DNA of 64,000 nt from an uncultured Opitutia bacterium (GTDB lineage: Bacteria > Verrucomicrobiota > Verrucomicrobiia > Opitutales > UBA953): positions 124,001-188,000 of the forward strand of contig CAIMFJ010000004.1 of the NCBI GenBank assembly GCA_903840355.1. Direction: 5' to 3'. A program made the translations under genes and the position numbers. This document shows, in pieces, positions 1 to 64,000 of the stretch. Position 1 is the first letter of the stretch; each line of letters opens with the position of its first letter. Under the pieces are notes generated by a model. The model was given only the letters and a program-made list of their open reading frames with translations, made no database searches and was not told the origin of the DNA.

Positions 1-1140
1 ATCTTTCAGTGCATCGGCAAGCGGCAAGAGGTTGGACCATTTGCCGAGCTGTTTGCCGAGCCAGTAAGTGTCGCCGTGGGTAGTCGCTTTACCGAGTAAG
101 TCTTGAGTTAAAAGTTGCGTGAGTTTGCCGCGGTCGGTTTGGGGAGTGAGAGGCAAGCCTGGAAGCAACGCTGGCAATGTTGCGGCCGAAGTGAAGGTGT
201 TGCCTTGGCTGAGTTTCATGGGCCCGCGGACGCTGGCGTAACTATGACCTGTGAAATTAGCTTGGGCCATGCGCCATTGGTGCGGATACAGTGCCAAGAG
301 TGTTTCACTTTCCGTGCCTTCTTTAACTTCCGTCTTGGCCGTAAAAGTCGTACTGACGAGGCCATGGGTGCGATCGTATTTCCCTTCGGCCCTTACTTCA
401 GTTACGTGTGCGTAAGCGTGCGCCTGAAACAGTTTTAAGGTCGCTGGTTGATGATCGGGTAAGACCGCTACACTAAAATAATTTTTTCCATTTGTTTGTG
501 CAATCAGTTTGGCTGTTCCTAAGCCCAACCAATTCGTACCTTGCGGTGCGTAGAGACCGTAAACGCGGTCACCGACTTCGACGACCAAGGCGGGAGTGTT
601 GCCGCTGCCTTCTAAGATGTGCGGTGCGGATTTGAAAAACACGACGGGTTCGCCCCCTTCGTAGGTAGCAAAAGCATAAGGCAAGCCGTGACCGAAGGTT
701 AAGTGGATGGCTTGTCCCGGTTCGCCCAGTCGTGCGGTGACGGTGCTATCACTCCAACGGGAAACCAGAGCTTGGCGAAACGTGTTCACCGCTGAATTAC
801 CCAACGTTAAATCGTTACCACCCATGCCCATGATGGCATCTTTGTTCGCGGCCAGATGGGCCCCAGGGTAATTTAACTGCCACCCAGTATTCGTGGCTTT
901 GACCGAGAACGGATGCGGGAACATCGTGTCCGAGAGCGGCTCCCAAGCGAGTGAGCTCCACCAAGTGTTGGTAGGCACGGGGCCATGAACGTCTTCGGTG
1001 ACGAAGGGGGCGACGGGTGGACCTTTGGCTCCTTCGGGTAAGCCATTTAAATAAGATCCAGCGCCGACCGGGACAACTTCGACGGCAACGAGTGGGAGAC
1101 CGAACGTGAGAACGAACCACGCATAAAGGGGTTTGCACAT
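1..1140 (-). CDS. Secreted endo-beta-1,3-glucanase, GH81 family (N-terminal 380 residues, cut by window edge)
   Basis: This frame is open on the minus strand from an ATG at 1140 to the window edge, so the C-terminal part with the catalytic acids is not visible. The protein starts with a hydrophobic signal-like segment (about residues 5-20, LYAWFVLTFGLPLVAVE). It then shows landmarks of GH81 laminarinases: the PTNTWWSSLAWEPL block near residue 50, a beta-rich domain with the SRWSDSTVTARLG segment, and a TLLALYPHQWRMA motif near residue 290. GH81 enzymes hydrolyse internal beta-1,3-glucosidic bonds in laminarin-type glucans. The product is probably exported. It is divergent from mutM, with a 44-base gap. 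The family call rests on motif recognition. Another beta-glucanase family is possible but less likely. Confidence 0.75.
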   Translation of the reverse strand, partial: MCKPLYAWFVLTFGLPLVAVEVVPVGAGSYLNGLPEGAKGPPVAPFVTEDVHGPVPTNTWWSSLAWEPLSDTMFPHPFSVKATNTGWQLNYPGAHLAANKDAIMGMGGNDLTLGNSAVNTFRQALVSRWSDSTVTARLGEPGQAIHLTFGHGLPYAFATYEGGEPVVFFKSAPHILEGSGNTPALVVEVGDRVYGLYAPQGTNWLGLGTAKLIAQTNGKNYFSVAVLPDHQPATLKLFQAHAYAHVTEVRAEGKYDRTHGLVSTTFTAKTEVKEGTESETLLALYPHQWRMAQANFTGHSYASVRGPMKLSQGNTFTSAATLPALLPGLPLTPQTDRGKLTQLLTQDLLGKATTHGDTYWLGKQLGKWSNLLPLADALKD

Positions 1141-1184
1141 AGGAGCGGTAGGTCGATAGATTGTCCAAGTATTTTGAAAAATCG

Positions 1185-2000
1185 ATGCCTGAACTTGCCG
1201 AAGTCGCTTATTTTTGTGGTCGATGGAATCCTGGCATCGGTCAGCGGGTAAAGGCGGTTTATTTAAATCCTAAAGCTCGGGTCGGCCGCGGGCTAAACCC
1301 GCGGCACTTGGCGGAATCATTAGTCGGCCAGACCTTGAAAGCTTCGCGGACGTCAGGGAAACAAATGGCGTTTATTTTTAGCGGCGGCACTTGGTTGGGG
1401 ATTCATCTAGGCATGACCGGCCGTTTGGAGGCTGGGGATGCGGAGCGCGAGCCCACGCCCTACGATCACTTCAAATTAACCATGGCGAATGGGCGGGAGC
1501 TAATCTTTGTAGACCCGCGGCAGTTTGGTCGCGTGCAAAGTTGGACCGGTGAAGGAGAGCCTTCTTGGTGGGCCAAAATTCCGCCCGCGATTTTGTCGGC
1601 TGCCTTTACCGTAAAAAAATTAACGGATTATTTAAAGCGTCGCCAACGCGCTCCCATTAAAGCGGTCTTATTACAACAAGAAGCCTTTCCTGGAATTGGG
1701 AATTGGATGGCGGACGAAGTTTTATGGCGGGCGGGTTTTCACCCCGCTGCTCTCGCTGGAAATTTTGGACCGCAAGCCATCAAGAAATTACATCGCACCT
1801 TGAAACAAGTTTGTCGCGATGCCATGCGCGTCATCGGGAAAGATTGGTCCGACCCACCCAATCAATGGCTCTTTAACCATCGCTGGAAAGATGGCGGCAT
1901 TTGTCCGCGCACCAAGAAGCCTTTACACCGTGAAGACTTACGCGGCCGCACCACGTGTTGGTCGCCGGCTTGGCAGAAGTTAGGTGCGGAACGCCGTTGA
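1185..2000 (+). CDS. mutM: DNA-formamidopyrimidine glycosylase (Fpg/MutM) with a degenerate zinc finger
   Basis: This base-excision repair enzyme would remove oxidised purines and nick the abasic site. I chose the ATG at 1185 because it gives the N-terminus MPELAEV, and Pro2 and Glu3 are the catalytic pair of the family; an upstream TTG at 1161 would bury Pro2. The 271 residues match family length. A conserved lysine lies in the SGKQMAF segment, and the helix-two-turn-helix is seen as FPGIGNWMADEVLWRAGFHP. The C-terminal finger is abnormal: the GGIC and RGRTTC segments keep only one cysteine each where CxxC pairs are expected, although the DNA-contacting arginine of GRTT remains. It is followed after 30 bases by rsmD. 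Confidence 0.88.
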   Translation: MPELAEVAYFCGRWNPGIGQRVKAVYLNPKARVGRGLNPRHLAESLVGQTLKASRTSGKQMAFIFSGGTWLGIHLGMTGRLEAGDAEREPTPYDHFKLTMANGRELIFVDPRQFGRVQSWTGEGEPSWWAKIPPAILSAAFTVKKLTDYLKRRQRAPIKAVLLQQEAFPGIGNWMADEVLWRAGFHPAALAGNFGPQAIKKLHRTLKQVCRDAMRVIGKDWSDPPNQWLFNHRWKDGGICPRTKKPLHREDLRGRTTCWSPAWQKLGAERR

Positions 2001-2030
2001 CCTAAGAGAATTGGTGGTGAAGTTGATGCT

Positions 2031-2591
2031 ATGCGGATTACGGGAGGTCGTGCGCGCGGTATTCCATTACGCGTCCCCACTAAGGGTGACGTGCGCCCCG
2101 CGACGGATTACATTCGAGAAGCGGTTTTTAATTCTTTAGCGGCCTGGATTCCCGGGGCGGTGGTATTAGATCTTTTTAGCGGTACGGGTGCGTATGCCTT
2201 GGAAGCCTTGAGTCGTGGAGCTGCTCAAGCGACGAGTATTGATTTAAAAACAGCATCGGAACTAGCGGCTAATGCGGCGGCCGTGGCGAAGTCGATGGGC
2301 GTTGAAAAACTGCCGCTGCAAATCATCACCGGCGATGCTTTGCAGGCGGGTTTAGTGTCTGGCCCCTTTAATTTAGTTTTTGCTGATCCGCCGTGGGGCC
2401 TGTGGGAAAAACATGCCGACGTGATTGTGCATAACGCTGTGAGTTACGTGGGTAACTCCGCAGACGCCACGGTAGTGCTCGAGGCACCTGGTGGTTTCGT
2501 GGTACCCGTGCCCGCAGGTTGGAAATTACGGAAAGTGATTGGCAAAGGCAAAGGCCAGCCCGCTGCGAGTGTCTTCGTACCACTTCGCTGA
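2031..2591 (+). CDS. rsmD: 16S rRNA (guanine966-N2)-methyltransferase
   Basis: The 186-residue protein begins with the family signature MRITGGRARGIPL, then RPATDYIREAVFNSL. The SAM-binding motif DLFSGTGAYALEALSRG is near residues 46-62 and the catalytic FADPPWG motif near residue 122. RsmD methylates G966 of 16S rRNA in the small ribosomal subunit. It lies 30 bases downstream of mutM on the same strand and is convergent with rsmE, 2 bases apart. Length and motif order are typical. I see no anomalies. Confidence 0.93.
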   Translation: MRITGGRARGIPLRVPTKGDVRPATDYIREAVFNSLAAWIPGAVVLDLFSGTGAYALEALSRGAAQATSIDLKTASELAANAAAVAKSMGVEKLPLQIITGDALQAGLVSGPFNLVFADPPWGLWEKHADVIVHNAVSYVGNSADATVVLEAPGGFVVPVPAGWKLRKVIGKGKGQPAASVFVPLR

Positions 2592-2593
2592 GT

Positions 2594-3331
2594 TCACCCT
2601 CGCAACGGTTGGTGGGCTTGCCAGACTTTTAGTTGTGCTAAAAGCAAAGCACCTCCGACCAAGGCCGCCGCTTCCACGCGCAAGATGCGATCTCCTAAGT
2701 GGTAGAACTTAAATTTATTTTCGCGCAGCAGGATTCTTTCTGCCGACGACCAACCTCGTTCCGGACCGAGTGCTAAAATAGCAGGCTGGGCCGTAGGGCT
2801 TTGATTTCCTAACGCACCCTCTGCTTCATAGGGGTCCAAGGCCACGCGCCACGCGTCGGTAGGTAGATGCAGTAAAGCTTCTTTTAAAGAGGCTCGACGA
2901 TGCACTTGGGGTAATTGCGTGGAGCACGCTTGTTCCGTGCCCTTCTTTAAAGGCTCGAGCCATTGCTCTTCTTTCCAGAGCGAACTCGTCGCGTAACTGG
3001 GGTCGCCCTTTTCGGCATCGAAGAAAATAATTTCGTCGGCTCCGAGACTCGCCAAGTCGTGCAAAACTTTTTTGGCGGTTTGCGGACGTGGTAAGCCGAC
3101 CAGGACCACGAGCGGCAACCGAGGTTGAACGATTTTTTCCCAAGCCACCGTGAAAGTTAGGCGAGGTTGTACGGCTGTGACCGTAGCTAGGCCACGTGGC
3201 CCTTGAGGCAGGCCCACGTAGAAAGTAGCACCCACTTTGACCCCTACCGTGTCGCAAAGGTGTTGGGTGCGTTCATCGGTCGGGGCAAAGCCTTCGGCTT
3301 GCTCAGTTGCGGTAATAAGGACCAGATTCAC
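2594..3331 (-). CDS. rsmE: 16S rRNA (uracil1498-N3)-methyltransferase
   Basis: This is a SPOUT-class methyltransferase of 245 residues. The N-terminal part is a PUA-like beta domain that includes a VKVGATFYVG segment. The C-terminal knot carries LALGPERGWSSAE and ILRVEAAALVGGALLL, the GPEGG and LR.ETA motifs that bind SAM in RsmE. Here the motifs are slightly altered (GPERG, LRVEAAA). The usual N-terminal MxRFF start is absent and replaced by MNLVLITATEQ, so the N-terminus is divergent. It is convergent with rsmD and divergent from pdxH. The product would methylate U1498 of 16S rRNA. Confidence 0.87.
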   Translation of the reverse strand: MNLVLITATEQAEGFAPTDERTQHLCDTVGVKVGATFYVGLPQGPRGLATVTAVQPRLTFTVAWEKIVQPRLPLVVLVGLPRPQTAKKVLHDLASLGADEIIFFDAEKGDPSYATSSLWKEEQWLEPLKKGTEQACSTQLPQVHRRASLKEALLHLPTDAWRVALDPYEAEGALGNQSPTAQPAILALGPERGWSSAERILLRENKFKFYHLGDRILRVEAAALVGGALLLAQLKVWQAHQPLRG

Positions 3332-3419
3332 TACTACTAAACTGATTAGAAGCGGAGCACTGGCGAGCGGGAAGGGTGCTAACGCTTGCAGGATGAGCCG
3401 AAGGCTTTATGGTCTAAGC

Positions 3420-4055
3420 ATGGATTTGGCCGACTTACGCAAAGAATACGCCGAGCAGGGGATTGATCGCCATCAGCTTTTGGATGACCCAATTGCGCAG
3501 TTCAAAGTCTGGTTCGAGCAGGCTCGTCAGGCTGGGGTGGTGGAACCCAATGCCATGGTCCTTTCGACCGTAGACGGTAAGGGTGCCCCTTGGTCGCGTA
3601 CGGTCTTATTAAAGGCGGTAGAGTCTCGTGGGTTCTCCTTCTTTACTAATTATGGCAGCCACAAGGGAATCCATTTGAGCCATGAACCCCGGGTGGCCCT
3701 GCTTTTTCCCTGGTTTTCCTTGGAGCGTCAAATTCACATAAATGGCAGAGTGATAAAGACTTCCGAACTGGATTCGAAGACCTATTTCGCGAAACGTCCC
3801 TATGGAAGCCAATTAGGTGCTTTAGTCTCAAATCAGAGTGAAATCGTCGCGGATCGTAAGCTTTTAGAGGCTCGTTTGGCTGAATTGAAGGCCCAATACC
3901 CTGAGGGTAAGGTCCCAAAACCCGCAAATTGGGGTGGATATTGGGTTATTCCGGAGAGTTTTGAGTTTTGGCAGGGTCGGAGCAACCGTCTCCATGATCG
4001 TTTTCGGTATACGATGGCTCGGGAAGGGTGGAATATTACGCGGCTGGCGCCCTAA
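3420..4055 (+). CDS. pdxH: Pyridoxamine/pyridoxine 5'-phosphate oxidase
   Basis: PdxH uses FMN and oxygen to form pyridoxal 5'-phosphate. The 211-residue protein shows the family order: LRKEY near the start, DPIAQFKVWFEQA, AMVLSTVD, the FMN/PLP-binding RTVLLKAVESRGFSFFTNYGS block, LLFPWFSLERQIHINGRV, and the C-terminal FWQGRSNRLHDRFRY followed by RLAP. I chose the ATG at 3420 since MDLADLRKEY aligns with the usual N-terminus. An ATG at 3393 would add nine residues and cannot be excluded. The frame stays open further upstream into the rsmE promoter side, but this is unlikely to be translated. Confidence 0.94.
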   Translation: MDLADLRKEYAEQGIDRHQLLDDPIAQFKVWFEQARQAGVVEPNAMVLSTVDGKGAPWSRTVLLKAVESRGFSFFTNYGSHKGIHLSHEPRVALLFPWFSLERQIHINGRVIKTSELDSKTYFAKRPYGSQLGALVSNQSEIVADRKLLEARLAELKAQYPEGKVPKPANWGGYWVIPESFEFWQGRSNRLHDRFRYTMAREGWNITRLAP

Positions 4056-4085
4056 GTTGGGGTAATTAGATTTGCTAATGTAGAG

Positions 4086-4145
4086 TTAAGACACCTCTTA
4101 ATGTCAGTCACTTGGCTTCAGTGGGGTTGACCAAGTTATGACCAA
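4086..4145 (+). promoter_or_regulatory. Putative upstream control region of the atp operon
   Basis: The 113-base gap between pdxH and atpB holds a perfect inverted repeat TTAAGA-CACC-TCTTAA (4086-4101) and a direct repeat of TGACCAA at 4128-4134 and 4139-4145, spaced by one helical turn (11 bases). A TTGACC hexamer at 4127-4132 could act as a -35 box, but the -10 match (TTCAAC after 17 bases) is weak. Function as promoter or operator is inference from position and symmetry only. Confidence 0.3.
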
Positions 4146-4168
4146 CCCATTCAACCTCAGTTCCTCGC

Positions 4169-5026
4169 ATGCTTCGGCGCTCGCTATTTTTATTTTATTT
4201 TTTTGGTCCGGCTATGCTTCTCGCTAACTCCGAAGGGGTCAGCACGGCCGCATCGGATCTCTTCAAACTCGGCCCTCTCTCGGTCTCGAACTCGATTTTA
4301 ACCACGTGGCTGGTGGCTGCGGTTATTATCTTAGTCATCCAAGTGGTTGTGGGTACGCCCAAGTTAATTCCTAATAAGGGCCAAGCGATTATTGAAGGCT
4401 TGGCTCAAGGTCTGCGCGATGCTTTAGAACCTGTGGTGGGTAAGGCGATGATTGGTCGCGTCTTCCCCGTGCTTTGTGGCTTCTTCGTCTTCATCTTGCT
4501 GATGAACTGGAGTGGTCTGTTGCCTGGCGTGGGTACCTTGAAATATCAAGTTGGAGCTACGCAGTGGGAAGACTTTTTGCGCCCTGCTAATTCGGACCTC
4601 AACACGACATTGGCACTCAGCGTGGTTTCCTTCGTAGCCTGGACTTACTTCGTGCTGCGTTACGCGGGCATCAAAACGTTGGCTTACGATTTGTTTGGTA
4701 ATAAATCCGACAAGCGGGAGACCCACATCGTCATGTGGATTCTGCTCTCCTTTATTTTCTTGGGCGTCGGTTGCATTGAAGTGGTTTCGATTCTCTTCCG
4801 TTTGATTTCGTTATCGTTCCGTCTCTACGGTAACGTGTATGGCGGTGAAAGTTTGGTACACTCCTTGAGTGCCGTGGCCAAGTGGGGCGTTCCCGCAGCG
4901 GCTGGCCTGCTCGAAGTTTTAGTCGGCCTCATCCAAGCTTTCGTCTTCACGTTACTCTCGGCGATTTACATCGGTCTCATTTGTAACCATGACGGCGGCC
5001 ATGCCGACGACGAACACGCCCAATAA
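4169..5026 (+). CDS. atpB: F1Fo ATP synthase subunit a
   Basis: The membrane stator subunit forms the two proton half-channels next to the c-ring. The 285-residue protein has an N-terminal hydrophobic segment that may be a cleaved signal (ending near LLANSEG). Five or more membrane segments follow, together with the FVFILLMNWSGLLPG motif. The essential arginine sits in LISLSFRLYGNVYGGE (around residue 216), and the last helix contains GLIQAFVFTLLSAIYIGL. The C-terminus is histidine- and aspartate-rich. It is the first gene of the eight-gene atp operon. I see no atpI or atpZ upstream. Confidence 0.95.
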   Translation: MLRRSLFLFYFFGPAMLLANSEGVSTAASDLFKLGPLSVSNSILTTWLVAAVIILVIQVVVGTPKLIPNKGQAIIEGLAQGLRDALEPVVGKAMIGRVFPVLCGFFVFILLMNWSGLLPGVGTLKYQVGATQWEDFLRPANSDLNTTLALSVVSFVAWTYFVLRYAGIKTLAYDLFGNKSDKRETHIVMWILLSFIFLGVGCIEVVSILFRLISLSFRLYGNVYGGESLVHSLSAVAKWGVPAAAGLLEVLVGLIQAFVFTLLSAIYIGLICNHDGGHADDEHAQ

Positions 5027-5108
5027 CCCTTTACTTTCTTAGCGGGTGACTTGCAGGGAACCCCCTTCGCGGTCCGTTGAGAATCCACCAAAACAAAACA
5101 CATAACAT

Positions 5109-5321
5109 ATGATCCTCGCAGACGTTTCCATTGCTGCCAACTCCATCCCTGCTGCCGCTGCTTGCTTAGCTTCGGCTTTAGGCGTAGGTCTCATCGGTGC
5201 TAAAGCCGTTGAGTCGGTTGGTCGCAATCCTGAAGCTTCCACCAAGATTCTCGTCCAGTCCATTCTGGGCATGGCTTTGGCTGAAGCAGTGGCGTTCTAC
5301 GGTATCTTCTTAACGAAGTAA
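5109..5321 (+). CDS. atpE: F1Fo ATP synthase subunit c (proteolipid)
   Basis: This is a 70-residue hairpin of two membrane helices that multimerises into the rotor ring. The polar loop carries the conserved RNPEA motif. The ion-binding glutamate is in GMALAEAVAFYG of helix two. The residue after the glutamate is alanine rather than the Ser/Thr typical of sodium-binding rings, so proton coupling is the likelier mode (inference). The start is an ATG at 5109 preceded by an A-rich leader without a Shine-Dalgarno sequence. A strong hairpin follows the stop codon. Confidence 0.95.
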   Translation: MILADVSIAANSIPAAAACLASALGVGLIGAKAVESVGRNPEASTKILVQSILGMALAEAVAFYGIFLTK

Positions 5322-5330
5322 CCTGAACCC

Positions 5331-5355
5331 GGTGTGGCCCCGCAAGGGGCCCACC
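5331..5355 (+). other. Strong intergenic RNA hairpin between atpE and atpF
   Basis: The sequence reads GGTGTGGCCCC, then GCAA, then GGGGCCCACC. This folds into a ten-base-pair stem with a single bulged U, closed by a GCAA (GNRA) tetraloop. No U-tract follows, so it does not look like an intrinsic terminator. It lies 9 bases after the atpE stop and 45 bases before the atpF start. A role in stabilising the upstream mRNA or in setting subunit stoichiometry is inference. Confidence 0.65.
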
Positions 5356-5400
5356 GACCTCTGCGCTTATCTCTCTGTTACACTATTTTCACTCAACACT

Positions 5401-5994
5401 ATGCTAAGTTCTTTTGCTTTTATCGCTGAAGCGGCGGCTCATGAAGCCTCGCCCGCAACTCATGCCGAAGCTCATGGTCCTGTCGGCGACATTATCAAAA
5501 TTTTCGGCAGTTTTGGCGTCGATGGCCCCCACCTCCTCGTCCAAGTCATTAATTTTGCGCTTTTAGCCTTCGTACTCTACCGCTGGGCCATCAAGCCAGC
5601 CCTGGGGCAACTTGAAGAGCGTAATCGTTTAATCGAAAAAGGTCTGGCTGATGCTAAGGCCGCCGAGCAAAAATTAGCCGAAGCACAAAAATCGGCCGAA
5701 GCGATTTTGAACCAAGCTTCTGAGCAAGCCACCAAAGTTTTGTTTGAAGCACGTAATGCTGCCAAGCAAACTGTCGAAGCCGCTAAGGGTGAAGCCCTCA
5801 CCGCCGTCGCTGAATTGCAACGCAAGGGCCAAGAGTCTTTAGAAGCTGATCGTCGCAAGATGTTGAACGAAGTGCGTGCCGAAGTTTCCCGCCTCGTCGT
5901 TGAAACGGCGGTTAAAGTGCTCGACCAAAACTTGGACGACGCCCAGCGCGCTCGCCTGAACGAAGCCGCCGTTAAACAACTCGCTAATCGCTAA
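5401..5994 (+). CDS. atpF: F1Fo ATP synthase subunit b
   Basis: This is the peripheral stalk subunit. I chose the ATG at 5401, which gives 197 residues: a short alanine/histidine-rich lead, one membrane segment (HLLVQVINFALLAFVLYRW, about residues 48-67) and a long charged alanine-rich coiled coil ending in a typical C-terminal VKVLDQNLDDAQRARLNEAAV. The frame stays open upstream to 5332, but this would run through the intergenic hairpin and adds nothing conserved. There is one b gene only, so the stalk is probably a homodimer. It ends 5 bases before atpH. Confidence 0.93.
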   Translation: MLSSFAFIAEAAAHEASPATHAEAHGPVGDIIKIFGSFGVDGPHLLVQVINFALLAFVLYRWAIKPALGQLEERNRLIEKGLADAKAAEQKLAEAQKSAEAILNQASEQATKVLFEARNAAKQTVEAAKGEALTAVAELQRKGQESLEADRRKMLNEVRAEVSRLVVETAVKVLDQNLDDAQRARLNEAAVKQLANR

Positions 5995-5999
5995 TTGTC

Positions 6000-6395
6000 A
6001 TGTCGACTGCCGCCGTTCGCACTGAAGCTAAAAAATTACTCGCCCTTTCGATGGAAGGTGGCGCCGTCTCGGCTGAACGCGTTAGTGCTATTTTGGCCTC
6101 TTTAGCTAAGTCCCGCAGTCCGCATCAATTGCGTCCTTTATTGCGTGCCTACCAAGCTTTAATCCGCCGCGAAGTCGCGAAGGGTGAAGCCCGGATTGAG
6201 CACGCCGGTCCTTTGTCTGAGTCCGTCGCTGCGGCGATTGCCCAGCATTTCTCCCAAGCCCTCGGTCGCCCCGTGCGTCCAGTGGCCCGTCGCAACGATG
6301 CCCTGATTGCAGGCTTCCGCGTGCGCGTCGGCGATGACGTCATCGATGCTTCCGCCGCTTTACGTCTTTCTAATTTAGCTAAATCCCTCGCTTAA
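6000..6395 (+). CDS. atpH: F1Fo ATP synthase subunit delta, unusually short
   Basis: At 131 residues this is about 45 residues shorter than a usual delta subunit (around 175-180). The C-terminal half is recognisable: HAGPLSESVAAAIAQHFSQALGRPV, then NDALIAGFRVRVGDDVIDASAALRLSNL, which matches the A.pLs...L..LIGG..i.iGd.v.D.S pattern. The N-terminal helical bundle that normally caps the alpha subunits is reduced to about 65 residues. There is no room for an upstream start because atpF ends at 5994. Position between atpF and atpA supports the assignment strongly. Confidence 0.88.
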   Translation: MSTAAVRTEAKKLLALSMEGGAVSAERVSAILASLAKSRSPHQLRPLLRAYQALIRREVAKGEARIEHAGPLSESVAAAIAQHFSQALGRPVRPVARRNDALIAGFRVRVGDDVIDASAALRLSNLAKSLA

Positions 6396-6424
6396 CCTTT
6401 CACCCCCTTATTTAAAAAACAATT

Positions 6425-7951
6425 ATGAGCAACGCGATCGACCAGATCCAAAAAGCCATCGCTGGACTTGATACCCGTGCGGGTAAATCCAACGTCGGCA
6501 CCATTGTCAGCCTCGCCGACGGGGTCGCCGCCATTGACGGCCTCTCGGGCGTCATGATGAACGAGATGATTGAACTCCCAGGTGGCCTCCAAGGCGTCGC
6601 CTTGAACCTCGCCGAAGACACCGTGGGTTGCGTGGTCATGGGTGACATCTCGAATCTTAAAGAAGGCATGGAAGCGAAGACCACGGGTCGTTTGCTCTCC
6701 GTTCCCGTGGGCAAGGGTTTGTTGGGTCGCGTCGTGGACGCGCTCGGTAATCCCGTCGACGGCAAGGGTCCGATTGTTTCCTCGGAGCGTTACCCGGTCG
6801 AAAAAATCGCCCCAGGTATCATTCCTCGTAAGTCGGTCGACCAGCCCATGCAAACGGGTATCATGGCTATTGACGCCATGATTCCGATTGGCCGTGGTCA
6901 GCGCGAATTAATCATTGGTGACCGCGCAACGGGTAAGACGACCATCGCGATTGATACTATCATCAACCAAGCCAATGCTAACCGCGTGGGTTTAGCCTCG
7001 GGTGATCCTAAGTTCCGCCCAGTTTACTCGATCTACGTCGCGATTGGTACGAAGAACTCCTCGATTGCACGTACGATTGGTACGTTGGAAAAAGCCGGTG
7101 CGATGGAATTCTGCGTCGTCGTCGCTGCTCCTGCTGCCGACAACGCGGCCAACCAAGTGTTCGCTCCTTTCTCGGGTACTGCGATTGGCGAATGGTTCAT
7201 GGAAAACGGTCAAGACGCCTTGATCGTGTACGATGACCTTTCGAAGCACGCGGCCGCTTACCGTCAAATCTCGCTCATTCTGAAGCGTCCTTCGGGTCGG
7301 GAAGCTTACCCTGGTGACGTGTTCTACTTGCACTCTCGCCTCTTGGAGCGTTCGGCTCGTTTGAATGGTAAGGGTTCCTTAACCGCCTTGCCGATTATTG
7401 AAACCCAAGCGGGTGACGTTTCGGCTTACATTCCCACCAACGTGATTTCCATCACCGACGGTCAGGTGTTCTTACAAACGGACTTATTTAACCAAGGTAT
7501 CCGCCCCGCGGTATCCGTCGGTTTGTCCGTTTCGCGCGTCGGTTCGGCGGCACAAATCAAGGCCTTTAAACAAGTCGCCGGGAAGGTGAAGGGCGAATTA
7601 GCTCAGTATCGCGAACTCGCAGCCTTCGCGCAGTTCGGTTCTGACCTTGATGCCCAAACGAAGGGTATCTTAGACAAAGGCGACCGTTTCGTAGAATTAT
7701 TCAAGCAACCTCCGACGGCTCCGAAGTCGGCGGAAATTCAGTGTGCCCTCATTTGGGCGATGCAAAACGGTTTCTTCAACGACCTCCCTGTGAAGTCGGT
7801 GCAAGCCGCTTCGCAAGCTTTGCAAACGCACCTCGAAACCACGAAGCCCAGCGTCTTGGCACGCATTCGTGGCGGCGAGAAGATCGATGATGCGGGCGCG
7901 GCTGAATTGAAGGCCACCTGCGATGCTTGGCGCCGCGGTTTCAAAGTCTAA
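6425..7951 (+). CDS. atpA: F1Fo ATP synthase subunit alpha
   Basis: This is the regulatory nucleotide-binding subunit of F1, 508 residues. It starts with an extended N-terminus ([16 protein letters not shown]) and a beta-barrel domain ([16 protein letters not shown]). The Walker A motif is GDRATGKT near residues 169-176, and [13 protein letters not shown] supplies the Walker B strand. The family segment [10 protein letters not shown] follows. The C-terminus, [33 protein letters not shown], is complete. Length and motifs are typical. The leader is pyrimidine/A-rich without a Shine-Dalgarno sequence. Confidence 0.97.
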
Positions 7952-7973
7952 TTTCTAGTTCCACCTCTCCCTC

Positions 7974-10315
<2,342 letters not shown>

Positions 10316-10326
10316 ACCCTACTTAC

Positions 10327-10758
10327 ATGCCACTCACCGTCGAAATTGTTACACCTGACCGTCGCGCCTACCAAGGCGAGGCGGACAGTGTGACGTTACC
10401 AACGGAGTTGGGTAATATTGGTATTTTGCCGAGCCACTTGCCCTTAACTTCCATCCTCGCTCCTGGCGAAGTCGTCGTGGTGTTGCAGGGCAAGACGACG
10501 CGTTTGGCAGTCGATCAAGGTTTCTTGCGCGTCGCGGCGGACAAAGTTTCCGTGGTGACCGAAGCAGCCATTGATGAAGCCAAAATTGATTTAAAGGCGG
10601 TGGAACAAGGTGAAGCGCGTGCCCGTGAAGCCGTGGCAGCCGCTCGCCAAGCAAAAGAAGTTGATCCTGCCGAAGTGGCTAAACTGGAGCAAATTTTGCG
10701 TTTTGCAGCGGTGCAGCGTTTGGTGAAAGGTCGGACTTCGCCTGGTCTGACGGATTAA
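10327..10758 (+). CDS. atpC: F1Fo ATP synthase subunit epsilon
   Basis: The last gene of the operon encodes 143 residues. The N-terminal beta-sandwich reads VEIVTPDRRAYQGEADSVTLPTELGNIGILPSHLPL, with the conserved GxxGILPxH motif, followed by VDQGFLRV. The C-terminal helical hairpin (from about residue 85) is alanine- and glutamate-rich, as expected for the inhibitory arm. It lies 11 bases after atpD. The 65 bases downstream show no evident intrinsic terminator, so read-through into the sugar cluster is possible. Confidence 0.94.
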   Translation: MPLTVEIVTPDRRAYQGEADSVTLPTELGNIGILPSHLPLTSILAPGEVVVVLQGKTTRLAVDQGFLRVAADKVSVVTEAAIDEAKIDLKAVEQGEARAREAVAAARQAKEVDPAEVAKLEQILRFAAVQRLVKGRTSPGLTD

Positions 10759-10823
10759 TATTTTCATATAAACTCATTTAAGCCGCACTTGCGAAGCGAG
10801 ACAATCGCCCGCAGAGTGGCCGT

Positions 10824-11639
10824 GTGTTGCAATCCGCCATTACGATTTCACTCGTACCGCAGGCCCGCGGGGGCCCCTTCGTTTTCTGGGATGATTTAGC
10901 CGCCGGTTGCGAAGCCGCTTCGACGTTAGGTTTCGACGCCGTTGAAATCTTCCCGCCTAGCCCCGCCGCCGTAAACCCCGCGACGCTGAAGGAGTTATTA
11001 ATGAAATATAACCTCAAGGTGGCGGCCTTTGGTACCGGGGGTGGTTGGTTAGTGAATCGCTGGCATTTAACTCACCTCGATGCTAAGATCCGCCAGCAGG
11101 CCCGGGAATTCATTCGGGGGATGCTGGATTTAGCGGCAGAATTTAAAGCTGGGGCCATCTTGGGCTCGATGCAAGGGAAGTTCGAAGGCGAGGTCACGCG
11201 TGAGCAAGCGTTGGCTTGGTTGGCGGAAGCGCTGCAAGACTTGGGAGCCCATGCCCTTAAACAAGGCACGGTTTTATTTTACGAGCCGTTGAACCGCTAC
11301 GAAACCAATTTACTCAATCGCCAGGGAGATGCCGTCAGTTTTTTAGAGCAACATCGCATTCAAGGGGTCAAACTACTTTGCGATTTATATCACATGAACA
11401 TCGAGGAAGCCGATTTAGCGGCGACCTTGCGGGCCGCCGGTAAGCACGTCGGCCATATTCACTTTGCGGATAGCAATCGCCAGGCGATGGGTTGGGGCCA
11501 CACGTCCGCCGCTCCGATTATCAAGGCTTTAAAGGAGATTGGTTACACCGGGTACCTTTCGGGCGAGATTCTGCCTTTGCCCGATTCCTTGGCTGCCGCT
11601 AAACAAACCATCGAAGCGTTTCGCCACCACGCGTGCTAA
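10824..11639 (+). CDS. Sugar phosphate isomerase/epimerase-like TIM-barrel protein
   Basis: The protein is 271 residues with the xylose-isomerase-like (AP endonuclease 2) TIM-barrel pattern: ITISLVPQARGG, LGFDAVEIFPPSP, the metal-ligand strand VLFYEPLNRYETN, KLLCDLYHMNIEE, HVGHIHFADSNRQAMGWG and GYLSGEI. The glutamate, aspartate/histidine and final glutamate positions that bind a divalent metal are all present. The start is a GTG at 10824, with a TTG as the next codon as alternative. It leads a tight cluster with FucU-like and fuconolactonase-like genes, so an isomerase step on a deoxysugar acid is plausible. The substrate is not known. Confidence 0.75.
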   Translation: MLQSAITISLVPQARGGPFVFWDDLAAGCEAASTLGFDAVEIFPPSPAAVNPATLKELLMKYNLKVAAFGTGGGWLVNRWHLTHLDAKIRQQAREFIRGMLDLAAEFKAGAILGSMQGKFEGEVTREQALAWLAEALQDLGAHALKQGTVLFYEPLNRYETNLLNRQGDAVSFLEQHRIQGVKLLCDLYHMNIEEADLAATLRAAGKHVGHIHFADSNRQAMGWGHTSAAPIIKALKEIGYTGYLSGEILPLPDSLAAAKQTIEAFRHHAC

Positions 11640-11643
11640 ATTT

Positions 11644-12090
11644 ATGCTTAATCACCAACTGATTCACCCCAAAATCAACGAAGTGTTGGCCCGCGGCGGT
11701 CACCATTCTTGTATCTTGCTCGCCGATGGGAATTACCCGGCCTGGAATAAAAAAGGACCGAATGCGGAAGTGATCTCGCTCAACCTTTCGCCTGGAGTGA
11801 TTACCGTCGTCCAAGCCTTGCGTGCTATTTTAAGCGCCGTTCCCGTGGACGTCGTAAACACGATGGGTATTCCGCCTGATGATGCTTATGCCCAAAAAGG
11901 GGAACCTCCCGTTTGGCAGGAATACCGCCAAGTGATTAAGGAAGCTGGTTTGAAATTACCCATTACCCCGATTCTCAAGTGGGATTTCTATAAAGTAGTC
12001 GAATCGCCCGATCATATTTTGACGATTCAAACGGGCGACCAAGCTTTATGGGGCAATGTGCTCTTAACCATGGGGTGCCGCTCCGCCTAA
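11644..12090 (+). CDS. RbsD/FucU-family sugar mutarotase
   Basis: I chose the ATG at 11644, giving 148 residues; the frame extends upstream inside the preceding gene but without family similarity. The segment GGHHSCILLADGNYPAW contains the catalytic histidine and the LADGNYP motif of FucU-type proteins. The C-terminus has HILTIQTGDQALWGNVLLTMG, matching the usual QTGE...YxNvLL pattern. FucU interconverts the anomers of L-fucose. Its neighbours (fuconolactonase-like amidohydrolase, aldo/keto reductase) support L-fucose as substrate, although an RbsD-like ribose role is possible. Confidence 0.8.
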   Translation: MLNHQLIHPKINEVLARGGHHSCILLADGNYPAWNKKGPNAEVISLNLSPGVITVVQALRAILSAVPVDVVNTMGIPPDDAYAQKGEPPVWQEYRQVIKEAGLKLPITPILKWDFYKVVESPDHILTIQTGDQALWGNVLLTMGCRSA

Positions 12091-12099
12091 TTTATTTCT

Positions 12100-13032
12100 A
12101 TGAAAAAACGTCTTTTAGGAAAAACGGGCCTCGAATTGCCCATCTTAAGCTTCGGCGCTTCCTCGCTGGGGCAGGAGTTCCGCAGTGTTAACTTGGATGA
12201 AGCCCTCAAGTCTGTCCAAGTCGCCTTGGATTGCGGGCTCAACTTTATCGACACCTCGCCCTTCTATGGTCGTGGGATGTCGGAAGTCCTGCTTGGGATT
12301 GCGTTACGCGGCGTGCCTCGTTCGAGTTATACGCTTTGTACGAAGCTCGGGCGCTATGACTTAAACCACTTTGATTTCTCGGCCAAGCGGGTTGCGGAGA
12401 GCATCGATGTGTCGCTGCATCGCTTGGGCACGGACCACCTCGATATTATTCTTTGTCACGACATTGAGTTTGTACCGATGCAACAGATTGTGGATGAAAC
12501 CATCCCGGCACTGCGCAAGGCTAAGCAAGCAGGGAAAATTCGTGCGATTGGTTTTAGCGGTTATCCGCAAAAGATTTTCCGTTTCATCTGCGAGCAAACC
12601 GATGTCGACTGCGTCTTGAGCTACAATCAGTACACGTTACAAAACACACGTTTTGTAGATGAGACCGTGCCTTATTTGAAAGCCAAGGGCGTTGGTGTGA
12701 TGAACGCTGGACCTTTTAGCGCCCGTCTATTGACGAACGCGCCGTTGCCTAAGTGGTTGAAGGAACCTGAGGATGTTAAAGCCGCGGCCCGAGCAGCGGC
12801 AGCCCTCTGTGCTAGTCGTGGCGTGGATATCGCCAAGCTCGCGCTTCAGTTCTCGATTGCCCACCCTGATATCGCGACGACGGTTTCGGGCAGTGCGAAT
12901 CCAGAGAACATCCGTAATTGGGCAAAGTGGGCCGCCGAGCCGATGGACTTAGATCTATTGGCTGAAGTGCAGAAGATTTTCGCTCCCGTGAAAAACTTGG
13001 GCCACTTGGAAGGTTTACCTGAAAACAATTAA
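12100..13032 (+). CDS. Aldo/keto reductase, probable L-fucose or L-galactose dehydrogenase
   Basis: This is a 310-residue AKR-fold protein. The tetrad is visible: Asp and Tyr in NFIDTSPFYGRG, Lys in LCTKLGRYD and His in DIILCHDIEF. The N-terminus KRLLGKTGLELPILSFGASSLG is typical of the L-galactose dehydrogenase-like subgroup, which oxidises aldoses at C1 to lactones. The C-terminal ATTVSGSANPENI helps bind the NAD(P) phosphate region. It lies 9 bases after the mutarotase gene and 6 before the zinc dehydrogenase. Oxidation of L-fucose to fuconolactone is the likely job, inferred from context. Confidence 0.82.
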   Translation: MKKRLLGKTGLELPILSFGASSLGQEFRSVNLDEALKSVQVALDCGLNFIDTSPFYGRGMSEVLLGIALRGVPRSSYTLCTKLGRYDLNHFDFSAKRVAESIDVSLHRLGTDHLDIILCHDIEFVPMQQIVDETIPALRKAKQAGKIRAIGFSGYPQKIFRFICEQTDVDCVLSYNQYTLQNTRFVDETVPYLKAKGVGVMNAGPFSARLLTNAPLPKWLKEPEDVKAAARAAAALCASRGVDIAKLALQFSIAHPDIATTVSGSANPENIRNWAKWAAEPMDLDLLAEVQKIFAPVKNLGHLEGLPENN

Positions 13033-13038
13033 GCTCCC

Positions 13039-14067
13039 ATGAAAGCAATCCGTCTCGATAAGCCGCAGAGTTTTGTGCAAATCGATTTGCCTGAGCCCGC
13101 GGCGCCAGGTCCTGGAGAAGCACTCGTGCGCGTGCATCGTATTGGTATCTGCGGTACTGACTACGGTGGTTACTTGGGTAAAATGCCCTTTTACTCTTAT
13201 CCCCGAATTCCGGGCCATGAGCTGGGCGTCGAAGTTTTAGCCGTCGGCCCCGATGTCACCCAGGTTCGCCCCGGCGATCACTGTTCTGTGGAGCCCTACA
13301 TCAATTGCCAAAAGTGCTACAGCTGTCAGCGTGGTCACACGAATTGCTGCGAGAATCACCAAACCTTAGGTGTGATGTGTGATGGGGGTATGGCTGAGAA
13401 GTTTTTGTTACCCGCACGCAAGTTACACGTCTCGCGGAAACTTTCTTATGATCAACTCGCTTTAGTAGAGACCTTAGCGATTGGGTGCCACGCCGTGGAT
13501 CGTGCAGCGCCTAAGCCAGGCGAAACGGTCTTAGTCATTGGGGCGGGTCCGATTGGACTGTCGGTGATTGAGTTTGTTAAAGTCGCGGGAGCGAAGTGCA
13601 TCGTCATGGATATGAATGCCGATCGCTTGGCCTTTTGCCGGGAAGTGATGAAAGTCGACCATACGATTTTAAGTAAAGCCGATGGCGGCGAGGCTTTGGC
13701 CTTAGCCGAATTAACCCAAGGCCGTTATGCGGATGTCGTGGTCGATGCCACGGGGAGTAATAAGTCGATGTCGACCTGTCTGCAGTTTGCGGCCTTCGCA
13801 GGTCGCATTGTCTATGTGGGCATTACGCAACAAGAGTTAACTTTCCCACATGCGCCCGCGCTGCACCGTCGTGAACTTACCATCTTGGCGAGCCGCAATG
13901 CGCTTTCTAAAGACTTTGCCCGCATCATTAAACTCATTGAAGACGGTGTGATTGATACGCGTCCGTGGATTACCCACCACGCTAAGTTTGAGGACATGAT
14001 TACGGTTTTCCCAACTTGGTTAAAACCCGAGACGGGCGTGATTAAGGCGATTGTGGATGTTGTTTAA
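13039..14067 (+). CDS. Zinc-dependent medium-chain alcohol dehydrogenase
   Basis: The 342-residue MDR protein has both zinc sites: catalytic GICGTD and PGHELG, and structural cysteines in NCQKCYSCQRGHTNCC. The Rossmann motif is VIGAGPIGLSV with an acidic residue at the end of the second strand (VMDMN), suggesting NAD preference. It resembles the sorbitol/threonine/galactonate dehydrogenase group. Position between the aldo/keto reductase and the lactonase-like gene suggests oxidation of a sugar acid or deoxysugar. Exact substrate unknown; oxidation of a ketodeoxyfuconate-type intermediate is one possibility. Confidence 0.82.
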   Translation: MKAIRLDKPQSFVQIDLPEPAAPGPGEALVRVHRIGICGTDYGGYLGKMPFYSYPRIPGHELGVEVLAVGPDVTQVRPGDHCSVEPYINCQKCYSCQRGHTNCCENHQTLGVMCDGGMAEKFLLPARKLHVSRKLSYDQLALVETLAIGCHAVDRAAPKPGETVLVIGAGPIGLSVIEFVKVAGAKCIVMDMNADRLAFCREVMKVDHTILSKADGGEALALAELTQGRYADVVVDATGSNKSMSTCLQFAAFAGRIVYVGITQQELTFPHAPALHRRELTILASRNALSKDFARIIKLIEDGVIDTRPWITHHAKFEDMITVFPTWLKPETGVIKAIVDVV

Positions 14068-14072
14068 GTCGT

Positions 14073-14909
14073 ATGCGACTTGATGCGCACCAGCATTTTT
14101 GGTCTTATGATGCGCTCCAGTATCCCTGGATTCCTGTGGGCTCGCCGTTGCACCGCACTTGGCTTCCGCCTGATTTAGTAGCTTTGCAAAAACCTTTAGG
14201 GTTTGAGGGGTCCATTGCGGTTCAAGCGCGTCAAGTTATCGAGGAGTCGGATTGGTTGTTGGCCTTAGCCGCTCAGCATGACGTTATCAAAGGCGTCGTG
14301 GGATGGGTTGATTTGCGATCTCCCGCCGTGGAAAAAGATTTAGCGCGCTTGGCGGCTAACCCGAAATTCGTGGGGGTCCGCCACGTGGTCCAAGATGAGG
14401 TTGATGACCAGTTTATGTTGGCCCCCGCCTTTCTCCGCGGTTTGAGCTTACTCAAGCAGTACAACCTCACGTACGACTTTTTGATTTTCCCGCATCAACT
14501 CGAAGCTGCCATTGAAGTCGCTCAGCGTTTACCAGAACAAGCCTTTGTCTTAGATCACATTGCTAAGCCTCCGATTAAAACCGGCGAGATAGAGCCTTGG
14601 AAAAAGAAACTCCAACGCCTCGCCGCCTTGCCTAATGTTTCGTGTAAAGTCTCGGGGATGTTAACCGAAGCGAATCACCAGCGTTGGCAGCCTGAAGATT
14701 TTAAGCCTTACCTCGATGTCGTCTTTGGAGCTTTTACGCCGCAGCGTTTAATGTATGGCTCGGATTGGCCGGTGTGTTTATTGGCTGGTCAATATGAGCA
14801 AGCGTATCGCTTGGTTGCCGACTATGCCCAGCACCTGAGTCCCACGGAGCAAGCGGGACTTTGGGCAACGAATGCGGCCCGCTTTTATTTAGAACGGACT
14901 AAGGCTTAA
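14073..14909 (+). CDS. Amidohydrolase-2 family protein, probable L-fuconolactonase
   Basis: The protein is 278 residues with the COG3618 lactonase pattern: LDAHQHFWSYD (metal-binding HxH region), QYPWI near residue 23, AVQARQVIEESDWLL, the histidine in FVLDHIAKPP, and the YGSDWPVCLLAGQY motif that carries the catalytic aspartate. This family hydrolyses sugar 1,4/1,5-lactones, with L-fucono- and L-rhamnono-lactone being known substrates. It is the last gene of the fucose-like cluster and its stop codon overlaps the stop of the convergent PA14-like gene. No fuconate dehydratase is seen nearby, so the pathway is incomplete in this window. Confidence 0.85.
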   Translation: MRLDAHQHFWSYDALQYPWIPVGSPLHRTWLPPDLVALQKPLGFEGSIAVQARQVIEESDWLLALAAQHDVIKGVVGWVDLRSPAVEKDLARLAANPKFVGVRHVVQDEVDDQFMLAPAFLRGLSLLKQYNLTYDFLIFPHQLEAAIEVAQRLPEQAFVLDHIAKPPIKTGEIEPWKKKLQRLAALPNVSCKVSGMLTEANHQRWQPEDFKPYLDVVFGAFTPQRLMYGSDWPVCLLAGQYEQAYRLVADYAQHLSPTEQAGLWATNAARFYLERTKA

Positions 14910-16225
14910 CGGCTCGCGGATTCGCGTACTGTACGGAAAATCCAACCATCGGCATCCATATCAATCGTCAACCCACGTCCGGGTTTTTTAATTTCATCGG
15001 GCAAGGGTTCGTTGTTCACGCGGAAGAGTTTGAGCGTACCTTCGCCTTCATATTCGCCCTTAACGCGGTTACCTGATTTCGCGACCTCGATGGCAAGGTA
15101 GACGTCGGAAACGCCGCCAGGGGTTTCGCCGAAAATAATTTCAATCGGCACCTTCGAACCTTTGGTGGCGTTAATCCAAGGTCCGCAGGCGAGGCGATTT
15201 AGGCTGCCAGGTTTACGGTCGATGTAAAAATCCTTCTTCACCACTTGTTTGAAGTCCTTGTAATTTCCATCAGGGACTAAGAAATGTTCATAGCCATCAT
15301 CGAGGGCTACCTTGCGATCCCAGCGCACAAGCAACCAGTCATCACCTGACCCTACGAAGCGGAAGGGCAGGGATTGAGGGACCTCGACCGTGCCCTTGTA
15401 ATGTGCCACCCACCGCGAGGGTTTGACTTCTTTTTCCACGCCAAAGGCCGCGGGACCTTCGGTGGCAGGACGAGAGGGTACGAAGATTTGTCCCGCAATA
15501 AGAGAGTCGGGAGATTTATAGTAACCTGAGAATTTTGAAACCGTCCAACCGCCGGCGAAAAATTCGCGGACTACTTCGCGGTAGGCGCCAATCCCTTCGG
15601 CACTGCCTGGGGTGGCGGGGGTGGGCTTGCGACTGGAGGTTTGTTTAATATCGTAGAAGGTTCCCACCAAACCATTGGTTCCGAGTTTGCTGCCAAAGAG
15701 GGAAACGAAATTTTTTCCATTACCGCGACCGATGCCCATACCCGAGCCGATACCACCACCCGAGCCGCCGCCAAAACCCTTGGACTGACCGCCTCCCATG
15801 AGGCCGGTGTTGAGCGAAGCCATGGAGGTGGTGGGCAAGTCGGGCAAAGCAATCGTCGCATTCGCATTCTTCGAAGAAATGCGATTGGGCGTCTTGGCGG
15901 TCGACTTGGGGTTCTTAGGTTGCAGGCGGGTCTTAAATTGTTTGGCCCGTTCGCCGGCGGCACCACCACCGCTACCCGTAGAGAATGAATCAGGTTCTTT
16001 CTTTGCCGAGTCGGTCCACGTCGAGATGACCCAGAAGAGGGCGATCACGATGAGGATGAGGTGAATGATGACGGAGATGGCGAGCCCTTCGCCGCCGAGT
16101 TTTTGCCAAAAAGTCCGTTTGCTCCGCTTAGCCTTTAAATCTTCTTCGTCCACGACTAAGGGCAGCTCGGGGGGCAAGCCGGATGGGCCTTCGGGAGGCA
16201 ACTCAGGTGGCAGGCTCTCGGACAT
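14906..16225 (-). CDS. Membrane-anchored PA14-like protein, copy A
   Basis: The 439-residue protein has a short cytosolic N-terminus rich in Pro/Glu/Leu (PPELP motifs), then the KRSKRTFWQKLGGEG segment and one membrane helix (about residues 50-69). A low-complexity lysine/threonine linker and a glycine-rich stretch (about residues 143-170) follow. The C-terminal domain contains WVAHYKGTVEVPQSLPFRF, GSGDDWLLVRWDRKVALDDGY and later AGQIFVP, which fit a PA14-like beta domain that often binds carbohydrate. The architecture recalls TonB-like single-span proteins, but no TonB C-terminal domain is seen. The function is unknown. Copy B lies just upstream on the same strand. Confidence 0.7.
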   Translation of the reverse strand: MSESLPPELPPEGPSGLPPELPLVVDEEDLKAKRSKRTFWQKLGGEGLAISVIIHLILIVIALFWVISTWTDSAKKEPDSFSTGSGGGAAGERAKQFKTRLQPKNPKSTAKTPNRISSKNANATIALPDLPTTSMASLNTGLMGGGQSKGFGGGSGGGIGSGMGIGRGNGKNFVSLFGSKLGTNGLVGTFYDIKQTSSRKPTPATPGSAEGIGAYREVVREFFAGGWTVSKFSGYYKSPDSLIAGQIFVPSRPATEGPAAFGVEKEVKPSRWVAHYKGTVEVPQSLPFRFVGSGDDWLLVRWDRKVALDDGYEHFLVPDGNYKDFKQVVKKDFYIDRKPGSLNRLACGPWINATKGSKVPIEIIFGETPGGVSDVYLAIEVAKSGNRVKGEYEGEGTLKLFRVNNEPLPDEIKKPGRGLTIDMDADGWIFRTVRESASR

Positions 16226-16307
16226 ACTTTGGGGTAGTTGTGTATTCCAACGATTCAGGCTTCGGGAACAACCCTAAACCCTCTGGCTAATTGCCTATTA
16301 TCAAACT

Positions 16308-17639
16308 TTAACGAGCCGCCGAGGTTTTGACCGATTTAAAGGTCCAGCTCTCGTTGGCCATGTCGACGTTAGGAACTTGGGGGCAGCCGTTCTTAATCGC
16401 GTCGGGCAGGGGGTCATTATTCATCCGAAACAGGCGCAATTGGCCGTCAGCCTTACCATCGGGTCCAGTCGTTTCCATGCAGAGGATAGCACAAGAGACG
16501 CCACCTGGGGTTTCGCCCATGATTACCTCACAGTAATATTCTTTATCGCGGGTGACGGTAATCCACGGTCCACAGCGCATTGGTTTGCCTAAAGTGGAAG
16601 GGTGGACGTCGTTACACTTCTGTTTACCGAAGTCTTTATAGACGTTTTCATTACCGACGTAGAATTGCTGGTAGCCAGAGTCGAGAGCCACCTTGCGATC
16701 CCAGCGGACAATTAAGAAGTCATCGCCCATCCCAACAAAGCGGAACTTGCCGTCGCGGGGAGCTTTTAAGGTGCCTTTATAGTGAGCCATCCAGCGCGAG
16801 GGACGGCATTTGTCGGCGACATCAAAGGCTTTGGGTGCCTCTGTGGCAGGAATGGGCGGGATAAAAATCTGGCTCGCGTATAAACTATCTGGAGCGCGAT
16901 AGACATTACTGAGCGAGGAGTCGGAAAAACCTTTTTGGACATATTGCTCCATGCGCTCACTGAAAATTCTTACAGCCTCGGCGTTCACAGGACCAATTAC
17001 TTCTGGTTTGGGGCCCATCATATCTGTGGGTTTACCAGCCCGATCTTGTTTAAAGTCATAGAAGACTCCGACCATGCCGTTGAGGGCCATTTTACTACCG
17101 TAAATAGACACAAAGTTCTTCCCGTTGCCACGTCCGACGCCCATCCCAGAACCAATGCCGCCACCGGAGCCCCCGCCGAAACCTTTGGATTGCCCTCCGC
17201 CCATGAGCCCGGTGTTGAGCGAAGCCATCGAAGTAGTGGGTAAGTCAGGCAACGCAATCGTCGCCGACGTACTTTTGCTGGTAATGCGATTGGGGGTTTT
17301 AGCGGTCGACTTGGGGTTCTTCGGTTGGAGGCGTGTTTTGAACTGTTTCGCTCGTTCCCCAGCGGCGCCGCCCCCCGCCCCCGTTGCAAAGGAGTCCGGG
17401 TCCTTTTTCGCCGAATCTGTCCAAGTCGAGATTACCCAAAAAAGAGCGATGACGATGAGTGCACCGTGAATAAACATCGAGATCACTAAACCTTCTCCAC
17501 CGAGTTTTTGCCAAAAGGAACGCTTACTCCGGTTTGTTTTCAAAGCCTCTTCATCCACGACGATAGGTAACTCAGGTGGAACACTAGAGTTGGCTGAGGT
17601 GGGTAACTCAGGTGGAGTTGGGCTGTCGGGGTTAGACAT
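16308..17639 (-). CDS. Membrane-anchored PA14-like protein, copy B
   Basis: This is a paralogue of the gene at 14906-16225, 443 residues. I chose the ATG at 17639 (MSNPDSPTPPELP), because it aligns with copy A; the frame extends 16 residues further upstream. The first roughly 180 residues are nearly identical to copy A, including the membrane helix, the AGERAKQFKTRLQPKNPKSTAKTPNRI segment and the glycine-rich GGGSGGGIGSGMG stretch. The PA14-like part (HYKGTLKAPRDGKFRF, GMGDDFLIVRWDRKVALDSGY) has diverged strongly. The two genes probably form a transcription unit and are divergent from putA. The function is unknown. Confidence 0.7.
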   Translation of the reverse strand: MSNPDSPTPPELPTSANSSVPPELPIVVDEEALKTNRSKRSFWQKLGGEGLVISMFIHGALIVIALFWVISTWTDSAKKDPDSFATGAGGGAAGERAKQFKTRLQPKNPKSTAKTPNRITSKSTSATIALPDLPTTSMASLNTGLMGGGQSKGFGGGSGGGIGSGMGVGRGNGKNFVSIYGSKMALNGMVGVFYDFKQDRAGKPTDMMGPKPEVIGPVNAEAVRIFSERMEQYVQKGFSDSSLSNVYRAPDSLYASQIFIPPIPATEAPKAFDVADKCRPSRWMAHYKGTLKAPRDGKFRFVGMGDDFLIVRWDRKVALDSGYQQFYVGNENVYKDFGKQKCNDVHPSTLGKPMRCGPWITVTRDKEYYCEVIMGETPGGVSCAILCMETTGPDGKADGQLRLFRMNNDPLPDAIKNGCPQVPNVDMANESWTFKSVKTSAAR

Positions 17640-17725
17640 CCAGGAATCTCTTTTAGCATATGAGGGCAAACGCTCAACAAAAATCACTAAAACCTCTCAC
17701 TCGTCCCTTTTCAAGTTGGGCTTAA

Positions 17726-20700
17726 ATGATAACTTTTAAAGGGATGAACTGTGCGGAAGCCGAGAAGTTAGGGTGCTATGCCGATCAGGCTATCCGGTTG
17801 GCTACGGACTGGCTACGTCAAGCGGCTCAATCGCAAACGAAAGCCGAACAGGCTCGTGCCGCCGAGGTGCACGGTTTGGTGACGGATGAAGCCCGCAAGG
17901 TTTTCACGATTACGTTGTGCGATCGCTTATTTCGGGCGACTTCCGCTTCGCAAGCGGCTCATTATACAAGAAATATTTTAGACCAACAAGGGGTGCCCCG
18001 TTCGTTGCTTTTGCTCGATCAAATTCTTTTGCACACCGGTGGTTGGGTGAGTCGAGTTTTGCCCGGGATTGTGGTACCTGCGATGCTGCGTCGCTTGCAG
18101 CAGGATACCGCGGGGGTAATTTGGCCCGCCCAAATGGAGCGCCAAAAGCTAACGACCCCGAGTGAGGTATTAGGTTTTAAACATCAATACAATCGCTTAG
18201 GGGAGGCGGTTCTAGGGGAGGCGGAAGCGGCCCAGCGTTTGGCTCAAGTGTTAGAACTGTTGGCGGAACCTGCGGTCACGATGGTGTCGGTGAAAATTTC
18301 TAACCTTTACTCTCAAGTCTCGGTGCTGGCTTTTGCCGCCACGGTGGAACAAGTGCAAAAGAAATTGCGGCTGCTCTATCGCGCCGCGCGCCAATCCAGC
18401 GTGCCCAAATTTGTGAACCTCGATATGGAGGAGTATCGTGACTTGGATTTAACGGTGGAAGCGTTTCAGCGGACCCTTGATGAACCGGAATTTCACAGCC
18501 TGACAGCCGGCCTCGTTTTACAGGCTTATTTGCCCGAGTCTTTTGCGGTGCAACAACGTTTAACGCAGTGGGCCTTAGGACGGGTCGCTGCGGGAGGCGC
18601 CCCCATCCGCATCCGACTCGTTAAAGGTGCCAACTTAGCGATGGAGCGGGTGGACGCGGCGTTGCATGGTTGGCCTCAAGCCCCATATGGAAGCAAGGCC
18701 GAGGTCGATGCGAATTATAAACGAATGTTGGAGTGGGGCGCTCGACCCGAACATGTGCCAGCGGTTCACCTTGGAGTGGCCTCGCACCATTTGTTAGATC
18801 TAGCCTTAGCCGAAGTATTACGCCGCGAGCGTGGCTTGGGAACGGGGTTATCTTTTGAAATGTTGACGGGCATGGCACCCGCTCAGGCACGTGCCGTGCA
18901 ACAAACGACGCAGGCTGTCACACTCTACACGCCCTTGGTCGCCGAGTGTGATTTCGGCGTCGCGATTGCCTATCTATTGCGCCGTTTAGAAGAAAATACT
19001 TCTCCCGGAAATTTCCTCCGCGAACTCTTTTCGTTAACACCTGATGCGCCGGCATGGCAGCAGCAAGTCGCCCTTTTTCAGCAAGCCCTACTGGATGCTA
19101 GCCAGGTTTCGAGTGTTTCTGCCCGGACACAAAATCGACAGATTACGCCGCAAGCTTGGTCATTGAGTGCACCGTTTACTTCTGCAAGTGATACCGACTG
19201 GACGCGGTTGGTTAATCGTCAGTGGGTGCAAGCAGCGCTGCAGCAAACTTTACCAGTGGCAGTCATCCCAGCGACGGCAGAGGATGTCGCTCAGGCCTTA
19301 ACCAAGGCAGAAGCAGCGGTGGGGCAATTAAGTGATGAAGGCGTGCGGGCGACGCTTTGTCGGGCGTCGCTTCTAGTAGAGAAACGCCGGGCACAGTTAA
19401 TAGCGTTGCTGGTGCACGAGGGCAAAAAAACCGTCGGGGAAGCGGACGTGGAAGTTTCGGAGGCGGTTGATTTTGCGAATTATTATGCCCGGACTTTTGA
19501 TGACAAAAACCAATGGCAAGGCGCCCGCCGTCACCCGCTGGGGGTAGTCGTGGTGGCTTCGCCGTGGAATTTCCCTGTCGCCATTCCTTTCGGCGGAGTG
19601 GTTGCCGCACTGCGGGCGGGTAATGCGGTGATCTTGAAACCTGCACCGGAAGCGCGTCGCTGTGGGGAAGCCCTTTGCCAATTATTATGGGAGGTCGGCA
19701 TCCCGCGTGATTTATTGCAATGCGTGTCTACGCCTGACGATGAAGCGGGCAAGGCCTTGATCACCGATGCCCGGGTGAAAGCGGTCCTCCTGACGGGATC
19801 ATCCGCGACGGCCGAATTGTTTACGAGTTGGCGTCCGGAATTAAATCTTTTGGCGGAGACGAGCGGCAAGAACGCGCTCATCGTCACGCCTTCTGCGGAT
19901 CGCGATCAGGCGATTAAGGATTTAGTAAAATCGGCTTTTGGCCATGCCGGGCAAAAGTGTTCTGCCTGCTCGTTGCTTGTCTTGGTCGGTGAAGTCGGTC
20001 GCGATCAGCATTTCTTGGCACAATTAAAGGATGCTACGGCTTCCTTGAAAGTTGGCTTAGCGACGGATTTAGAGACCTTTATTCCACCTCTGATGCAGGC
20101 CCCGAGTGCTGATTTACAGCGCGGGTTAACGCAATTAGATGAAGGGGAATCTTGGCTGCTAGCTCCGCAATGTTTGGATGCGGCCCAAAACCTGTGGTCG
20201 CCCGGAATCCGTCTAGGCGTGACCGCTAAGAGTTGGTTTACGCGGGCTGAGTGTTTTGGACCTGTCCTAGGCGTCGTAACGGTTGAGACGCTGGAGGAAG
20301 CATTACAATTCGTGAACGCGTTGCCCTTTGGTTTAACTGGCGGACTGCATTCGCTGGATGAACGTGAAATCGGCACTTACCTAGCGGCCGTAGAAGTCGG
20401 CAATGTTTACGTTAATCGCACGATTACTGGAGCCATGGTGCATCGTCAGCCTTTTGGGGGACACAAACGTTCCGCCTACGGTCCAGGAGTCAAAGCGGGC
20501 GGGCCGTGGGCTCTGGCAGCGCTGTGCCAATGGGAAGATGAATTTAATGCTGAATGGACTTCGGAGAATTTACAAAAGGCCATCGCAAGTTGGTCAACTC
20601 CTCGCGAACAGGCCGCTTTATTCTGTGAAGCGAATGTTTACCGGCGGGTTCAACCAGGTAAAAAAATGCGTCCAATGGTTCGTTTTGCGGCGGGTGCAGA

Positions 20701-21106
20701 TCTCGCTGCTTGCCATCGGGTTTTAGACTGCCTGGTGGCGATGACGCACGTTTGGGTGGTGAGCGTCGACCCCACATTAGACCCCTATTTAATTGAACGC
20801 GTAGCCCATGATGCCGCGTTTTGCGAAGTGCAGACGGCGGAAGAGTTTGCGGAAATGATTTCGCCGGGCGTCCGGATTCGTCACGTGGGTGAAGTCGCTG
20901 AAGTTGTCCGCCAAGCCGCCCAGTTTTACCAAGCGACGCTGTTTACGGCGCCGGTGACTTCTTGTATCGGATTGGAGCTACATCCCTTTTACCTCGAACA
21001 ATCGATTAGCTTTGCTTGGCACCGCTATGGTCAACCTTGGCCGTTGCCCCGAGATCTAGCGACCCGTCGCACTTGGGCCGAGGCAGGTTTAATCCGCACC
21101 CCTTAA
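17726..21106 (+). CDS. putA: Bifunctional proline dehydrogenase / glutamate-semialdehyde dehydrogenase PutA
   Basis: This protein oxidises proline to glutamate in two steps. The 1126 residues split into an N-terminal FAD-dependent ProDH barrel (about 60-450) with FVNLDMEEYRDLDLT and RIRLVKGANLAMERV, and an NAD-dependent aldehyde dehydrogenase (about 490-970). The second domain carries VVVASPWNFPVAIPFGGVVAAL, the general-base glutamate in LLAETSGKNA and the catalytic cysteine in GHAGQKCSACS. A C-terminal extension of about 150 residues follows. There is no N-terminal ribbon-helix-helix DNA-binding domain, so it is not autoregulatory like enteric PutA. It starts a putA-tdh-kbl run. Confidence 0.94.
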   Translation: MITFKGMNCAEAEKLGCYADQAIRLATDWLRQAAQSQTKAEQARAAEVHGLVTDEARKVFTITLCDRLFRATSASQAAHYTRNILDQQGVPRSLLLLDQILLHTGGWVSRVLPGIVVPAMLRRLQQDTAGVIWPAQMERQKLTTPSEVLGFKHQYNRLGEAVLGEAEAAQRLAQVLELLAEPAVTMVSVKISNLYSQVSVLAFAATVEQVQKKLRLLYRAARQSSVPKFVNLDMEEYRDLDLTVEAFQRTLDEPEFHSLTAGLVLQAYLPESFAVQQRLTQWALGRVAAGGAPIRIRLVKGANLAMERVDAALHGWPQAPYGSKAEVDANYKRMLEWGARPEHVPAVHLGVASHHLLDLALAEVLRRERGLGTGLSFEMLTGMAPAQARAVQQTTQAVTLYTPLVAECDFGVAIAYLLRRLEENTSPGNFLRELFSLTPDAPAWQQQVALFQQALLDASQVSSVSARTQNRQITPQAWSLSAPFTSASDTDWTRLVNRQWVQAALQQTLPVAVIPATAEDVAQALTKAEAAVGQLSDEGVRATLCRASLLVEKRRAQLIALLVHEGKKTVGEADVEVSEAVDFANYYARTFDDKNQWQGARRHPLGVVVVASPWNFPVAIPFGGVVAALRAGNAVILKPAPEARRCGEALCQLLWEVGIPRDLLQCVSTPDDEAGKALITDARVKAVLLTGSSATAELFTSWRPELNLLAETSGKNALIVTPSADRDQAIKDLVKSAFGHAGQKCSACSLLVLVGEVGRDQHFLAQLKDATASLKVGLATDLETFIPPLMQAPSADLQRGLTQLDEGESWLLAPQCLDAAQNLWSPGIRLGVTAKSWFTRAECFGPVLGVVTVETLEEALQFVNALPFGLTGGLHSLDEREIGTYLAAVEVGNVYVNRTITGAMVHRQPFGGHKRSAYGPGVKAGGPWALAALCQWEDEFNAEWTSENLQKAIASWSTPREQAALFCEANVYRRVQPGKKMRPMVRFAAGADLAACHRVLDCLVAMTHVWVVSVDPTLDPYLIERVAHDAAFCEVQTAEEFAEMISPGVRIRHVGEVAEVVRQAAQFYQATLFTAPVTSCIGLELHPFYLEQSISFAWHRYGQPWPLPRDLATRRTWAEAGLIRTP

Positions 21107-21118
21107 TTTTTATTATTT

Positions 21119-22150
21119 ATGAAAGCCCTGATTAAAAAAGAAGGTCGTGAAGGTCTTTGGTTGGCGGACGTTGAACGCCCGACCATCGGCGATCGGGATG
21201 TATTAATCCGGATTAAGAAGACGGCCATCTGTGGTACCGACGTTCATATTTGGAAGTGGGATGAATGGGCGGCGAAGACGGTACCTTTGGGGCTTACGGT
21301 CGGGCATGAGTATGTTGGCGTGGTGGAGCAAATGGGTCGCGAAGTGAAACATTTGAAAATCGGCCAACGCGTATCGGGTGAAGGGCATATCGTCTGCGGC
21401 ACTTGTCGTAATTGCCGCGCCGGCCGCCGCCACCTTTGTGCACACACTTTAGGCGTGGGGATTCATCGTCCTGGGGCTTTTGCGGAATTCCTGTCTTTGC
21501 CGGTAGAGAATGTGGTCCCCGTACCCGATGATATCCCCGACGACGTGGCGGCAATTTTTGATCCTTTGGGTAATGCGGTGCACACCGCTCTCTCGTTTGA
21601 TCTCGTTGGCGAAGACGTGTTAATCACCGGAGCTGGTCCGATTGGCATTATGGCGATTCCCATCGCTCGCGCCGCGGGGGCTCGGAAAATTATTATTACC
21701 GATGTGAATCCTTGGCGCTTAGCCTTAGCCAGTAAGATGGGGCCTACGCAGGCGGTGAATGTGGCCCAAGAAGATTTACAGCAAGTGCAGCAAGAGTTGG
21801 GGATGACGGAGGGCTTTGATGTCGCTTTAGAAATGTCCGGTAATGCCCGTGCCTTAGATCAGATTTTAGCGAACATGGCCTGTGGAGGGCGCATTGCCCT
21901 TCTAGGCATTATTCCAGGACGTGCGGCTATCGACTGGAATCAGGTCATCTTCCGGGGTTTGCACATCAAAGGCATTTACGGACGCGAGATGTATGAAACT
22001 TGGTATAAGATGATTGCGTTGCTGCAGTCCCAAGTGGACATCACGCCCGTTATTACGCACCGCTTGCCCGCCGCGGATTTTCAGCAAGGTTTTGCGGCCA
22101 TGCTCTCCGGCGAATCGGGCAAAGTCGTCTTAGATTGGACCCAAATTTAA
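21119..22150 (+). CDS. tdh: L-threonine 3-dehydrogenase
   Basis: The 343-residue zinc MDR enzyme oxidises threonine to 2-amino-3-ketobutyrate. [17 protein letters not shown] and VGHEYVG hold the catalytic zinc ligands and the threonine dehydrogenase signature, [14 protein letters not shown] the structural zinc, and [20 protein letters not shown] the NAD site. It lies 12 bases after putA and 7 bases before kbl, the usual partner. The tight spacing indicates a single transcript that channels threonine and proline into central metabolism. Confidence 0.96.
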
Positions 22151-22157
22151 TTTTTTT

Positions 22158-23342
22158 ATGTATCAAACCTTACAACCTTTATTGGCCGAGCGTTTAGCGG
22201 CGATTCATCAAGCTGGCCTATTTAAAACGGAACACGTGATGGATAGCCCGATGGGTCCGCGTGTGCGCTTAGCCGATGGGCGCGAAGTTTTAAATCTATG
22301 TGCTAATAATTATTTAGGCTTAGCGAATCATCCTGAAGTTAAAGCTGCCGCCCAAGCCGCCTTAGAACGTTGGGGTTACGGCATGGCTTCTGTCCGGTTT
22401 ATTTGCGGTACGCAAACGATTCACCGTGAACTCGAAGTCGCACTTAGTGAATTTTTAGGGACCGAAGACACGATTCTTTATTCGTCGTGTTGGGATGCAA
22501 ACGGCGGTTTATTTGAAACCATCTTAGGCCCAGAGGATGCCATTATTTCTGATGCGTCAAACCACGCCTCTATCATTGACGGTATTCGGCTCTGTAAGGC
22601 CCAGCGTTATCGCTATGCCAATAATGACCTGACAGATTTGGAAGCTAAACTCCGGGAAGCGGCATCCGCACGCGTGCGCATGATTGCTCTCGACGGCGTT
22701 TTCTCGATGGACGGTTACATTGCGCCCCTACCGCAAATCTGTGACTTAGCCGAAAAATATCAGGCCGTCGTGATGATGGACGATTCCCATGCGGTAGGTT
22801 TCTTGGGGGCCCGCGGTCGAGGCACGCACGAGTACCATCATTGTGAAGGTCGGGTGGATGTTATCACCGGCACGTTGGGTAAGGCTCTTGGTGGCGCGAG
22901 CGGCGGTTACACGTCGGGTCGTAAGGAAATCATTGCGGTACTTCGTCAGCACAGTCGCACTTACTTATTCTCAAACTCGTTACCTCCCGTGATGGCTGCG
23001 ACGACGTTGGCGGTTTTAAAATTGTTAACGAAGTCGACGGCTCTCCGTGATCGTTTGATGCAGAATGCGGCTTACTGGCGCCAAGGGTTAACGAAGTTAG
23101 GGTTCAATCTCCCTGCAGGGGAGCACCCCATTGTACCAGTTTTATTGGGCGATGCGGTCTTAGCGCAAAAATTTGCCCAGGCATTGTTAAAGCATGGCGT
23201 TTATGCCGTCGGATTCTTCTACCCCGTTGTGGCCCAAGGCAAGGCCCGGGTGCGCACGCAAATCTCCGCGGCGCATACCCAAGCGGATTTAGATGAAGCC
23301 TTGGAGGCCTTTGCGAAGGCGAAGCGAGATTGCGGAGCCTGA
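22158..23342 (+). CDS. kbl: Glycine C-acetyltransferase (2-amino-3-ketobutyrate CoA ligase)
   Basis: The 394-residue PLP enzyme cleaves 2-amino-3-ketobutyrate with CoA to glycine and acetyl-CoA. [16 protein letters not shown] near the N-terminus, [20 protein letters not shown] and the PLP lysine in [14 protein letters not shown] are all diagnostic of the alpha-oxoamine synthase family and of Kbl. It directly follows tdh, giving the complete two-step threonine-to-glycine route. Length is typical. The leader is T-rich. Confidence 0.96.
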
Positions 23343-23382
23343 GTCGGCTTGCCTCGTACCCTTAGCTCATTACTGCATCAGT

Positions 23383-23586
23383 ATGGAATCCCGCTTTCGT
23401 GACCTCGAGGAACGCATTGCTTTTATGCAACGTCACCTAGAACAGCAGGATCGTGTGATTCTGGAAATCTCCCGGCAGGTCGCTCGGCTAGCGGAGCAAG
23501 TGGCCCGCTTGGAAGCGCGCTTTACGCAAGCGGAGGGCGAGGCCGAGCAAGGTCCGCCTGCGGATGAGAAACCCCCGCACTGGTAA
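23383..23586 (+). CDS. slyX: SlyX-like coiled-coil protein
   Basis: This is a 67-residue protein starting at the ATG 23383. Almost the whole chain is a charged heptad coiled coil (FRDLEERIAFMQRHLEQQDRV, with QVARLAEQVARLEARF), and it ends in EKPPHW. SlyX proteins have the same layout and end in PPPHY or similar. The family's role is unknown. The frame also extends upstream into kbl, but the family alignment starts at MESRF. It is probably cotranscribed with kbl, 40 bases away. Confidence 0.75.
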   Translation: MESRFRDLEERIAFMQRHLEQQDRVILEISRQVARLAEQVARLEARFTQAEGEAEQGPPADEKPPHW

Positions 23587-23652
23587 TTTCATATCATTAA
23601 TACCTCAGGAGATTTGCTTGGCTAATATCGGGTTAAGTGGCACGGTTTAGAT

Positions 23653-24054
23653 ATGCCCAGTCCGTTGTCTGAGCCCAAAATCATTCCTAAGCCATGGGGG
23701 CGGGAGATTTGGTATGCCCATCAAGCGGCCTATGCGGGCAAGATTTTAGAAGTCACGTCAGGTAAGCGCCTGAGTTTGCAATACCACGAGCGTAAGACCG
23801 AAACCCTGTATCTATTAAAAGGCCGCGTGAAGTTGACTTATCATCCGTTAGGCCCGAGCGAAGTCCCGACCGCTACTTCAGTGGGTGAAGGGGCCGTGTA
23901 CACCTGGTTGCCAGGGCAAGTGTTGCACATCCCCCTGCGCACGATTCATCGCTTTGAGGCACTGGAGGATAGTGTTCTGCTTGAAGTTTCGACGTCAGAC
24001 CTTACCGATGTGGTGCGTTTGCAGGACGACTTTGCACGGCCTGCTCGCGACTAA
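23653..24054 (+). CDS. Cupin protein resembling the phosphomannose isomerase type II barrel
   Basis: The 133-residue single-domain cupin shows KPWGREIWYAHQAAYAGKILEV, GKRLSLQYHERKTETLYLLKGRVKL and LHIPLRTIHRFEALEDSVLLEVST, which is the metal-binding cupin pattern (QYH..R.E..Y...G with a later H) of mannose-6-phosphate isomerase/GDP-mannose pyrophosphorylase C-terminal domains. No nucleotidyltransferase domain is attached. It may isomerise a sugar phosphate or bind one. It is followed after 11 bases by a ROK kinase, which supports a sugar-phosphate role. The exact activity is unknown. Confidence 0.7.
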   Translation: MPSPLSEPKIIPKPWGREIWYAHQAAYAGKILEVTSGKRLSLQYHERKTETLYLLKGRVKLTYHPLGPSEVPTATSVGEGAVYTWLPGQVLHIPLRTIHRFEALEDSVLLEVSTSDLTDVVRLQDDFARPARD

Positions 24055-24065
24055 TCTACCTCTAC

Positions 24066-25025
24066 ATGCGTAAAGTTTTAGCTTTTGATTTAGGCGGCAC
24101 TAAATTCGCCTTCGGCGTGGTCAATGAAGACGGCACCGTCCTCGGATCAGGTCGGGTGGACACCTTGGCAACGCAAGGCCCTGCCCAAGCGGTGTCGCGT
24201 GTCGCGGCGGCGGCTCACGCCTTATTAGCAGAGCTGAAGTTAACTTCGAAAGACTTATTAGGCATCGGTATCGCTTCCCCTGGTCCCTTGGACATTGCCC
24301 GGGGTTGCGTCGATGGTTCGCCTAATTTGCCTGGTTGGACGGGTTACTCGATCGAAGGTGAATTATCCAAAGCGTTTCAATTGCCAGCGCGGATTGATAA
24401 CGATGCTAATGCCGCCGCCCTCGGTGAATATTTGTTTGGGGCGGGCAAAGGGAAAAAGAATTTAATCTACATCACGCTTTCTACCGGCATTGGCGGTGGG
24501 GCGATTGTGGATGGACGGATGATGCGCGGGGCTAATGGTAATGCCGCCGAGTTAGGCCATCTTACTTTAGATATCAAAGGCCCCAAGTGCCCCTGTGGTG
24601 GCAACGGTTGCTTTGAAATGTACGCTTCAGGTACGGCGATTGCTCGTCGTGCCAAGGCGGCGGTGGCTGCGGGTCGCACTTCCTCGATGAGTACGCTCGC
24701 AGGTGGGGTTGAAAACATCACGTCGCATCATGTGCTCCAAGCCTTGGGTCAGAAAGATCCTTTAGCCCAAGAGATTTGGACGGACACGATTGAATACTTA
24801 GGTCGTGGTTTGGCGGTGATTATCAATACCTTTAATCCTGAGATTATTGTGATTGGTGGTGGGGTGACGGCCGCCGGCGATGTGCTCTTTATCCCGATGC
24901 GCGAAAAAGCCTTAGGCTATGCCTTCCCGCGTCTCGCCGCAGTGTGCTCGATTGTGCCAGCTGGCTTAGGTGGCAATGTCGGCGTTGTGGGTGCGGCTGC
25001 GTGTGCCTTTGAAGCGGCGCAGTAG
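24066..25025 (+). CDS. ROK family sugar kinase (glucokinase-like)
   Basis: The 319-residue protein has the ASKHA phosphate motif DLGGTKFAFGVV at the N-terminus and PGPLDIARGCVDGSPNLPGW. The catalytic-base aspartate is in RIDNDANAAALGEYLFG, GTGIGGGAIVDG is the adenosine-side motif, and the zinc-binding ROK signature is CPCGGNGCFEMYASG. Lack of an N-terminal winged helix makes it a kinase rather than a ROK repressor. Glucose is the most common substrate in the family, but mannose, fructose or N-acetyl sugars are possible. Confidence 0.88.
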   Translation: MRKVLAFDLGGTKFAFGVVNEDGTVLGSGRVDTLATQGPAQAVSRVAAAAHALLAELKLTSKDLLGIGIASPGPLDIARGCVDGSPNLPGWTGYSIEGELSKAFQLPARIDNDANAAALGEYLFGAGKGKKNLIYITLSTGIGGGAIVDGRMMRGANGNAAELGHLTLDIKGPKCPCGGNGCFEMYASGTAIARRAKAAVAAGRTSSMSTLAGGVENITSHHVLQALGQKDPLAQEIWTDTIEYLGRGLAVIINTFNPEIIVIGGGVTAAGDVLFIPMREKALGYAFPRLAAVCSIVPAGLGGNVGVVGAAACAFEAAQ

Positions 25026-25045
25026 TCGAATTACGACGGGACTGA

Positions 25046-25717
25046 TTAAAGACGCTGTTTTTTCCAAGTGGGCACGGGAAAAACCGTGAGCTGATCGGAA
25101 GCGACTTCGACGGCATCGCGCGGTCGTAAGTTTTTCGCTTCGGCCGCCGAGACGATTTCGTAGTGCGGGGCGTCGGTGAGACGTTGGGTTAATTCCCAGC
25201 AATTTCCCGCGTGGTTAATCCAAAGCTTGGCGGGTAGACGGCGAAGGTTAAACGGCTTCGAATAGCTCCGCAGGGATTTGCGAGGGCCTTTCGCATACTC
25301 GTGAAAGTAGGACATCGCGAGTTCGCGAATGCTTTTATAAATCGGATCGCGCCAGCGCAGGCAGACGTAATTCGTTTTCGAAATCGCTCCCCATTTGCCC
25401 TTTACTTTAAAGGGAGCAATCACGTGATCCATGTCCTGGTGGGCACTGAAATCTAGGAGCAGGGGTGGGTGTCCTTGGAGCCAGAGCGCAAAGGCTGCTA
25501 ATAAGGCACCTTCGATGCAATGGGCGCAGTTGGCCGCGAGGGTGGACTCCACAGAGCGTGCCGTATCACCTTGGGGTTCGAAATTCTGCGGAAACTTTAC
25601 GAGAAAATCTTGAATATCCCGCGGGGACTTTAATTTCGCCAACTTCCGTGCCGCCGGAAGCGATAGCCCGCGGACTTGAGCGAGGTGGAGACGTTGTTGG
25701 TAGGATGGGGAGGGCAC
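25046..25717 (-). CDS. Conserved protein with a transglutaminase-like Cys/His/Asp arrangement
   Basis: I cannot assign a function. The 223-residue protein has an N-terminal helical region with a PAARKLAKLKSPRDIQDFL segment. The central NCAHCIEGALLAAFALW, LLLDFSAHQDMDHVIAPF and KGKWGAISKTNYVCLRWRDPIY order a cysteine, a histidine and possible Asp/Asn partners as in transglutaminase-like peptidase folds. RELAMSYFHEYA follows. No signal peptide is seen, so it is probably cytosolic. It is convergent with the ROK kinase and divergent from the M50 peptidase gene. The fold suggestion is inference. Confidence 0.55.
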   Translation of the reverse strand: MPSPSYQQRLHLAQVRGLSLPAARKLAKLKSPRDIQDFLVKFPQNFEPQGDTARSVESTLAANCAHCIEGALLAAFALWLQGHPPLLLDFSAHQDMDHVIAPFKVKGKWGAISKTNYVCLRWRDPIYKSIRELAMSYFHEYAKGPRKSLRSYSKPFNLRRLPAKLWINHAGNCWELTQRLTDAPHYEIVSAAEAKNLRPRDAVEVASDQLTVFPVPTWKKQRL

Positions 25718-25821
25718 GTGTCACTATCTTTAAAGGTTGGCGGAGGTTTGCTCAAGGGGCGACTCGCATGGCTTTCGGATTGGCTTAACAGGGGTCGAGC
25801 CTATGACTCGTGGGGTTGTCT

Positions 25822-26487
25822 ATGGATTTTGAACACCTGCGATGGGGACTTTTAGAACTTATCCTCCTGATTATCTCAGTTGGGCTCCATGAATTTGGGC
25901 ATGCTTGGGTGGCTGATTTGCGGGGCGACCCCTTGCCACGTTTGCAAGGTCGGGTGACCCTTAATCCCTTTGCTCACGCCGACCCCATTGGGACGATCGC
26001 CATTCCCGCCTTAATGATTTTCCTTAGTCCGGGCTTTGGGATGCTTGGCTGGGGCAAGCCTGTTCAGGTTTCTTTGCCCAATCCCAAGACCCGTCGGGTG
26101 GATGATATCCTGATCACTTTAGCCGGTCCGGCCATGAACTTGGTCCTTTGCTTGGTGATTGTTGTGATTGGCGCCGCACTGGGCGTCGTGCCGTCGCTCT
26201 CGAAGTCGTCCCCTGCGGGCTATTTCCTCCTTTCGGGTTTATTTCTCAATACGGGCTTATTCCTCTTTAACCTCGTCCCCGTGCCCCCTCTAGATGGCTC
26301 TCGGTTGGCCGTGCGGTTCGGCCTCTACAGTGAGGAAGTCTTTCTTAACTTAGCCCGCTGGGGTTTTATCATCCTGCTGGTTCTATTGAATATCCCTATC
26401 TTCCAGCAGGGGATGCATTGGGTGTTAATCCAACTGATCACCCCATGGCTGTATCTGTGGAACTTCCTGCTCTATTTGCGTAGCTGA
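25822..26487 (+). CDS. Site-2 protease family (M50) integral membrane zinc metallopeptidase
   Basis: The 221-residue protein carries the zinc motif HEFGH at residues 23-27 and the third ligand segment NLVPVPPLDG near residue 160. Four to five hydrophobic helices surround them. No PDZ domain is present, so it belongs to the minimal M50 group rather than RseP. Such enzymes cleave transmembrane substrates within the membrane; the substrate here is not evident. I chose the ATG at 25822; a GTG at 25810 would add four residues. It is followed after 38 bases by the RodZ-like gene. Confidence 0.85.
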   Translation: MDFEHLRWGLLELILLIISVGLHEFGHAWVADLRGDPLPRLQGRVTLNPFAHADPIGTIAIPALMIFLSPGFGMLGWGKPVQVSLPNPKTRRVDDILITLAGPAMNLVLCLVIVVIGAALGVVPSLSKSSPAGYFLLSGLFLNTGLFLFNLVPVPPLDGSRLAVRFGLYSEEVFLNLARWGFIILLVLLNIPIFQQGMHWVLIQLITPWLYLWNFLLYLRS

Positions 26488-26525
26488 GGCTTGCTTATTT
26501 TTGCCCTCAAGGTGATGGTTTAAAC

Positions 26526-26921
26526 ATGCAGACCCTAGGTGAAAGACTACAGGAAGCTCGCCAGCGCCTTGGAGTGACCATTCGCGAAGCTGCCGAGTTT
26601 ACCAAAATCCGCACGGATTATTTACAGGCCATGGAGGCCAACCAATTTGAATCGATTCCGTTGGCTGATGTTTACAAGCGTGGCTTTGTGAAAGTTTACG
26701 CCAAGTACCTGCGTTTGGATGATGAGAAGGCCGCCGCGGATTTTAATTCGCACCATTCGCTGCGGGCGGCTCGCCGTCCATTAGATGGCGGAGCAGAAGA
26801 AGCGGCGGAAGGTCAGGCTGAAGAAACGGCCAGCCCCGTGGCTTTAAATCGCGATACCCTTATCTACGGAGTACTCGGCTTGGGCATTGTCGTCCTACTG
26901 ATTTGGGCGGTTTTTCGGTAG
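26526..26921 (+). CDS. RodZ-like protein, N-terminal HTH and membrane segment (zero frame)
   Basis: This frame encodes 131 residues: a Xre-type helix-turn-helix of the RodZ (HTH_25) type (TLGERLQEARQRLGVTIREAAEFTKIRTDYLQAME, then LADVYKRGFVKVYAKYL), an acidic linker, and one membrane helix (LIYGVLGLGIVVLLIWAVF) right before the TAG stop. RodZ couples the MreB cytoskeleton to the cell wall machinery through this HTH and has a periplasmic domain after the membrane helix. That domain is missing in this frame but is found in the -1 frame just downstream. The full-length protein is probably made by frameshifting, or the gene is disrupted by one base. Confidence 0.75.
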   Translation: MQTLGERLQEARQRLGVTIREAAEFTKIRTDYLQAMEANQFESIPLADVYKRGFVKVYAKYLRLDDEKAAADFNSHHSLRAARRPLDGGAEEAAEGQAEETASPVALNRDTLIYGVLGLGIVVLLIWAVFR

Positions 26922-27343
26922 GCCCGTCTTCATCGACGGGCCAAAACAAACGACCTGAATCGCGCCCTAAGGCGGTAGCTCCCGTACCTACGGGGCGACC
27001 TCATTTAGTCGGCATCTCCTCGATTCGTCCGGATACCTCTTTTCAGATTTTCGAGCAGAGCACGGGCGAATTACGGAAGTCCGGGGTACTTGCCCCGCGC
27101 AACGGGGAAGAGCTCTGTAGTGTCCGCGGGGCCTTTGTGGTGAAGTCGAACGCCATCGAGTTTTTACACGTTCGCATCGATAATATTTCTTATAATATCC
27201 CCCCCGATAAGTCGGGTTTTGACCCAGCTTATTTCCCGGATCCAGAGACGACTCCACCAGCGGTTTTCCCGACTAATAAAGCGGCCCCGACGAAATCAGG
27301 CACGGCTCCAGGCAAGGCGAATACTGCCCCTAAGGGACGTTAG
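26903..27343 (+). CDS. Periplasmic-type C-terminal domain in the -1 frame after the RodZ-like gene
   Basis: This frame overlaps the RodZ-like frame by 19 bases and is open from a TTG at 26903; no ATG or GTG starts it. The 146 residues start in the preceding membrane segment. A Pro/Ser/Lys linker comes next, then a compact beta-rich domain (SFQIFEQSTGELRKSG, FVVKSNAIEFLHVRIDNISYNI) and a Pro/Ala/Thr/Lys tail. A DUF4115-like RodZ C-terminal domain is a possible match; it is not proven. Joined to the upstream frame by a -1 shift at the T run, the fusion would have about 272 residues. Separate translation from TTG by coupling is an alternative. Confidence 0.5.
   Translation: MGGFSVGPSSSTGQNKRPESRPKAVAPVPTGRPHLVGISSIRPDTSFQIFEQSTGELRKSGVLAPRNGEELCSVRGAFVVKSNAIEFLHVRIDNISYNIPPDKSGFDPAYFPDPETTPPAVFPTNKAAPTKSGTAPGKANTAPKGR
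26909..26942 (+). promoter_or_regulatory. Candidate programmed -1 ribosomal frameshift signal in the RodZ-like gene
   Basis: A run of five T (26911-26915, in GGTTTTT) is followed by a five-base spacer (CGGTA, containing the first bases of the zero-frame stop). A perfect eight-base-pair hairpin comes next: GGCCCGTC (26921-26928), loop TTCATC, GACGGGCC (26935-26942). Slippery run, spacer and hairpin have the geometry of bacterial -1 frameshift sites. The zero-frame codon TTT can re-pair as TTT in the -1 frame, while the preceding GTT to GGT pairing is poor. No T-tract follows the hairpin on either strand, so it is unlikely to be a terminator. Function is inference. Confidence 0.5.
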
Positions 27344-27400
27344 GTTTAAGGTGGTGCTGGGGGTTGACCGTCGGGCCTTTTCGAGTAAGGGTGAAGGTGC

Positions 27401-28018
27401 TTGGTGCAACGTTCTGAACATCGCGTCTTGGTATTAAACCGACTTTGGCAGCCGGTGAACATCGTCGGTGTGCATCGGGCTTTAAGTCTACTTTTTCGGG
27501 GTCGGGCCTCAGCGGTGTATGCGGACGAAGGGAGTCATCGGGTGATGAATGCGGAAGAGTGGGTGAATTTCTCTTTAACCACTCCGCCGCCGCAGAGTGA
27601 GGCGGTCCGTTCTCCTTGCATGGCACTTCGCATTCCACGGGTGCTCTTGTTGAGTGCTTATGACCGGGTACCGCGTCGCGAGATTCGTTTCAGCCGCCGC
27701 AACATTTACCTCCGTGATGCCAACACTTGTCAGTATTGCGGGCGGGTGTTTCGCGAGGAAGAACTGAATTTAGATCACGTGGTGCCGCGTGATATGGGAG
27801 GGAAAACTAATTGGGAGAATATCGTGACGGCCTGTGTGCGGTGTAATTCCCGTAAAGCCAATCGCTTGCCCGAGCAGGCGGGGATGACCTTGCGGCGCGT
27901 GCCCGCTAAACCAAAGTGGCGACTAGTAGTGGCCTCTTCGCTTTCGCCGGCGGAGATGGAAGCCTGGAAAGAATTTTTGGAAGTCACCCCCGCAGGGCAG
28001 CTTCCGTGGCGTCATTAG
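27401..28018 (+). CDS. HNH endonuclease family protein
   Basis: The 205-residue protein has an N-terminal domain VLVLNRLWQPVNIVGVHRALSLLFRG and an HNH zinc/metal finger: CQYCG near residue 110, the catalytic LDHVVPRDMGGK, then NIVTACVRCNSRK. This arrangement is common in widespread stand-alone bacterial HNH proteins that start with LVLNxxW. Their role is unclear. The start is uncertain: TTG at 27401 or GTG at 27404. The region just upstream is G-rich, with an AAGGTG that could serve as a ribosome binding site. The next features are tRNA genes on the opposite strand. Confidence 0.85.
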   Translation: MVQRSEHRVLVLNRLWQPVNIVGVHRALSLLFRGRASAVYADEGSHRVMNAEEWVNFSLTTPPPQSEAVRSPCMALRIPRVLLLSAYDRVPRREIRFSRRNIYLRDANTCQYCGRVFREEELNLDHVVPRDMGGKTNWENIVTACVRCNSRKANRLPEQAGMTLRRVPAKPKWRLVVASSLSPAEMEAWKEFLEVTPAGQLPWRH

Positions 28019-28023
28019 TCACT

Positions 28024-28097
28024 TGGTGCGGGTAACCAGATTCGAACTGGTGTCACCACTTTGGAAGAGTGGGGTCCTGCCACTGAACGATACCCGC
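28024..28097 (-). tRNA. tRNA-Gly (anticodon TCC)
   Basis: Read on the minus strand, the acceptor stem GCGGGTA pairs with TACCCGC. The anticodon stem-loop is CCACT-CTTCCAA-AGTGG with TCC at positions 34-36, and the T-arm holds GGTTCGAA-type TTCGAAT. A discriminator A and the encoded CCA complete the end (28024-28027). It is nearly identical to the neighbouring gene at 28172-28245 except around the anticodon. Confidence 0.95.
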
Positions 28098-28171
28098 GTA
28101 TCAAGAGGGACCGACTATTTAGGCCCCTAGCAACGGGGTCAAGCCACCAACCAAGCCGTTTTTCGAAGTTT

Positions 28172-28245
28172 TGGAGCGGGTAACCAGACTCGAACTGGTG
28201 TCACCACTATGGGAAAGTGGGGTCCTACCACTGAACGATACCCGC
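28172..28245 (-). tRNA. tRNA-Gly (anticodon CCC)
   Basis: Read on the minus strand, the acceptor stem GCGGGTA pairs with TACCCGC. The anticodon stem-loop is CCACT-TTCCCAT-AGTGG, giving CCC at positions 34-36. The encoded CCA is at 28172-28174 and the discriminator is T. Apart from the anticodon loop and a few bases it matches the TCC isoacceptor located 74 bases away. The two probably form one transcript, with this one first. Confidence 0.95.
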
Positions 28246-28286
28246 CAAAACCGAGGATTCTTAAAGTGAGGATTTCGTCAGGCGGG

Positions 28287-28817
28287 TCAAGCGGAGTCGG
28301 CGTGATCGTGATGAATCACGGTGATCGACCCATTGGTTTCTAAAATAGCGTGCCGGGCATGCTCAATATTGGTGCAACCCGCCGCTCGTAAGGCGGCCAT
28401 CAATTCATGGTGGGTGATTTTTTCGGCTAAGAGGGTTTTTTCCTGTAGCTTGCCATCACGAACTAGGAAGACGGGCCGCCCGACGATGAAACCTTCAAAG
28501 GTCTTAGAATGACGCGAGAGCCAGGATACACCCCAATTCAGAATGACGAGCGTTGTGGCAATCACGAGCCCCCCTCCGAGCGAATTATCGCCCCCATTCA
28601 TGGAGTTTTGGACGGCGTTGCTGAGAATTAAAAGTAAGATGAAATCAAATGGAGCGAGCATGCCGACTTGGCGTCGCCCGGTGATGCGCATCAAGACGAT
28701 GAGGAAGATATAAACCACGACGCCGCGTAGGGCCATTTCCCACCAAGGTAGGGTAGGAAGAAGAAGGGTCGCCCACGACCATGGGGCGTTGGGTGGAGTG
28801 ACTGCTTGGGCCAGCAT
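28287..28817 (-). CDS. DUF421 (YetF-like) membrane protein
   Basis: The 176-residue protein has three hydrophobic helices in the first 100 residues, followed by a soluble domain. LMRITGRRQVGMLAPFDFILLLILSNAVQNSMNG is the DUF421 hallmark, and FLVRDGKLQEKTLLAEKITHHELMAALR is the typical cytosolic continuation. The gene is transcribed toward the tRNA-Gly pair and is divergent from the M24 peptidase gene. The family's function is unknown; related proteins are spore- or stress-associated in Firmicutes. Confidence 0.85.
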   Translation of the reverse strand: MLAQAVTPPNAPWSWATLLLPTLPWWEMALRGVVVYIFLIVLMRITGRRQVGMLAPFDFILLLILSNAVQNSMNGGDNSLGGGLVIATTLVILNWGVSWLSRHSKTFEGFIVGRPVFLVRDGKLQEKTLLAEKITHHELMAALRAAGCTNIEHARHAILETNGSITVIHHDHADSA

Positions 28818-28900
28818 GGGACGCAGTTTGCGTCAGAAAAGTTGTGAGGGCGATATTCTTTACGCTTCACCGCCCGCCTACAATCGTCATCGTGCTACTT

Positions 28901-30097
28901 ATGCCTCGCGCCGCTAAAAAATCCTCTGCCGCTAAAAAGTCGGTTATTAAAGATGTCTTATTAATGGCCACCCCCACGAAGAATGCCGATTTGCGTTGGT
29001 TTTCTGGTTTTCACGCCTCCGATCCTTTCCCAGCCTTTAGTGCTAAGGGTCGCAAAATCGGGCTCTTGCCTTTGTTAGAGGTCGGGCGTGCTAAACAGGA
29101 GTCGGATTTTGATGAGGTGCTGAATTTGACGGAGATTATCAATGATCTCCGTAAGACCAACCCTCAAGCGGGCGTGGCCGATGCAATTGTATTCGCTGCC
29201 GTGCAACGCGGGGTCCACCAGTTTCGCGTGCCGGGAGATTTTCCCGCTGGGCTTTACTTAAGGCTCCAAGAATTAGGTTTAGAATTAGTGCCGGCCGGTT
29301 CCTTGCGCGATGAGCGTTCTGGTCCCGCTTTATTCCCCGAGCGCTGGGTGAAGTCGAAGGCTGAAATCGAAGGTATTAAGGCCGGTAATCGTGCCGCTTG
29401 TGCTGGTTTCAGTGCGGTAGAAAAAATCTTAGCGGAATCTCGAGCCGATAAGAAGGGTAAGTTGTTGTGGCAGGGCAAAACCCTGACGGCCGAAATCCTC
29501 CAAGACGAAGTCCAGGCCGCGGTCATTCGCGCGGGCGGCTTGTGTGACACGGGATTGATTTGTGCCCCAGGAGATCAGGCGGTGGATTGTCACTGCCAAG
29601 GTTCGGGCCCAATTTATCAAGGCCAGTTAATCGTCTTAGATATTTTCCCCCGCGATCGTGCTTCGTGGAACTATGGCGATATGACGCGTACGTATCTCAA
29701 GGGCAAGGCCACGCCAGAGCAACGCAAGATGGTGCTCGCGGTGAAGGAAGCTCATGCCCGCATTATTAAAGCGCTCAAAGCAGGTGCCACCGGTGCAGAG
29801 ATTCACCAAATCCCGGTCGAATACTTTAAATCCTTGGGCTACCAGACTGGCTTAGTGAAGGGGACTTACGTTGGCTTCTTCCACGGCACGGGACACGGCT
29901 TAGGTTACGATATTCATGAAGAGCCTTATCTCTCCCATCGCTTCCCGGGTCCGCTCCAAGCCGGTAATGCTATCACGGTAGAGCCGGGCTTATACTACCC
30001 TGGTATTGGGGGCTGTCGTTTTGAAGATTGCGTTTTAATCACCGCGAAGGGTTGCACCTTATTGTCGCATCACCCTTATCGCTGGGAGATTGCCTAA
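28901..30097 (+). CDS. M24 family aminopeptidase (Xaa-Pro type)
   Basis: I chose the ATG at 28901 for 398 residues; the frame continues upstream by 19 more codons (from 28844) that look like leader sequence. The N-terminal domain is creatinase-like and lysine-rich at its start. The C-terminal pita-bread fold holds all five metal ligands: aspartates in LIVLDIFPRD and NYGDMTRTYLKG, histidine in GTGHGLGYDIHEEPY, glutamate in ITVEPGLYY and in GGCRFEDCVLIT. Such enzymes remove N-terminal residues before proline. Cytosolic location is likely, since no signal peptide follows MPRAAKK. Confidence 0.9.
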   Translation: MPRAAKKSSAAKKSVIKDVLLMATPTKNADLRWFSGFHASDPFPAFSAKGRKIGLLPLLEVGRAKQESDFDEVLNLTEIINDLRKTNPQAGVADAIVFAAVQRGVHQFRVPGDFPAGLYLRLQELGLELVPAGSLRDERSGPALFPERWVKSKAEIEGIKAGNRAACAGFSAVEKILAESRADKKGKLLWQGKTLTAEILQDEVQAAVIRAGGLCDTGLICAPGDQAVDCHCQGSGPIYQGQLIVLDIFPRDRASWNYGDMTRTYLKGKATPEQRKMVLAVKEAHARIIKALKAGATGAEIHQIPVEYFKSLGYQTGLVKGTYVGFFHGTGHGLGYDIHEEPYLSHRFPGPLQAGNAITVEPGLYYPGIGGCRFEDCVLITAKGCTLLSHHPYRWEIA

Positions 30098-30100
30098 GGC

Positions 30101-30397
30101 ATGGCGAAAGGTCGCGGCAGGGCGGGCACGCACACGACCGTAACGGATGCGGCCCGTCCCGTGGCCGAAGCTTTAGAAAAGCTCGGTCGCGTGTCGCGGG
30201 GTAAGATTGATGCGCGGATTGGGGCTAAGACTTTTTCGATTAAAATCACGCCACTGGATGGTTGTTTGTTGGTGGTCGTAGTTTCGAAAGGCACGCGCCA
30301 AGAGTTGCGGGCCTATGGGATATCAGTCGCCCAAGCTGAGCAGGCTTTGCGTCAACCAGAGTTTGCCAGTTATCATTTGAACGTCGCCCGTGAGTGA
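30101..30397 (+). CDS. Small basic protein of unknown function
   Basis: I do not recognise this 98-residue protein with confidence. It begins with MAKGRGRAGTHTTVTDAARPV, continues with an EKLGRVSRGKIDARIG segment, and has a hydrophobic beta-rich middle (CLLVVVVSKG) and a C-terminal helical part. The layout recalls the DUF2103 group (predicted metal-binding), but this is only a guess. It begins 3 bases after the M24 gene and overlaps the pabB start by 8 bases, so it is translated within the same unit. Confidence 0.6.
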   Translation: MAKGRGRAGTHTTVTDAARPVAEALEKLGRVSRGKIDARIGAKTFSIKITPLDGCLLVVVVSKGTRQELRAYGISVAQAEQALRQPEFASYHLNVARE

Positions 30398-31868
30398 AGT
30401 TTTACGCCGAGAAGTTGAGGTCACGCTAGCCGACTGGGCTAATGCAGGCAAGGGTTGGACGTGTCTGCCTTACATGGCTTCGTTTGGAGTGACGTCTCTG
30501 CCGGCGGATTGGAAAGCACTCCTGTCTGGTCGCTACGCGGTTTTATTAGAAAGTGGTCGCACGGGAAATTTAACGATGGCGATTCCCCAGAGCGAGGAAG
30601 TGCGCGTGTACGATCAGGATGGCCGAGTGACTTCGTATCAGGCTGGTGGCGGTTATGAAGTAGGCCGCGAAAACCCGTTAGATTTTTTAAGGCACTATAG
30701 TCAGACCGTGCGGGCCCCTAAATTCGCTGGTTGGCCGGCCTTCCAAGGTGGTTGGGCATTATTATTAGCTTACGAATTAGTCGGGGCTTATGAGCCCGTA
30801 AAACTTTTGGACGGTCACCCCACCGCTCCGCAAGCGGTGCTTTTTGATGCCCGGGAAGTTTTGGTTTTTGATCATCAAAAAAAGACCCTCACGGTGGTAG
30901 TGCTTTGTCAGACCGCGCAGGCTGACGCCAAAATTTGGCAACAAGCTCGGGAGCGGGCGGAAGTTTTGGCACACGCTTGGAGTGTGGCGTTGAAAGCACC
31001 GCCTCCGGCCTTGCCAGTTAGAACCACTCCCGCAGTACCCCAAGAGCTTTCTTTGTCGGAAGTGGCATTCACGCAGGCGGTACAGCGCTGTCAGGCTTAC
31101 ATTGCGGCGGGAGATACTTATCAGGTTAACCTCTCGACGCGCTTTGAAGTTCCCGCCGTGGATGCAGATCAGGCTTACGCTTGGCTGCGGGCCCATAACC
31201 CGTCGCCGTATATGGGATTAATCCGTTACCCCGGAGGCAATTTAGTCTGCGGTTCGCCCGAGCTATTAGTTCAGGTGAGCGATGGGAAAATCTTTTCGCG
31301 CCCGATTGCGGGGACGCGTCCGCGCGGGGCGGATGAAGCGGCTGATTTGGCGTGGGCTCAGGAGCTTGCGGGCGACACTAAAGAGCGGGCCGAACATTTG
31401 ATGTTGGTTGATTTACTGCGCAACGATTTGGGTCGAGTGGCGATACCAGGAACCGTGACGGTGCCGGAGTTTATGACCGTCGAGCGCTACTCGCACGTGA
31501 TGCATTTAGTTTCGCAGGTCGAAGGGAAAATTTCGCCCCAGAGTACCGCGGCCGACGTGATTCGATCACTCTTTCCTGGTGGAACAATCACGGGGGCTCC
31601 GAAAGTAAGAACCATGCAAATCATTGCAGAGTTAGAACCCGTGCCGCGTGGTTTTTACACCGGGTCGATGGGCTGGTTGGGTGCGGATGGTTCCATGGCT
31701 TTAAACATCATCATCCGCTCATTATGGAGTACCGAGGGGCGCACGCTCATTCAAGCGGGGGCGGGTATTGTCGCGGACTCCGTGCCGCTCCGAGAATTTA
31801 AAGAATCTTGTCGTAAGGCCCAAGCCCCGCTCATGGCCGCGATTCCTGCGACCGCCGTCTCATGTTGA
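30390..31868 (+). CDS. pabB: Anthranilate/aminodeoxychorismate synthase component I
   Basis: The 492-residue chorismate-utilising enzyme starts at a GTG. It has the catalytic PIAGTRPRG motif near residues 304-312, VDLLRNDLGRVA, the segment containing ERYSHVMHLVSQVEG, and LFPGGTITGAPKVRTMQII plus the C-terminal QAGAGIVADSVP. Pairing with an overlapping class IV aminotransferase gene (PabC-type) favours the folate (p-aminobenzoate) branch. However, alanine sits at the position where many PabB proteins have lysine (PIKGT), which is the anthranilate-synthase-like state, so a TrpE function is an alternative. No amidotransferase gene is adjacent. Confidence 0.85.
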   Translation: MSEVLRREVEVTLADWANAGKGWTCLPYMASFGVTSLPADWKALLSGRYAVLLESGRTGNLTMAIPQSEEVRVYDQDGRVTSYQAGGGYEVGRENPLDFLRHYSQTVRAPKFAGWPAFQGGWALLLAYELVGAYEPVKLLDGHPTAPQAVLFDAREVLVFDHQKKTLTVVVLCQTAQADAKIWQQARERAEVLAHAWSVALKAPPPALPVRTTPAVPQELSLSEVAFTQAVQRCQAYIAAGDTYQVNLSTRFEVPAVDADQAYAWLRAHNPSPYMGLIRYPGGNLVCGSPELLVQVSDGKIFSRPIAGTRPRGADEAADLAWAQELAGDTKERAEHLMLVDLLRNDLGRVAIPGTVTVPEFMTVERYSHVMHLVSQVEGKISPQSTAADVIRSLFPGGTITGAPKVRTMQIIAELEPVPRGFYTGSMGWLGADGSMALNIIIRSLWSTEGRTLIQAGAGIVADSVPLREFKESCRKAQAPLMAAIPATAVSC

Positions 31869-32719
31869 TTTGGCAAAACCATCAATGGGTCGAAGTGACG
31901 GAAGTTCCCGCTGTGGAAACCTTAGCGGAGCAACCTTTCTTGTTTGAGACGCTGGCTGTTCGGAATGGACGCATTGACTGTTTGGCGGATCACCTCGGGC
32001 GCCTCACGACGGCTTGTCCTCGTTTAGGGATAAACCCTGCGGAACTCTATTTAAGTACCTCTGTAGAACCCGCCCGCTGGCAGCCTATTTTAAGAAAGAT
32101 TTTAGACAGTGCGGCTTTAAGTGAAGCGATGCTGCGTTACGTCGTGCAGCGTTCCGCCACGGGTATTGTCGTCGAATCGTTGAGTGTCCGCCCTTTGCCT
32201 CCGACGCCTAAGACGCTAGATCTCTGGTGCTTGGAAACGGTGCGTGATACTCCCGAGTGGCTACCTCGACCTAAGACTGGCCCTTGGAAGAATTCCGCGC
32301 AAGCTTGGCGGGAATTAAAGACTCTCACGAGTCGCGCGGATGTCGAGGGGGTACAGTTTAACGTTCACGGACAAGTGGTAGAAGCCACACGCAGTGCGCT
32401 GGCTTGGTGTGAAGGCCAAGATTGGTTTTTCCCGGCGGCCGCGACGGGCTGCGTAACGAGTACGACCGCTGAGCAATTTAAAAAAGTTTTAAAAGAAGCG
32501 GGGCGTAGCGTACAGGAAATCGCCACGACATGGCCTAAACTGGCTACTTCCGTGGTCGTGCTGCGAGCCACTTTTCAAGGCGGTGCCGTGTTAGCCGAGA
32601 AACTTTATGATGTCGAAAGTCGTCTCGTATGGCAGGCCCAAGTCCACCAGACCGAAGCCAGTGACCAATTAAAAGCCCTCGCCCAGTGGCGAGCTCAGCG
32701 TTCCGTTAATTTAGCGTAA
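31862..32719 (+). CDS. pabC: Class IV aminotransferase-fold enzyme, probable aminodeoxychorismate lyase
   Basis: The 285-residue protein starts inside the pabB stop region (7-base overlap). The N-terminal FLFETLAVRNGRIDCLADHLGRL matches the class IV E.l...G..f.l..H..RL pattern. The PLP lysine is probably in GPWKNSAQAWREL, and VVEATRSALAWCEGQ corresponds to the E.t.sNlf segment. The usual Asn is replaced, and the G.LRG-like motif is altered (ATGCVTSTT), so the protein is divergent. The lyase releases p-aminobenzoate and pyruvate; the call rests mainly on context with pabB. Confidence 0.78.
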   Translation: MLIWQNHQWVEVTEVPAVETLAEQPFLFETLAVRNGRIDCLADHLGRLTTACPRLGINPAELYLSTSVEPARWQPILRKILDSAALSEAMLRYVVQRSATGIVVESLSVRPLPPTPKTLDLWCLETVRDTPEWLPRPKTGPWKNSAQAWRELKTLTSRADVEGVQFNVHGQVVEATRSALAWCEGQDWFFPAAATGCVTSTTAEQFKKVLKEAGRSVQEIATTWPKLATSVVVLRATFQGGAVLAEKLYDVESRLVWQAQVHQTEASDQLKALAQWRAQRSVNLA

Positions 32720-33075
32720 ATGGGCAGGACGGTCGCTAAAAGTAAGAGGCCGATAAAAAGGATACTGACTAGGGAAGAGAAGCAAATCGCCACCAGTAAT
32801 CGTCCGAGTTTGGTCACGCCATCGGTGTTTTCTTGGCGGTAAGTTTTGAAGGCAAACCACGTGGTCGCGAGGCCGAGGATAAGGAGGGTGACGAGAGCTC
32901 CCATGAAGTGGTTAAAATAAAACCCGGTAATGCCAGGTAGGTGACCTGCTTCACCGATGATTAAACTTTGCAGGATGGGTTGCGTCCGAAAAGCAATTGC
33001 TCCGACGGCGGTGGGAAGGGCGGCGGTTAAAAAAACGGATAAAGCAGAGATAATTTTAAACTCTCGGGGGTTCAT
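32695..33075 (-). CDS. Small membrane protein of unknown function
   Basis: The 126-residue protein has about three membrane helices: about residues 10-29 (SVFLTAALPTAVGAIAF), 57-78 (HFMGALVTLLILGLATTWFAF) and 92-117 (LLVAICFSSLVSILFIGLLLLATV). A short charged stretch lies between the second and third. I recognise no family. It is convergent with pabC and overlaps its last 25 bases, and it is divergent from the CBS-domain gene. The hydrophobic pattern supports that it is a real gene. Confidence 0.6.
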   Translation of the reverse strand: MNPREFKIISALSVFLTAALPTAVGAIAFRTQPILQSLIIGEAGHLPGITGFYFNHFMGALVTLLILGLATTWFAFKTYRQENTDGVTKLGRLLVAICFSSLVSILFIGLLLLATVLPIYAKLTER

Positions 33076-33161
33076 GCGGGTTATCTTTGAACGACTTAGC
33101 CCAAGGTCAACGTGCTATTATCCCTCGCTATTTGAGGATTATTTGCTTATGCAGGATTCAC

Positions 33162-34253
33162 ATGGAACTTTGGCTTTGGCCCATCTTTATTGTCTTAAAC
33201 GGCAGCGCCGCTGGCATTTCATTGGTCGGTGGGGTGGTGGCTGCCCTTTCACATGGTGAAGTCGAAGAATTGCGTCGCAAGGATGCCAAGGCCGCCGTGG
33301 CGTTGGATCGTGCCCGCGGTGATCAAGGTAACACTTTAGCAGCTTTTGAAGTTTTGACGGCTGCGTGCGTGGGGATGAGTGCTTTGTTAGGGGGCGTTTT
33401 AGTCGGCGAAAAAATCCTACCTCGTTTATCTGACGGTTGGCCCACGATTTTAGGCTTAGCGGCCTTTATTGTGATTATTTCTTTTATCATGGCGTGGCTG
33501 ACGGTGATGTTGCCGCGCAAGTTAGGAATGCATTTCCGTCATTATTTAGCGGCCAAAGTGGCTCCCGCGCTTTCGCTCGTGCGTGGGGCGGCGTCTATCT
33601 TAAGAAGTTTTGGACGGTTACACGATGCGCTGGCACCGCCGCAAGAACCAGGGGTAGACCAAGCGGATGCGGACATTGGGAGTTTAGCCCAAGCCGCGGC
33701 GCGCGAAGGTAAAATCACGCAAGCCGAGAGTAACCTCGTCGCCAATGCCGTTCGTTTGGATGACATTCCTGTTTCTCAGGTGCTGACGCCGCGCCCGGTG
33801 GTAACGGCGGTCGATGCGAATCTAACCGTGGCCGATGTGTTACGCCTTTACCCCAACGTGCCGCATGGACGGATGCCGGTGTGGTCGGGGAATCCAGATC
33901 AGATTGTTGGGATTGTTCGGCGCCGTGATATTTTAAAAGCGGCGGGCGAAGATCGCCGAAATGTTAAAGTAAGCGAGCTCATGAACAAAGCCCATGTAGT
34001 GCCCGAGAATGCCACCTTGTCGGATGCCTTGCATGATTTGGTCCGTGCCCATCAACAGCTCGCGGTGGTGGTTGATGAGTTTGGAGCCTTTGCGGGCGTG
34101 ATCACGATGGAAGATATTTTTGAATCCTTGTTGGGCGTCGAAATTTACGAAAAAGACGACCCGCATCCCGATATGCGTGAATTGGCACGTCAACGGGGGC
34201 ACCGCTTGGGACGCAAGTCGAGCGAAGGTCCAGCTGCGAAGCCGCACCCATGA
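33162..34253 (+). CDS. CNNM/CBS-domain membrane protein (hemolysin/CorC-like)
   Basis: I chose the ATG at 33162 (MELWLWPIFIVL); the frame is open a further 25 codons upstream. The 363-residue protein has an N-terminal CNNM/DUF21-type region with three or four hydrophobic helices (FEVLTAACVGMSALLGGVL, TILGLAAFIVIISFIMAWLTVMLPRKLG). Two CBS domains follow (VLTPRPVVTAVDANLTVADVL and MNKAHVVPENATLSDAL), ending at VVVDEFGAFAGVITMEDIFE. The CorC_HlyC C-terminal domain normally after the CBS pair is missing, replaced by a short charged tail. Magnesium/cobalt efflux or general membrane functions are known for relatives. It overlaps lgt by 4 bases (ATGA). Confidence 0.82.
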   Translation: MELWLWPIFIVLNGSAAGISLVGGVVAALSHGEVEELRRKDAKAAVALDRARGDQGNTLAAFEVLTAACVGMSALLGGVLVGEKILPRLSDGWPTILGLAAFIVIISFIMAWLTVMLPRKLGMHFRHYLAAKVAPALSLVRGAASILRSFGRLHDALAPPQEPGVDQADADIGSLAQAAAREGKITQAESNLVANAVRLDDIPVSQVLTPRPVVTAVDANLTVADVLRLYPNVPHGRMPVWSGNPDQIVGIVRRRDILKAAGEDRRNVKVSELMNKAHVVPENATLSDALHDLVRAHQQLAVVVDEFGAFAGVITMEDIFESLLGVEIYEKDDPHPDMRELARQRGHRLGRKSSEGPAAKPHP

Positions 34254-35080
34254 TGCTAGCACTTTGGCATGAAGGGCATTGGGTGCATGACTTGGATCCG
34301 GTGGCATTGCATTTTCCGGCTTCGTGGGGTTTTCAAGGGGTGCATTGGTATGGCCTCGCTTATGCCACGGGTTTTATGGTTGCGGCGTATTTGTTGGGCC
34401 GCTGGCGTCGTCAGGGTTTAGGTCCGGTCAAGACGCACGTTGACGAATCAGCCTTAATTACTGCGGTGATGATGGGGGTGATTTTAGGTGGGCGCTTGGG
34501 CCATGTTTTGCTCTATGCCCGCGCCGAGTTCCTGCAGGACCCCTTGATGGTCTTTAGAGTTTGGAAGGGTGGCATGGCTAGTCACGGTGGTTTCTTAGGC
34601 GTGCTCTTGGCGGGACTCTGGTTTGCGCGCACGCGGCGCGTTAGCTTTTTAGCCGTCGGTGATCTCTTGGTGGCCTTGGCACCTGCGGGAATTCTTTTTG
34701 GCCGCTTGGCAAATTTTGTGAATGCGGAGTTAGTCGGCCGGCCGAGTCAGGTTGCGTGGGCGGTGATTTTTCCGCACGAAGGTTTATTGCCGCGGCACCC
34801 TTCGCAACTTTACGAAGCCTTCGGCGAAGGCCTGGTACCGTTGTGCTGGGTCTTATGGCGTTATCCGCAACGCCTGGCACCAGGTCGTTTAGCGGGAGAA
34901 TTTTTATTAATTTACGCCGTGGCGCGGGTGACGTGTGAAGCCTTCCGCTTACCCGAAGATGGCTTCATCCTGGGTCTTACGGCCGGACAATTTTGGACGC
35001 TGCCCTTAGCCTTAGGAGGAATCTTTTTAATCCTAAATGCGAAGCGTGCTTCAAATGATGTTGCTCGTAAGGCGGAGTGA
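34250..35080 (+). CDS. lgt: Prolipoprotein diacylglyceryl transferase
   Basis: The 276-residue integral membrane enzyme attaches diacylglycerol to the cysteine of lipoproteins. GVHWYGLAYATGFMVAAYLLGRW, ILGGRLGHVLLYARAEF and MASHGGFLGVLLA give the first conserved blocks, with the H-G-G segment. FGRLANFVNAELVGRPSQVAWAVIFP contains the catalytic arginine and the GR.AN motif, and LPRHPSQLYEAFGEGLV is the last conserved block. Seven hydrophobic segments can be traced. It begins inside the stop of the preceding gene, so it is translationally coupled. Confidence 0.95.
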   Translation: MMLALWHEGHWVHDLDPVALHFPASWGFQGVHWYGLAYATGFMVAAYLLGRWRRQGLGPVKTHVDESALITAVMMGVILGGRLGHVLLYARAEFLQDPLMVFRVWKGGMASHGGFLGVLLAGLWFARTRRVSFLAVGDLLVALAPAGILFGRLANFVNAELVGRPSQVAWAVIFPHEGLLPRHPSQLYEAFGEGLVPLCWVLWRYPQRLAPGRLAGEFLLIYAVARVTCEAFRLPEDGFILGLTAGQFWTLPLALGGIFLILNAKRASNDVARKAE

Positions 35081-35098
35081 GGTGATGACATTGGCATC

Positions 35099-36259
35099 AT
35101 GATTACTGTTCCGCTCTTAGACCTAGGACCTCAGAATCGCTCCTTAGAGTCGCAGTATGAAAAAGCTTTTAAGGAAGTGCTCCACTCCAACGCCTTTATC
35201 ATGGGGCCACGTTTGGAGGCTTTTGAAAAGTCCTGTGCGGAGTTTTTGGGCGTTAAGCATGCCTTAGGCGTTTCCTCGGGGACCGATGCGTTGCTCTTAG
35301 CCTTAATGGCGTTGGGCATTAAGCAGGGCGACGAAGTATTGCTCCCAGCCTTTACTTTTTTTGCCACTGCTGGATCGGTCGTGCGTTTAGGCGCCGAACC
35401 AGTGTGGGTGGATGTGGATCCGCATACGTTCAATATCGATTTAGCAGATGCGGCTCGCAAGGTTGGTCCCAAAACTAAGGCGATGATGCCTGTGCACCTT
35501 TTCGGGCAATCCTGCGATTTGCAGGCTTTACGTACTTTTGCCGAAGCCCACCGCTTGTTTTTAATTGAGGATGCGGCCCAGTCGATGGGTGCTCGCTGGC
35601 AAGGCCAGTCGACGATGTCGGCCGGACATTTTGGGGCGACGAGTTTCTTCCCCTCGAAGAATTTGGGCGGTTTTGGAGACTCGGGATTAGTTACGGCGAA
35701 TGACGATGCGTTGGCGGAGCAGGCGAAAATCTTGCGCGTCCACGGCATGCAGCCGAAGTATTATCACCGCTTTGTCGGCGCCAATTTCCGGATGGATCTT
35801 TTACAGGCCGCGCTCCTGCATTTGAAGCTCCCCCATTTGCCGACGTATAATTGTGCGCGGGCGGGGAATGCTAAATTCTACCACGAAACTTTATTAAACC
35901 AACCTGGTGTGGCGTTGAACCAGCCTGGGGCGGACGCTCAGGCAAAAATTTTATTACCGGTCGATTTCTCGAAGCAGGGCATTTGGAATCAATTCACCCT
36001 GCGCGTTTTGCATGGCCAGCGGGATGCGTTGAAGGCCTTCCTCACCCAACGCAAAATTGGCTGCGAAGTTTATTACCCCGTACCCTTGCACCGCCAAGAG
36101 TGCTTTAAAGGTGTCGGCCGTGGTAGCGAGCAAGCCAAGGTTGCAGAGCAACTTGCAGCGGAAGTCCTTAGCATCCCCATTTTCCCTGAACTCTCGGAAG
36201 CTCAGCGTCAATGGGTGGCGACTTCGCTGCAGGATTTTGCTGCGGGTCGTCCGGCCTAA
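35099..36259 (+). CDS. DegT/DnrJ/EryC1/StrS-family sugar aminotransferase
   Basis: The 386-residue PLP-dependent enzyme has LGVKHALGVSSGTDALLLALMAL, DEVLLPAFTFFATAGSVVRLGAEPVWVDVD, LIEDAAQSMGARWQG (PLP-binding aspartate), the PLP lysine in FFPSKNLGGFGDSGLV and a C-terminal GCEVYYPVPLHRQECF. These belong to the nucleotide-sugar aminotransferase group that installs amino groups on keto-sugars for LPS or glycan synthesis. It starts 18 bases after lgt. The substrate is unknown, but a UDP- or dTDP-keto-sugar is likely, given the surface-glycan genes elsewhere in the window. Confidence 0.88.
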   Translation: MITVPLLDLGPQNRSLESQYEKAFKEVLHSNAFIMGPRLEAFEKSCAEFLGVKHALGVSSGTDALLLALMALGIKQGDEVLLPAFTFFATAGSVVRLGAEPVWVDVDPHTFNIDLADAARKVGPKTKAMMPVHLFGQSCDLQALRTFAEAHRLFLIEDAAQSMGARWQGQSTMSAGHFGATSFFPSKNLGGFGDSGLVTANDDALAEQAKILRVHGMQPKYYHRFVGANFRMDLLQAALLHLKLPHLPTYNCARAGNAKFYHETLLNQPGVALNQPGADAQAKILLPVDFSKQGIWNQFTLRVLHGQRDALKAFLTQRKIGCEVYYPVPLHRQECFKGVGRGSEQAKVAEQLAAEVLSIPIFPELSEAQRQWVATSLQDFAAGRPA

Positions 36260-36262
36260 GGT

Positions 36263-36598
36263 TCAGAAGAAGCGCAGCGGCTTCACCTTCATCTTCTCGT
36301 GCTCCGCATCGGTGCAGGGAGCGTTCGTCGGTACTTGTGGTACTTCGGAGTTAGGTTGCACGAGTTGATTGGCGAGCAGGTATTGTTCGACTTCCGCCCC
36401 AGAAATATCCGCTAGCATTTTACCATCGATTTCGACGCAGGGGGAGAGACGTTGGCCAGACTTGGCGACCATCTCGGCGTAGTTTTCGGGGACATTGATG
36501 ATATCAATGTCTTCGTAAGCCAATTGGTACTTCTTCATAATGGCCCGCACGCCATTGCTCCAACCACAGCTCGGCTTTAAGTAACACTTAATTTTCAT
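36263..36598 (-). CDS. Glutaredoxin-like protein with a CGWS active site
   Basis: The 111-residue protein starts MKIKCYLKPSCGWSNGVRAIM. The active-site segment CGWS (residues 11-14) resembles the CGFS of monothiol glutaredoxins, with the second cysteine of dithiol types missing. A thioredoxin-fold pattern follows: YEDIDIINVPEN, the cis-proline strand RLSPCVEIDG and MLADISGAEVEQYLL. A C-terminal tail of about 30 residues (with VPTNAPCTDAEHEK) contains one further cysteine. CGFS proteins often carry [2Fe-2S] clusters; whether this does is not known. It lies downstream of an orphan response regulator and is convergent with the DegT gene. Confidence 0.78.
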   Translation of the reverse strand: MKIKCYLKPSCGWSNGVRAIMKKYQLAYEDIDIINVPENYAEMVAKSGQRLSPCVEIDGKMLADISGAEVEQYLLANQLVQPNSEVPQVPTNAPCTDAEHEKMKVKPLRFF

Positions 36599-36631
36599 AG
36601 ACTTCCTAAGTTGAAAGGAAGATTTAGAAAA

Positions 36632-37396
36632 TCAAGTGCGGCGACGGGTTCGAGGATCGGGAAGATTGGTTTCGGGCTCAAACCAGTAGCCAATTCCGTG
36701 AATAGTGCGCAGGGCACTGAGGCCTTGACCAAATTTTCCAAAACTCTCGCGAATCTTCGCCATGTATTGATCGACCGAGCGACTCCGCACATTCGCGTGT
36801 TTACCCCACACCGCATGGATTAAGCTTTGTCGACTAATGATCACCCCTGGGTTGGTGTGAAGGTGGTAGATGATCCCCAATTCTTTGCGCCCCACCTTGA
36901 TGCTTTTGTTGGGGCCGAAAACGATTTCGAGGCGTTCGGGATGCACCTCCGCACCGTTAAAGAGGAATACTTTCGTGTTTAAATCGGCATTTTTGGTTAA
37001 CCGATGGTCGTAAGCCGTTTCGGTTCGGCGCAAAGTAGCCCGGAGCCGTGCGACGAGAATTTCTGGATTGTAGGGTTTAGGAATGAAGTCGTCGGCTCCG
37101 GCTTCGAGGGCCTGGACGATGTCATTCGCTTCGGCCCTTGTGGATAAGAAGATGACGCCCGTAGCTGGGTTGATTTTCCGGGCGCGCTCGAGGATTTCTA
37201 AGCCATCTTGATCGGGTAGAATGGGGTCTAAAATCACTAAGTGGACATGGTTTTCCTGGAGGAACTTGAGCGCAGTGGTTCCTTTATGGAATAAGTGTGC
37301 GTTAAACCCAGTTTGGGTGAGTTGGTCGGCGAGCACGGCTGAATGGCTGCGATCGTCATCAATAATCACCACTTGGGGTCTCTGCTTGGGGCTCAT
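36632..37396 (-). CDS. OmpR/PhoB-family two-component response regulator (orphan)
   Basis: The 254-residue protein has a receiver domain: acidic pocket in VVIIDDDRSHSAV, phospho-aspartate in HLVILDPILPDQDGLEI, conserved Thr/Ser in VIFLSTRAE, and lysine in DFIPKPYNPEIL. A winged-helix DNA-binding domain follows, with GRKELGIIYHLHTNPGVIISRQSLIHAVWG and SRSVDQYMAKIRES. The C-terminus reads TIHGIGYWFEPE. No sensor kinase gene is adjacent. It is divergent from a 58-residue membrane protein and the autotransporters, so it may control them, but that is inference. Confidence 0.92.
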   Translation of the reverse strand: MSPKQRPQVVIIDDDRSHSAVLADQLTQTGFNAHLFHKGTTALKFLQENHVHLVILDPILPDQDGLEILERARKINPATGVIFLSTRAEANDIVQALEAGADDFIPKPYNPEILVARLRATLRRTETAYDHRLTKNADLNTKVFLFNGAEVHPERLEIVFGPNKSIKVGRKELGIIYHLHTNPGVIISRQSLIHAVWGKHANVRSRSVDQYMAKIRESFGKFGQGLSALRTIHGIGYWFEPETNLPDPRTRRRT

Positions 37397-37499
37397 GCAG
37401 AAAGTGGAGAGGGGTAAGACTTTTAGGGGGCGGGGTAGATATGACGTAAAAAAGCCCTATAGGTTTGCCAAGCCGATTAATCTTTTTTGCAATATTTCC

Positions 37500-37676
37500 A
37501 TGTTAGATGCTCCCAAACACCCCCAACCCACGCCTAAGTGGTTAATCATTATATTATTAGTAATCTTTATAGGTTCAGCAGCTTGGGGTGCTTATGTTAT
37601 GGTCGTGAATGAGGAAAAATACGGAGCACCCAAACCTAAGGATCCACTCGAAGACCGGAGTCTTTTCGGGCGCTGA
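37500..37676 (+). CDS. Small single-span membrane protein
   Basis: This is a 58-residue protein starting at the ATG 37500. It has a proline-rich cytosolic start (MLDAPKHPQPTPKW), one strong membrane helix (LIIILLVIFIGSAAWGAYVMV, about residues 15-35) and a charged C-terminus rich in Lys/Pro/Asp (KYGAPKPKDPLEDRSLFGR). I recognise no family. It is divergent from the response regulator and lies upstream of the autotransporter pair on the same strand. The layout resembles small verrucomicrobial membrane proteins but this is an impression only. Confidence 0.5.
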   Translation: MLDAPKHPQPTPKWLIIILLVIFIGSAAWGAYVMVVNEEKYGAPKPKDPLEDRSLFGR

Positions 37677-37709
37677 AAGGTAAAAATGAGCAATCGCAGA
37701 TTAACCAAA

Positions 37710-37727
37710 ATAGGGTGTTTACCCTAT
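37710..37727 (+). other. Inverted repeat in the leader before the autotransporter genes
   Basis: The sequence ATAGGGT-GTTT-ACCCTAT is a perfect seven-base inverted repeat with a four-base loop, 33 bases after the stop of the 58-residue membrane protein. It could be a weak terminator of that gene, since a TTTT lies a few bases downstream (37733-37736, in ACTTTTAAGG), or an operator upstream of the autotransporter promoter. The evidence does not discriminate. Confidence 0.4.
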
Positions 37728-37749
37728 GGAACTTTTAAGGGTTCAGCGA

Positions 37750-37778
37750 TTGACACTTATTTCGCATAATAAGATACC
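37750..37778 (+). promoter_or_regulatory. Candidate promoter for the autotransporter operon
   Basis: A perfect -35 hexamer TTGACA is at 37750-37755. Seventeen bases later GATACC (37773-37778) is a weak -10 match; an AT-rich stretch (CATAATAAGAT) lies between. The start codon of the first autotransporter is 35 bases further. The 35-base leader has no Shine-Dalgarno sequence. Transcription start is not established. Confidence 0.4.
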
Positions 37779-37813
37779 TAACGACTCAATTTAACCCCAT
37801 TAGCACTCACACC

Positions 37814-40800
37814 ATGCGGATTTCTAAGTCTCTGTTGGTGGCCGCTGCCCTGCTTACTTCTGCAGGCGCGTCCATGGCCCAACAAAATGTCACCACGGCG
37901 AACTGGCTGGGGGCGGACGGACAAGGCGGCACGGGTACCTGGGATATCTGGAAGGGGTCTACCCCTAATTTGTATTGGGGTATGCCTATCACGGCCACCG
38001 GTGGTGCGGCGGGGCAAAAAGTAGTTAACACCACGAACACCTCCGGCTTGGTACTGGGTCAGCAAATTACGGGCAATGGTATTCCTGCGGGGACGACGAT
38101 TACGAACATCGCCGCCAATACGAGTGTAACCCTAAGCAACAATCTGACTTCTCTGGCCACGGGCCGGACCTTTAATGCATTGATTGCCGGATCAGCTGTT
38201 TCGGCTAATGCCACGTTGACCTTTGCGGGCCCTTCGGCGCCAGCGGGTTCGACGACGGATATTTTAGTGGATAGCGGTAATATTACTAGTGCGTCGCAGA
38301 CGATAAATGTGACCTCCTCGGGCTACCGTTTCCTGCCCGGCGTTTTCTCTAATCGGATTACGCCCACGGGGGGCGCCAGTGGCCAAGCGGTGATTACGAC
38401 GACGGACACCAGCTTACTTTCGGTTGGTGAATTAGTGAATGGCGTCGGTATTCCTAACGGCTCTTCCATCATTGCGATTAGCCCTAATGCCAGCTTCACG
38501 ATTAGCAATAATCTGACGCAAGCGGTCAGCGGTACCATCATTGGTTCGCCCCAGCCCTCGGTTAATACTTTCTTTGATGTTACGCAGAATAACACGCCTG
38601 CTTTGCCTCCTTACACGGAATTGCCGAGTGGCACGTTACAGTTAGGAAGTTTTGTCTTCAATGTGGCCACGCCAGGAGTGGGTGCACCGACTCCTACGGT
38701 AACGTTGCGTAATCCAACGACCAGTGGTGGCACAGTCTTGCGCGTGACGAATGCGGGTACGCAGGTGGATATTGAAAGCACGACTTCCTCGACTTTGTTT
38801 GGGGTGCTCAAAGGTGATGGCAGTATGCTCAAAACGGGTGGTGGCGTCTTGCAGTACAATGGTTTTGCAGGTCAAGAATTTGCTTACCAGCAGGTGACGC
38901 CTTTTGCCTATCAAATAGTTTTAGGGGCTCCCATGCCGGTGGATAACCCTTCAAATACGAATCCTGTCATTCAAGGTATTGATGGACTCCGTCCGGTTGA
39001 CTTGGCACCCAATGTTGCCGGTAACGCCGTGGGTAATCCTGATCGCATGGACGGTCTGCAGGGCACCATCACGGTCAATTCTGGTAAGTTGATTGTCAGT
39101 GGCTATGTCAACATGTGGCATGACTTTGGTCCGACGATGGACACTCAGTATTTTGCTCCTGCGGAGTTGCCTACGCAAATTGCGAACATTGCCAACACGG
39201 CTAATTCCAATCAGCGCACGGCGATTACTTATGCGTTAGCCAAGCGGATGACGGGTGCCGCTTCGGTGGTTTTAAATGGTTCGGCCGTTTTAGATTTCAC
39301 GAATAGTGCGGTCAATGTGGGCTCCAGTCGCATTAACTTCGTGCATAATTTACAAGCTGGCACGAATAACGATCAGTATCAGACCACCCTGTATACAGGC
39401 CCAGACAGTTCGTACCATATCGGTATTCAAATCGACCAAGGTGTTACTGGTTCCGTTGGTATTTTGGCTGGTCCTGGTAATGTGTACAAAACCGGTGCGG
39501 GTACGTTGACGGTTTTGAATGATGCGAACATGACCGGGATGTTCGTGGCAGCGGGTGGTAACACCATTCTCGCTAGTTCGAGTTTAAACACGTTTGCGAA
39601 CGTGGGTTCGTTTAATATCGCGGGTACGCAAGATCCCGGGGATGCCAATGGCTCGAACAACACGGAGAGCGTGTTGGGGTTATCGCGCCGTGGGGCCAAC
39701 ATTCGTTATTATGAAGTCCCGACGACTTATAATAATGTTCAGTACGTTTTCTACACGCCAAGTTTATTCCCCGACCCCGGAACCAGCATCATCAATACCA
39801 ATGGCCAAGGGCAGTATACTAGTGTAAGTACGACGGGTGCGACCGTCACCTTAGCGTCAGATCAAACGGTGCATAATTTCCAATCCGACTTTGCGTTGAA
39901 GTCGGCCGGCACGAATTCGATTTCTGGCTCGGGTGCGACAGCGGTTTACACGGCCGCCGATGCGATCAACACCGCTGCCAATACTAATTATAAGGATAAT
40001 CCGATTATTCCTGGAACGGGCTACGGCTCGTCGCTGTACTTAAACGGCAACACCTTAACCATTAACCAAGACTTGCATCGTGATGGTTTGTACACGGGCA
40101 GTATCTATGGTGGTAATACGGGCAATGGTGGCACGATTATCAAAACGGGTCCAGGTGCTTTGGTATTCTTGCTCGCGGGTGGTGCTTACGCCAATACGGT
40201 CATTCAACAAGGCAACTTCATCGCCAACTTAGCGGGCTTGGGTTACGCTCAAGTCACGATTGGTACGGGCGGCACTTTTGATATTCTGCAAAATAACACT
40301 GGCGCCTTGATTGCCAATATCGATGGGGCGGCAGGTTCCACGTTAGAGTTCCGCGCTTTTTATAATATCGATAACGGTAGCGGATCTTTGATTCAGGTTA
40401 ATTCGTCGTCCAGCATTGGTACGGCGGATATCGTTTCGTCGCAGCCGAATTTCTTCGGTAACATTGTCGTGGCGGATGGCGTGGGTCTGACCTTCTCGGG
40501 CAGCTCGAATAACACCTTTATTAACGCCGCTTCGTTGACGTTAAATTCGACGCTCGAAGGCCAACCCGCTCGGGCGACGCTTTTCTCCTTCGGTGACACG
40601 AGCCAGATTGTGCGCAATTTGTCGGGCGACAGTTTAGCGGTCATTGATTTAGGTCGTGGCAATATCACGTTGGAACAAAACAATGCTACGTTGAGCTATT
40701 TAGGCTCTATTACGGGCGTTGGTAGTTTCATTAAGCAAGGCTCTGCGATCTTTACTTTAGTGGGCACGAATGCCACGACGGGTGCGGTTAACGACACCTA

Positions 40801-43800
40801 CTATGGGGCGACGATTATTCGTCCAGGTGGTGCTTTGGTGGCGGGTTCGGCCAATGCGATTCCGAATTCTTCGGCCCTCGTTTTAGTCGGTGGCGCCAGC
40901 TTTAATCTAAATGGTCAAAACCAAGTCGTCGGCTCCTTGTTTGGTTCTGCGAGTTCGGTGATCAATCTCGGCTCTGGTAATTTGAGTGTGGGTTACACCA
41001 CCGCTCGTGCTGCAACGATGGCGACCGCTTTAGCGGGTACAGCTCCTTTGTTAGCGGACTACTTAGGTACGACCACTTTAACGAGCCCGATTCTCAGCGC
41101 AGGTAATCCTACGACGTTGCAAGCTACCAGCGGTGCGGCTGGCCAAGCGGTGATTACTGTTTCCAGCTCCGCGGGTTTGGGCGTTGGCCAACTGGTCACG
41201 GGTACGGGTGTACCTGCGAATACTTATGTCGCGGCGGTGAACACGGGTAGTTTCACGTTAAGTCAAAACCTGACGCAAGCCGCAGGTGGCAATTACGTGA
41301 TTCAAAATGTTAAGACGATTGACGTTTCAGCCCTCGGTTTGAGTGCTGCTCAATTGAATTCGCTCTACACGGGTTCTATGACGATGCCGCAGTTGACGGC
41401 AATGTTCCTGAACACGGTCGCGATTGGCACGAATATCGGTTCTTACGTCGTGCCTACGGCCGCGACGGATTTGAGCTTTGCGAGTACGCTGTCCTTTGAT
41501 GGTACGATCACGGGCACGGGTACGTTGACGTTTACGGGTCCTGAAACCACGACTTTAAATGGCTCGAGTGCGCAGTACACGGGTCAGGTCAATATCACCG
41601 GCGGCACTTTAGCGATTCAGTGGAATAGTTTCCCGGTCGCTTCGGGTATCAACGTAGCCAGCACTGGCACGCTCTCCGTCGGTGTTAGCGATATCTACGA
41701 TCCTACCTTAGACTCCACGAAGCGCGTGATGACGGCTCCAGTTACTGGTTTGGGTAATTTCATCAAAACGGGCGTCGGTTATTTGACGCTAACCTCTTCG
41801 CAAGCGGGCTATGCGGGGGCGACGACGGTGAGCAATGGCTGGTTAGAAATGCCGCTTACTTCTAGCACTGGTGGTGCTACTATTGCGGGCGTTAATTTCA
41901 CGCCAACTTCCAGCACTTACTCTGCCGTTACGGCGACTGGCGGTGCGAGTGGTAGTAATTTAATTGCTACGACGAACACGAGTGGTCTCGTGGTGGGTCA
42001 AGCGATTGCTGGCCCTGGCATTCCTGCGGGTACGGTCATCACGGCTATCACGCCAGGTACGAGCATTACCTTGAGCAATAATTTAACGGCCGCAGCGGCG
42101 ACCACGACGAATGCTTATGCCACCACGGCTTACACGTTTACCGCGGGTACGGGTGCCTCGGGGCAAAACGTTATCACCACTAGTTCGACGGCAGGCTTAG
42201 TAGTGGGCCAAGCCATCACCGGTCCTGGCATTGCGGCGGGCACGGTCATCACCGCCATCACGCCAGGTACCAGTGTCACCTTGAGCAATAGTTTAACGGC
42301 AGCCGTTTCTACGACAGCGAATGCTTACAGCAGCAGCATTGCCAATATCGCCACGGCTTCGGTCACCGGCTTAATGGTTGGTCAATCGGTAAGCGGTATT
42401 GGGATTGCGGACGGTTCTATTATCACCGCGATTAATCCTGCTACGAACGTCACCGCGACGGGTGGCGCGAGCGGTAGTAATATCATCACCACCGCGAGCA
42501 CCGCGGGTTTAGTAGTAGGTCAAACCGTCACGGGTGCGGGCGTACCTGCTGGTACGACCATCATTGGGATTAATCCCAATGCCAGTATCGTCTTAAGCAA
42601 TAACCTCACGGCGGCGGCTTCGACGTTGGCGAGTGCTTACGCGATTTCGGCTGAAGTTTCTTTGAGCCAGGCCTTGTCGGGTCAAACTCCGTCAACTTTG
42701 TTAGCACCTTCGCACTTAGTTTTCACGACACCCTCGAATGTCGTTTATTCCGGAGCCGTTTCGGGTGCTGGTCAGTTAGAAATTCGTGCCGCTTCGAGTA
42801 ATCTCACGGCGACGGGTGGTGCGGTAGGGCAAAACGTGGTTACGACTACGAACACCGCAGGTCTCTCGGTCGGTGAATTTGTTTTCGGTCCAGGGATTCC
42901 ACTTGGTTCGACGATTACCGCCATCACGGCGAATACGAATTTCACGGTGAGTAATAATCTCACCTCGGCCGCTAGTACCACAGCTAATGCTTACACGGCG
43001 GAAGCGGTGGTTTACGCAGGAGCTAACTCGGTCACGGCGACGGCAGGGGTCGTGGGTAAGCCAGTGATTAACACGTCGGCGACGGCCAATTTAATTGTCG
43101 GCCAAGCGGTCACAGGCCAAGGCGTTCAGCCCGGCAGCGTCATCACTTCTATTTTCAATAGTGGTTCCTTGACGGCCACGGGTGGTGCCGCGAGTCAGGC
43201 CGTTATTGCTTTAGCGAACACATCGGGCCTGGTGGTAGGTCAGCAAATTACCGGTCCGGGCATTCCCGCCGGCACGGTGATTTCCGCGATTAATCCTAAT
43301 ACGAGCATTACCTTGAGTGCTAATCTCACGGTCCCTGCCTCGACCACGGCTAATGCATATACGACCTCGAGTGGTTTTGTTTTAAGCCAAAATCTGACGC
43401 AGACGGCTTCGATTGTGAGCAATGGTTACACCGCTGGTGGAGCGTTGACGCAGACGGGTGGCACTTTGGTGCGCACGGGCGTGCTTTACGCTACGAACGG
43501 TTGGGCAGGGGCTCCCTCTGGCAATATCACGGTAGAAGCACAAGGTTCGGCGATCTTGAATATTACTTCAAACCTGACGGCTGCAGGGACGTTCTTTGGT
43601 TCGGGTAATATTGTGAAGACCGGTCCAGCGACGTTGTCGTTCTTGCAAGCGACGACGGCCTTCTCGGGAACTTACATTTCTTTCGCTGGCACGACCAATC
43701 TCGATGCCAATAATCTCTTCGGGGGTAATAATGTCACAGACGTTTATGCGGCCGTTGATTTAGAGGGTAACTCGATCTTGAACGTGATGAATGGTACTAC

Positions 43801-46800
43801 GCAAACCCTGCGTAATTTACGCGGGTCGGCGACTTCCCAAATCCAACTCTCGGCTAACTCGACCTTAATCCTGCCTGTTGATGCAGGGGCGACGTATTCG
43901 TTCGCAGGTTTATTCGTGGACATGGGCGGCAACCTCTCTGGAACGCTTGTTAAGACAGGTGCGGGGACGCTTTCGTTAGCACCCACCGCCGGTAATAACG
44001 GCATTGGTGTCGTCGAAGTTCTGCAAGGTAACTTGATTGGGACGACGGCTGGTTACAATGGCGCCAATATTCTCGTGGCTAATGGGGCAACCGCGACCTT
44101 CTTCGCTGATGTAGGTCAGAATGTGACCTTTAATAACGTTGTGACGGATGCGACCTCGATCAACCCTGCCTTAGGCGGTGGGACGATTGCTAAGTCTGGC
44201 GCGGGCACGGCGACGCTGACTGCAGCTGGGTACAACCTCACCTTTGCGGTGAATGCAGGCACCTTAGTGCTTAATGATACACGTGCTGCGGGCTCGGCCT
44301 TATTAACGGGCAGTGTGGCTTCGGGTTCTACGTTCCAGATGAACCTCAGTTCCAACCGCACGCTGGGCAGTCAACTCACGGGTTTAGGTACGCTTGATTT
44401 AGAAGCGATTGGTGCAGCTACGCCCGTGGTTAGCCTCACGCAACAACCTCAAGTAGCCCTAACTAATATTGGTGCACAAGTGACGTTAGATGCCAGTGCG
44501 ATCACGACCCTCACGGGCGTCAACGCTGCCTATGGCTCGTTCCTTAATATTGGTAATAATAATGCGGGACGGTCTTTGACCATCACGCAAAATGCCGCCG
44601 GAACTTTTGCGGGCCAATTTATTGGCAATGCTAACCTCAATTTTACGGGTACGGGCATGTTGCTTTATGCCCCGTCCGCAAATTTAACACCCACCACTCC
44701 GGCGGGTAATTTAGCGAGCTTTAGCGGCTCGGTTTCCATCTCGGGTGGTGGCCTAGGAGTTGACGTTAGTAACACCAAGGCGATTGCCATTGCCGTTGAC
44801 GGCACGACCAGTGCGGCCGGTCGTTTAGGTGTCTATGTGGCGGGCGGCTTAACCTCGGCTTACAATGGTGTCATCACGGGTAGTACCGGCGCCGCCCAGT
44901 TGATTAAATTAGGTACGGGTACTTTAGACTTAACGGATACGGCGACGACGACTTTGCGCAGTTACACGTTTGGGTCGTATGTGGTTAATCAAGGGGTCTT
45001 GGCGGTCACCTTAAACAACCAAGGCACGATCTTGCCTGATAGCTCTGGCAATAGCCGTAGCATCACCTTGGCTGGCGGTACGTTGGCGGTTCAAGTTTCG
45101 GCGACGAGTGGCACCTTGGCTTCAAGCTTAGGCCAAAACACTTCGGGCAATTTGGCAATTACTACGGACCAGAATGCAACTTCGCCGGGCGTCTTGACCC
45201 TCACGGGTGCCGTTTCGGGCAACGTCTCGGTTGATGGGGGTGCTACTTTGAGTTTCGGCACGGAGTCGAATCGCAATGTTGCCGTCAGTGGTAATGTAAC
45301 CGTGACCAATGGGTCGATCTTAGCAGGTACCGCGACGATTAGCGGCGCAACGGGTTTGACGATTTCGTCCGGCGCCTTTGTGGCTCCTGGCTATTCTCCT
45401 GGGGTCATCAACACGACGAACTTCATCCTCGCTGGTACGGCGGACATGCAAGTTTCGGCGACACCTACTGCGGTGGTTTCGGGCGGAGTGACGACGCAAC
45501 TCTACAATGACCAAATTAATTTCAGCGGTACGGCTGATTTAAATAATGGCGGCACAGGCGTCTTGAATATTCAGCGCTACTTGACGGCCAACTCTTCGGA
45601 GTATGGTCATCGCTTCGTCTTATTTAATGGTACGACGAATCAGTCTACTTCGGCTCCAGTCTCGCAGTATTTCGTTAATGCTAACCCCAGCAGCGTGACG
45701 ACGGATGACACTACGGGTCGTTATGTAGTTGTGGCTCCTGCGACGGTCACGGCGGGTGCGACTGCTTCGGGTTATGATGGTTTAGTGCACAACACGGATG
45801 GTTTCGTGCACTTGCCTTATCAGTACGCCGTTTACTCGGTACGTGCTCCTTCGGAGTACGCGGTAGCGGGGGTGGATGCTGCTTTGATTTCCTTTATTCA
45901 AAACAAGACGAACGTGGCCGCTGGCACCGTTTTAGTTCCAGGCGTCAATGGTAACGTGGATCCGCTTTCGGCCCGTCTGATGACGATGACGAATGCCCAG
46001 TTAACGCCTGCGATTCAGTCCTTACAGCCCGCCATTTTTGGAGCGGTTCCTAATACGGTGGTGCTCGGCGTTCGCAGCGATGTTTCTGCGATTGAAGATC
46101 GTTTGGAAATGCGTCGCTACGATCGCGTAGGCTTCAGCGTCAGCTCCAGCGAAGCCTTTGTTCAGGCGTCTTCTATGAACTTCACGGGTAGTAGTTCGTC
46201 GGGTGAGCCCCCCTATAATGCTACCCTCACGGGTGGTTTGGCGGGTATGACCTTCGACCTTAACTCGTGGTCGGTTTACGGCTTCTCGGTTGGTTATTCT
46301 CAAGTAAAAGCGAATACAATCGCGAATGCATCGTTCGGCACGTCGTCCAGTGCAACCCTCTCGGGGAATGAATACCGAGTGTCCGGCTTCTTCTCCACGA
46401 TGTTGGGCGAAAAGAAGGATACTTACTTCCTCGATCTCGGCATTTCGCTCGGCTCGACCAGCGATAAGCTCTCGCGGATGACGTTCTTGGGAACCGAAAA
46501 TTCCAGTCCTACTGCGATGTCCTATGGTGCCTTTGCGCGCTTGGGCACGGGCTTTGCCTCGAAGTCGGGTTTCAATATCACGCCATACGTGGGCTTAGAT
46601 TATAATCACGTCTCGGGTAGTGCCTTTACGGAAACCGGAGATGCTACAGCCTTAAGTGCCCGTTCCATCTCGTATGATTCTGCCCGCGCCTCGCTTGGCA
46701 CTGGCCTAACTTGGTTGAGTATCGTCGATGGTGAAACGATGAAGTTCAGTTTCGACCTCCAAGGATTTGGCGAAATCGCTGGTGGTAAGAATGCCACGGT

Positions 46801-46999
46801 GAACGTCGATTTCACGGATGGTGCAACGGGTGGCTTTAACTTCCAAGCTCCCGTGGGAACCTCCAGTGGCTTCCGGGTAGCTCCTTCGTTCACTTACGGT
46901 CCTAACCCTGATTCGGCTTATTACTTAACGCTCTCCTATGAAAAAGCCGGCTCGACCGGGTCGACGGGCGTTGAGTTGGGCTACCGCCGCCGCTTCTAA
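37814..46999 (+). CDS. Giant autotransporter with repeated GPGIPAGT modules, copy 1
   Basis: This is a type V secreted protein of 3061 residues. The N-terminal signal peptide (MRISKSLLVAAALLTSAGASMA) is likely cut after residue 22. The passenger is Gly/Ala/Ser/Thr/Asn-rich beta-helix material with several autotransporter-associated (PATR-type) repeats such as KTGAGTLTVLN, KTGPGALVFLL and KTGVGYLTLTS. About ten copies of a roughly 60-residue module with the core GLVVGQxITGPGIPAGTxIT sit near residues 59-120 and 182-245, at about 1103-1162, and clustered at 1372-1851. The beta-barrel domain covers about residues 2750-3061 and ends in phenylalanine (YRRRF), as expected for BAM insertion. Cysteine is absent or rare. 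Passenger function is unknown; adhesion or surface-layer-like roles are guesses. Confidence 0.88.
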   Translation: MRISKSLLVAAALLTSAGASMAQQNVTTANWLGADGQGGTGTWDIWKGSTPNLYWGMPITATGGAAGQKVVNTTNTSGLVLGQQITGNGIPAGTTITNIAANTSVTLSNNLTSLATGRTFNALIAGSAVSANATLTFAGPSAPAGSTTDILVDSGNITSASQTINVTSSGYRFLPGVFSNRITPTGGASGQAVITTTDTSLLSVGELVNGVGIPNGSSIIAISPNASFTISNNLTQAVSGTIIGSPQPSVNTFFDVTQNNTPALPPYTELPSGTLQLGSFVFNVATPGVGAPTPTVTLRNPTTSGGTVLRVTNAGTQVDIESTTSSTLFGVLKGDGSMLKTGGGVLQYNGFAGQEFAYQQVTPFAYQIVLGAPMPVDNPSNTNPVIQGIDGLRPVDLAPNVAGNAVGNPDRMDGLQGTITVNSGKLIVSGYVNMWHDFGPTMDTQYFAPAELPTQIANIANTANSNQRTAITYALAKRMTGAASVVLNGSAVLDFTNSAVNVGSSRINFVHNLQAGTNNDQYQTTLYTGPDSSYHIGIQIDQGVTGSVGILAGPGNVYKTGAGTLTVLNDANMTGMFVAAGGNTILASSSLNTFANVGSFNIAGTQDPGDANGSNNTESVLGLSRRGANIRYYEVPTTYNNVQYVFYTPSLFPDPGTSIINTNGQGQYTSVSTTGATVTLASDQTVHNFQSDFALKSAGTNSISGSGATAVYTAADAINTAANTNYKDNPIIPGTGYGSSLYLNGNTLTINQDLHRDGLYTGSIYGGNTGNGGTIIKTGPGALVFLLAGGAYANTVIQQGNFIANLAGLGYAQVTIGTGGTFDILQNNTGALIANIDGAAGSTLEFRAFYNIDNGSGSLIQVNSSSSIGTADIVSSQPNFFGNIVVADGVGLTFSGSSNNTFINAASLTLNSTLEGQPARATLFSFGDTSQIVRNLSGDSLAVIDLGRGNITLEQNNATLSYLGSITGVGSFIKQGSAIFTLVGTNATTGAVNDTYYGATIIRPGGALVAGSANAIPNSSALVLVGGASFNLNGQNQVVGSLFGSASSVINLGSGNLSVGYTTARAATMATALAGTAPLLADYLGTTTLTSPILSAGNPTTLQATSGAAGQAVITVSSSAGLGVGQLVTGTGVPANTYVAAVNTGSFTLSQNLTQAAGGNYVIQNVKTIDVSALGLSAAQLNSLYTGSMTMPQLTAMFLNTVAIGTNIGSYVVPTAATDLSFASTLSFDGTITGTGTLTFTGPETTTLNGSSAQYTGQVNITGGTLAIQWNSFPVASGINVASTGTLSVGVSDIYDPTLDSTKRVMTAPVTGLGNFIKTGVGYLTLTSSQAGYAGATTVSNGWLEMPLTSSTGGATIAGVNFTPTSSTYSAVTATGGASGSNLIATTNTSGLVVGQAIAGPGIPAGTVITAITPGTSITLSNNLTAAAATTTNAYATTAYTFTAGTGASGQNVITTSSTAGLVVGQAITGPGIAAGTVITAITPGTSVTLSNSLTAAVSTTANAYSSSIANIATASVTGLMVGQSVSGIGIADGSIITAINPATNVTATGGASGSNIITTASTAGLVVGQTVTGAGVPAGTTIIGINPNASIVLSNNLTAAASTLASAYAISAEVSLSQALSGQTPSTLLAPSHLVFTTPSNVVYSGAVSGAGQLEIRAASSNLTATGGAVGQNVVTTTNTAGLSVGEFVFGPGIPLGSTITAITANTNFTVSNNLTSAASTTANAYTAEAVVYAGANSVTATAGVVGKPVINTSATANLIVGQAVTGQGVQPGSVITSIFNSGSLTATGGAASQAVIALANTSGLVVGQQITGPGIPAGTVISAINPNTSITLSANLTVPASTTANAYTTSSGFVLSQNLTQTASIVSNGYTAGGALTQTGGTLVRTGVLYATNGWAGAPSGNITVEAQGSAILNITSNLTAAGTFFGSGNIVKTGPATLSFLQATTAFSGTYISFAGTTNLDANNLFGGNNVTDVYAAVDLEGNSILNVMNGTTQTLRNLRGSATSQIQLSANSTLILPVDAGATYSFAGLFVDMGGNLSGTLVKTGAGTLSLAPTAGNNGIGVVEVLQGNLIGTTAGYNGANILVANGATATFFADVGQNVTFNNVVTDATSINPALGGGTIAKSGAGTATLTAAGYNLTFAVNAGTLVLNDTRAAGSALLTGSVASGSTFQMNLSSNRTLGSQLTGLGTLDLEAIGAATPVVSLTQQPQVALTNIGAQVTLDASAITTLTGVNAAYGSFLNIGNNNAGRSLTITQNAAGTFAGQFIGNANLNFTGTGMLLYAPSANLTPTTPAGNLASFSGSVSISGGGLGVDVSNTKAIAIAVDGTTSAAGRLGVYVAGGLTSAYNGVITGSTGAAQLIKLGTGTLDLTDTATTTLRSYTFGSYVVNQGVLAVTLNNQGTILPDSSGNSRSITLAGGTLAVQVSATSGTLASSLGQNTSGNLAITTDQNATSPGVLTLTGAVSGNVSVDGGATLSFGTESNRNVAVSGNVTVTNGSILAGTATISGATGLTISSGAFVAPGYSPGVINTTNFILAGTADMQVSATPTAVVSGGVTTQLYNDQINFSGTADLNNGGTGVLNIQRYLTANSSEYGHRFVLFNGTTNQSTSAPVSQYFVNANPSSVTTDDTTGRYVVVAPATVTAGATASGYDGLVHNTDGFVHLPYQYAVYSVRAPSEYAVAGVDAALISFIQNKTNVAAGTVLVPGVNGNVDPLSARLMTMTNAQLTPAIQSLQPAIFGAVPNTVVLGVRSDVSAIEDRLEMRRYDRVGFSVSSSEAFVQASSMNFTGSSSSGEPPYNATLTGGLAGMTFDLNSWSVYGFSVGYSQVKANTIANASFGTSSSATLSGNEYRVSGFFSTMLGEKKDTYFLDLGISLGSTSDKLSRMTFLGTENSSPTAMSYGAFARLGTGFASKSGFNITPYVGLDYNHVSGSAFTETGDATALSARSISYDSARASLGTGLTWLSIVDGETMKFSFDLQGFGEIAGGKNATVNVDFTDGATGGFNFQAPVGTSSGFRVAPSFTYGPNPDSAYYLTLSYEKAGSTGSTGVELGYRRRF
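37988..38544 (+). repeat. Two N-terminal copies of the GPGIPAGT module
   Basis: Copies at about 37988-38172 and 38357-38544 each encode about 62 residues. The order is T-G-G-A-S/A-G-Q, then a segment like VITTTNTSGL, then VGQ/VGE, then GxGIPxG, and finally a stretch like TSVTLSNNLT. They are separated by about 60 residues of unrelated sequence. They lie right after the signal peptide, far from the main cluster. Confidence 0.75.
41121..41300 (+). repeat. Isolated divergent GPGIPAGT module copy
   Basis: This copy reads SGAAGQAVITVSSSAGLGVGQ, then TGTGVPANTYVAAV and SFTLSQNLTQAA. It is clearly related to the others but shorter in the middle and lies inside a PATR-type region, so it is a separate insertion of the module. 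Confidence 0.6.
41928..43365 (+). repeat. Tandem cluster of about seven GPGIPAGT modules, autotransporter 1
   Basis: Starting positions are about 41928, 42133, 42346 (partial), 42445, 42799, 43030 (partial) and 43168. Complete copies contain, in order, T-G-G-A-S-G, an asparagine/threonine-rich strand, GLVVGQ, GPGIPAG, TVITAI and LSNNLT. The two most similar copies (41928 and 42133) are also close at DNA level through the VGQ-to-ITPGTS part. The partial copies lack the C-terminal LSNNLT strand or its N-terminal strand. The cluster is consistent with duplication and decay. Confidence 0.75.
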
Positions 47000-47024
47000 T
47001 TCATCCTTTATAAAGTAACACGAT

Positions 47025-50000
47025 ATGAAATTACCTCGTCATTTACTCATCCTGGCTGCGACCGCCCTTGCGACGGCTCCGTATGCTTCTGCGGATGTTA
47101 CGGTTAATTACACCTCGGGTAGTAATCCCGCCACGTTAACGTCGGTCAATGGTGGCGTGAATATCTACAATTTAGGGGCACCCGGGACGACTTATCCCCA
47201 GCCAGTGCAGATTCAAGATGCCCTGCACCAAGTTAAATCGCTCACGGTGGGAGACAGTACGGTTTTAACGATCAACCAGAGTATTGGCGCGACGACGAGT
47301 GCGATGTTTAAGTCGGCGACGGATTTTACGGTCGCCGCCTCGCAGAATAATTTCACCAACGCTCCCCTCATTGTACTCACGGGCGGTGGACAATTGGAAT
47401 ACGACGGTTTCCAAGGGAATAGTTATTATGCGAATAATACCTATATCTTAGAGTCCCATTCGATGCCCAACGATCTCTATGCCCAGAATGGGTTTTCAGG
47501 GATTATTGATGTCCAACAAGGCATCCTCCAAGTGGCTGGCCACTTGAATATGTGGACTAACTATGGGGTCGCTAATCCGAATGGCTTTACCGCCCACATG
47601 ACAGGTGCGGGTGCGGTTTTAGTTCAGGGTTCTTCGACGCTCAGTTTTGCTAATACGCCTAAAAATGTCGTCAATGTGGGTCCATCCATCGGCGACAATA
47701 TTTTAGGCAATCCCTCGTCACCGCTGACTTTCCGACTCAACTTTGTTCATAATCTTTACGCAGGTTCTTCGGCCAATTTCATTGCCGGCCTCGCTGGTAC
47801 CGATGTTAACACCAACTTAAATGTAGGTACCGACTCTTCCTATCTTTTAGACATTCATATCGACCCCTCGATTCAAGGTTCAATCGGTGGACTTTCGGGT
47901 GCTGGTCGAGTTTACAAGACGGGCGCGGGTTCCTTAACGATTTTAAATAGTAGTAGTTTATCGGGGGACGTGTTCCTGGCTTCAGGAAATACGATTTTAG
48001 CCGACCCTAATGGCCTAGCACTCCGTTTAGCTTCGAGTGTCAATTTAATCGGCGGTGGTCTGGGTCAGAGCAATTTGACCTATGCCCAATCTGGAACAAA
48101 TTCGGGTGGTACGACGGAATGGCGCCCCGCTTATTTACCAGCAAGTGCAGGTTCACCCACGCTGACGATTAGTGCCAGCCAAACGATTCGCAACTTGCAG
48201 GCCTTGTTTAACGAGCAGGCTATTAATATGTGGGATGCGGGTACCGGATCGGGCAGCACGATTTCGGTTTCTCCCGGCATGGCTTTGACGGTGGTGCAAG
48301 ATACGAACTTGGACGGTTATTTCTCGGGTAGCATCAACGGGGCCCAAGGTAAGTTTATTAAATCTGGTACGGGCAACTTAGCCTTGATGGGCACATCTTC
48401 GACCATCGGCGAAATCGATGTCATTCAAGGCTCGCTGATTTCTAATGTCGAAAGTTTAGGTTACGGTTCCGTCGTCATCAGCGGTGGTGGCACGTTGCAA
48501 TTAGTGCAAAATAATGCCGCGACCTTGCGGGCGCAAATTAGCGGGGCGGCTGGATCGGTGCTTACGGTCAGTCCTTCGGCTACGATTAACAACACCCTCA
48601 GCGGTGGCACGGTGACCGTTGGCAATACGCAATTAGGCGTCATCGACGTCTACAACCAACAGTTAAACTTCTACGGATCGTTGTTAGTGCAGAATGGCGT
48701 GACCTTAGCTTTCTCCTACGGTCAAAATAACACCTTCATTAATGCCTCTTCGATTACGTTGAGTTCGGGTCTCTCGGCTTCGAGCCCAGGTGTCTATACT
48801 TCCATCGTCTTTGATGATACCACGCAAACGGTTCACAACCTTTCGGGCGATGCGAACACGGGTATCAATCTCGGCCGCGGGTCGATTTCCTTGGTACAAA
48901 GTACCGCTACCAACTATGCTGGTTCCATTTCTGGTGCGGGCAACTTGCTCTTAAGCGGCGGCAATGCGATTACGCTCTCGGGTTCGAATACTTATTACGG
49001 GGCCACAGTGGTTAACTCCGGCAGTTTAACTGTCTCAGGTGCTAATGGGATTACGAATTCCTCGGGTTTAGTTTTACTTTCCGGAGCAACCTTTACGGCC
49101 ACGACCAACCAAACGGTTGGTGCACTTTTTGGCCAAGCAGGTTCGACGATTAATTTGGCCGGCGGTTCTTTGACGATTGGGAAATCGCTGACCCAAGTTA
49201 ACCAACTCAACACGGCCTTAACAAACTTCAGCGGTGTTTCCCCTGATCAATATCCTGCGTATTACCTGCAAAACACTCCCACGATTGCGACCTCAGTGGT
49301 CAGCGGTTTAGGCGGCGCTTATGTTTTGAACATTGGTTCCATTTCTGGGATTCGTGCGGGTGAATACATTTCTGCCTCAGGTCTTTCGCCTGTATCCATT
49401 GTCGGTGGTGTTTCGGGTGGCACGGTCTTGAATCTTGCCTCGGTGACGAACTTGCAAGTGGGGGAATCCGTTTCGGCGATTGCCTTAACCACCACGATGA
49501 CGGGCGGTTCGTCGGGACAAAAGGTCATCAATCTTAGCAGTGTATCTAATTTAAGCGTGGGTGATGCGGTTTCGGGTAATGCTATTCCCGCCTCTTCGAC
49601 CATCACCGCGGTTAACACGGGTACGACTTTGACGGTTACTAGTGGTACGGCTGGTACGTCCACGTTAAATCTCACCACGACGGGCTTGGGTCTCGTGGTG
49701 GGTCAAGCAATCAGTGGTCCTGGGATTCCTGCTGGCACCGTCATCATCGCTATCAATGCTAACAGCGTCACGTTGAGCAATAATTTGACCACGGCCGCTT
49801 CGACGACCGCCAATAATTATGCCACGTCGCCTGCCGCAACCATTAATAACAACTTAATCGCCACGGCGCTTGGTACGCTCACGGTAGCCACGGGCGTCGC
49901 GACGAATTCGATTATTACTAATATTATTAACGGGGCGAACTACAGCGCGGTTTCGGGTAATGCAGGTCAGAAGGTGATCAGGACAATCAATACTTCGGGC

Positions 50001-53000
50001 TTAGTCATTGGTCAGGCAATCAGTGGTCCCGGGATCCCCGCGGGAAGTTACATCACGGCGATTAATCCCAATGTCAGTTTCACGGTTAGCCAGAACTTGA
50101 CCGCCGCTGTTTCAACGACCGCGGGTGCCTATTCCACCAGCTCCGCCGTGACGCTTAACAATAGCCTGACGGCTTTGGCGGCAGGTACGTTGGCCATTTC
50201 CACGGGCATTTCGGGGACCTCGATTATTGCTTCGGTCAACCCTGCGACCGTGACGGCAAATTATGGTCCCGCAGGTCAAAACGTCCTAAATTTAAATTCT
50301 GCTACGGGTTTAGTAGTGGGCCAAGGCTTAGTGGGTACCGGCGTTGCCACGGGAGCGGTTATCACTGCGGTTACGCCTGGTGCATCGATTACTGCCACGG
50401 GTGGTGCCGCTGGTCAGAATGTGATCACGACGGGCAGTACGGTGGGCCTGACGATTGGTCAGCAAGTCTTTGGTCCTGGCATTCCTGCGGGTACGGTGAT
50501 CACGGCCATTGCGACTAATGTTAATTTCACGCTTAGTAATAGTCTCACGACGGCAGCTTCAACGGTCGCTGGTATCTATGTAAGTTCGGATGCCGTTACC
50601 TTGAGCCAACCGCTTGTGGCAGCAGCCTCTGGAACTTTATCCGTGGCCTATACGCCTGTGGGTGGTGCGGCGAGTCAGAATATTTTAAGCCTCACCTCGA
50701 TTGCGGGTATTCAGGTTGGGCAGATTTTATCGGGTGCCGGTATTGCCACAGGTAGTTTGGTGACGGCAGTCACTGCTGGAGCCACTTATACCGCGACCGG
50801 CGGTGCGGTTGGACAAAAGGTCATTACCACGGCTAACACGGCGGGCTTAGTTGTCGGCCAAGTGATCACGGGCCCCGGTATTCCTGCTGGCACTGTCATC
50901 ACGGCGATTGCACCTAACACGAGTTTCACGGTTAGCCAGAATCTCACCACAGCGGCCTCGACCGCAGCGAATGTTTACATTAGTTCGCCTGCGGTGGCGT
51001 TGAGCTCGGTTTTATCGTCCTCGGTCTCGGGCAGCATTTACGTGGCTCCTTCCGTGACGTTGAACCAAACTCTTAACGGCTTGGCCAACGGTAACTTATC
51101 GATTGTGCCGGTGAGTGGCATGTCGATGGCGAACACGCTCGGGTTCTTGCGCGGGGTATTAAATGAGCCTGCTACGGGCACTTCGCCTACGCCGGATGCC
51201 CAAATCTTGTCTTACCGCGGCGTTATCACCGGCACGGGTGGTATTAATATTACGGGCCAAGAAAATGTTACCTTGTCGGGGGTGAGCACCTACACCGGGA
51301 TAACGCACATTGCTTCGGGCACCTTGCAGATTGAGTGGAATTCGATTTCTAACACCTCGGGGATCCAAGTCGATGTCGCAGGGACTTTAGTGGTCGACGT
51401 TCCTACCGGCGTCACGGGCACGTTTGTGCCTCCGATTACGGGCACCGGTACGTTTGATAAAGTCGGGGCGGGCACTTTGGTGATTAATTCCGCGAATGGC
51501 TGGGTCGCTGGCCCAGTTAATATTCTTGGTGGCACCTTACAGTTTAATTCGGGCGGCCTCCAAAACATCACCGGGGGCGTGGTGAACGTCTCGTCCGGAG
51601 CGTTCTTTAATATTAATAACACTACCAACGTTAGCTGGGCAGGTAGTATTTTGGGTTCGGGTACTATTACGAAGTCGGGTGCGGGAGCCTTGACGATCTC
51701 GGGCGCCTTGTCCTTCAGTGGCACGTTAGATGTCCAACAAGGCTCGGTTTTAGCACCCAGTTTACCTAATGCGGGTGGCGGCGTTTACGGGACAGTGATA
51801 GTCGAAGCGAATACTACCTTTACGGATACGGTAGCGGTTGGTACGACCGAAACCTTCGGTGGTGCCATCACGGGAGCGGGTAATTTTGTTAAAGCAGGCA
51901 CCGGTGCCTTGAATTTAACGTCCGCCCAAAATATGTCGGGCAACTTTACGGTGTCGGCTGGTTCGGTGACGCTGGGAGTTAATAATGTATTGGCCAATGT
52001 TGCTGCCGTCACTTTGGCACCTAACACGATTTTATCCGTTGGGGCGACCGCGCAAGGTTTGAGCAATGTGTCGGGCGATGTGACGTCGCAAATTCAAGCC
52101 TCCGCGGGTTCGAATTTAACCTTCACGACTAGTGCTGGCTCGACGTTGACCTATTCGGGTCAAATCACTGGAGCGCCTTCTATTACGACTTCGGGGTCGG
52201 GTACGCTTAACCTCTTGCGTGATGTGGGTACGGGTCCTTACACCGCGAACGTCATCGGGACGATCAACGTTACCTCGGGTACCTTAATTGGGGACATCGA
52301 TGGCTTTGGTGGCGCCGCGTTGTCTGTCTCCGCAGGTGCTAAGATTGGTTTTAATAATTCCACAGCGACTCCGATTTTATACAACGGCGCCATTAGTGGT
52401 AACGGCACGATTGTGAAGACCGGGACAGGCGTGATCGATTTGTCGAACGGTACCAACCAAGCCTCTTCGTATGAAGTCGACGCAGGTACTTTAATCGACA
52501 CCGACAATCGCGTTGGTGCAGGCTTAGCTTTAGCCAACGCCACGGTAGCTTCGGGGGCGACTTTGCAACTGAACCTCGGAACTAATGCTCTTGCACGTAC
52601 CCTGGGTACGCAAATCACCGGCCTCTCTCAAAACTCGGCGGGCACTTTGGATATTGAGTCGGTGGGCGGTGGTGCCACGCGCATCGTCACGCTGTCCGCG
52701 ATTCCCTCATTAGCTTCGATTACGATTGGCGACAACGTCGCCTTGAGCACGAGTATGAGTGCGATTGTCGGGGTGACGGGTACCGCGAATTCGAGCCTTA
52801 ATTTTGGCTCGGGTGGTAACATCACCGTGAATCAAGCAATCGATACCACGTTCCTCGGTAATGTGGTTTCTACGGGAGCGTTTAATCTCACCTTTGTCGG
52901 CCCAGGGCGTGCTTCGTTCCTCAATCCAGCTTTCTCCACGCAAGTCGCCGCTAATAATAGTACATTGACGGTGGGTACGGGCGTGGCCTCTGGTAACCTT

Positions 53001-55184
53001 GAAGTTCTTCAATCCTATGCTGGCTCAACGATTAACATCGTTAACGGCACGTTGGCCGTGCGGGTGAATAATGGCATGTTGCTTTCGCCCACGGTCTTCA
53101 CGGCTCCTATTACCGGTTCTGCGGGTGCTGGGATTTTTGTGATGACGGGTTCAGGTGTCCTTAATGCGTCGGGTGTTAATAGCAGCGTGGCCTCGGCTGT
53201 CTTCTCGAGTTACCAAATTAATGGCGGCACGTTCATCGTCACGCCTAGCAACGGACAAATCTTGGGTGGTCGTACGATTGCCCTAAACGGCGGCGCACTC
53301 TCCATTCAACAAGACACTAACACGTCGAATTTAGCGGGTGCTAATCTTTCGGGTGCAAGCTCGACCAATCCCACGACGGTTAATGGCGTGAGCGGTGCGG
53401 GCGCCTTGGTGGTAAATAGCGGTATCGGCAGCCCCCTCATTCTTCAGAATAACGCGAACGTCCAATTAGGTACGGAATTGGCGCCTAATATCCCAGTTGG
53501 CGGATCTATCACCATTGATGCGACTTCCTACCTGCACGGTACGGGCGTGGTGGCTGGTAATTTAACCAATGCAGGTACCTTGGCTCCTGGTTACTCGCCT
53601 GGCGTGATGCAGGTGAATGGTAACTTTGTGAACTCGGGTTCGATGCAAATGGAAATCTCGGCTACCGCTCTTAACGGCAACTATAACGACAAGGTCGCGT
53701 TCACCGGTACGGCTGACTTGAATAACGGTGGCACGGGATCGATGACGCTGTTGCAGTATGGCGCGGCAACGCCTGCTTATGGTCAGCGTTTTGTCTTGTT
53801 CCAAAACGATGCGAATACGCCTGCGACCACGGTGGCGGGTAACTTTGTATCGGTTTTACCAGCCACTTCGATCTTCACCTCGGGTGCTAATCCCTTGCGC
53901 TACTTGTTGGCGATTCCTGTGGATGGTCCTAACGGCACCATTACGTCGACCGTTGCGGGCATGCCCGTCGTCGCGAGCCAGATTGCCGCTTACATTGTTC
54001 GTGCTCCTAATCAATACGCTCCCTTCCGCGGGCCGCGTGATTTGATTGCTAAAGTAGAAGCCATCACGGCGGTTAACCTCAACTTCGTTAACAACGGTGT
54101 TGATGGTGTTGCGGGGACTGCGGACGATGTTTATCAAGCAGCCCCTGCCTCGACCTTCACCTCTCTCGGTGCGACGTTGGCCTTGAAGAATGATGCGAAT
54201 CTGCAGGCAGCTCTGGATAACCTGACGCCCTATGCAGGCGCCCAAGCGGCGATTGCCTCGCTTGGTATCTTCCGTTCCGACATCGGTTACCTCGAACAGC
54301 GCTTAGAAACGCGTCGCTTCGATCGCCTCGGGACGGGCATTGCTCCCTCGGAATGGTTTGTTGATGCGACCGGTGCTTCGTTGTCGGCAACCACGCCTGC
54401 CTTATTACAAAGTTCTGTAAACACCTACGGTCTCTTGGGCGGTTACGCCGCGGACGTGGGTGAATCGGCGACCCAAGGTTTCACCCTGGAAACACAACAC
54501 ATGTCGGGCACGAGTTCTTCCACCAGTGCTCGCACCTCGGGTAATGTTTACTCGGCCAACTACTTCTTTGGTACGACCTTGTTTAATGATAAGGTCGCCT
54601 TCGATGTGGGGGCTGGTCTGAGTTCGTTCTCTGGTAGTGCGACGCGTGCTTCGGTGGTGACTCCGGGTACTTCCTTGGTGTCTTCGCCTTCGGCCTTCAC
54701 GGTCGGGGCTTGGGCACGCTTGGGTACGGTGTACGGTTCGAAGAGCTCGGGTAACTACGTGACGCCCTTCATCGGTGCGGAGTATTCCACGACGCATCTT
54801 TCGGGACTCAATGAATCCGGTGCCTCGGATGCTTTGTCGATTGCGAGTTCGTCGATTTCCCAAACGGCTTTCCGGGCGGGCTTTGGTTTACACCACTTGT
54901 GGGGTGAAGATGATGGCGGCTGGCGCTATCGCTTAGCTTCCGATTTTGGTTACCTCGCTCAAGGTTCGGGTAGCTCTGCCAACTTTACCTCCACGGGTAC
55001 GGCGAGCAGCTTCCCCACTGGGTATTCGACCTCGCTGAATGTTCTTCCTGGATCTGGGTTCTACGTGGCTCCTTCGTTTAACTTTGGACCTAACGAGAAC
55101 TCGACCTACTCCATTGGCCTTACCTATCAACAGGGTAACGGTAATGCGACTTCGTTGAACTTTAGCTACCGTCAGCGCTTCTAA
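47025..55184 (+). CDS. Giant autotransporter with repeated GPGIPAGT modules, copy 2
   Basis: This is the second type V protein, 2719 residues, 25 bases after copy 1 and probably cotranscribed. The signal peptide (MKLPRHLLILAATALATAPYASA) is likely cut after residue 23. It is paralogous to copy 1 over most of its length: RINFVHNLQAG in copy 1 matches RLNFVHNLYAG here, KTGAGSLTILN matches KTGAGTLTVLN, and YYGATVVNSGSLTVSGAN matches YYGATIIRPGGAL. About seven modules lie at residues 825-1326. The barrel domain is about residues 2410-2719 and ends in YRQRF. A MEISATALNGNYNDKVAFTG stretch precedes the barrel in both, in related form. The passenger function is unknown. Confidence 0.88.
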   Translation: MKLPRHLLILAATALATAPYASADVTVNYTSGSNPATLTSVNGGVNIYNLGAPGTTYPQPVQIQDALHQVKSLTVGDSTVLTINQSIGATTSAMFKSATDFTVAASQNNFTNAPLIVLTGGGQLEYDGFQGNSYYANNTYILESHSMPNDLYAQNGFSGIIDVQQGILQVAGHLNMWTNYGVANPNGFTAHMTGAGAVLVQGSSTLSFANTPKNVVNVGPSIGDNILGNPSSPLTFRLNFVHNLYAGSSANFIAGLAGTDVNTNLNVGTDSSYLLDIHIDPSIQGSIGGLSGAGRVYKTGAGSLTILNSSSLSGDVFLASGNTILADPNGLALRLASSVNLIGGGLGQSNLTYAQSGTNSGGTTEWRPAYLPASAGSPTLTISASQTIRNLQALFNEQAINMWDAGTGSGSTISVSPGMALTVVQDTNLDGYFSGSINGAQGKFIKSGTGNLALMGTSSTIGEIDVIQGSLISNVESLGYGSVVISGGGTLQLVQNNAATLRAQISGAAGSVLTVSPSATINNTLSGGTVTVGNTQLGVIDVYNQQLNFYGSLLVQNGVTLAFSYGQNNTFINASSITLSSGLSASSPGVYTSIVFDDTTQTVHNLSGDANTGINLGRGSISLVQSTATNYAGSISGAGNLLLSGGNAITLSGSNTYYGATVVNSGSLTVSGANGITNSSGLVLLSGATFTATTNQTVGALFGQAGSTINLAGGSLTIGKSLTQVNQLNTALTNFSGVSPDQYPAYYLQNTPTIATSVVSGLGGAYVLNIGSISGIRAGEYISASGLSPVSIVGGVSGGTVLNLASVTNLQVGESVSAIALTTTMTGGSSGQKVINLSSVSNLSVGDAVSGNAIPASSTITAVNTGTTLTVTSGTAGTSTLNLTTTGLGLVVGQAISGPGIPAGTVIIAINANSVTLSNNLTTAASTTANNYATSPAATINNNLIATALGTLTVATGVATNSIITNIINGANYSAVSGNAGQKVIRTINTSGLVIGQAISGPGIPAGSYITAINPNVSFTVSQNLTAAVSTTAGAYSTSSAVTLNNSLTALAAGTLAISTGISGTSIIASVNPATVTANYGPAGQNVLNLNSATGLVVGQGLVGTGVATGAVITAVTPGASITATGGAAGQNVITTGSTVGLTIGQQVFGPGIPAGTVITAIATNVNFTLSNSLTTAASTVAGIYVSSDAVTLSQPLVAAASGTLSVAYTPVGGAASQNILSLTSIAGIQVGQILSGAGIATGSLVTAVTAGATYTATGGAVGQKVITTANTAGLVVGQVITGPGIPAGTVITAIAPNTSFTVSQNLTTAASTAANVYISSPAVALSSVLSSSVSGSIYVAPSVTLNQTLNGLANGNLSIVPVSGMSMANTLGFLRGVLNEPATGTSPTPDAQILSYRGVITGTGGINITGQENVTLSGVSTYTGITHIASGTLQIEWNSISNTSGIQVDVAGTLVVDVPTGVTGTFVPPITGTGTFDKVGAGTLVINSANGWVAGPVNILGGTLQFNSGGLQNITGGVVNVSSGAFFNINNTTNVSWAGSILGSGTITKSGAGALTISGALSFSGTLDVQQGSVLAPSLPNAGGGVYGTVIVEANTTFTDTVAVGTTETFGGAITGAGNFVKAGTGALNLTSAQNMSGNFTVSAGSVTLGVNNVLANVAAVTLAPNTILSVGATAQGLSNVSGDVTSQIQASAGSNLTFTTSAGSTLTYSGQITGAPSITTSGSGTLNLLRDVGTGPYTANVIGTINVTSGTLIGDIDGFGGAALSVSAGAKIGFNNSTATPILYNGAISGNGTIVKTGTGVIDLSNGTNQASSYEVDAGTLIDTDNRVGAGLALANATVASGATLQLNLGTNALARTLGTQITGLSQNSAGTLDIESVGGGATRIVTLSAIPSLASITIGDNVALSTSMSAIVGVTGTANSSLNFGSGGNITVNQAIDTTFLGNVVSTGAFNLTFVGPGRASFLNPAFSTQVAANNSTLTVGTGVASGNLEVLQSYAGSTINIVNGTLAVRVNNGMLLSPTVFTAPITGSAGAGIFVMTGSGVLNASGVNSSVASAVFSSYQINGGTFIVTPSNGQILGGRTIALNGGALSIQQDTNTSNLAGANLSGASSTNPTTVNGVSGAGALVVNSGIGSPLILQNNANVQLGTELAPNIPVGGSITIDATSYLHGTGVVAGNLTNAGTLAPGYSPGVMQVNGNFVNSGSMQMEISATALNGNYNDKVAFTGTADLNNGGTGSMTLLQYGAATPAYGQRFVLFQNDANTPATTVAGNFVSVLPATSIFTSGANPLRYLLAIPVDGPNGTITSTVAGMPVVASQIAAYIVRAPNQYAPFRGPRDLIAKVEAITAVNLNFVNNGVDGVAGTADDVYQAAPASTFTSLGATLALKNDANLQAALDNLTPYAGAQAAIASLGIFRSDIGYLEQRLETRRFDRLGTGIAPSEWFVDATGASLSATTPALLQSSVNTYGLLGGYAADVGESATQGFTLETQHMSGTSSSTSARTSGNVYSANYFFGTTLFNDKVAFDVGAGLSSFSGSATRASVVTPGTSLVSSPSAFTVGAWARLGTVYGSKSSGNYVTPFIGAEYSTTHLSGLNESGASDALSIASSSISQTAFRAGFGLHHLWGEDDGGWRYRLASDFGYLAQGSGSSANFTSTGTASSFPTGYSTSLNVLPGSGFYVAPSFNFGPNENSTYSIGLTYQQGNGNATSLNFSYRQRF
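49497..50980 (+). repeat. Tandem cluster of about seven GPGIPAGT modules, autotransporter 2
   Basis: Modules begin near 49497 (partial), 49632, 49950, 50250 (partial), 50386, 50647 (partial) and 50786. Complete copies carry GQ, SGLVIGQ/VVGQ, ISGPGIPAG and LSNNLT or VSQNLT. Full and partial copies alternate, unlike the arrangement in autotransporter 1. The partial copies stop after the VITAV strand. The same alternation at several places suggests that a two-module unit was duplicated. Confidence 0.75.
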
Positions 55185-55208
55185 ACCAGCGTCCGAGGCT
55201 CAAAAACG

Positions 55209-55239
55209 AGGCGATAAACCCCAGGTTATCGCCTTTTTT
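55209..55239 (+). terminator. Rho-independent terminator after the autotransporter operon
   Basis: The stem AGGCGATAA (55209-55217) pairs perfectly with TTATCGCCT (55226-55234). The stem can be extended by two pairs with a bulged A, and is followed by an unbroken T-tract (55234-55239). It begins 25 bases after the stop of the second autotransporter. This is the clearest intrinsic terminator in the window. Confidence 0.9.
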
Positions 55240-55304
55240 ACGGTTTAGTCCTAAAAACTTGACCCAATCGGTCTTCTGTCGCTACTTTCCGCCCTTCACC
55301 GACC

Positions 55305-55382
55305 GCCCCCTTCGTCTAGCCCGGTCCAGGACACCTCGTTTTCACTGAGGTAACTGGGGTTCGAATCCCCAAGGGGGCGCCA
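55305..55382 (+). tRNA. tRNA-Glu (anticodon TTC)
   Basis: The acceptor stem GCCCCCT pairs with AGGGGGC. The anticodon stem-loop CCTCG-TTTTCAC-TGAGG puts TTC at positions 34-36, and the T-arm contains GGTTCGAATCC. The discriminator is G and the CCA is encoded at 55380-55382. It lies between the autotransporter terminator and the convergent Gfo/Idh gene. Confidence 0.95.
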
Positions 55383-55390
55383 GGTGAAAG

Positions 55391-56659
55391 TTAAGAATCG
55401 AGACTCACCGCTCGGCCTTCGCGACGCGACTTTTCCGCGGCGAAAGCCATCAGGTGGCTTTGCAGTGAAGTGTCTAAGGATGTGTGCATGGCCTTGGGGT
55501 CCGCACAGGTTAGGTCGCGGTGTAAGGTTTGCATGAGGCCATAATCGCCGCCGCCGTGTCCCGCATAGCCGGCGGTGGGGGCTTTAACGGTGATCTTGCG
55601 TGGGGCCGCCTCATGGCCGTGTGGAGTCACCACTAAATCGCAATCAAGGTGCTTTTTAACAAAGGCCCCACCGCGCAAAATTCCGCGGGTACCAAAAATT
55701 TCTAACTGCCGACCTTCATCAAAGGCGGTCATGGTAAAGGTAGCCGTCACGTCGCCCGTAAACTTCAAAGCCACGACTTGGTGGTCGACGACATCGTTGT
55801 CACAGCGATAGGCACAACGCCCCCAGGGGCTGGTTTTTAACCAAGTAAAAATTTCGGCATCGTCGGCTATTTTCGCACGGTCATACACCATCGCTAACCA
55901 GCGGCGCCCTTCCGGAAGAGCGTAACGATGGGCATCGTATAAACAGTCTTTCGCGGCGGGACAACCATCAGTGCAGCGTGCGGGAGCTCCTGCAGGGGCT
56001 TTGGCTGCGGTGAATTGCGTGAGCGCACCGTAAGAAGACACCGATAAACAGGGACGATTAATTAACCACGCAAGTAAGTCTAAGTCGTGACAACTCTTGG
56101 CTAAGAGCATCGGGGAGGACTTGGCTTCGACGCTCCAGTGTCCGCGCACGAAAGAGTGGGCTTGGTGCCAAGGTTGCACCCCTTCGATGAAATTAGCCGA
56201 AACGATATCACCGATTTCACCTTGGCGGATGATTTCAGCTACTTGATTATAGAAGGGAGTGTAGCGCAAAACGTGACACACCACCACGCGACGGCCCAAT
56301 TTTTGAGCGGCAGCTTGGACGGCCAAGGTGTCGTCTAGGCGATGGGCAATTGGTTTTTCTAAAAGTAAATCGCAGCCGAGTTCCATCGCGCGAATGGCAT
56401 GCGCCCGGTGCTGGGCGTCTTGGGTGGCGATGACTACCACGTCGGCTAACTTGCCCGCGGCGAACATGGCTTCCGCGGAGTCGAACGACCGGAAATGCGC
56501 ACAGGATTTTTCACCTAGCTTTCGTACCACGTCTAAACGATCGGTCACGGGGTCTGCGGCGGCCACGAGTTGATAGTGCTCCGGCATTTCGGCGGCGATG
56601 CTTGCGTAGGTGCGTGCCCGGGAGCCACAACCACAGAATGCCAAGGTCAGTCGACGCAT
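55391..56659 (-). CDS. Gfo/Idh/MocA-family oxidoreductase
   Basis: The 422-residue NAD(P)-dependent dehydrogenase starts with LTLAFCGCGSRARTYASIA (Rossmann GxGxxxR), then VAAADPVTDRLD. LLLEKPIAHRLDD is the catalytic EKP motif, and DLDLLAWLINRPC has the conserved HDxD-type segment (SCHDLDLLAWL). The C-terminal half is the beta-sheet domain, which includes a small cysteine-containing insert (ARCTDGCPAAKDCLYDAHRYA). Many verrucomicrobial relatives act on sugars or inositols. The substrate is unknown. It is transcribed toward tRNA-Glu and is divergent from the MarR/GbsR-like regulator. Confidence 0.85.
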   Translation of the reverse strand: MRRLTLAFCGCGSRARTYASIAAEMPEHYQLVAAADPVTDRLDVVRKLGEKSCAHFRSFDSAEAMFAAGKLADVVVIATQDAQHRAHAIRAMELGCDLLLEKPIAHRLDDTLAVQAAAQKLGRRVVVCHVLRYTPFYNQVAEIIRQGEIGDIVSANFIEGVQPWHQAHSFVRGHWSVEAKSSPMLLAKSCHDLDLLAWLINRPCLSVSSYGALTQFTAAKAPAGAPARCTDGCPAAKDCLYDAHRYALPEGRRWLAMVYDRAKIADDAEIFTWLKTSPWGRCAYRCDNDVVDHQVVALKFTGDVTATFTMTAFDEGRQLEIFGTRGILRGGAFVKKHLDCDLVVTPHGHEAAPRKITVKAPTAGYAGHGGGDYGLMQTLHRDLTCADPKAMHTSLDTSLQSHLMAFAAEKSRREGRAVSLDS

Positions 56660-56750
56660 GGGTTCAGGTAACGCATTTCCCCCTGGGCTGGCAAGGGAGG
56701 GGAGGGGCTCCGACCTTACCTTAGATTTAAGGAATAATACCGCTTGTCAT

Positions 56751-56770
56751 GGTTCAAAAAATATTGAAAC
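56751..56770 (+). promoter_or_regulatory. Imperfect palindrome upstream of the GbsR/MarR-like regulator
   Basis: The sequence GGTTCAA-AAAATA-TTGAAAC forms an inverted repeat of seven bases with one G-T mismatch, centred about 34 bases before the regulator start at 56795. Such a site in front of a winged-helix regulator may be an autoregulatory operator shared with the divergent oxidoreductase. This is inference from position only. Confidence 0.35.
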
Positions 56771-56794
56771 TTAGAACTCAGGCTTACCCCCTCC

Positions 56795-57319
56795 ATGAAA
56801 CTCCCCTCGGAAAAGGCTGCTTCGCGGCGCAAAAAAAGGGCCACTTTTGATCCGCTGTCACCGTATGAATTGGAGTTGGCAGACTTTTTTGTGAGAATGG
56901 CTGGTATTATCGGTGTATCTCCTTCGGTGGCAGAGATTTATGCATTACTCTATGCTTCGCCTAAGGCGCTCAGTTTTGATGAAATCCAGGGGCGCTTGGG
57001 AATTAGCAAAGGTTCTGTCAGTCAAGGACTTAAGTTCTTACGTGGGCATGAAATGATCTTGTCGACTAAGGACAAAGGGAGCCGCCGGGAGAAGTGGCAG
57101 CCTACGCCCTCGCTCGCGGCCTCGATTGTGACCTTGCTACGCAACCAGGTTGTACCAGCTCTCGAGTTCTCGGCCCCGTCTCTGGAACGGGTCTTGAACC
57201 AAGCCGAGACCGTACACGCCTCTCCTGAGGTGCTCGAACGCCTTCGGAAACTGAAGCACTGGAATAGCCGAGCACTGGAACTCTTCCCGCTGCTCTTTCC
57301 AAGCGCTCCGAAGGCTTAG
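56795..57319 (+). CDS. GbsR/MarR-like winged-helix transcriptional regulator
   Basis: The 174-residue protein has a basic N-terminus (SRRKKRATFDPL) and then a winged helix. The helices are visible as YELELADFFVRMAGIIGVSPSVAEIYALLYASPKALSF, the recognition part as DEIQGRLGISKGSVSQGLKFLRGHEMI, and the wing as STKDKGSRREKW. The C-terminal part is helical and may dimerise. This pattern is that of the GbsR family. It begins the surface-polysaccharide block, 141 bases before the cytidylyltransferase gene, and might control it (inference). The target genes are unknown. Confidence 0.78.
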   Translation: MKLPSEKAASRRKKRATFDPLSPYELELADFFVRMAGIIGVSPSVAEIYALLYASPKALSFDEIQGRLGISKGSVSQGLKFLRGHEMILSTKDKGSRREKWQPTPSLAASIVTLLRNQVVPALEFSAPSLERVLNQAETVHASPEVLERLRKLKHWNSRALELFPLLFPSAPKA

Positions 57320-57460
57320 TTTTTGGTCAGGGCAACCTGACTGACAGTCTATTACTCGCACGTGCCGGCGCCACCCGCCTCCACGTGCGGTAGCCTGCCC
57401 GAGTCTTGCCAAAAAGTAAGATTATATCGCACTCAACCTTCACCGAAATACTTTTTCCTC

Positions 57461-57901
57461 ATGCGCATCGCCATCACGAGCGGCTACTTCGACCCGATTC
57501 ACCGCGGTCATTTAGAATTACTCGAGCTCTCCCGAGCGCAGGGCCACGCCCTTTGGGTCATCGTTAATAATGACCAACAGGCAGCCCTTAAAAAAGGAAA
57601 AGCCTTTATCGACCAGCAAACGCGTCTCGCCGTGGTGCAAGCTTTGCGAGTGGTCGACCGGGCGGTCTTGGCGACTGATCAAGATGGTTCCGTGTGCGAA
57701 ACCTTAGGCCAACTTATTCGCGAAGCCAAGGCTCATGGCCACGATGCGGTCTTCTGCAAAGGCGGCGACCGTAACTCGGGAAATATTCCTGAAATGGTCG
57801 TGCTGAAAAAAGAAGGAGCGATGCTAGTCGAAGGCCTTGGAGCCAAGATTGACAGCAGTTCGCGTATTATCGCCCAAGCTAAAACTTCTCCTACCAACTA
57901 A
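57461..57901 (+). CDS. Cytidylyltransferase-like nucleotidyltransferase (HxGH superfamily)
   Basis: I chose the ATG at 57461, giving 146 residues with the motif TSGYFDPIHRGHLELLELSRAQG (HRGH); the longer upstream frame has no similarity. Later segments VIVNNDQQAALKKGKAFI and IDSSSRIIAQ (containing the SSSxI nucleotide-contact pattern) fit the RfaE-C/TagD group. Such enzymes activate sugars or alcohol phosphates with CTP or ATP. A heptose- or glycerol-phosphate substrate is plausible in this LPS-related neighbourhood. It is followed by gmd after 6 bases. Confidence 0.75.
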   Translation: MRIAITSGYFDPIHRGHLELLELSRAQGHALWVIVNNDQQAALKKGKAFIDQQTRLAVVQALRVVDRAVLATDQDGSVCETLGQLIREAKAHGHDAVFCKGGDRNSGNIPEMVVLKKEGAMLVEGLGAKIDSSSRIIAQAKTSPTN

Positions 57902-57907
57902 TTTTAC

Positions 57908-58969
57908 ATGAAAAAGCGTGCCCTCATCACTGGTATCACCGGACAAGATGGCTCTTACCTCGCCGAGTTTCTGCTTGGGAAGGGTTATGAAGTCCATGGT
58001 GTCATGCGTCGTTCTTCGAGTTTTAACACCGAACGCATCGAGCATCTCTACATGGATGACCTCGTGCGTGATATTCGGATTAAGAAAATTAACCTGCACT
58101 ACGGTGACTTAAGCGATAGCACGAACCTGATTCGGATTATCAGCGAAGTGCAGCCCGATGAGATTTATAATCTCGGGGCCATGTCGCACGTGAAGGTGTC
58201 CTTTGATGTGCCCGAGTACACTGCCGATACGGACGGGATTGGGACGCTGCGTTTATTAGAAGCGATTCGCTTGCTTAAAATGGAGAAGAAGGTGCGCATC
58301 TACCAAGCCTCGACGTCGGAGTTATTCGGCAAGGTAGTAGAAGTGCCCCAATCCGAGACGACACCCTTTTACCCACGTAGTCCCTATGGTGTCGCTAAAA
58401 TCTACGCTTACTGGATTACGCGTAATTATCGCGAAGCCTACGGTATCTTTGCGAGTAACGGGATTTTATTTAATCACGAATCCGAACGCCGGGGCGAAAC
58501 TTTTGTCACCCGTAAAATCAGCCTGGCCGTGGCCAACATCGTCCACGGTCGCCAAGATTGCCTTTTCTTGGGTAACCTCTCGGCCCAGCGCGACTGGGGT
58601 TATGCCCCAGATTTCGTGCAATGCATGTGGCTGATCCTGCAACACCATCAGCCTGATGATTTCGTCATCGCGACAGGGAAGATGTATAGCGTCCGTGAAT
58701 TTTGCACCCATGCCTTTCGCCGGGCGGGGATTGAATTAACCTGGAAGGGCGAAGGGGTAGAGGAAAAGGGTATCGATCCGAAGACGGGCCGTACGCTCGT
58801 TGCGGTCGATCCTCGTTATTTCCGTCCAACGGAAGTCGAACAGTTGCTCGGCAACCCCGCCAAAGCCGTGCGTGAGTTAGGTTGGAATCCACAACAAACT
58901 TCGTTTGTGCAGTTGGTGGAAAAGATGGTCGACAGTGATTTGCGTAAAGTCGGCCAATCCCAGCGTTAA
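57908..58969 (+). CDS. gmd: GDP-mannose 4,6-dehydratase
   Basis: The 353-residue SDR enzyme converts GDP-mannose to GDP-4-keto-6-deoxymannose. [19 protein letters not shown] is the NADP motif, [19 protein letters not shown] a hallmark Gmd segment, [10 protein letters not shown] supplies the catalytic Ser/Thr, and [15 protein letters not shown] contains the YxxxK pair. [15 protein letters not shown] is the substrate-binding region. It is followed 2 bases later by fcl, so the two make GDP-L-fucose together. Confidence 0.96.
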
Positions 58970-58971
58970 GC

Positions 58972-59913
58972 ATGGAACGTCACGCAAAGATTTACGTCGC
59001 GGGTCATCGGGGCATGGTGGGTTCGGCTTTGCTGCGAGCTCTTCAGGCTGCGGGCTACCAAAATTTAATCACCCGCACCTCGCAGGAATTAAATTTATGC
59101 GACAGTGCTGCGGTCCAGGCGTTTTATCAGGCGACGCAGCCAGATTACGTTTTTATGGCCGCCGCCCGCGTGGGGGGGATTCGCCATAATGCGACCGCGC
59201 CCTACAATTTCCTGTACGAGAATTTGATGATGGCCGCCAATGTGATTGAGGGCGCTCGGCTCCAGGGCGTGAAGAAACTTTTGTTCCTAGGCTCAAGTTG
59301 CATTTACCCCAAATTCGCTCCGCAACCGATTGCTGAGTCCGCTTTGTTAACCGGTCCGTTGGAAGCCACGAATGAAGCTTATGCAGTGGCCAAGATTGCC
59401 GGGATTAAGCTCTGCACGTTTGCCCGCCAACAATACGGCTGCGATTTTATCAGTGCGATGCCCTGTAACCTTTACGGGTTGGGCGATAACTTTTCGCTTT
59501 TAAACTCCCACGTGCTGCCAGCCTTAATTCGCAAGATGCACGAAGCTAAATTGCGCGGCGATCCAGTGCTAGAACTTTGGGGCACTGGTAAGCCCTTGCG
59601 TGAGTTCTTGCACGCCGATGATGTGGCCCAAGCGTGTTTGATGCTAATGGATAAGTACTCGGCTCCAGAGCATATTAATATCGGCTCAGGTGAGGAAATC
59701 TCCATCGCAGACTTAGCTAAGCTGATTGCGCAAATCACGGGGTATCAGGGGGAGCTACGCTTTAATCCAGTAATGCCAGATGGCACGCCACGCAAACTGA
59801 TGGATGTGAGCCGCATTCGCTCCCTGGGTTGGAAGCCAAGCCTCTCGCTCGCCGAAGGCATCCGCGGAGTTTACGCTTGGTATCTCACTCACGAAACCAG
59901 CCTTCGCCAATAA
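58972..59913 (+). CDS. fcl: GDP-L-fucose synthase
   Basis: This is a 313-residue bifunctional epimerase/reductase. The N-terminal KIYVAGHRGMVGSALLRAL is the NADP-binding loop. The segment containing VGGIRHN, SSCIYPKFAPQPI (catalytic Ser/Cys region) and TNEAYAVAKIAGIKLC (YxxxK) follow the family order. It acts on the product of Gmd. The ATG follows the gmd stop by 2 bases. Its output would go to fucosylated LPS or surface glycans. Confidence 0.96.
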   Translation: MERHAKIYVAGHRGMVGSALLRALQAAGYQNLITRTSQELNLCDSAAVQAFYQATQPDYVFMAAARVGGIRHNATAPYNFLYENLMMAANVIEGARLQGVKKLLFLGSSCIYPKFAPQPIAESALLTGPLEATNEAYAVAKIAGIKLCTFARQQYGCDFISAMPCNLYGLGDNFSLLNSHVLPALIRKMHEAKLRGDPVLELWGTGKPLREFLHADDVAQACLMLMDKYSAPEHINIGSGEEISIADLAKLIAQITGYQGELRFNPVMPDGTPRKLMDVSRIRSLGWKPSLSLAEGIRGVYAWYLTHETSLRQ

Positions 59914-59924
59914 GTGAACGTTCT

Positions 59925-60653
59925 ATGATCACGCTTTGTATTCCCGCTCGTTTAGGTTCCACTCGTTTACCTCGTAAAGTCCTTTTGGACTTAGGGGGCA
60001 AGCCCGTGATGCAGCATGTCTGGGAACGTGCCCGGCAAGTAAAACAGGCTAATCGCATCGTCATTCTCACCGATGCCGAAGAGGTCGCCCAAGTCGCCCG
60101 CAGTTTTGGAGCAGAGATTTTGATGACTTCTCCTGATTGCCCTTCGGGTACGGCCCGTATGGCGAGCGTGTTGCCGCAGCTTCCCGGAGAATTCTTTCTA
60201 AACATCCAAGGCGACGAACCGTTTATTGCCCCAAGTTTATTGGATGATCTAATTTCGCGATGGAAAGAAACGAAGTGCGCCTTGGTCACGGCGGTCTCGA
60301 AGATTAATTCAACGGAACGTCTCTTAGCCACGAGTGTGGTAAAAGTTGTGCGAGCGGAAAACGGCACGACGCTTTACTTTTCGCGTAGTCCGATTCCACA
60401 CCTTCGTGGCGTGGATTATAGCGAGTGGGTCCAGAAGCACACTTATTGGTCTCACCTCGGAGTATATGGCTATGATCGTGCAACGTTAGCGGGTTATGCT
60501 AAGTTACAACCCACGGTTTTAGAAACCATCGAGTCCCTGGAGCAGTTGCGCTTTCTCGCCCACGGCCAAACTTTCCAAACGGTAGTTACGGATTATCATC
60601 CAGTGGCTATTGACACGCCGGCTGATTTAGAGGCGGCCCGAAAACTCCTTTAA
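59925..60653 (+). CDS. kdsB: 3-deoxy-manno-octulosonate cytidylyltransferase
   Basis: I chose the ATG at 59925, giving 242 residues beginning MITLCIPARLGSTRLPRKV, the signature of KdsB; the frame is open 32 codons further upstream inside fcl. FFLNIQGDEPFI and FSRSPIPHLRG are the CTP- and Kdo-binding blocks, and HLGVYGYDRATL, TVLETIESLEQLRFL and AIDTPADLEAARKLL complete the family pattern. It activates Kdo as CMP-Kdo for lipid A assembly. Confidence 0.95.
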   Translation: MITLCIPARLGSTRLPRKVLLDLGGKPVMQHVWERARQVKQANRIVILTDAEEVAQVARSFGAEILMTSPDCPSGTARMASVLPQLPGEFFLNIQGDEPFIAPSLLDDLISRWKETKCALVTAVSKINSTERLLATSVVKVVRAENGTTLYFSRSPIPHLRGVDYSEWVQKHTYWSHLGVYGYDRATLAGYAKLQPTVLETIESLEQLRFLAHGQTFQTVVTDYHPVAIDTPADLEAARKLL

Positions 60654-60662
60654 TTTCTTTTT

Positions 60663-61637
60663 ATGAATACCCCTCTCGATTCCGCGCGACGCTTATTACA
60701 AGCCGAAGCGGCGGCGCTCACGGAACTTTCTCAACGACTTGACGAGAAGTTTTCGGCCGCGGTCGACTTGCTCGCACAACATCACGGCAAAGTCGTTTTG
60801 TGCGGCGTGGGGAAATCGGGTCTCATCGCCCAGAAAATCGCAGCTACGCTTTGCAGTACGGGTACGCCAGCAATTTTCTTACACGCAGGTGACGCCGTGC
60901 ATGGCGACTTGGGTATTCTCCAGGCGAAAGACCCCGTGATTATGGTCAGCCGTTCGGGATCCACGGCCGAGTTAGTACGATTGATTCCCGTCTTACGTTC
61001 TTTTCAGGCTCCGTTAATCGCCATTGTCGGCAACACGCAGTCCACCCTCGCGATGCAGTCCGATGTGGTTTTGGATATCGGCACGCGACCCGAAGCCGAT
61101 CCGTTGGCGTTGGTGCCTACGACCAGCACGTTGCTCACGCTCGCCCTCGGCGATGCCTTGGCGGCGGCCTTGATGACGAAGCGTGGTTTTCAAGCCACCG
61201 ACTTTGCGCGTTATCACCCTGCGGGACAATTAGGGCGTAATCTTTTGCTTACGGTGGGCGAAGTGATGCAGCCCCTCGCTCGTTGTGCCTGCGTGGCTCC
61301 CCAAGATCTTTTACGCTCGACCGTGATTGCGATGACGCAACACCCCCATGGGGCCGCGTGTGTGCTTTCGCCTCAAGGTGATTTGGTCGGTTTAATTACG
61401 GATGGCGATTTGCGCCGGGCCTTGAGTCGCGGGGTTGATATCAACACTGCTAAAGCCGAAGATATTATGACCAAGCAGCCTTCTCGTGCCTGCAAGACGA
61501 TGAATCTAGGTGAAGCCGCCCGCGTGATGGAAGATCGGCCCTCGCAAATTTCCGTACTGCCGGTCGTCGAAGAAAACTCTGCTAAGTGCTTAGGTCTATT
61601 ACGCATTCACGATATCTATCAGGCAGGCTTGGTCTAA
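60663..61637 (+). CDS. kdsD: D-arabinose 5-phosphate isomerase
   Basis: This 324-residue enzyme converts ribulose 5-phosphate to arabinose 5-phosphate, the Kdo precursor. It has an N-terminal SIS domain (VLCGVGKSGLIAQKIAATLCSTGTPAIFLHAGDAVHGDLG, VSRSGSTAELV) and two CBS domains (about residues 205-325, e.g. LVGLITDGDLRRAL and VLPVVEENSAKCLGLLRIHDI). It lies 9 bases after kdsB, which pairs the first and last dedicated steps of Kdo activation in one transcript. Confidence 0.94.
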   Translation: MNTPLDSARRLLQAEAAALTELSQRLDEKFSAAVDLLAQHHGKVVLCGVGKSGLIAQKIAATLCSTGTPAIFLHAGDAVHGDLGILQAKDPVIMVSRSGSTAELVRLIPVLRSFQAPLIAIVGNTQSTLAMQSDVVLDIGTRPEADPLALVPTTSTLLTLALGDALAAALMTKRGFQATDFARYHPAGQLGRNLLLTVGEVMQPLARCACVAPQDLLRSTVIAMTQHPHGAACVLSPQGDLVGLITDGDLRRALSRGVDINTAKAEDIMTKQPSRACKTMNLGEAARVMEDRPSQISVLPVVEENSAKCLGLLRIHDIYQAGLV

Positions 61638-61649
61638 TTTAGACCCTCC

Positions 61650-63296
61650 GTGAGTAGTCTCTCCCAAAACTCTCCGAGCGGAAACTCGGACTCCACTTCG
61701 CGTGAATCCGCGGTGGTGGCCTTGGCGTCCTTGCTTTTAATCGCGGTGCCGTGGTCGTGGGGGGGGGTCGTCTTTTGGACGGTAGCTGCCGCGTTCGGGG
61801 TTTCGCTCGTAGCGTTCCTCGCTGCCACCGCCAGTTATCGGGTGCAACAAGGAGCTTTGATGGTTTGGGCTGGGTGCTTGGTGGCGGCCTTGATTGCTGT
61901 CCCCCGCGAACAAATGTTTACCCGCGCGGGCTTAGATTACTTTGCGTTTCCGTTGGCGGCCTTCGTTGCCCAGTGGGTTCCGTTTATTTTATTAAAGAAT
62001 GATTTGTTGGCCCGCCCCGCCCGCCAAGTTTGGGGCGATTTGGTCAAGCAGGTTCCCTTTTGGGCCGGTTTGGCGTTGTTTACTTATTTCACCCTCCAAG
62101 CCCTCAACCCTTGGGGTACGGTGGTCGAGCGGGATTTATTTTGGAAAATTTTCTTAGAGAAGCCCGTTGCCTGGTTGCCCTCCGGTTTAGCGGCCCCGCT
62201 TTTATCAGATGAAGATCCCGGCGGGATGAATGCTTGGCGGGTTATGCTCATACTCGGTGGACCGTGGTTACTACTCTGTGCTTTACGCGTTACCGTGACG
62301 CGACGCCGGACTTACGTTTTCTTAGGTTGGGTCGCACTGGCTTCGGCGAGTTGTATCGCGGTCTTTTGCCTGCTGAATCAACCCGCGAGCGGCGAGGTGT
62401 TGGGTTTCAAAATCCCGGTGGATATTCGGGTCTTCGGGGTGTTCATGAATCGCAACCACGGTGGCGTTTACCTTTATTTAAATGCCGCTATCGCCTTGAG
62501 CTTAACGTTTTGGCATTTGCGCCGCGCTGGTGGGAGTTCGGTCAAGGGTGGACCGTATTTGTTGGCGGGCTTTATCTTCTTACTGCTTTCGGTTTTTGCG
62601 CTTTTCTCCAATAGTGTTGGGTCTCTTTTAGTCGTAGGTTTACTTTTATTCCTGACGATTCCAGTCGCGGTGATTCGTGGTATGTTGTTTGCGAACGAGC
62701 GTACGCGTCGCCATGTGTTCATGACGTTAGCGGCTTTATTAGTGGCGGCAGTGCTGATTGGCTTCATAGCCGATTTCCAAGGCGTAGAGAAAAAAGTCGC
62801 CACCAAGGTGACGAATTTCAAAGCCTTAGGGCTCGATGATCGTGCTCCCTTACGTGCGGCTACTTGGGAAATGGCCACCGCGGGTGGCACCTCCGGTAAA
62901 GTTTGGACCGGCTGGGGTGCGGGTTCTTATCGCTGGGTCTCCCCGGTCTTTCAAGCGCGTCAGCCTGCACTTCAAGATGCCCATGGCCATCTCCAGATTC
63001 GCGCGGTCTATGCCCATTGTGATTGGTTACAGATGCTTGCAGAATGGGGTGTGATCGGCGTCTTGCCGGTCTTAGTCGGGCTTGGATGGTTAGCGACCTT
63101 GTTGGTGCGAGCGTTCCGTCCGGGCACCCCCGAAACGATTCCACTAGCCTGCGTGCTAGTATTCTTCGGGCTGCATGCAGCGTTTGATCTACTCTGCTGG
63201 TTTACGCCCTTACTCTTTACGCTCGCGGTGATTATCGCGGCTTTAGGCTGCTTCATTGAGAAATCTTCGTCGGCCCAACGTGGTCGTACGGTTTGA
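61650..63296 (+). CDS. O-antigen ligase/polymerase-like membrane protein (Wzy_C family)
   Basis: The 548-residue polytopic protein starts at a GTG and has about ten to twelve hydrophobic segments. The family marks are GVFMNRNHGGVYLYLNAAIAL in the middle and a large periplasmic loop near residues 400-450 with GWGAGSYRW, then HCDWLQMLAEWGVIGVLP, which corresponds to the usual H-D-xLQ-xLAExGxxG motif. Such proteins transfer or polymerise O-antigen/exopolysaccharide repeats. It is placed at the end of the fucose/Kdo block, in keeping with LPS. The exact role is unknown. Confidence 0.8.
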   Translation: MSSLSQNSPSGNSDSTSRESAVVALASLLLIAVPWSWGGVVFWTVAAAFGVSLVAFLAATASYRVQQGALMVWAGCLVAALIAVPREQMFTRAGLDYFAFPLAAFVAQWVPFILLKNDLLARPARQVWGDLVKQVPFWAGLALFTYFTLQALNPWGTVVERDLFWKIFLEKPVAWLPSGLAAPLLSDEDPGGMNAWRVMLILGGPWLLLCALRVTVTRRRTYVFLGWVALASASCIAVFCLLNQPASGEVLGFKIPVDIRVFGVFMNRNHGGVYLYLNAAIALSLTFWHLRRAGGSSVKGGPYLLAGFIFLLLSVFALFSNSVGSLLVVGLLLFLTIPVAVIRGMLFANERTRRHVFMTLAALLVAAVLIGFIADFQGVEKKVATKVTNFKALGLDDRAPLRAATWEMATAGGTSGKVWTGWGAGSYRWVSPVFQARQPALQDAHGHLQIRAVYAHCDWLQMLAEWGVIGVLPVLVGLGWLATLLVRAFRPGTPETIPLACVLVFFGLHAAFDLLCWFTPLLFTLAVIIAALGCFIEKSSSAQRGRTV

Positions 63297-63303
63297 TGTT
63301 TCT

Positions 63304-64000
63304 ATGAGTGAATCCGCTACTCCTCTAAAACCCACGCAACCGCGTCTGCTATCGGTAGATGCTTATCGCGGTTTGGTGATGTTCCTGATGCTGGCCGAGG
63401 TCTTGTCGTTTGGGAAAATCTCCAAGGCTCTTCCGGACAGCGATTTTTGGGCCTTCCTCGCCCGTCAACAATCTCACGTGCCTTGGGCGGGGTGTTCGTT
63501 GCACGATTTAATTCAACCGTCCTTTTCTTTTCTCGTCGGGGTGGCGTTGGTTTTCTCGCTATCCGCCCGTCAAGCGGCGGGCGTACTTCCTAGTACTCTG
63601 CGGTGGCAAGCTTTACGGCGCGCTTTAATTTTGGTCTTACTCGGGATTTTTGTTCGTTCGATTAACCAACCGATGACCAATTTTTGGTTCACGGACACGT
63701 TGGCACAAATTGGTTTAGGCTACTTCTTTCTACACTTAGTGGCAGAACGTTCGGGGCGAGTCCAGTGGACGATTTTCGGCGGCTTACTCGTAGTTTATTG
63801 GTTGTTCTTTGCACTCTGGCCTTTGCCCGCCGCTGATTTTAATTATGCAGTCGTGGGGGTGTCGCCTAATTGGGAGTCAAACTTCACCGGCTTTGCTGCG
63901 CATTGGAATAAGAACACCAATCCTGCATATGCGTTTGATGTTTGGTTCTTAAACTTATTCCCCCGGGCAGAAGTTTTTGTTCGTGAGCCGGGTGGCTACA
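63304..64000 (+). CDS. HGSNAT/DUF5009-type membrane acyltransferase (N-terminal 232 residues, cut by window edge)
   Basis: The frame opens at an ATG 7 bases after the previous gene and runs off the window. LLSVDAYRGLVMFLMLAEVLSF is the signature start of the heparan-alpha-glucosaminide N-acetyltransferase-like/DUF5009 family (R.lSlD..RG). HVPWAGCSLHDLIQPSFSFLVGVALVFSL is the second conserved block, with the W.G..L.DliqP.F.F..G pattern. At least five membrane helices are visible. Relatives acetylate glycans at the outer face; the target here is not known. Confidence 0.82.
   Translation, partial: MSESATPLKPTQPRLLSVDAYRGLVMFLMLAEVLSFGKISKALPDSDFWAFLARQQSHVPWAGCSLHDLIQPSFSFLVGVALVFSLSARQAAGVLPSTLRWQALRRALILVLLGIFVRSINQPMTNFWFTDTLAQIGLGYFFLHLVAERSGRVQWTIFGGLLVVYWLFFALWPLPAADFNYAVVGVSPNWESNFTGFAAHWNKNTNPAYAFDVWFLNLFPRAEVFVREPGGY

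Follow-up and report, generated by a model that had tools for sequence, protein, structure and literature searches.

A predicted −1 programmed ribosomal frameshift signal in rodZ of a genus of Opitutales

Organization of the rodZ locus

Within the window, the 64,000-nucleotide stretch of DNA analyzed here, rodZ lies on the forward strand, where its zero frame (26526..26921) encodes a 131-residue protein composed of a helix-turn-helix (HTH) domain, a linker, and one putative membrane helix. The HTH domain (residues 7–67; 26544..26726, + strand) was located by a Pfam search, in which the zero-frame protein matched HTH_25 (PF13413) with E=1e-18; NCBIfam RodZ models matched the same protein with E-values of 3e-14 and 4e-7, both under the model cut-offs. 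The membrane helix, judged by eye from the hydrophobic stretch LIYGVLGLGIVVLLIWAVF, spans residues about 112–130 (26859..26915, + strand) and ends exactly at the slip codon TTT (26913–26915). Only CGG separates this codon from the stop codon TAG (26919–26921, + strand), and the zero-frame end thus reads GTT TTT CGG TAG.

The −1 frame is open over 26822–27343. From 26915 to 27343 (+ strand) it supplies an extension of 142 codons plus a stop, encoding a Ser/Pro linker, a beta domain, and a Pro/Ala/Lys-rich tail. A −1 slip at TTT would join 130 zero-frame residues to the 142 residues encoded from 26915, giving a predicted fusion of 272 residues with the junction peptide ...IWAVFSVGPSSSTGQNK. Three elements on the + strand mark the junction: a putative slip site, G_GU.U_UU.U (26909..26915), with its core tetramer U_UU.U at 26912–26915 and a T5 run at 26911–26915; a 5-nt spacer (26916..26920); and a predicted stimulatory stem-loop of 8 bp with a 6-nt loop (26921..26942), which opens on the final base of the zero-frame stop (26921). 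A first-pass annotation had described a zero frame ending right after the helix, products of 131 and 272 residues, and a T5 run followed by a five-base spacer and an eight-base-pair hairpin without a T-tract, and the coordinates bear out each of these points. It had also seen no ATG or GTG start for the −1 frame; indeed none lies near the junction, where the sole candidate is a TTG at −15. Other start codons from which the −1 ORF might be read, and Shine-Dalgarno sites ahead of it, were considered and rejected, as they are not conserved among the relatives. Beyond the −1 stop, a TTGACC at 27364–27369 precedes the next gene, which encodes an HNH endonuclease (27395–28018), and may be the −35 box of that gene.

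Slip site and stem-loop across the genus

The window genome (2.27 Mb) was compared with 54 other species of its genus. Most of these relatives are MAGs of largely uncultured bacteria that bear the labels Opitutae, Opitutales, Opitutia, or Verrucomicrobia, and many come from lakes. The zero-frame part of rodZ is kept across the order, and the downstream domain was detected in 38 genomes, all of this genus, and in none of the family's other genera. Every one of these 38 species carries the domain in the −1 frame, keeps that frame open, and places a zero-frame stop at the same position just after the helix; the 38 species are kin, and such counts are hence not independent, and the shared layout in 38 of 38 relatives with the domain is far beyond chance. 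The stop is TGA in 16 species, TAA in 14, and TAG in 8, and this use of all three codons at one place indicates that the stop itself is kept rather than one particular codon. RodZ frames inside the genus are nearly all short. RodZ matches in the order outside the family are all single frames of about 250–420 residues; intact single-frame relatives without a slip site, which by the first-pass annotation would have told against a frameshift, were seen solely beyond the limits of the genus, and one frame is there the ancestral state to be expected.

The T-run at the junction is 5–7 nt long in all 38 species with the domain (T6 in 31, T5 in three), and the zero frame reaches the spacer with the codons TTT TTT in 30 species and with GTT TTT in 7; in L006 the slip region reads TTT TTT TCC AAA. 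A slippery U_UU.U stands in the zero frame in 38 of 38 species, allowing re-pairing in the A site, whereas away from the slip site TTT makes up only 76 of the 305 Phe codons of rodZ. In E. coli, U_UU.Y (U_UU.[U,C]) ranks with the three tetramers most prone to shifting, and IS elements employ it; the main rule for bacterial −1 shifts is cognate A-site re-pairing, and stimulatory stems usually sit 5–8 nt downstream (PMC4066793). Judged from its sequence, the rodZ site agrees with the tetramer, re-pairing, and distance rules alike, the spacer being 5–6 nt in nearly all relatives. In the P site the match after a slip is not perfect (UUU moves to GUU, or GUU to GGU), and shift efficiency may consequently be low. 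The first-pass annotation had taken the poor GTT-to-GGT re-pairing of the window as an argument for low efficiency, which is not a strong one, because the A-site U_UU.U re-pairs cognately and E. coli ribosomes shift especially readily on U_UU.Y (PMC4066793). A better site, G_UU.U_UU.U, is found in most relatives.

To evaluate the stem, we folded the 38 nt beginning at the stop in each species and set the energy against those of 1000 synonymous recodings of the −1 peptide. The window stem, at −17.8 kcal/mol over the 38-nt segment, is more stable than 99% of its recodings (p 0.008), and the stem exceeds the recodings at p<0.05 in 33 of 38 species (mean z −2.6). Twelve control windows along rodZ gave mean z values between −0.8 and +0.3, and eleven of them yielded only 0–5 significant cases among 37–38 species; in the control window about 195 nt past the zero-frame stop, inside the −1 domain, 8 of 38 species were significant (mean z −0.55). 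The stems of five of the 38 species (L003, L004, L017, L026, and L040) were not significantly better than synonymous recodings; L003 and L004 still hold a 7-bp stem. In a gap-free set of 20 sequences, 100% of stem cells are paired, and the covariation score of 0.237, which formally reflects just two variable pairs, the stem arms being strongly conserved, was reached in none of 500 shuffles; slid stem partners score far lower than the actual pairing. Furthermore, two more species, L012 and L013, carry flipped pairs (G-C to C-G, C-G to G-C, and G-C to U-A), their stem being longer but in the same position, and one other clade has a bulged stem variant that starts at the same base. The alignment of homologues that had been proposed as a check thus finds the T-run, the spacing, and a covarying hairpin kept in 38 species of the genus.

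A conserved T-run could also act during transcription, with RNA polymerase slipping on it to yield mRNAs with one U more or less, from which ordinary translation would make the fusion. The presence of a T5–T7 run in all 38 species fits this explanation. However, T5 and T6 runs are short for transcriptional slippage, and runs of these lengths make up most of the set. Moreover, the stem 5–6 nt downstream would still be unmade with the polymerase on the run, yet both stem and spacing are conserved. Although slippage on homopolymers is known in bacteria (PMC5009743, PMC4256274), we consider it very unlikely here.

The −1 segment and the relatives that lack it

The −1 segment contains a RodZ_C-like, all-beta periplasmic domain (27008..27232, + strand), assigned by hhalign and AlphaFold. 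Set against the C-terminal RodZ domain of the out-groups, which have a single frame, a profile of the segment matched over 73 columns at 95.1% probability (E 3.4e-8). In all 12 out-group genomes examined, RodZ encodes this RodZ_C domain in one frame, and the domain matches Pfam RodZ_C (PF13464) in 7 of the 12 proteins. AlphaFold predicts a confident all-beta core for the −1 domain (pLDDT about 93). Searches of Pfam and NCBIfam with the −1 domain of the window protein alone gave no significant match, a marginal Pfam match to RodZ_C was seen in 2 of 37 relatives, and Foldseek against the PDB returned weak all-beta matches only (best E 0.03). The homology to RodZ_C, together with the all-beta model, indicates that the −1 segment is the periplasmic domain of RodZ. 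It is conserved at the protein level, and dN/dS values for the −1 frame of 0.11–0.44 in the 15 closest pairs, with a median of 0.42 over 398 pairs, point to purifying selection. The proposal in the first-pass annotation that the −1 frame holds the missing periplasmic domain is upheld by the homology and the selection. In one pair of species, L012 (G051) and L013 (G014), the compared zero-frame RodZ is identical while the −1 domains and stem loops differ strongly, which may mean that the periplasmic domain has recombined or evolves fast.

Because the −1 ORF overlaps the zero-frame stop, as in many coupled gene pairs, the locus could alternatively represent a gene fission in which the −1 ORF is translated alone by re-initiation after that stop. 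Such an arrangement would call for a start codon, yet no ATG, GTG, or TTG is conserved, about a third of species have none in the searched range, and most relatives lack the TTG that the window has at −15. Nor is there a conserved Shine-Dalgarno sequence for the −1 ORF. A separate product would, in addition, begin in the linker, without the helix needed to reach the periplasm, and re-initiation leaves the TTT bias and the stem spacing unexplained. We judge it very improbable.

Twelve species, eleven in the genus and one in the sister genus g5, have the short form without the downstream domain (L007, L016, L038, L039, and L041–L048); their RodZ is of the 131-residue type, with HTH and helix. 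A T-run of at least 5 nt at the site occurs in none of the twelve, and the conserved stem is missing from all of them, some having unrelated folds there. A tree built on the N-terminal region places nine of these species in one clade nested among the frameshift species, and the presence or absence of the domain requires about three changes. This nesting, combined with the missing T-run and stem, indicates that signal and domain were lost together. A TTGAC motif like that at 27364 stands directly behind the short stop in several domain-less species, an arrangement that may reflect a clean excision of the domain. The genomes of the nine-species clade are mostly small (0.9–1.5 Mb).

This joint loss also bears on whether the stem is a transcription terminator or other RNA element to which the split frame is incidental. 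The stem is perfect and G+C-rich, as a terminator might be, but no T-tract follows it on either strand, the coding sequence past it is still under selection, a search of Rfam gave no match for the element, and the stem is tied to the presence of the −1 domain, making this explanation highly improbable. Finally, a single −1 shift seen in one genome alone would resemble a pseudogene in decay or an error of sequencing or assembly. Such causes have a negligible chance of accounting for a frame relation that 38 species share across independent assemblies, with the −1 frame under purifying selection and the zero-frame stop conserved; a base error at the T-run, about which the first-pass annotation had cautioned, is excluded by the agreement of independent genomes from many lakes.

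Probable frameshifting and the two predicted forms of RodZ

Taken on comparative sequence evidence, rodZ of this genus is highly likely to carry a −1 programmed ribosomal frameshift signal that yields RodZ with or without its periplasmic domain. Ribosomes that stay in frame past the T-run would stop one codon later and release short RodZ, consisting of the HTH and the membrane helix. A fraction of ribosomes would be paused at the slip site by the stem-loop 5–6 nt downstream, and tRNA-Phe on UUU, in the A site or in the P site after translocation, would slip back one base onto UUU. Translation in the −1 frame would then add the Ser/Pro linker and the RodZ_C-type beta domain, which would reach the periplasm by export of the fusion. 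The layout, signals, selection, and homology support the ribosomal shift to a fusion that the first-pass annotation had suggested. We infer that the shift is made by the ribosome rather than by RNA polymerase; both RodZ products would accumulate, and their ratio would probably matter for the Rod complex. We counted against frameshifting that twelve relatives manage without the long form. A search of the window's own genome with the combined slip and stem motif found rodZ and one other match, two in all against one in the reversed-pattern control; matches so little above the control give no sign of a family of such sites in this genome.

Recoding by −1 programmed frameshifting, with a stem and a slip motif of four or seven bases (tetramer or heptamer), is of a known kind in bacteria, among whose cases rodZ is unusual as a core gene. 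To our knowledge, well-supported and deeply conserved −1 frameshifts in non-mobile bacterial chromosomal genes are few, and rodZ is very probably a new chromosomal case. Like rodZ here, dnaX of E. coli combines a homopolymeric −1 slip with a downstream stem to give two products of a chromosomal gene that share their N-terminus. Its site is A_AAA_AAG with an upstream Shine-Dalgarno-like stimulator, and its shifted product is the shorter one. In rodZ, by contrast, ribosomes would slip on (G_)UU.U_UU.U to make the longer product, and we saw no Shine-Dalgarno stimulator. The U_UU.Y sites of IS3- and IS1-family transposases share with rodZ the tetramer, the stem-loop, and a shift to a longer fusion (PMC4066793), whereas they belong to mobile elements and rodZ is a chromosomal cell-shape gene without transposase similarity. 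The copA gene of E. coli is likewise a chromosomal membrane-protein gene with two products differing in domains (PMC5009743), although its shift cuts the protein down to a putative soluble chaperone and that in rodZ would add a periplasmic domain. RodZ of E. coli and B. subtilis (HTH_25 plus RodZ_C) resembles the predicted fusion in having an HTH, one helix, a disordered linker, and a beta-rich periplasmic domain; unlike the split frame described here, RodZ elsewhere, including the 12 out-group genomes, is encoded in a single frame. We found no report of frameshifting in rodZ in the open-licence literature, and RodZ is not named in the available portions of the GeneTack survey (PMC3711429) or of a review (PMC5009743).

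The HTH of E. coli RodZ binds MreB, and residues 1–142, which leave out the greater part of the periplasmic domain, suffice for rod shape, making that domain largely dispensable for it (PMC6946637). The short form described here appears, by analogy, to correspond to this 1–142 construct, and MreB family matches were found in all 55 genomes of the genus searched. The short form would then serve as the basic anchor for MreB, with the long form as a minority or regulated variant making contact with partners in the periplasm. The shift rate could conceivably act as a sensor, with helix insertion or binding of RodZ to the stem altering the share of long RodZ and so tuning the MreB anchor; binding to the stem is conceivable given that Shigella RodZ is reported to bind RNA (PMC7018016), but we regard such a sensor as doubtful. 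Gene callers would probably log just the 131-residue protein at this locus and miss the domain. rodZ is a core cell-shape gene, and its two predicted forms differ only in the periplasmic domain. A lineage that doses this domain by recoding, and has lost it at least twice, would constitute a natural experiment on the role of the domain.
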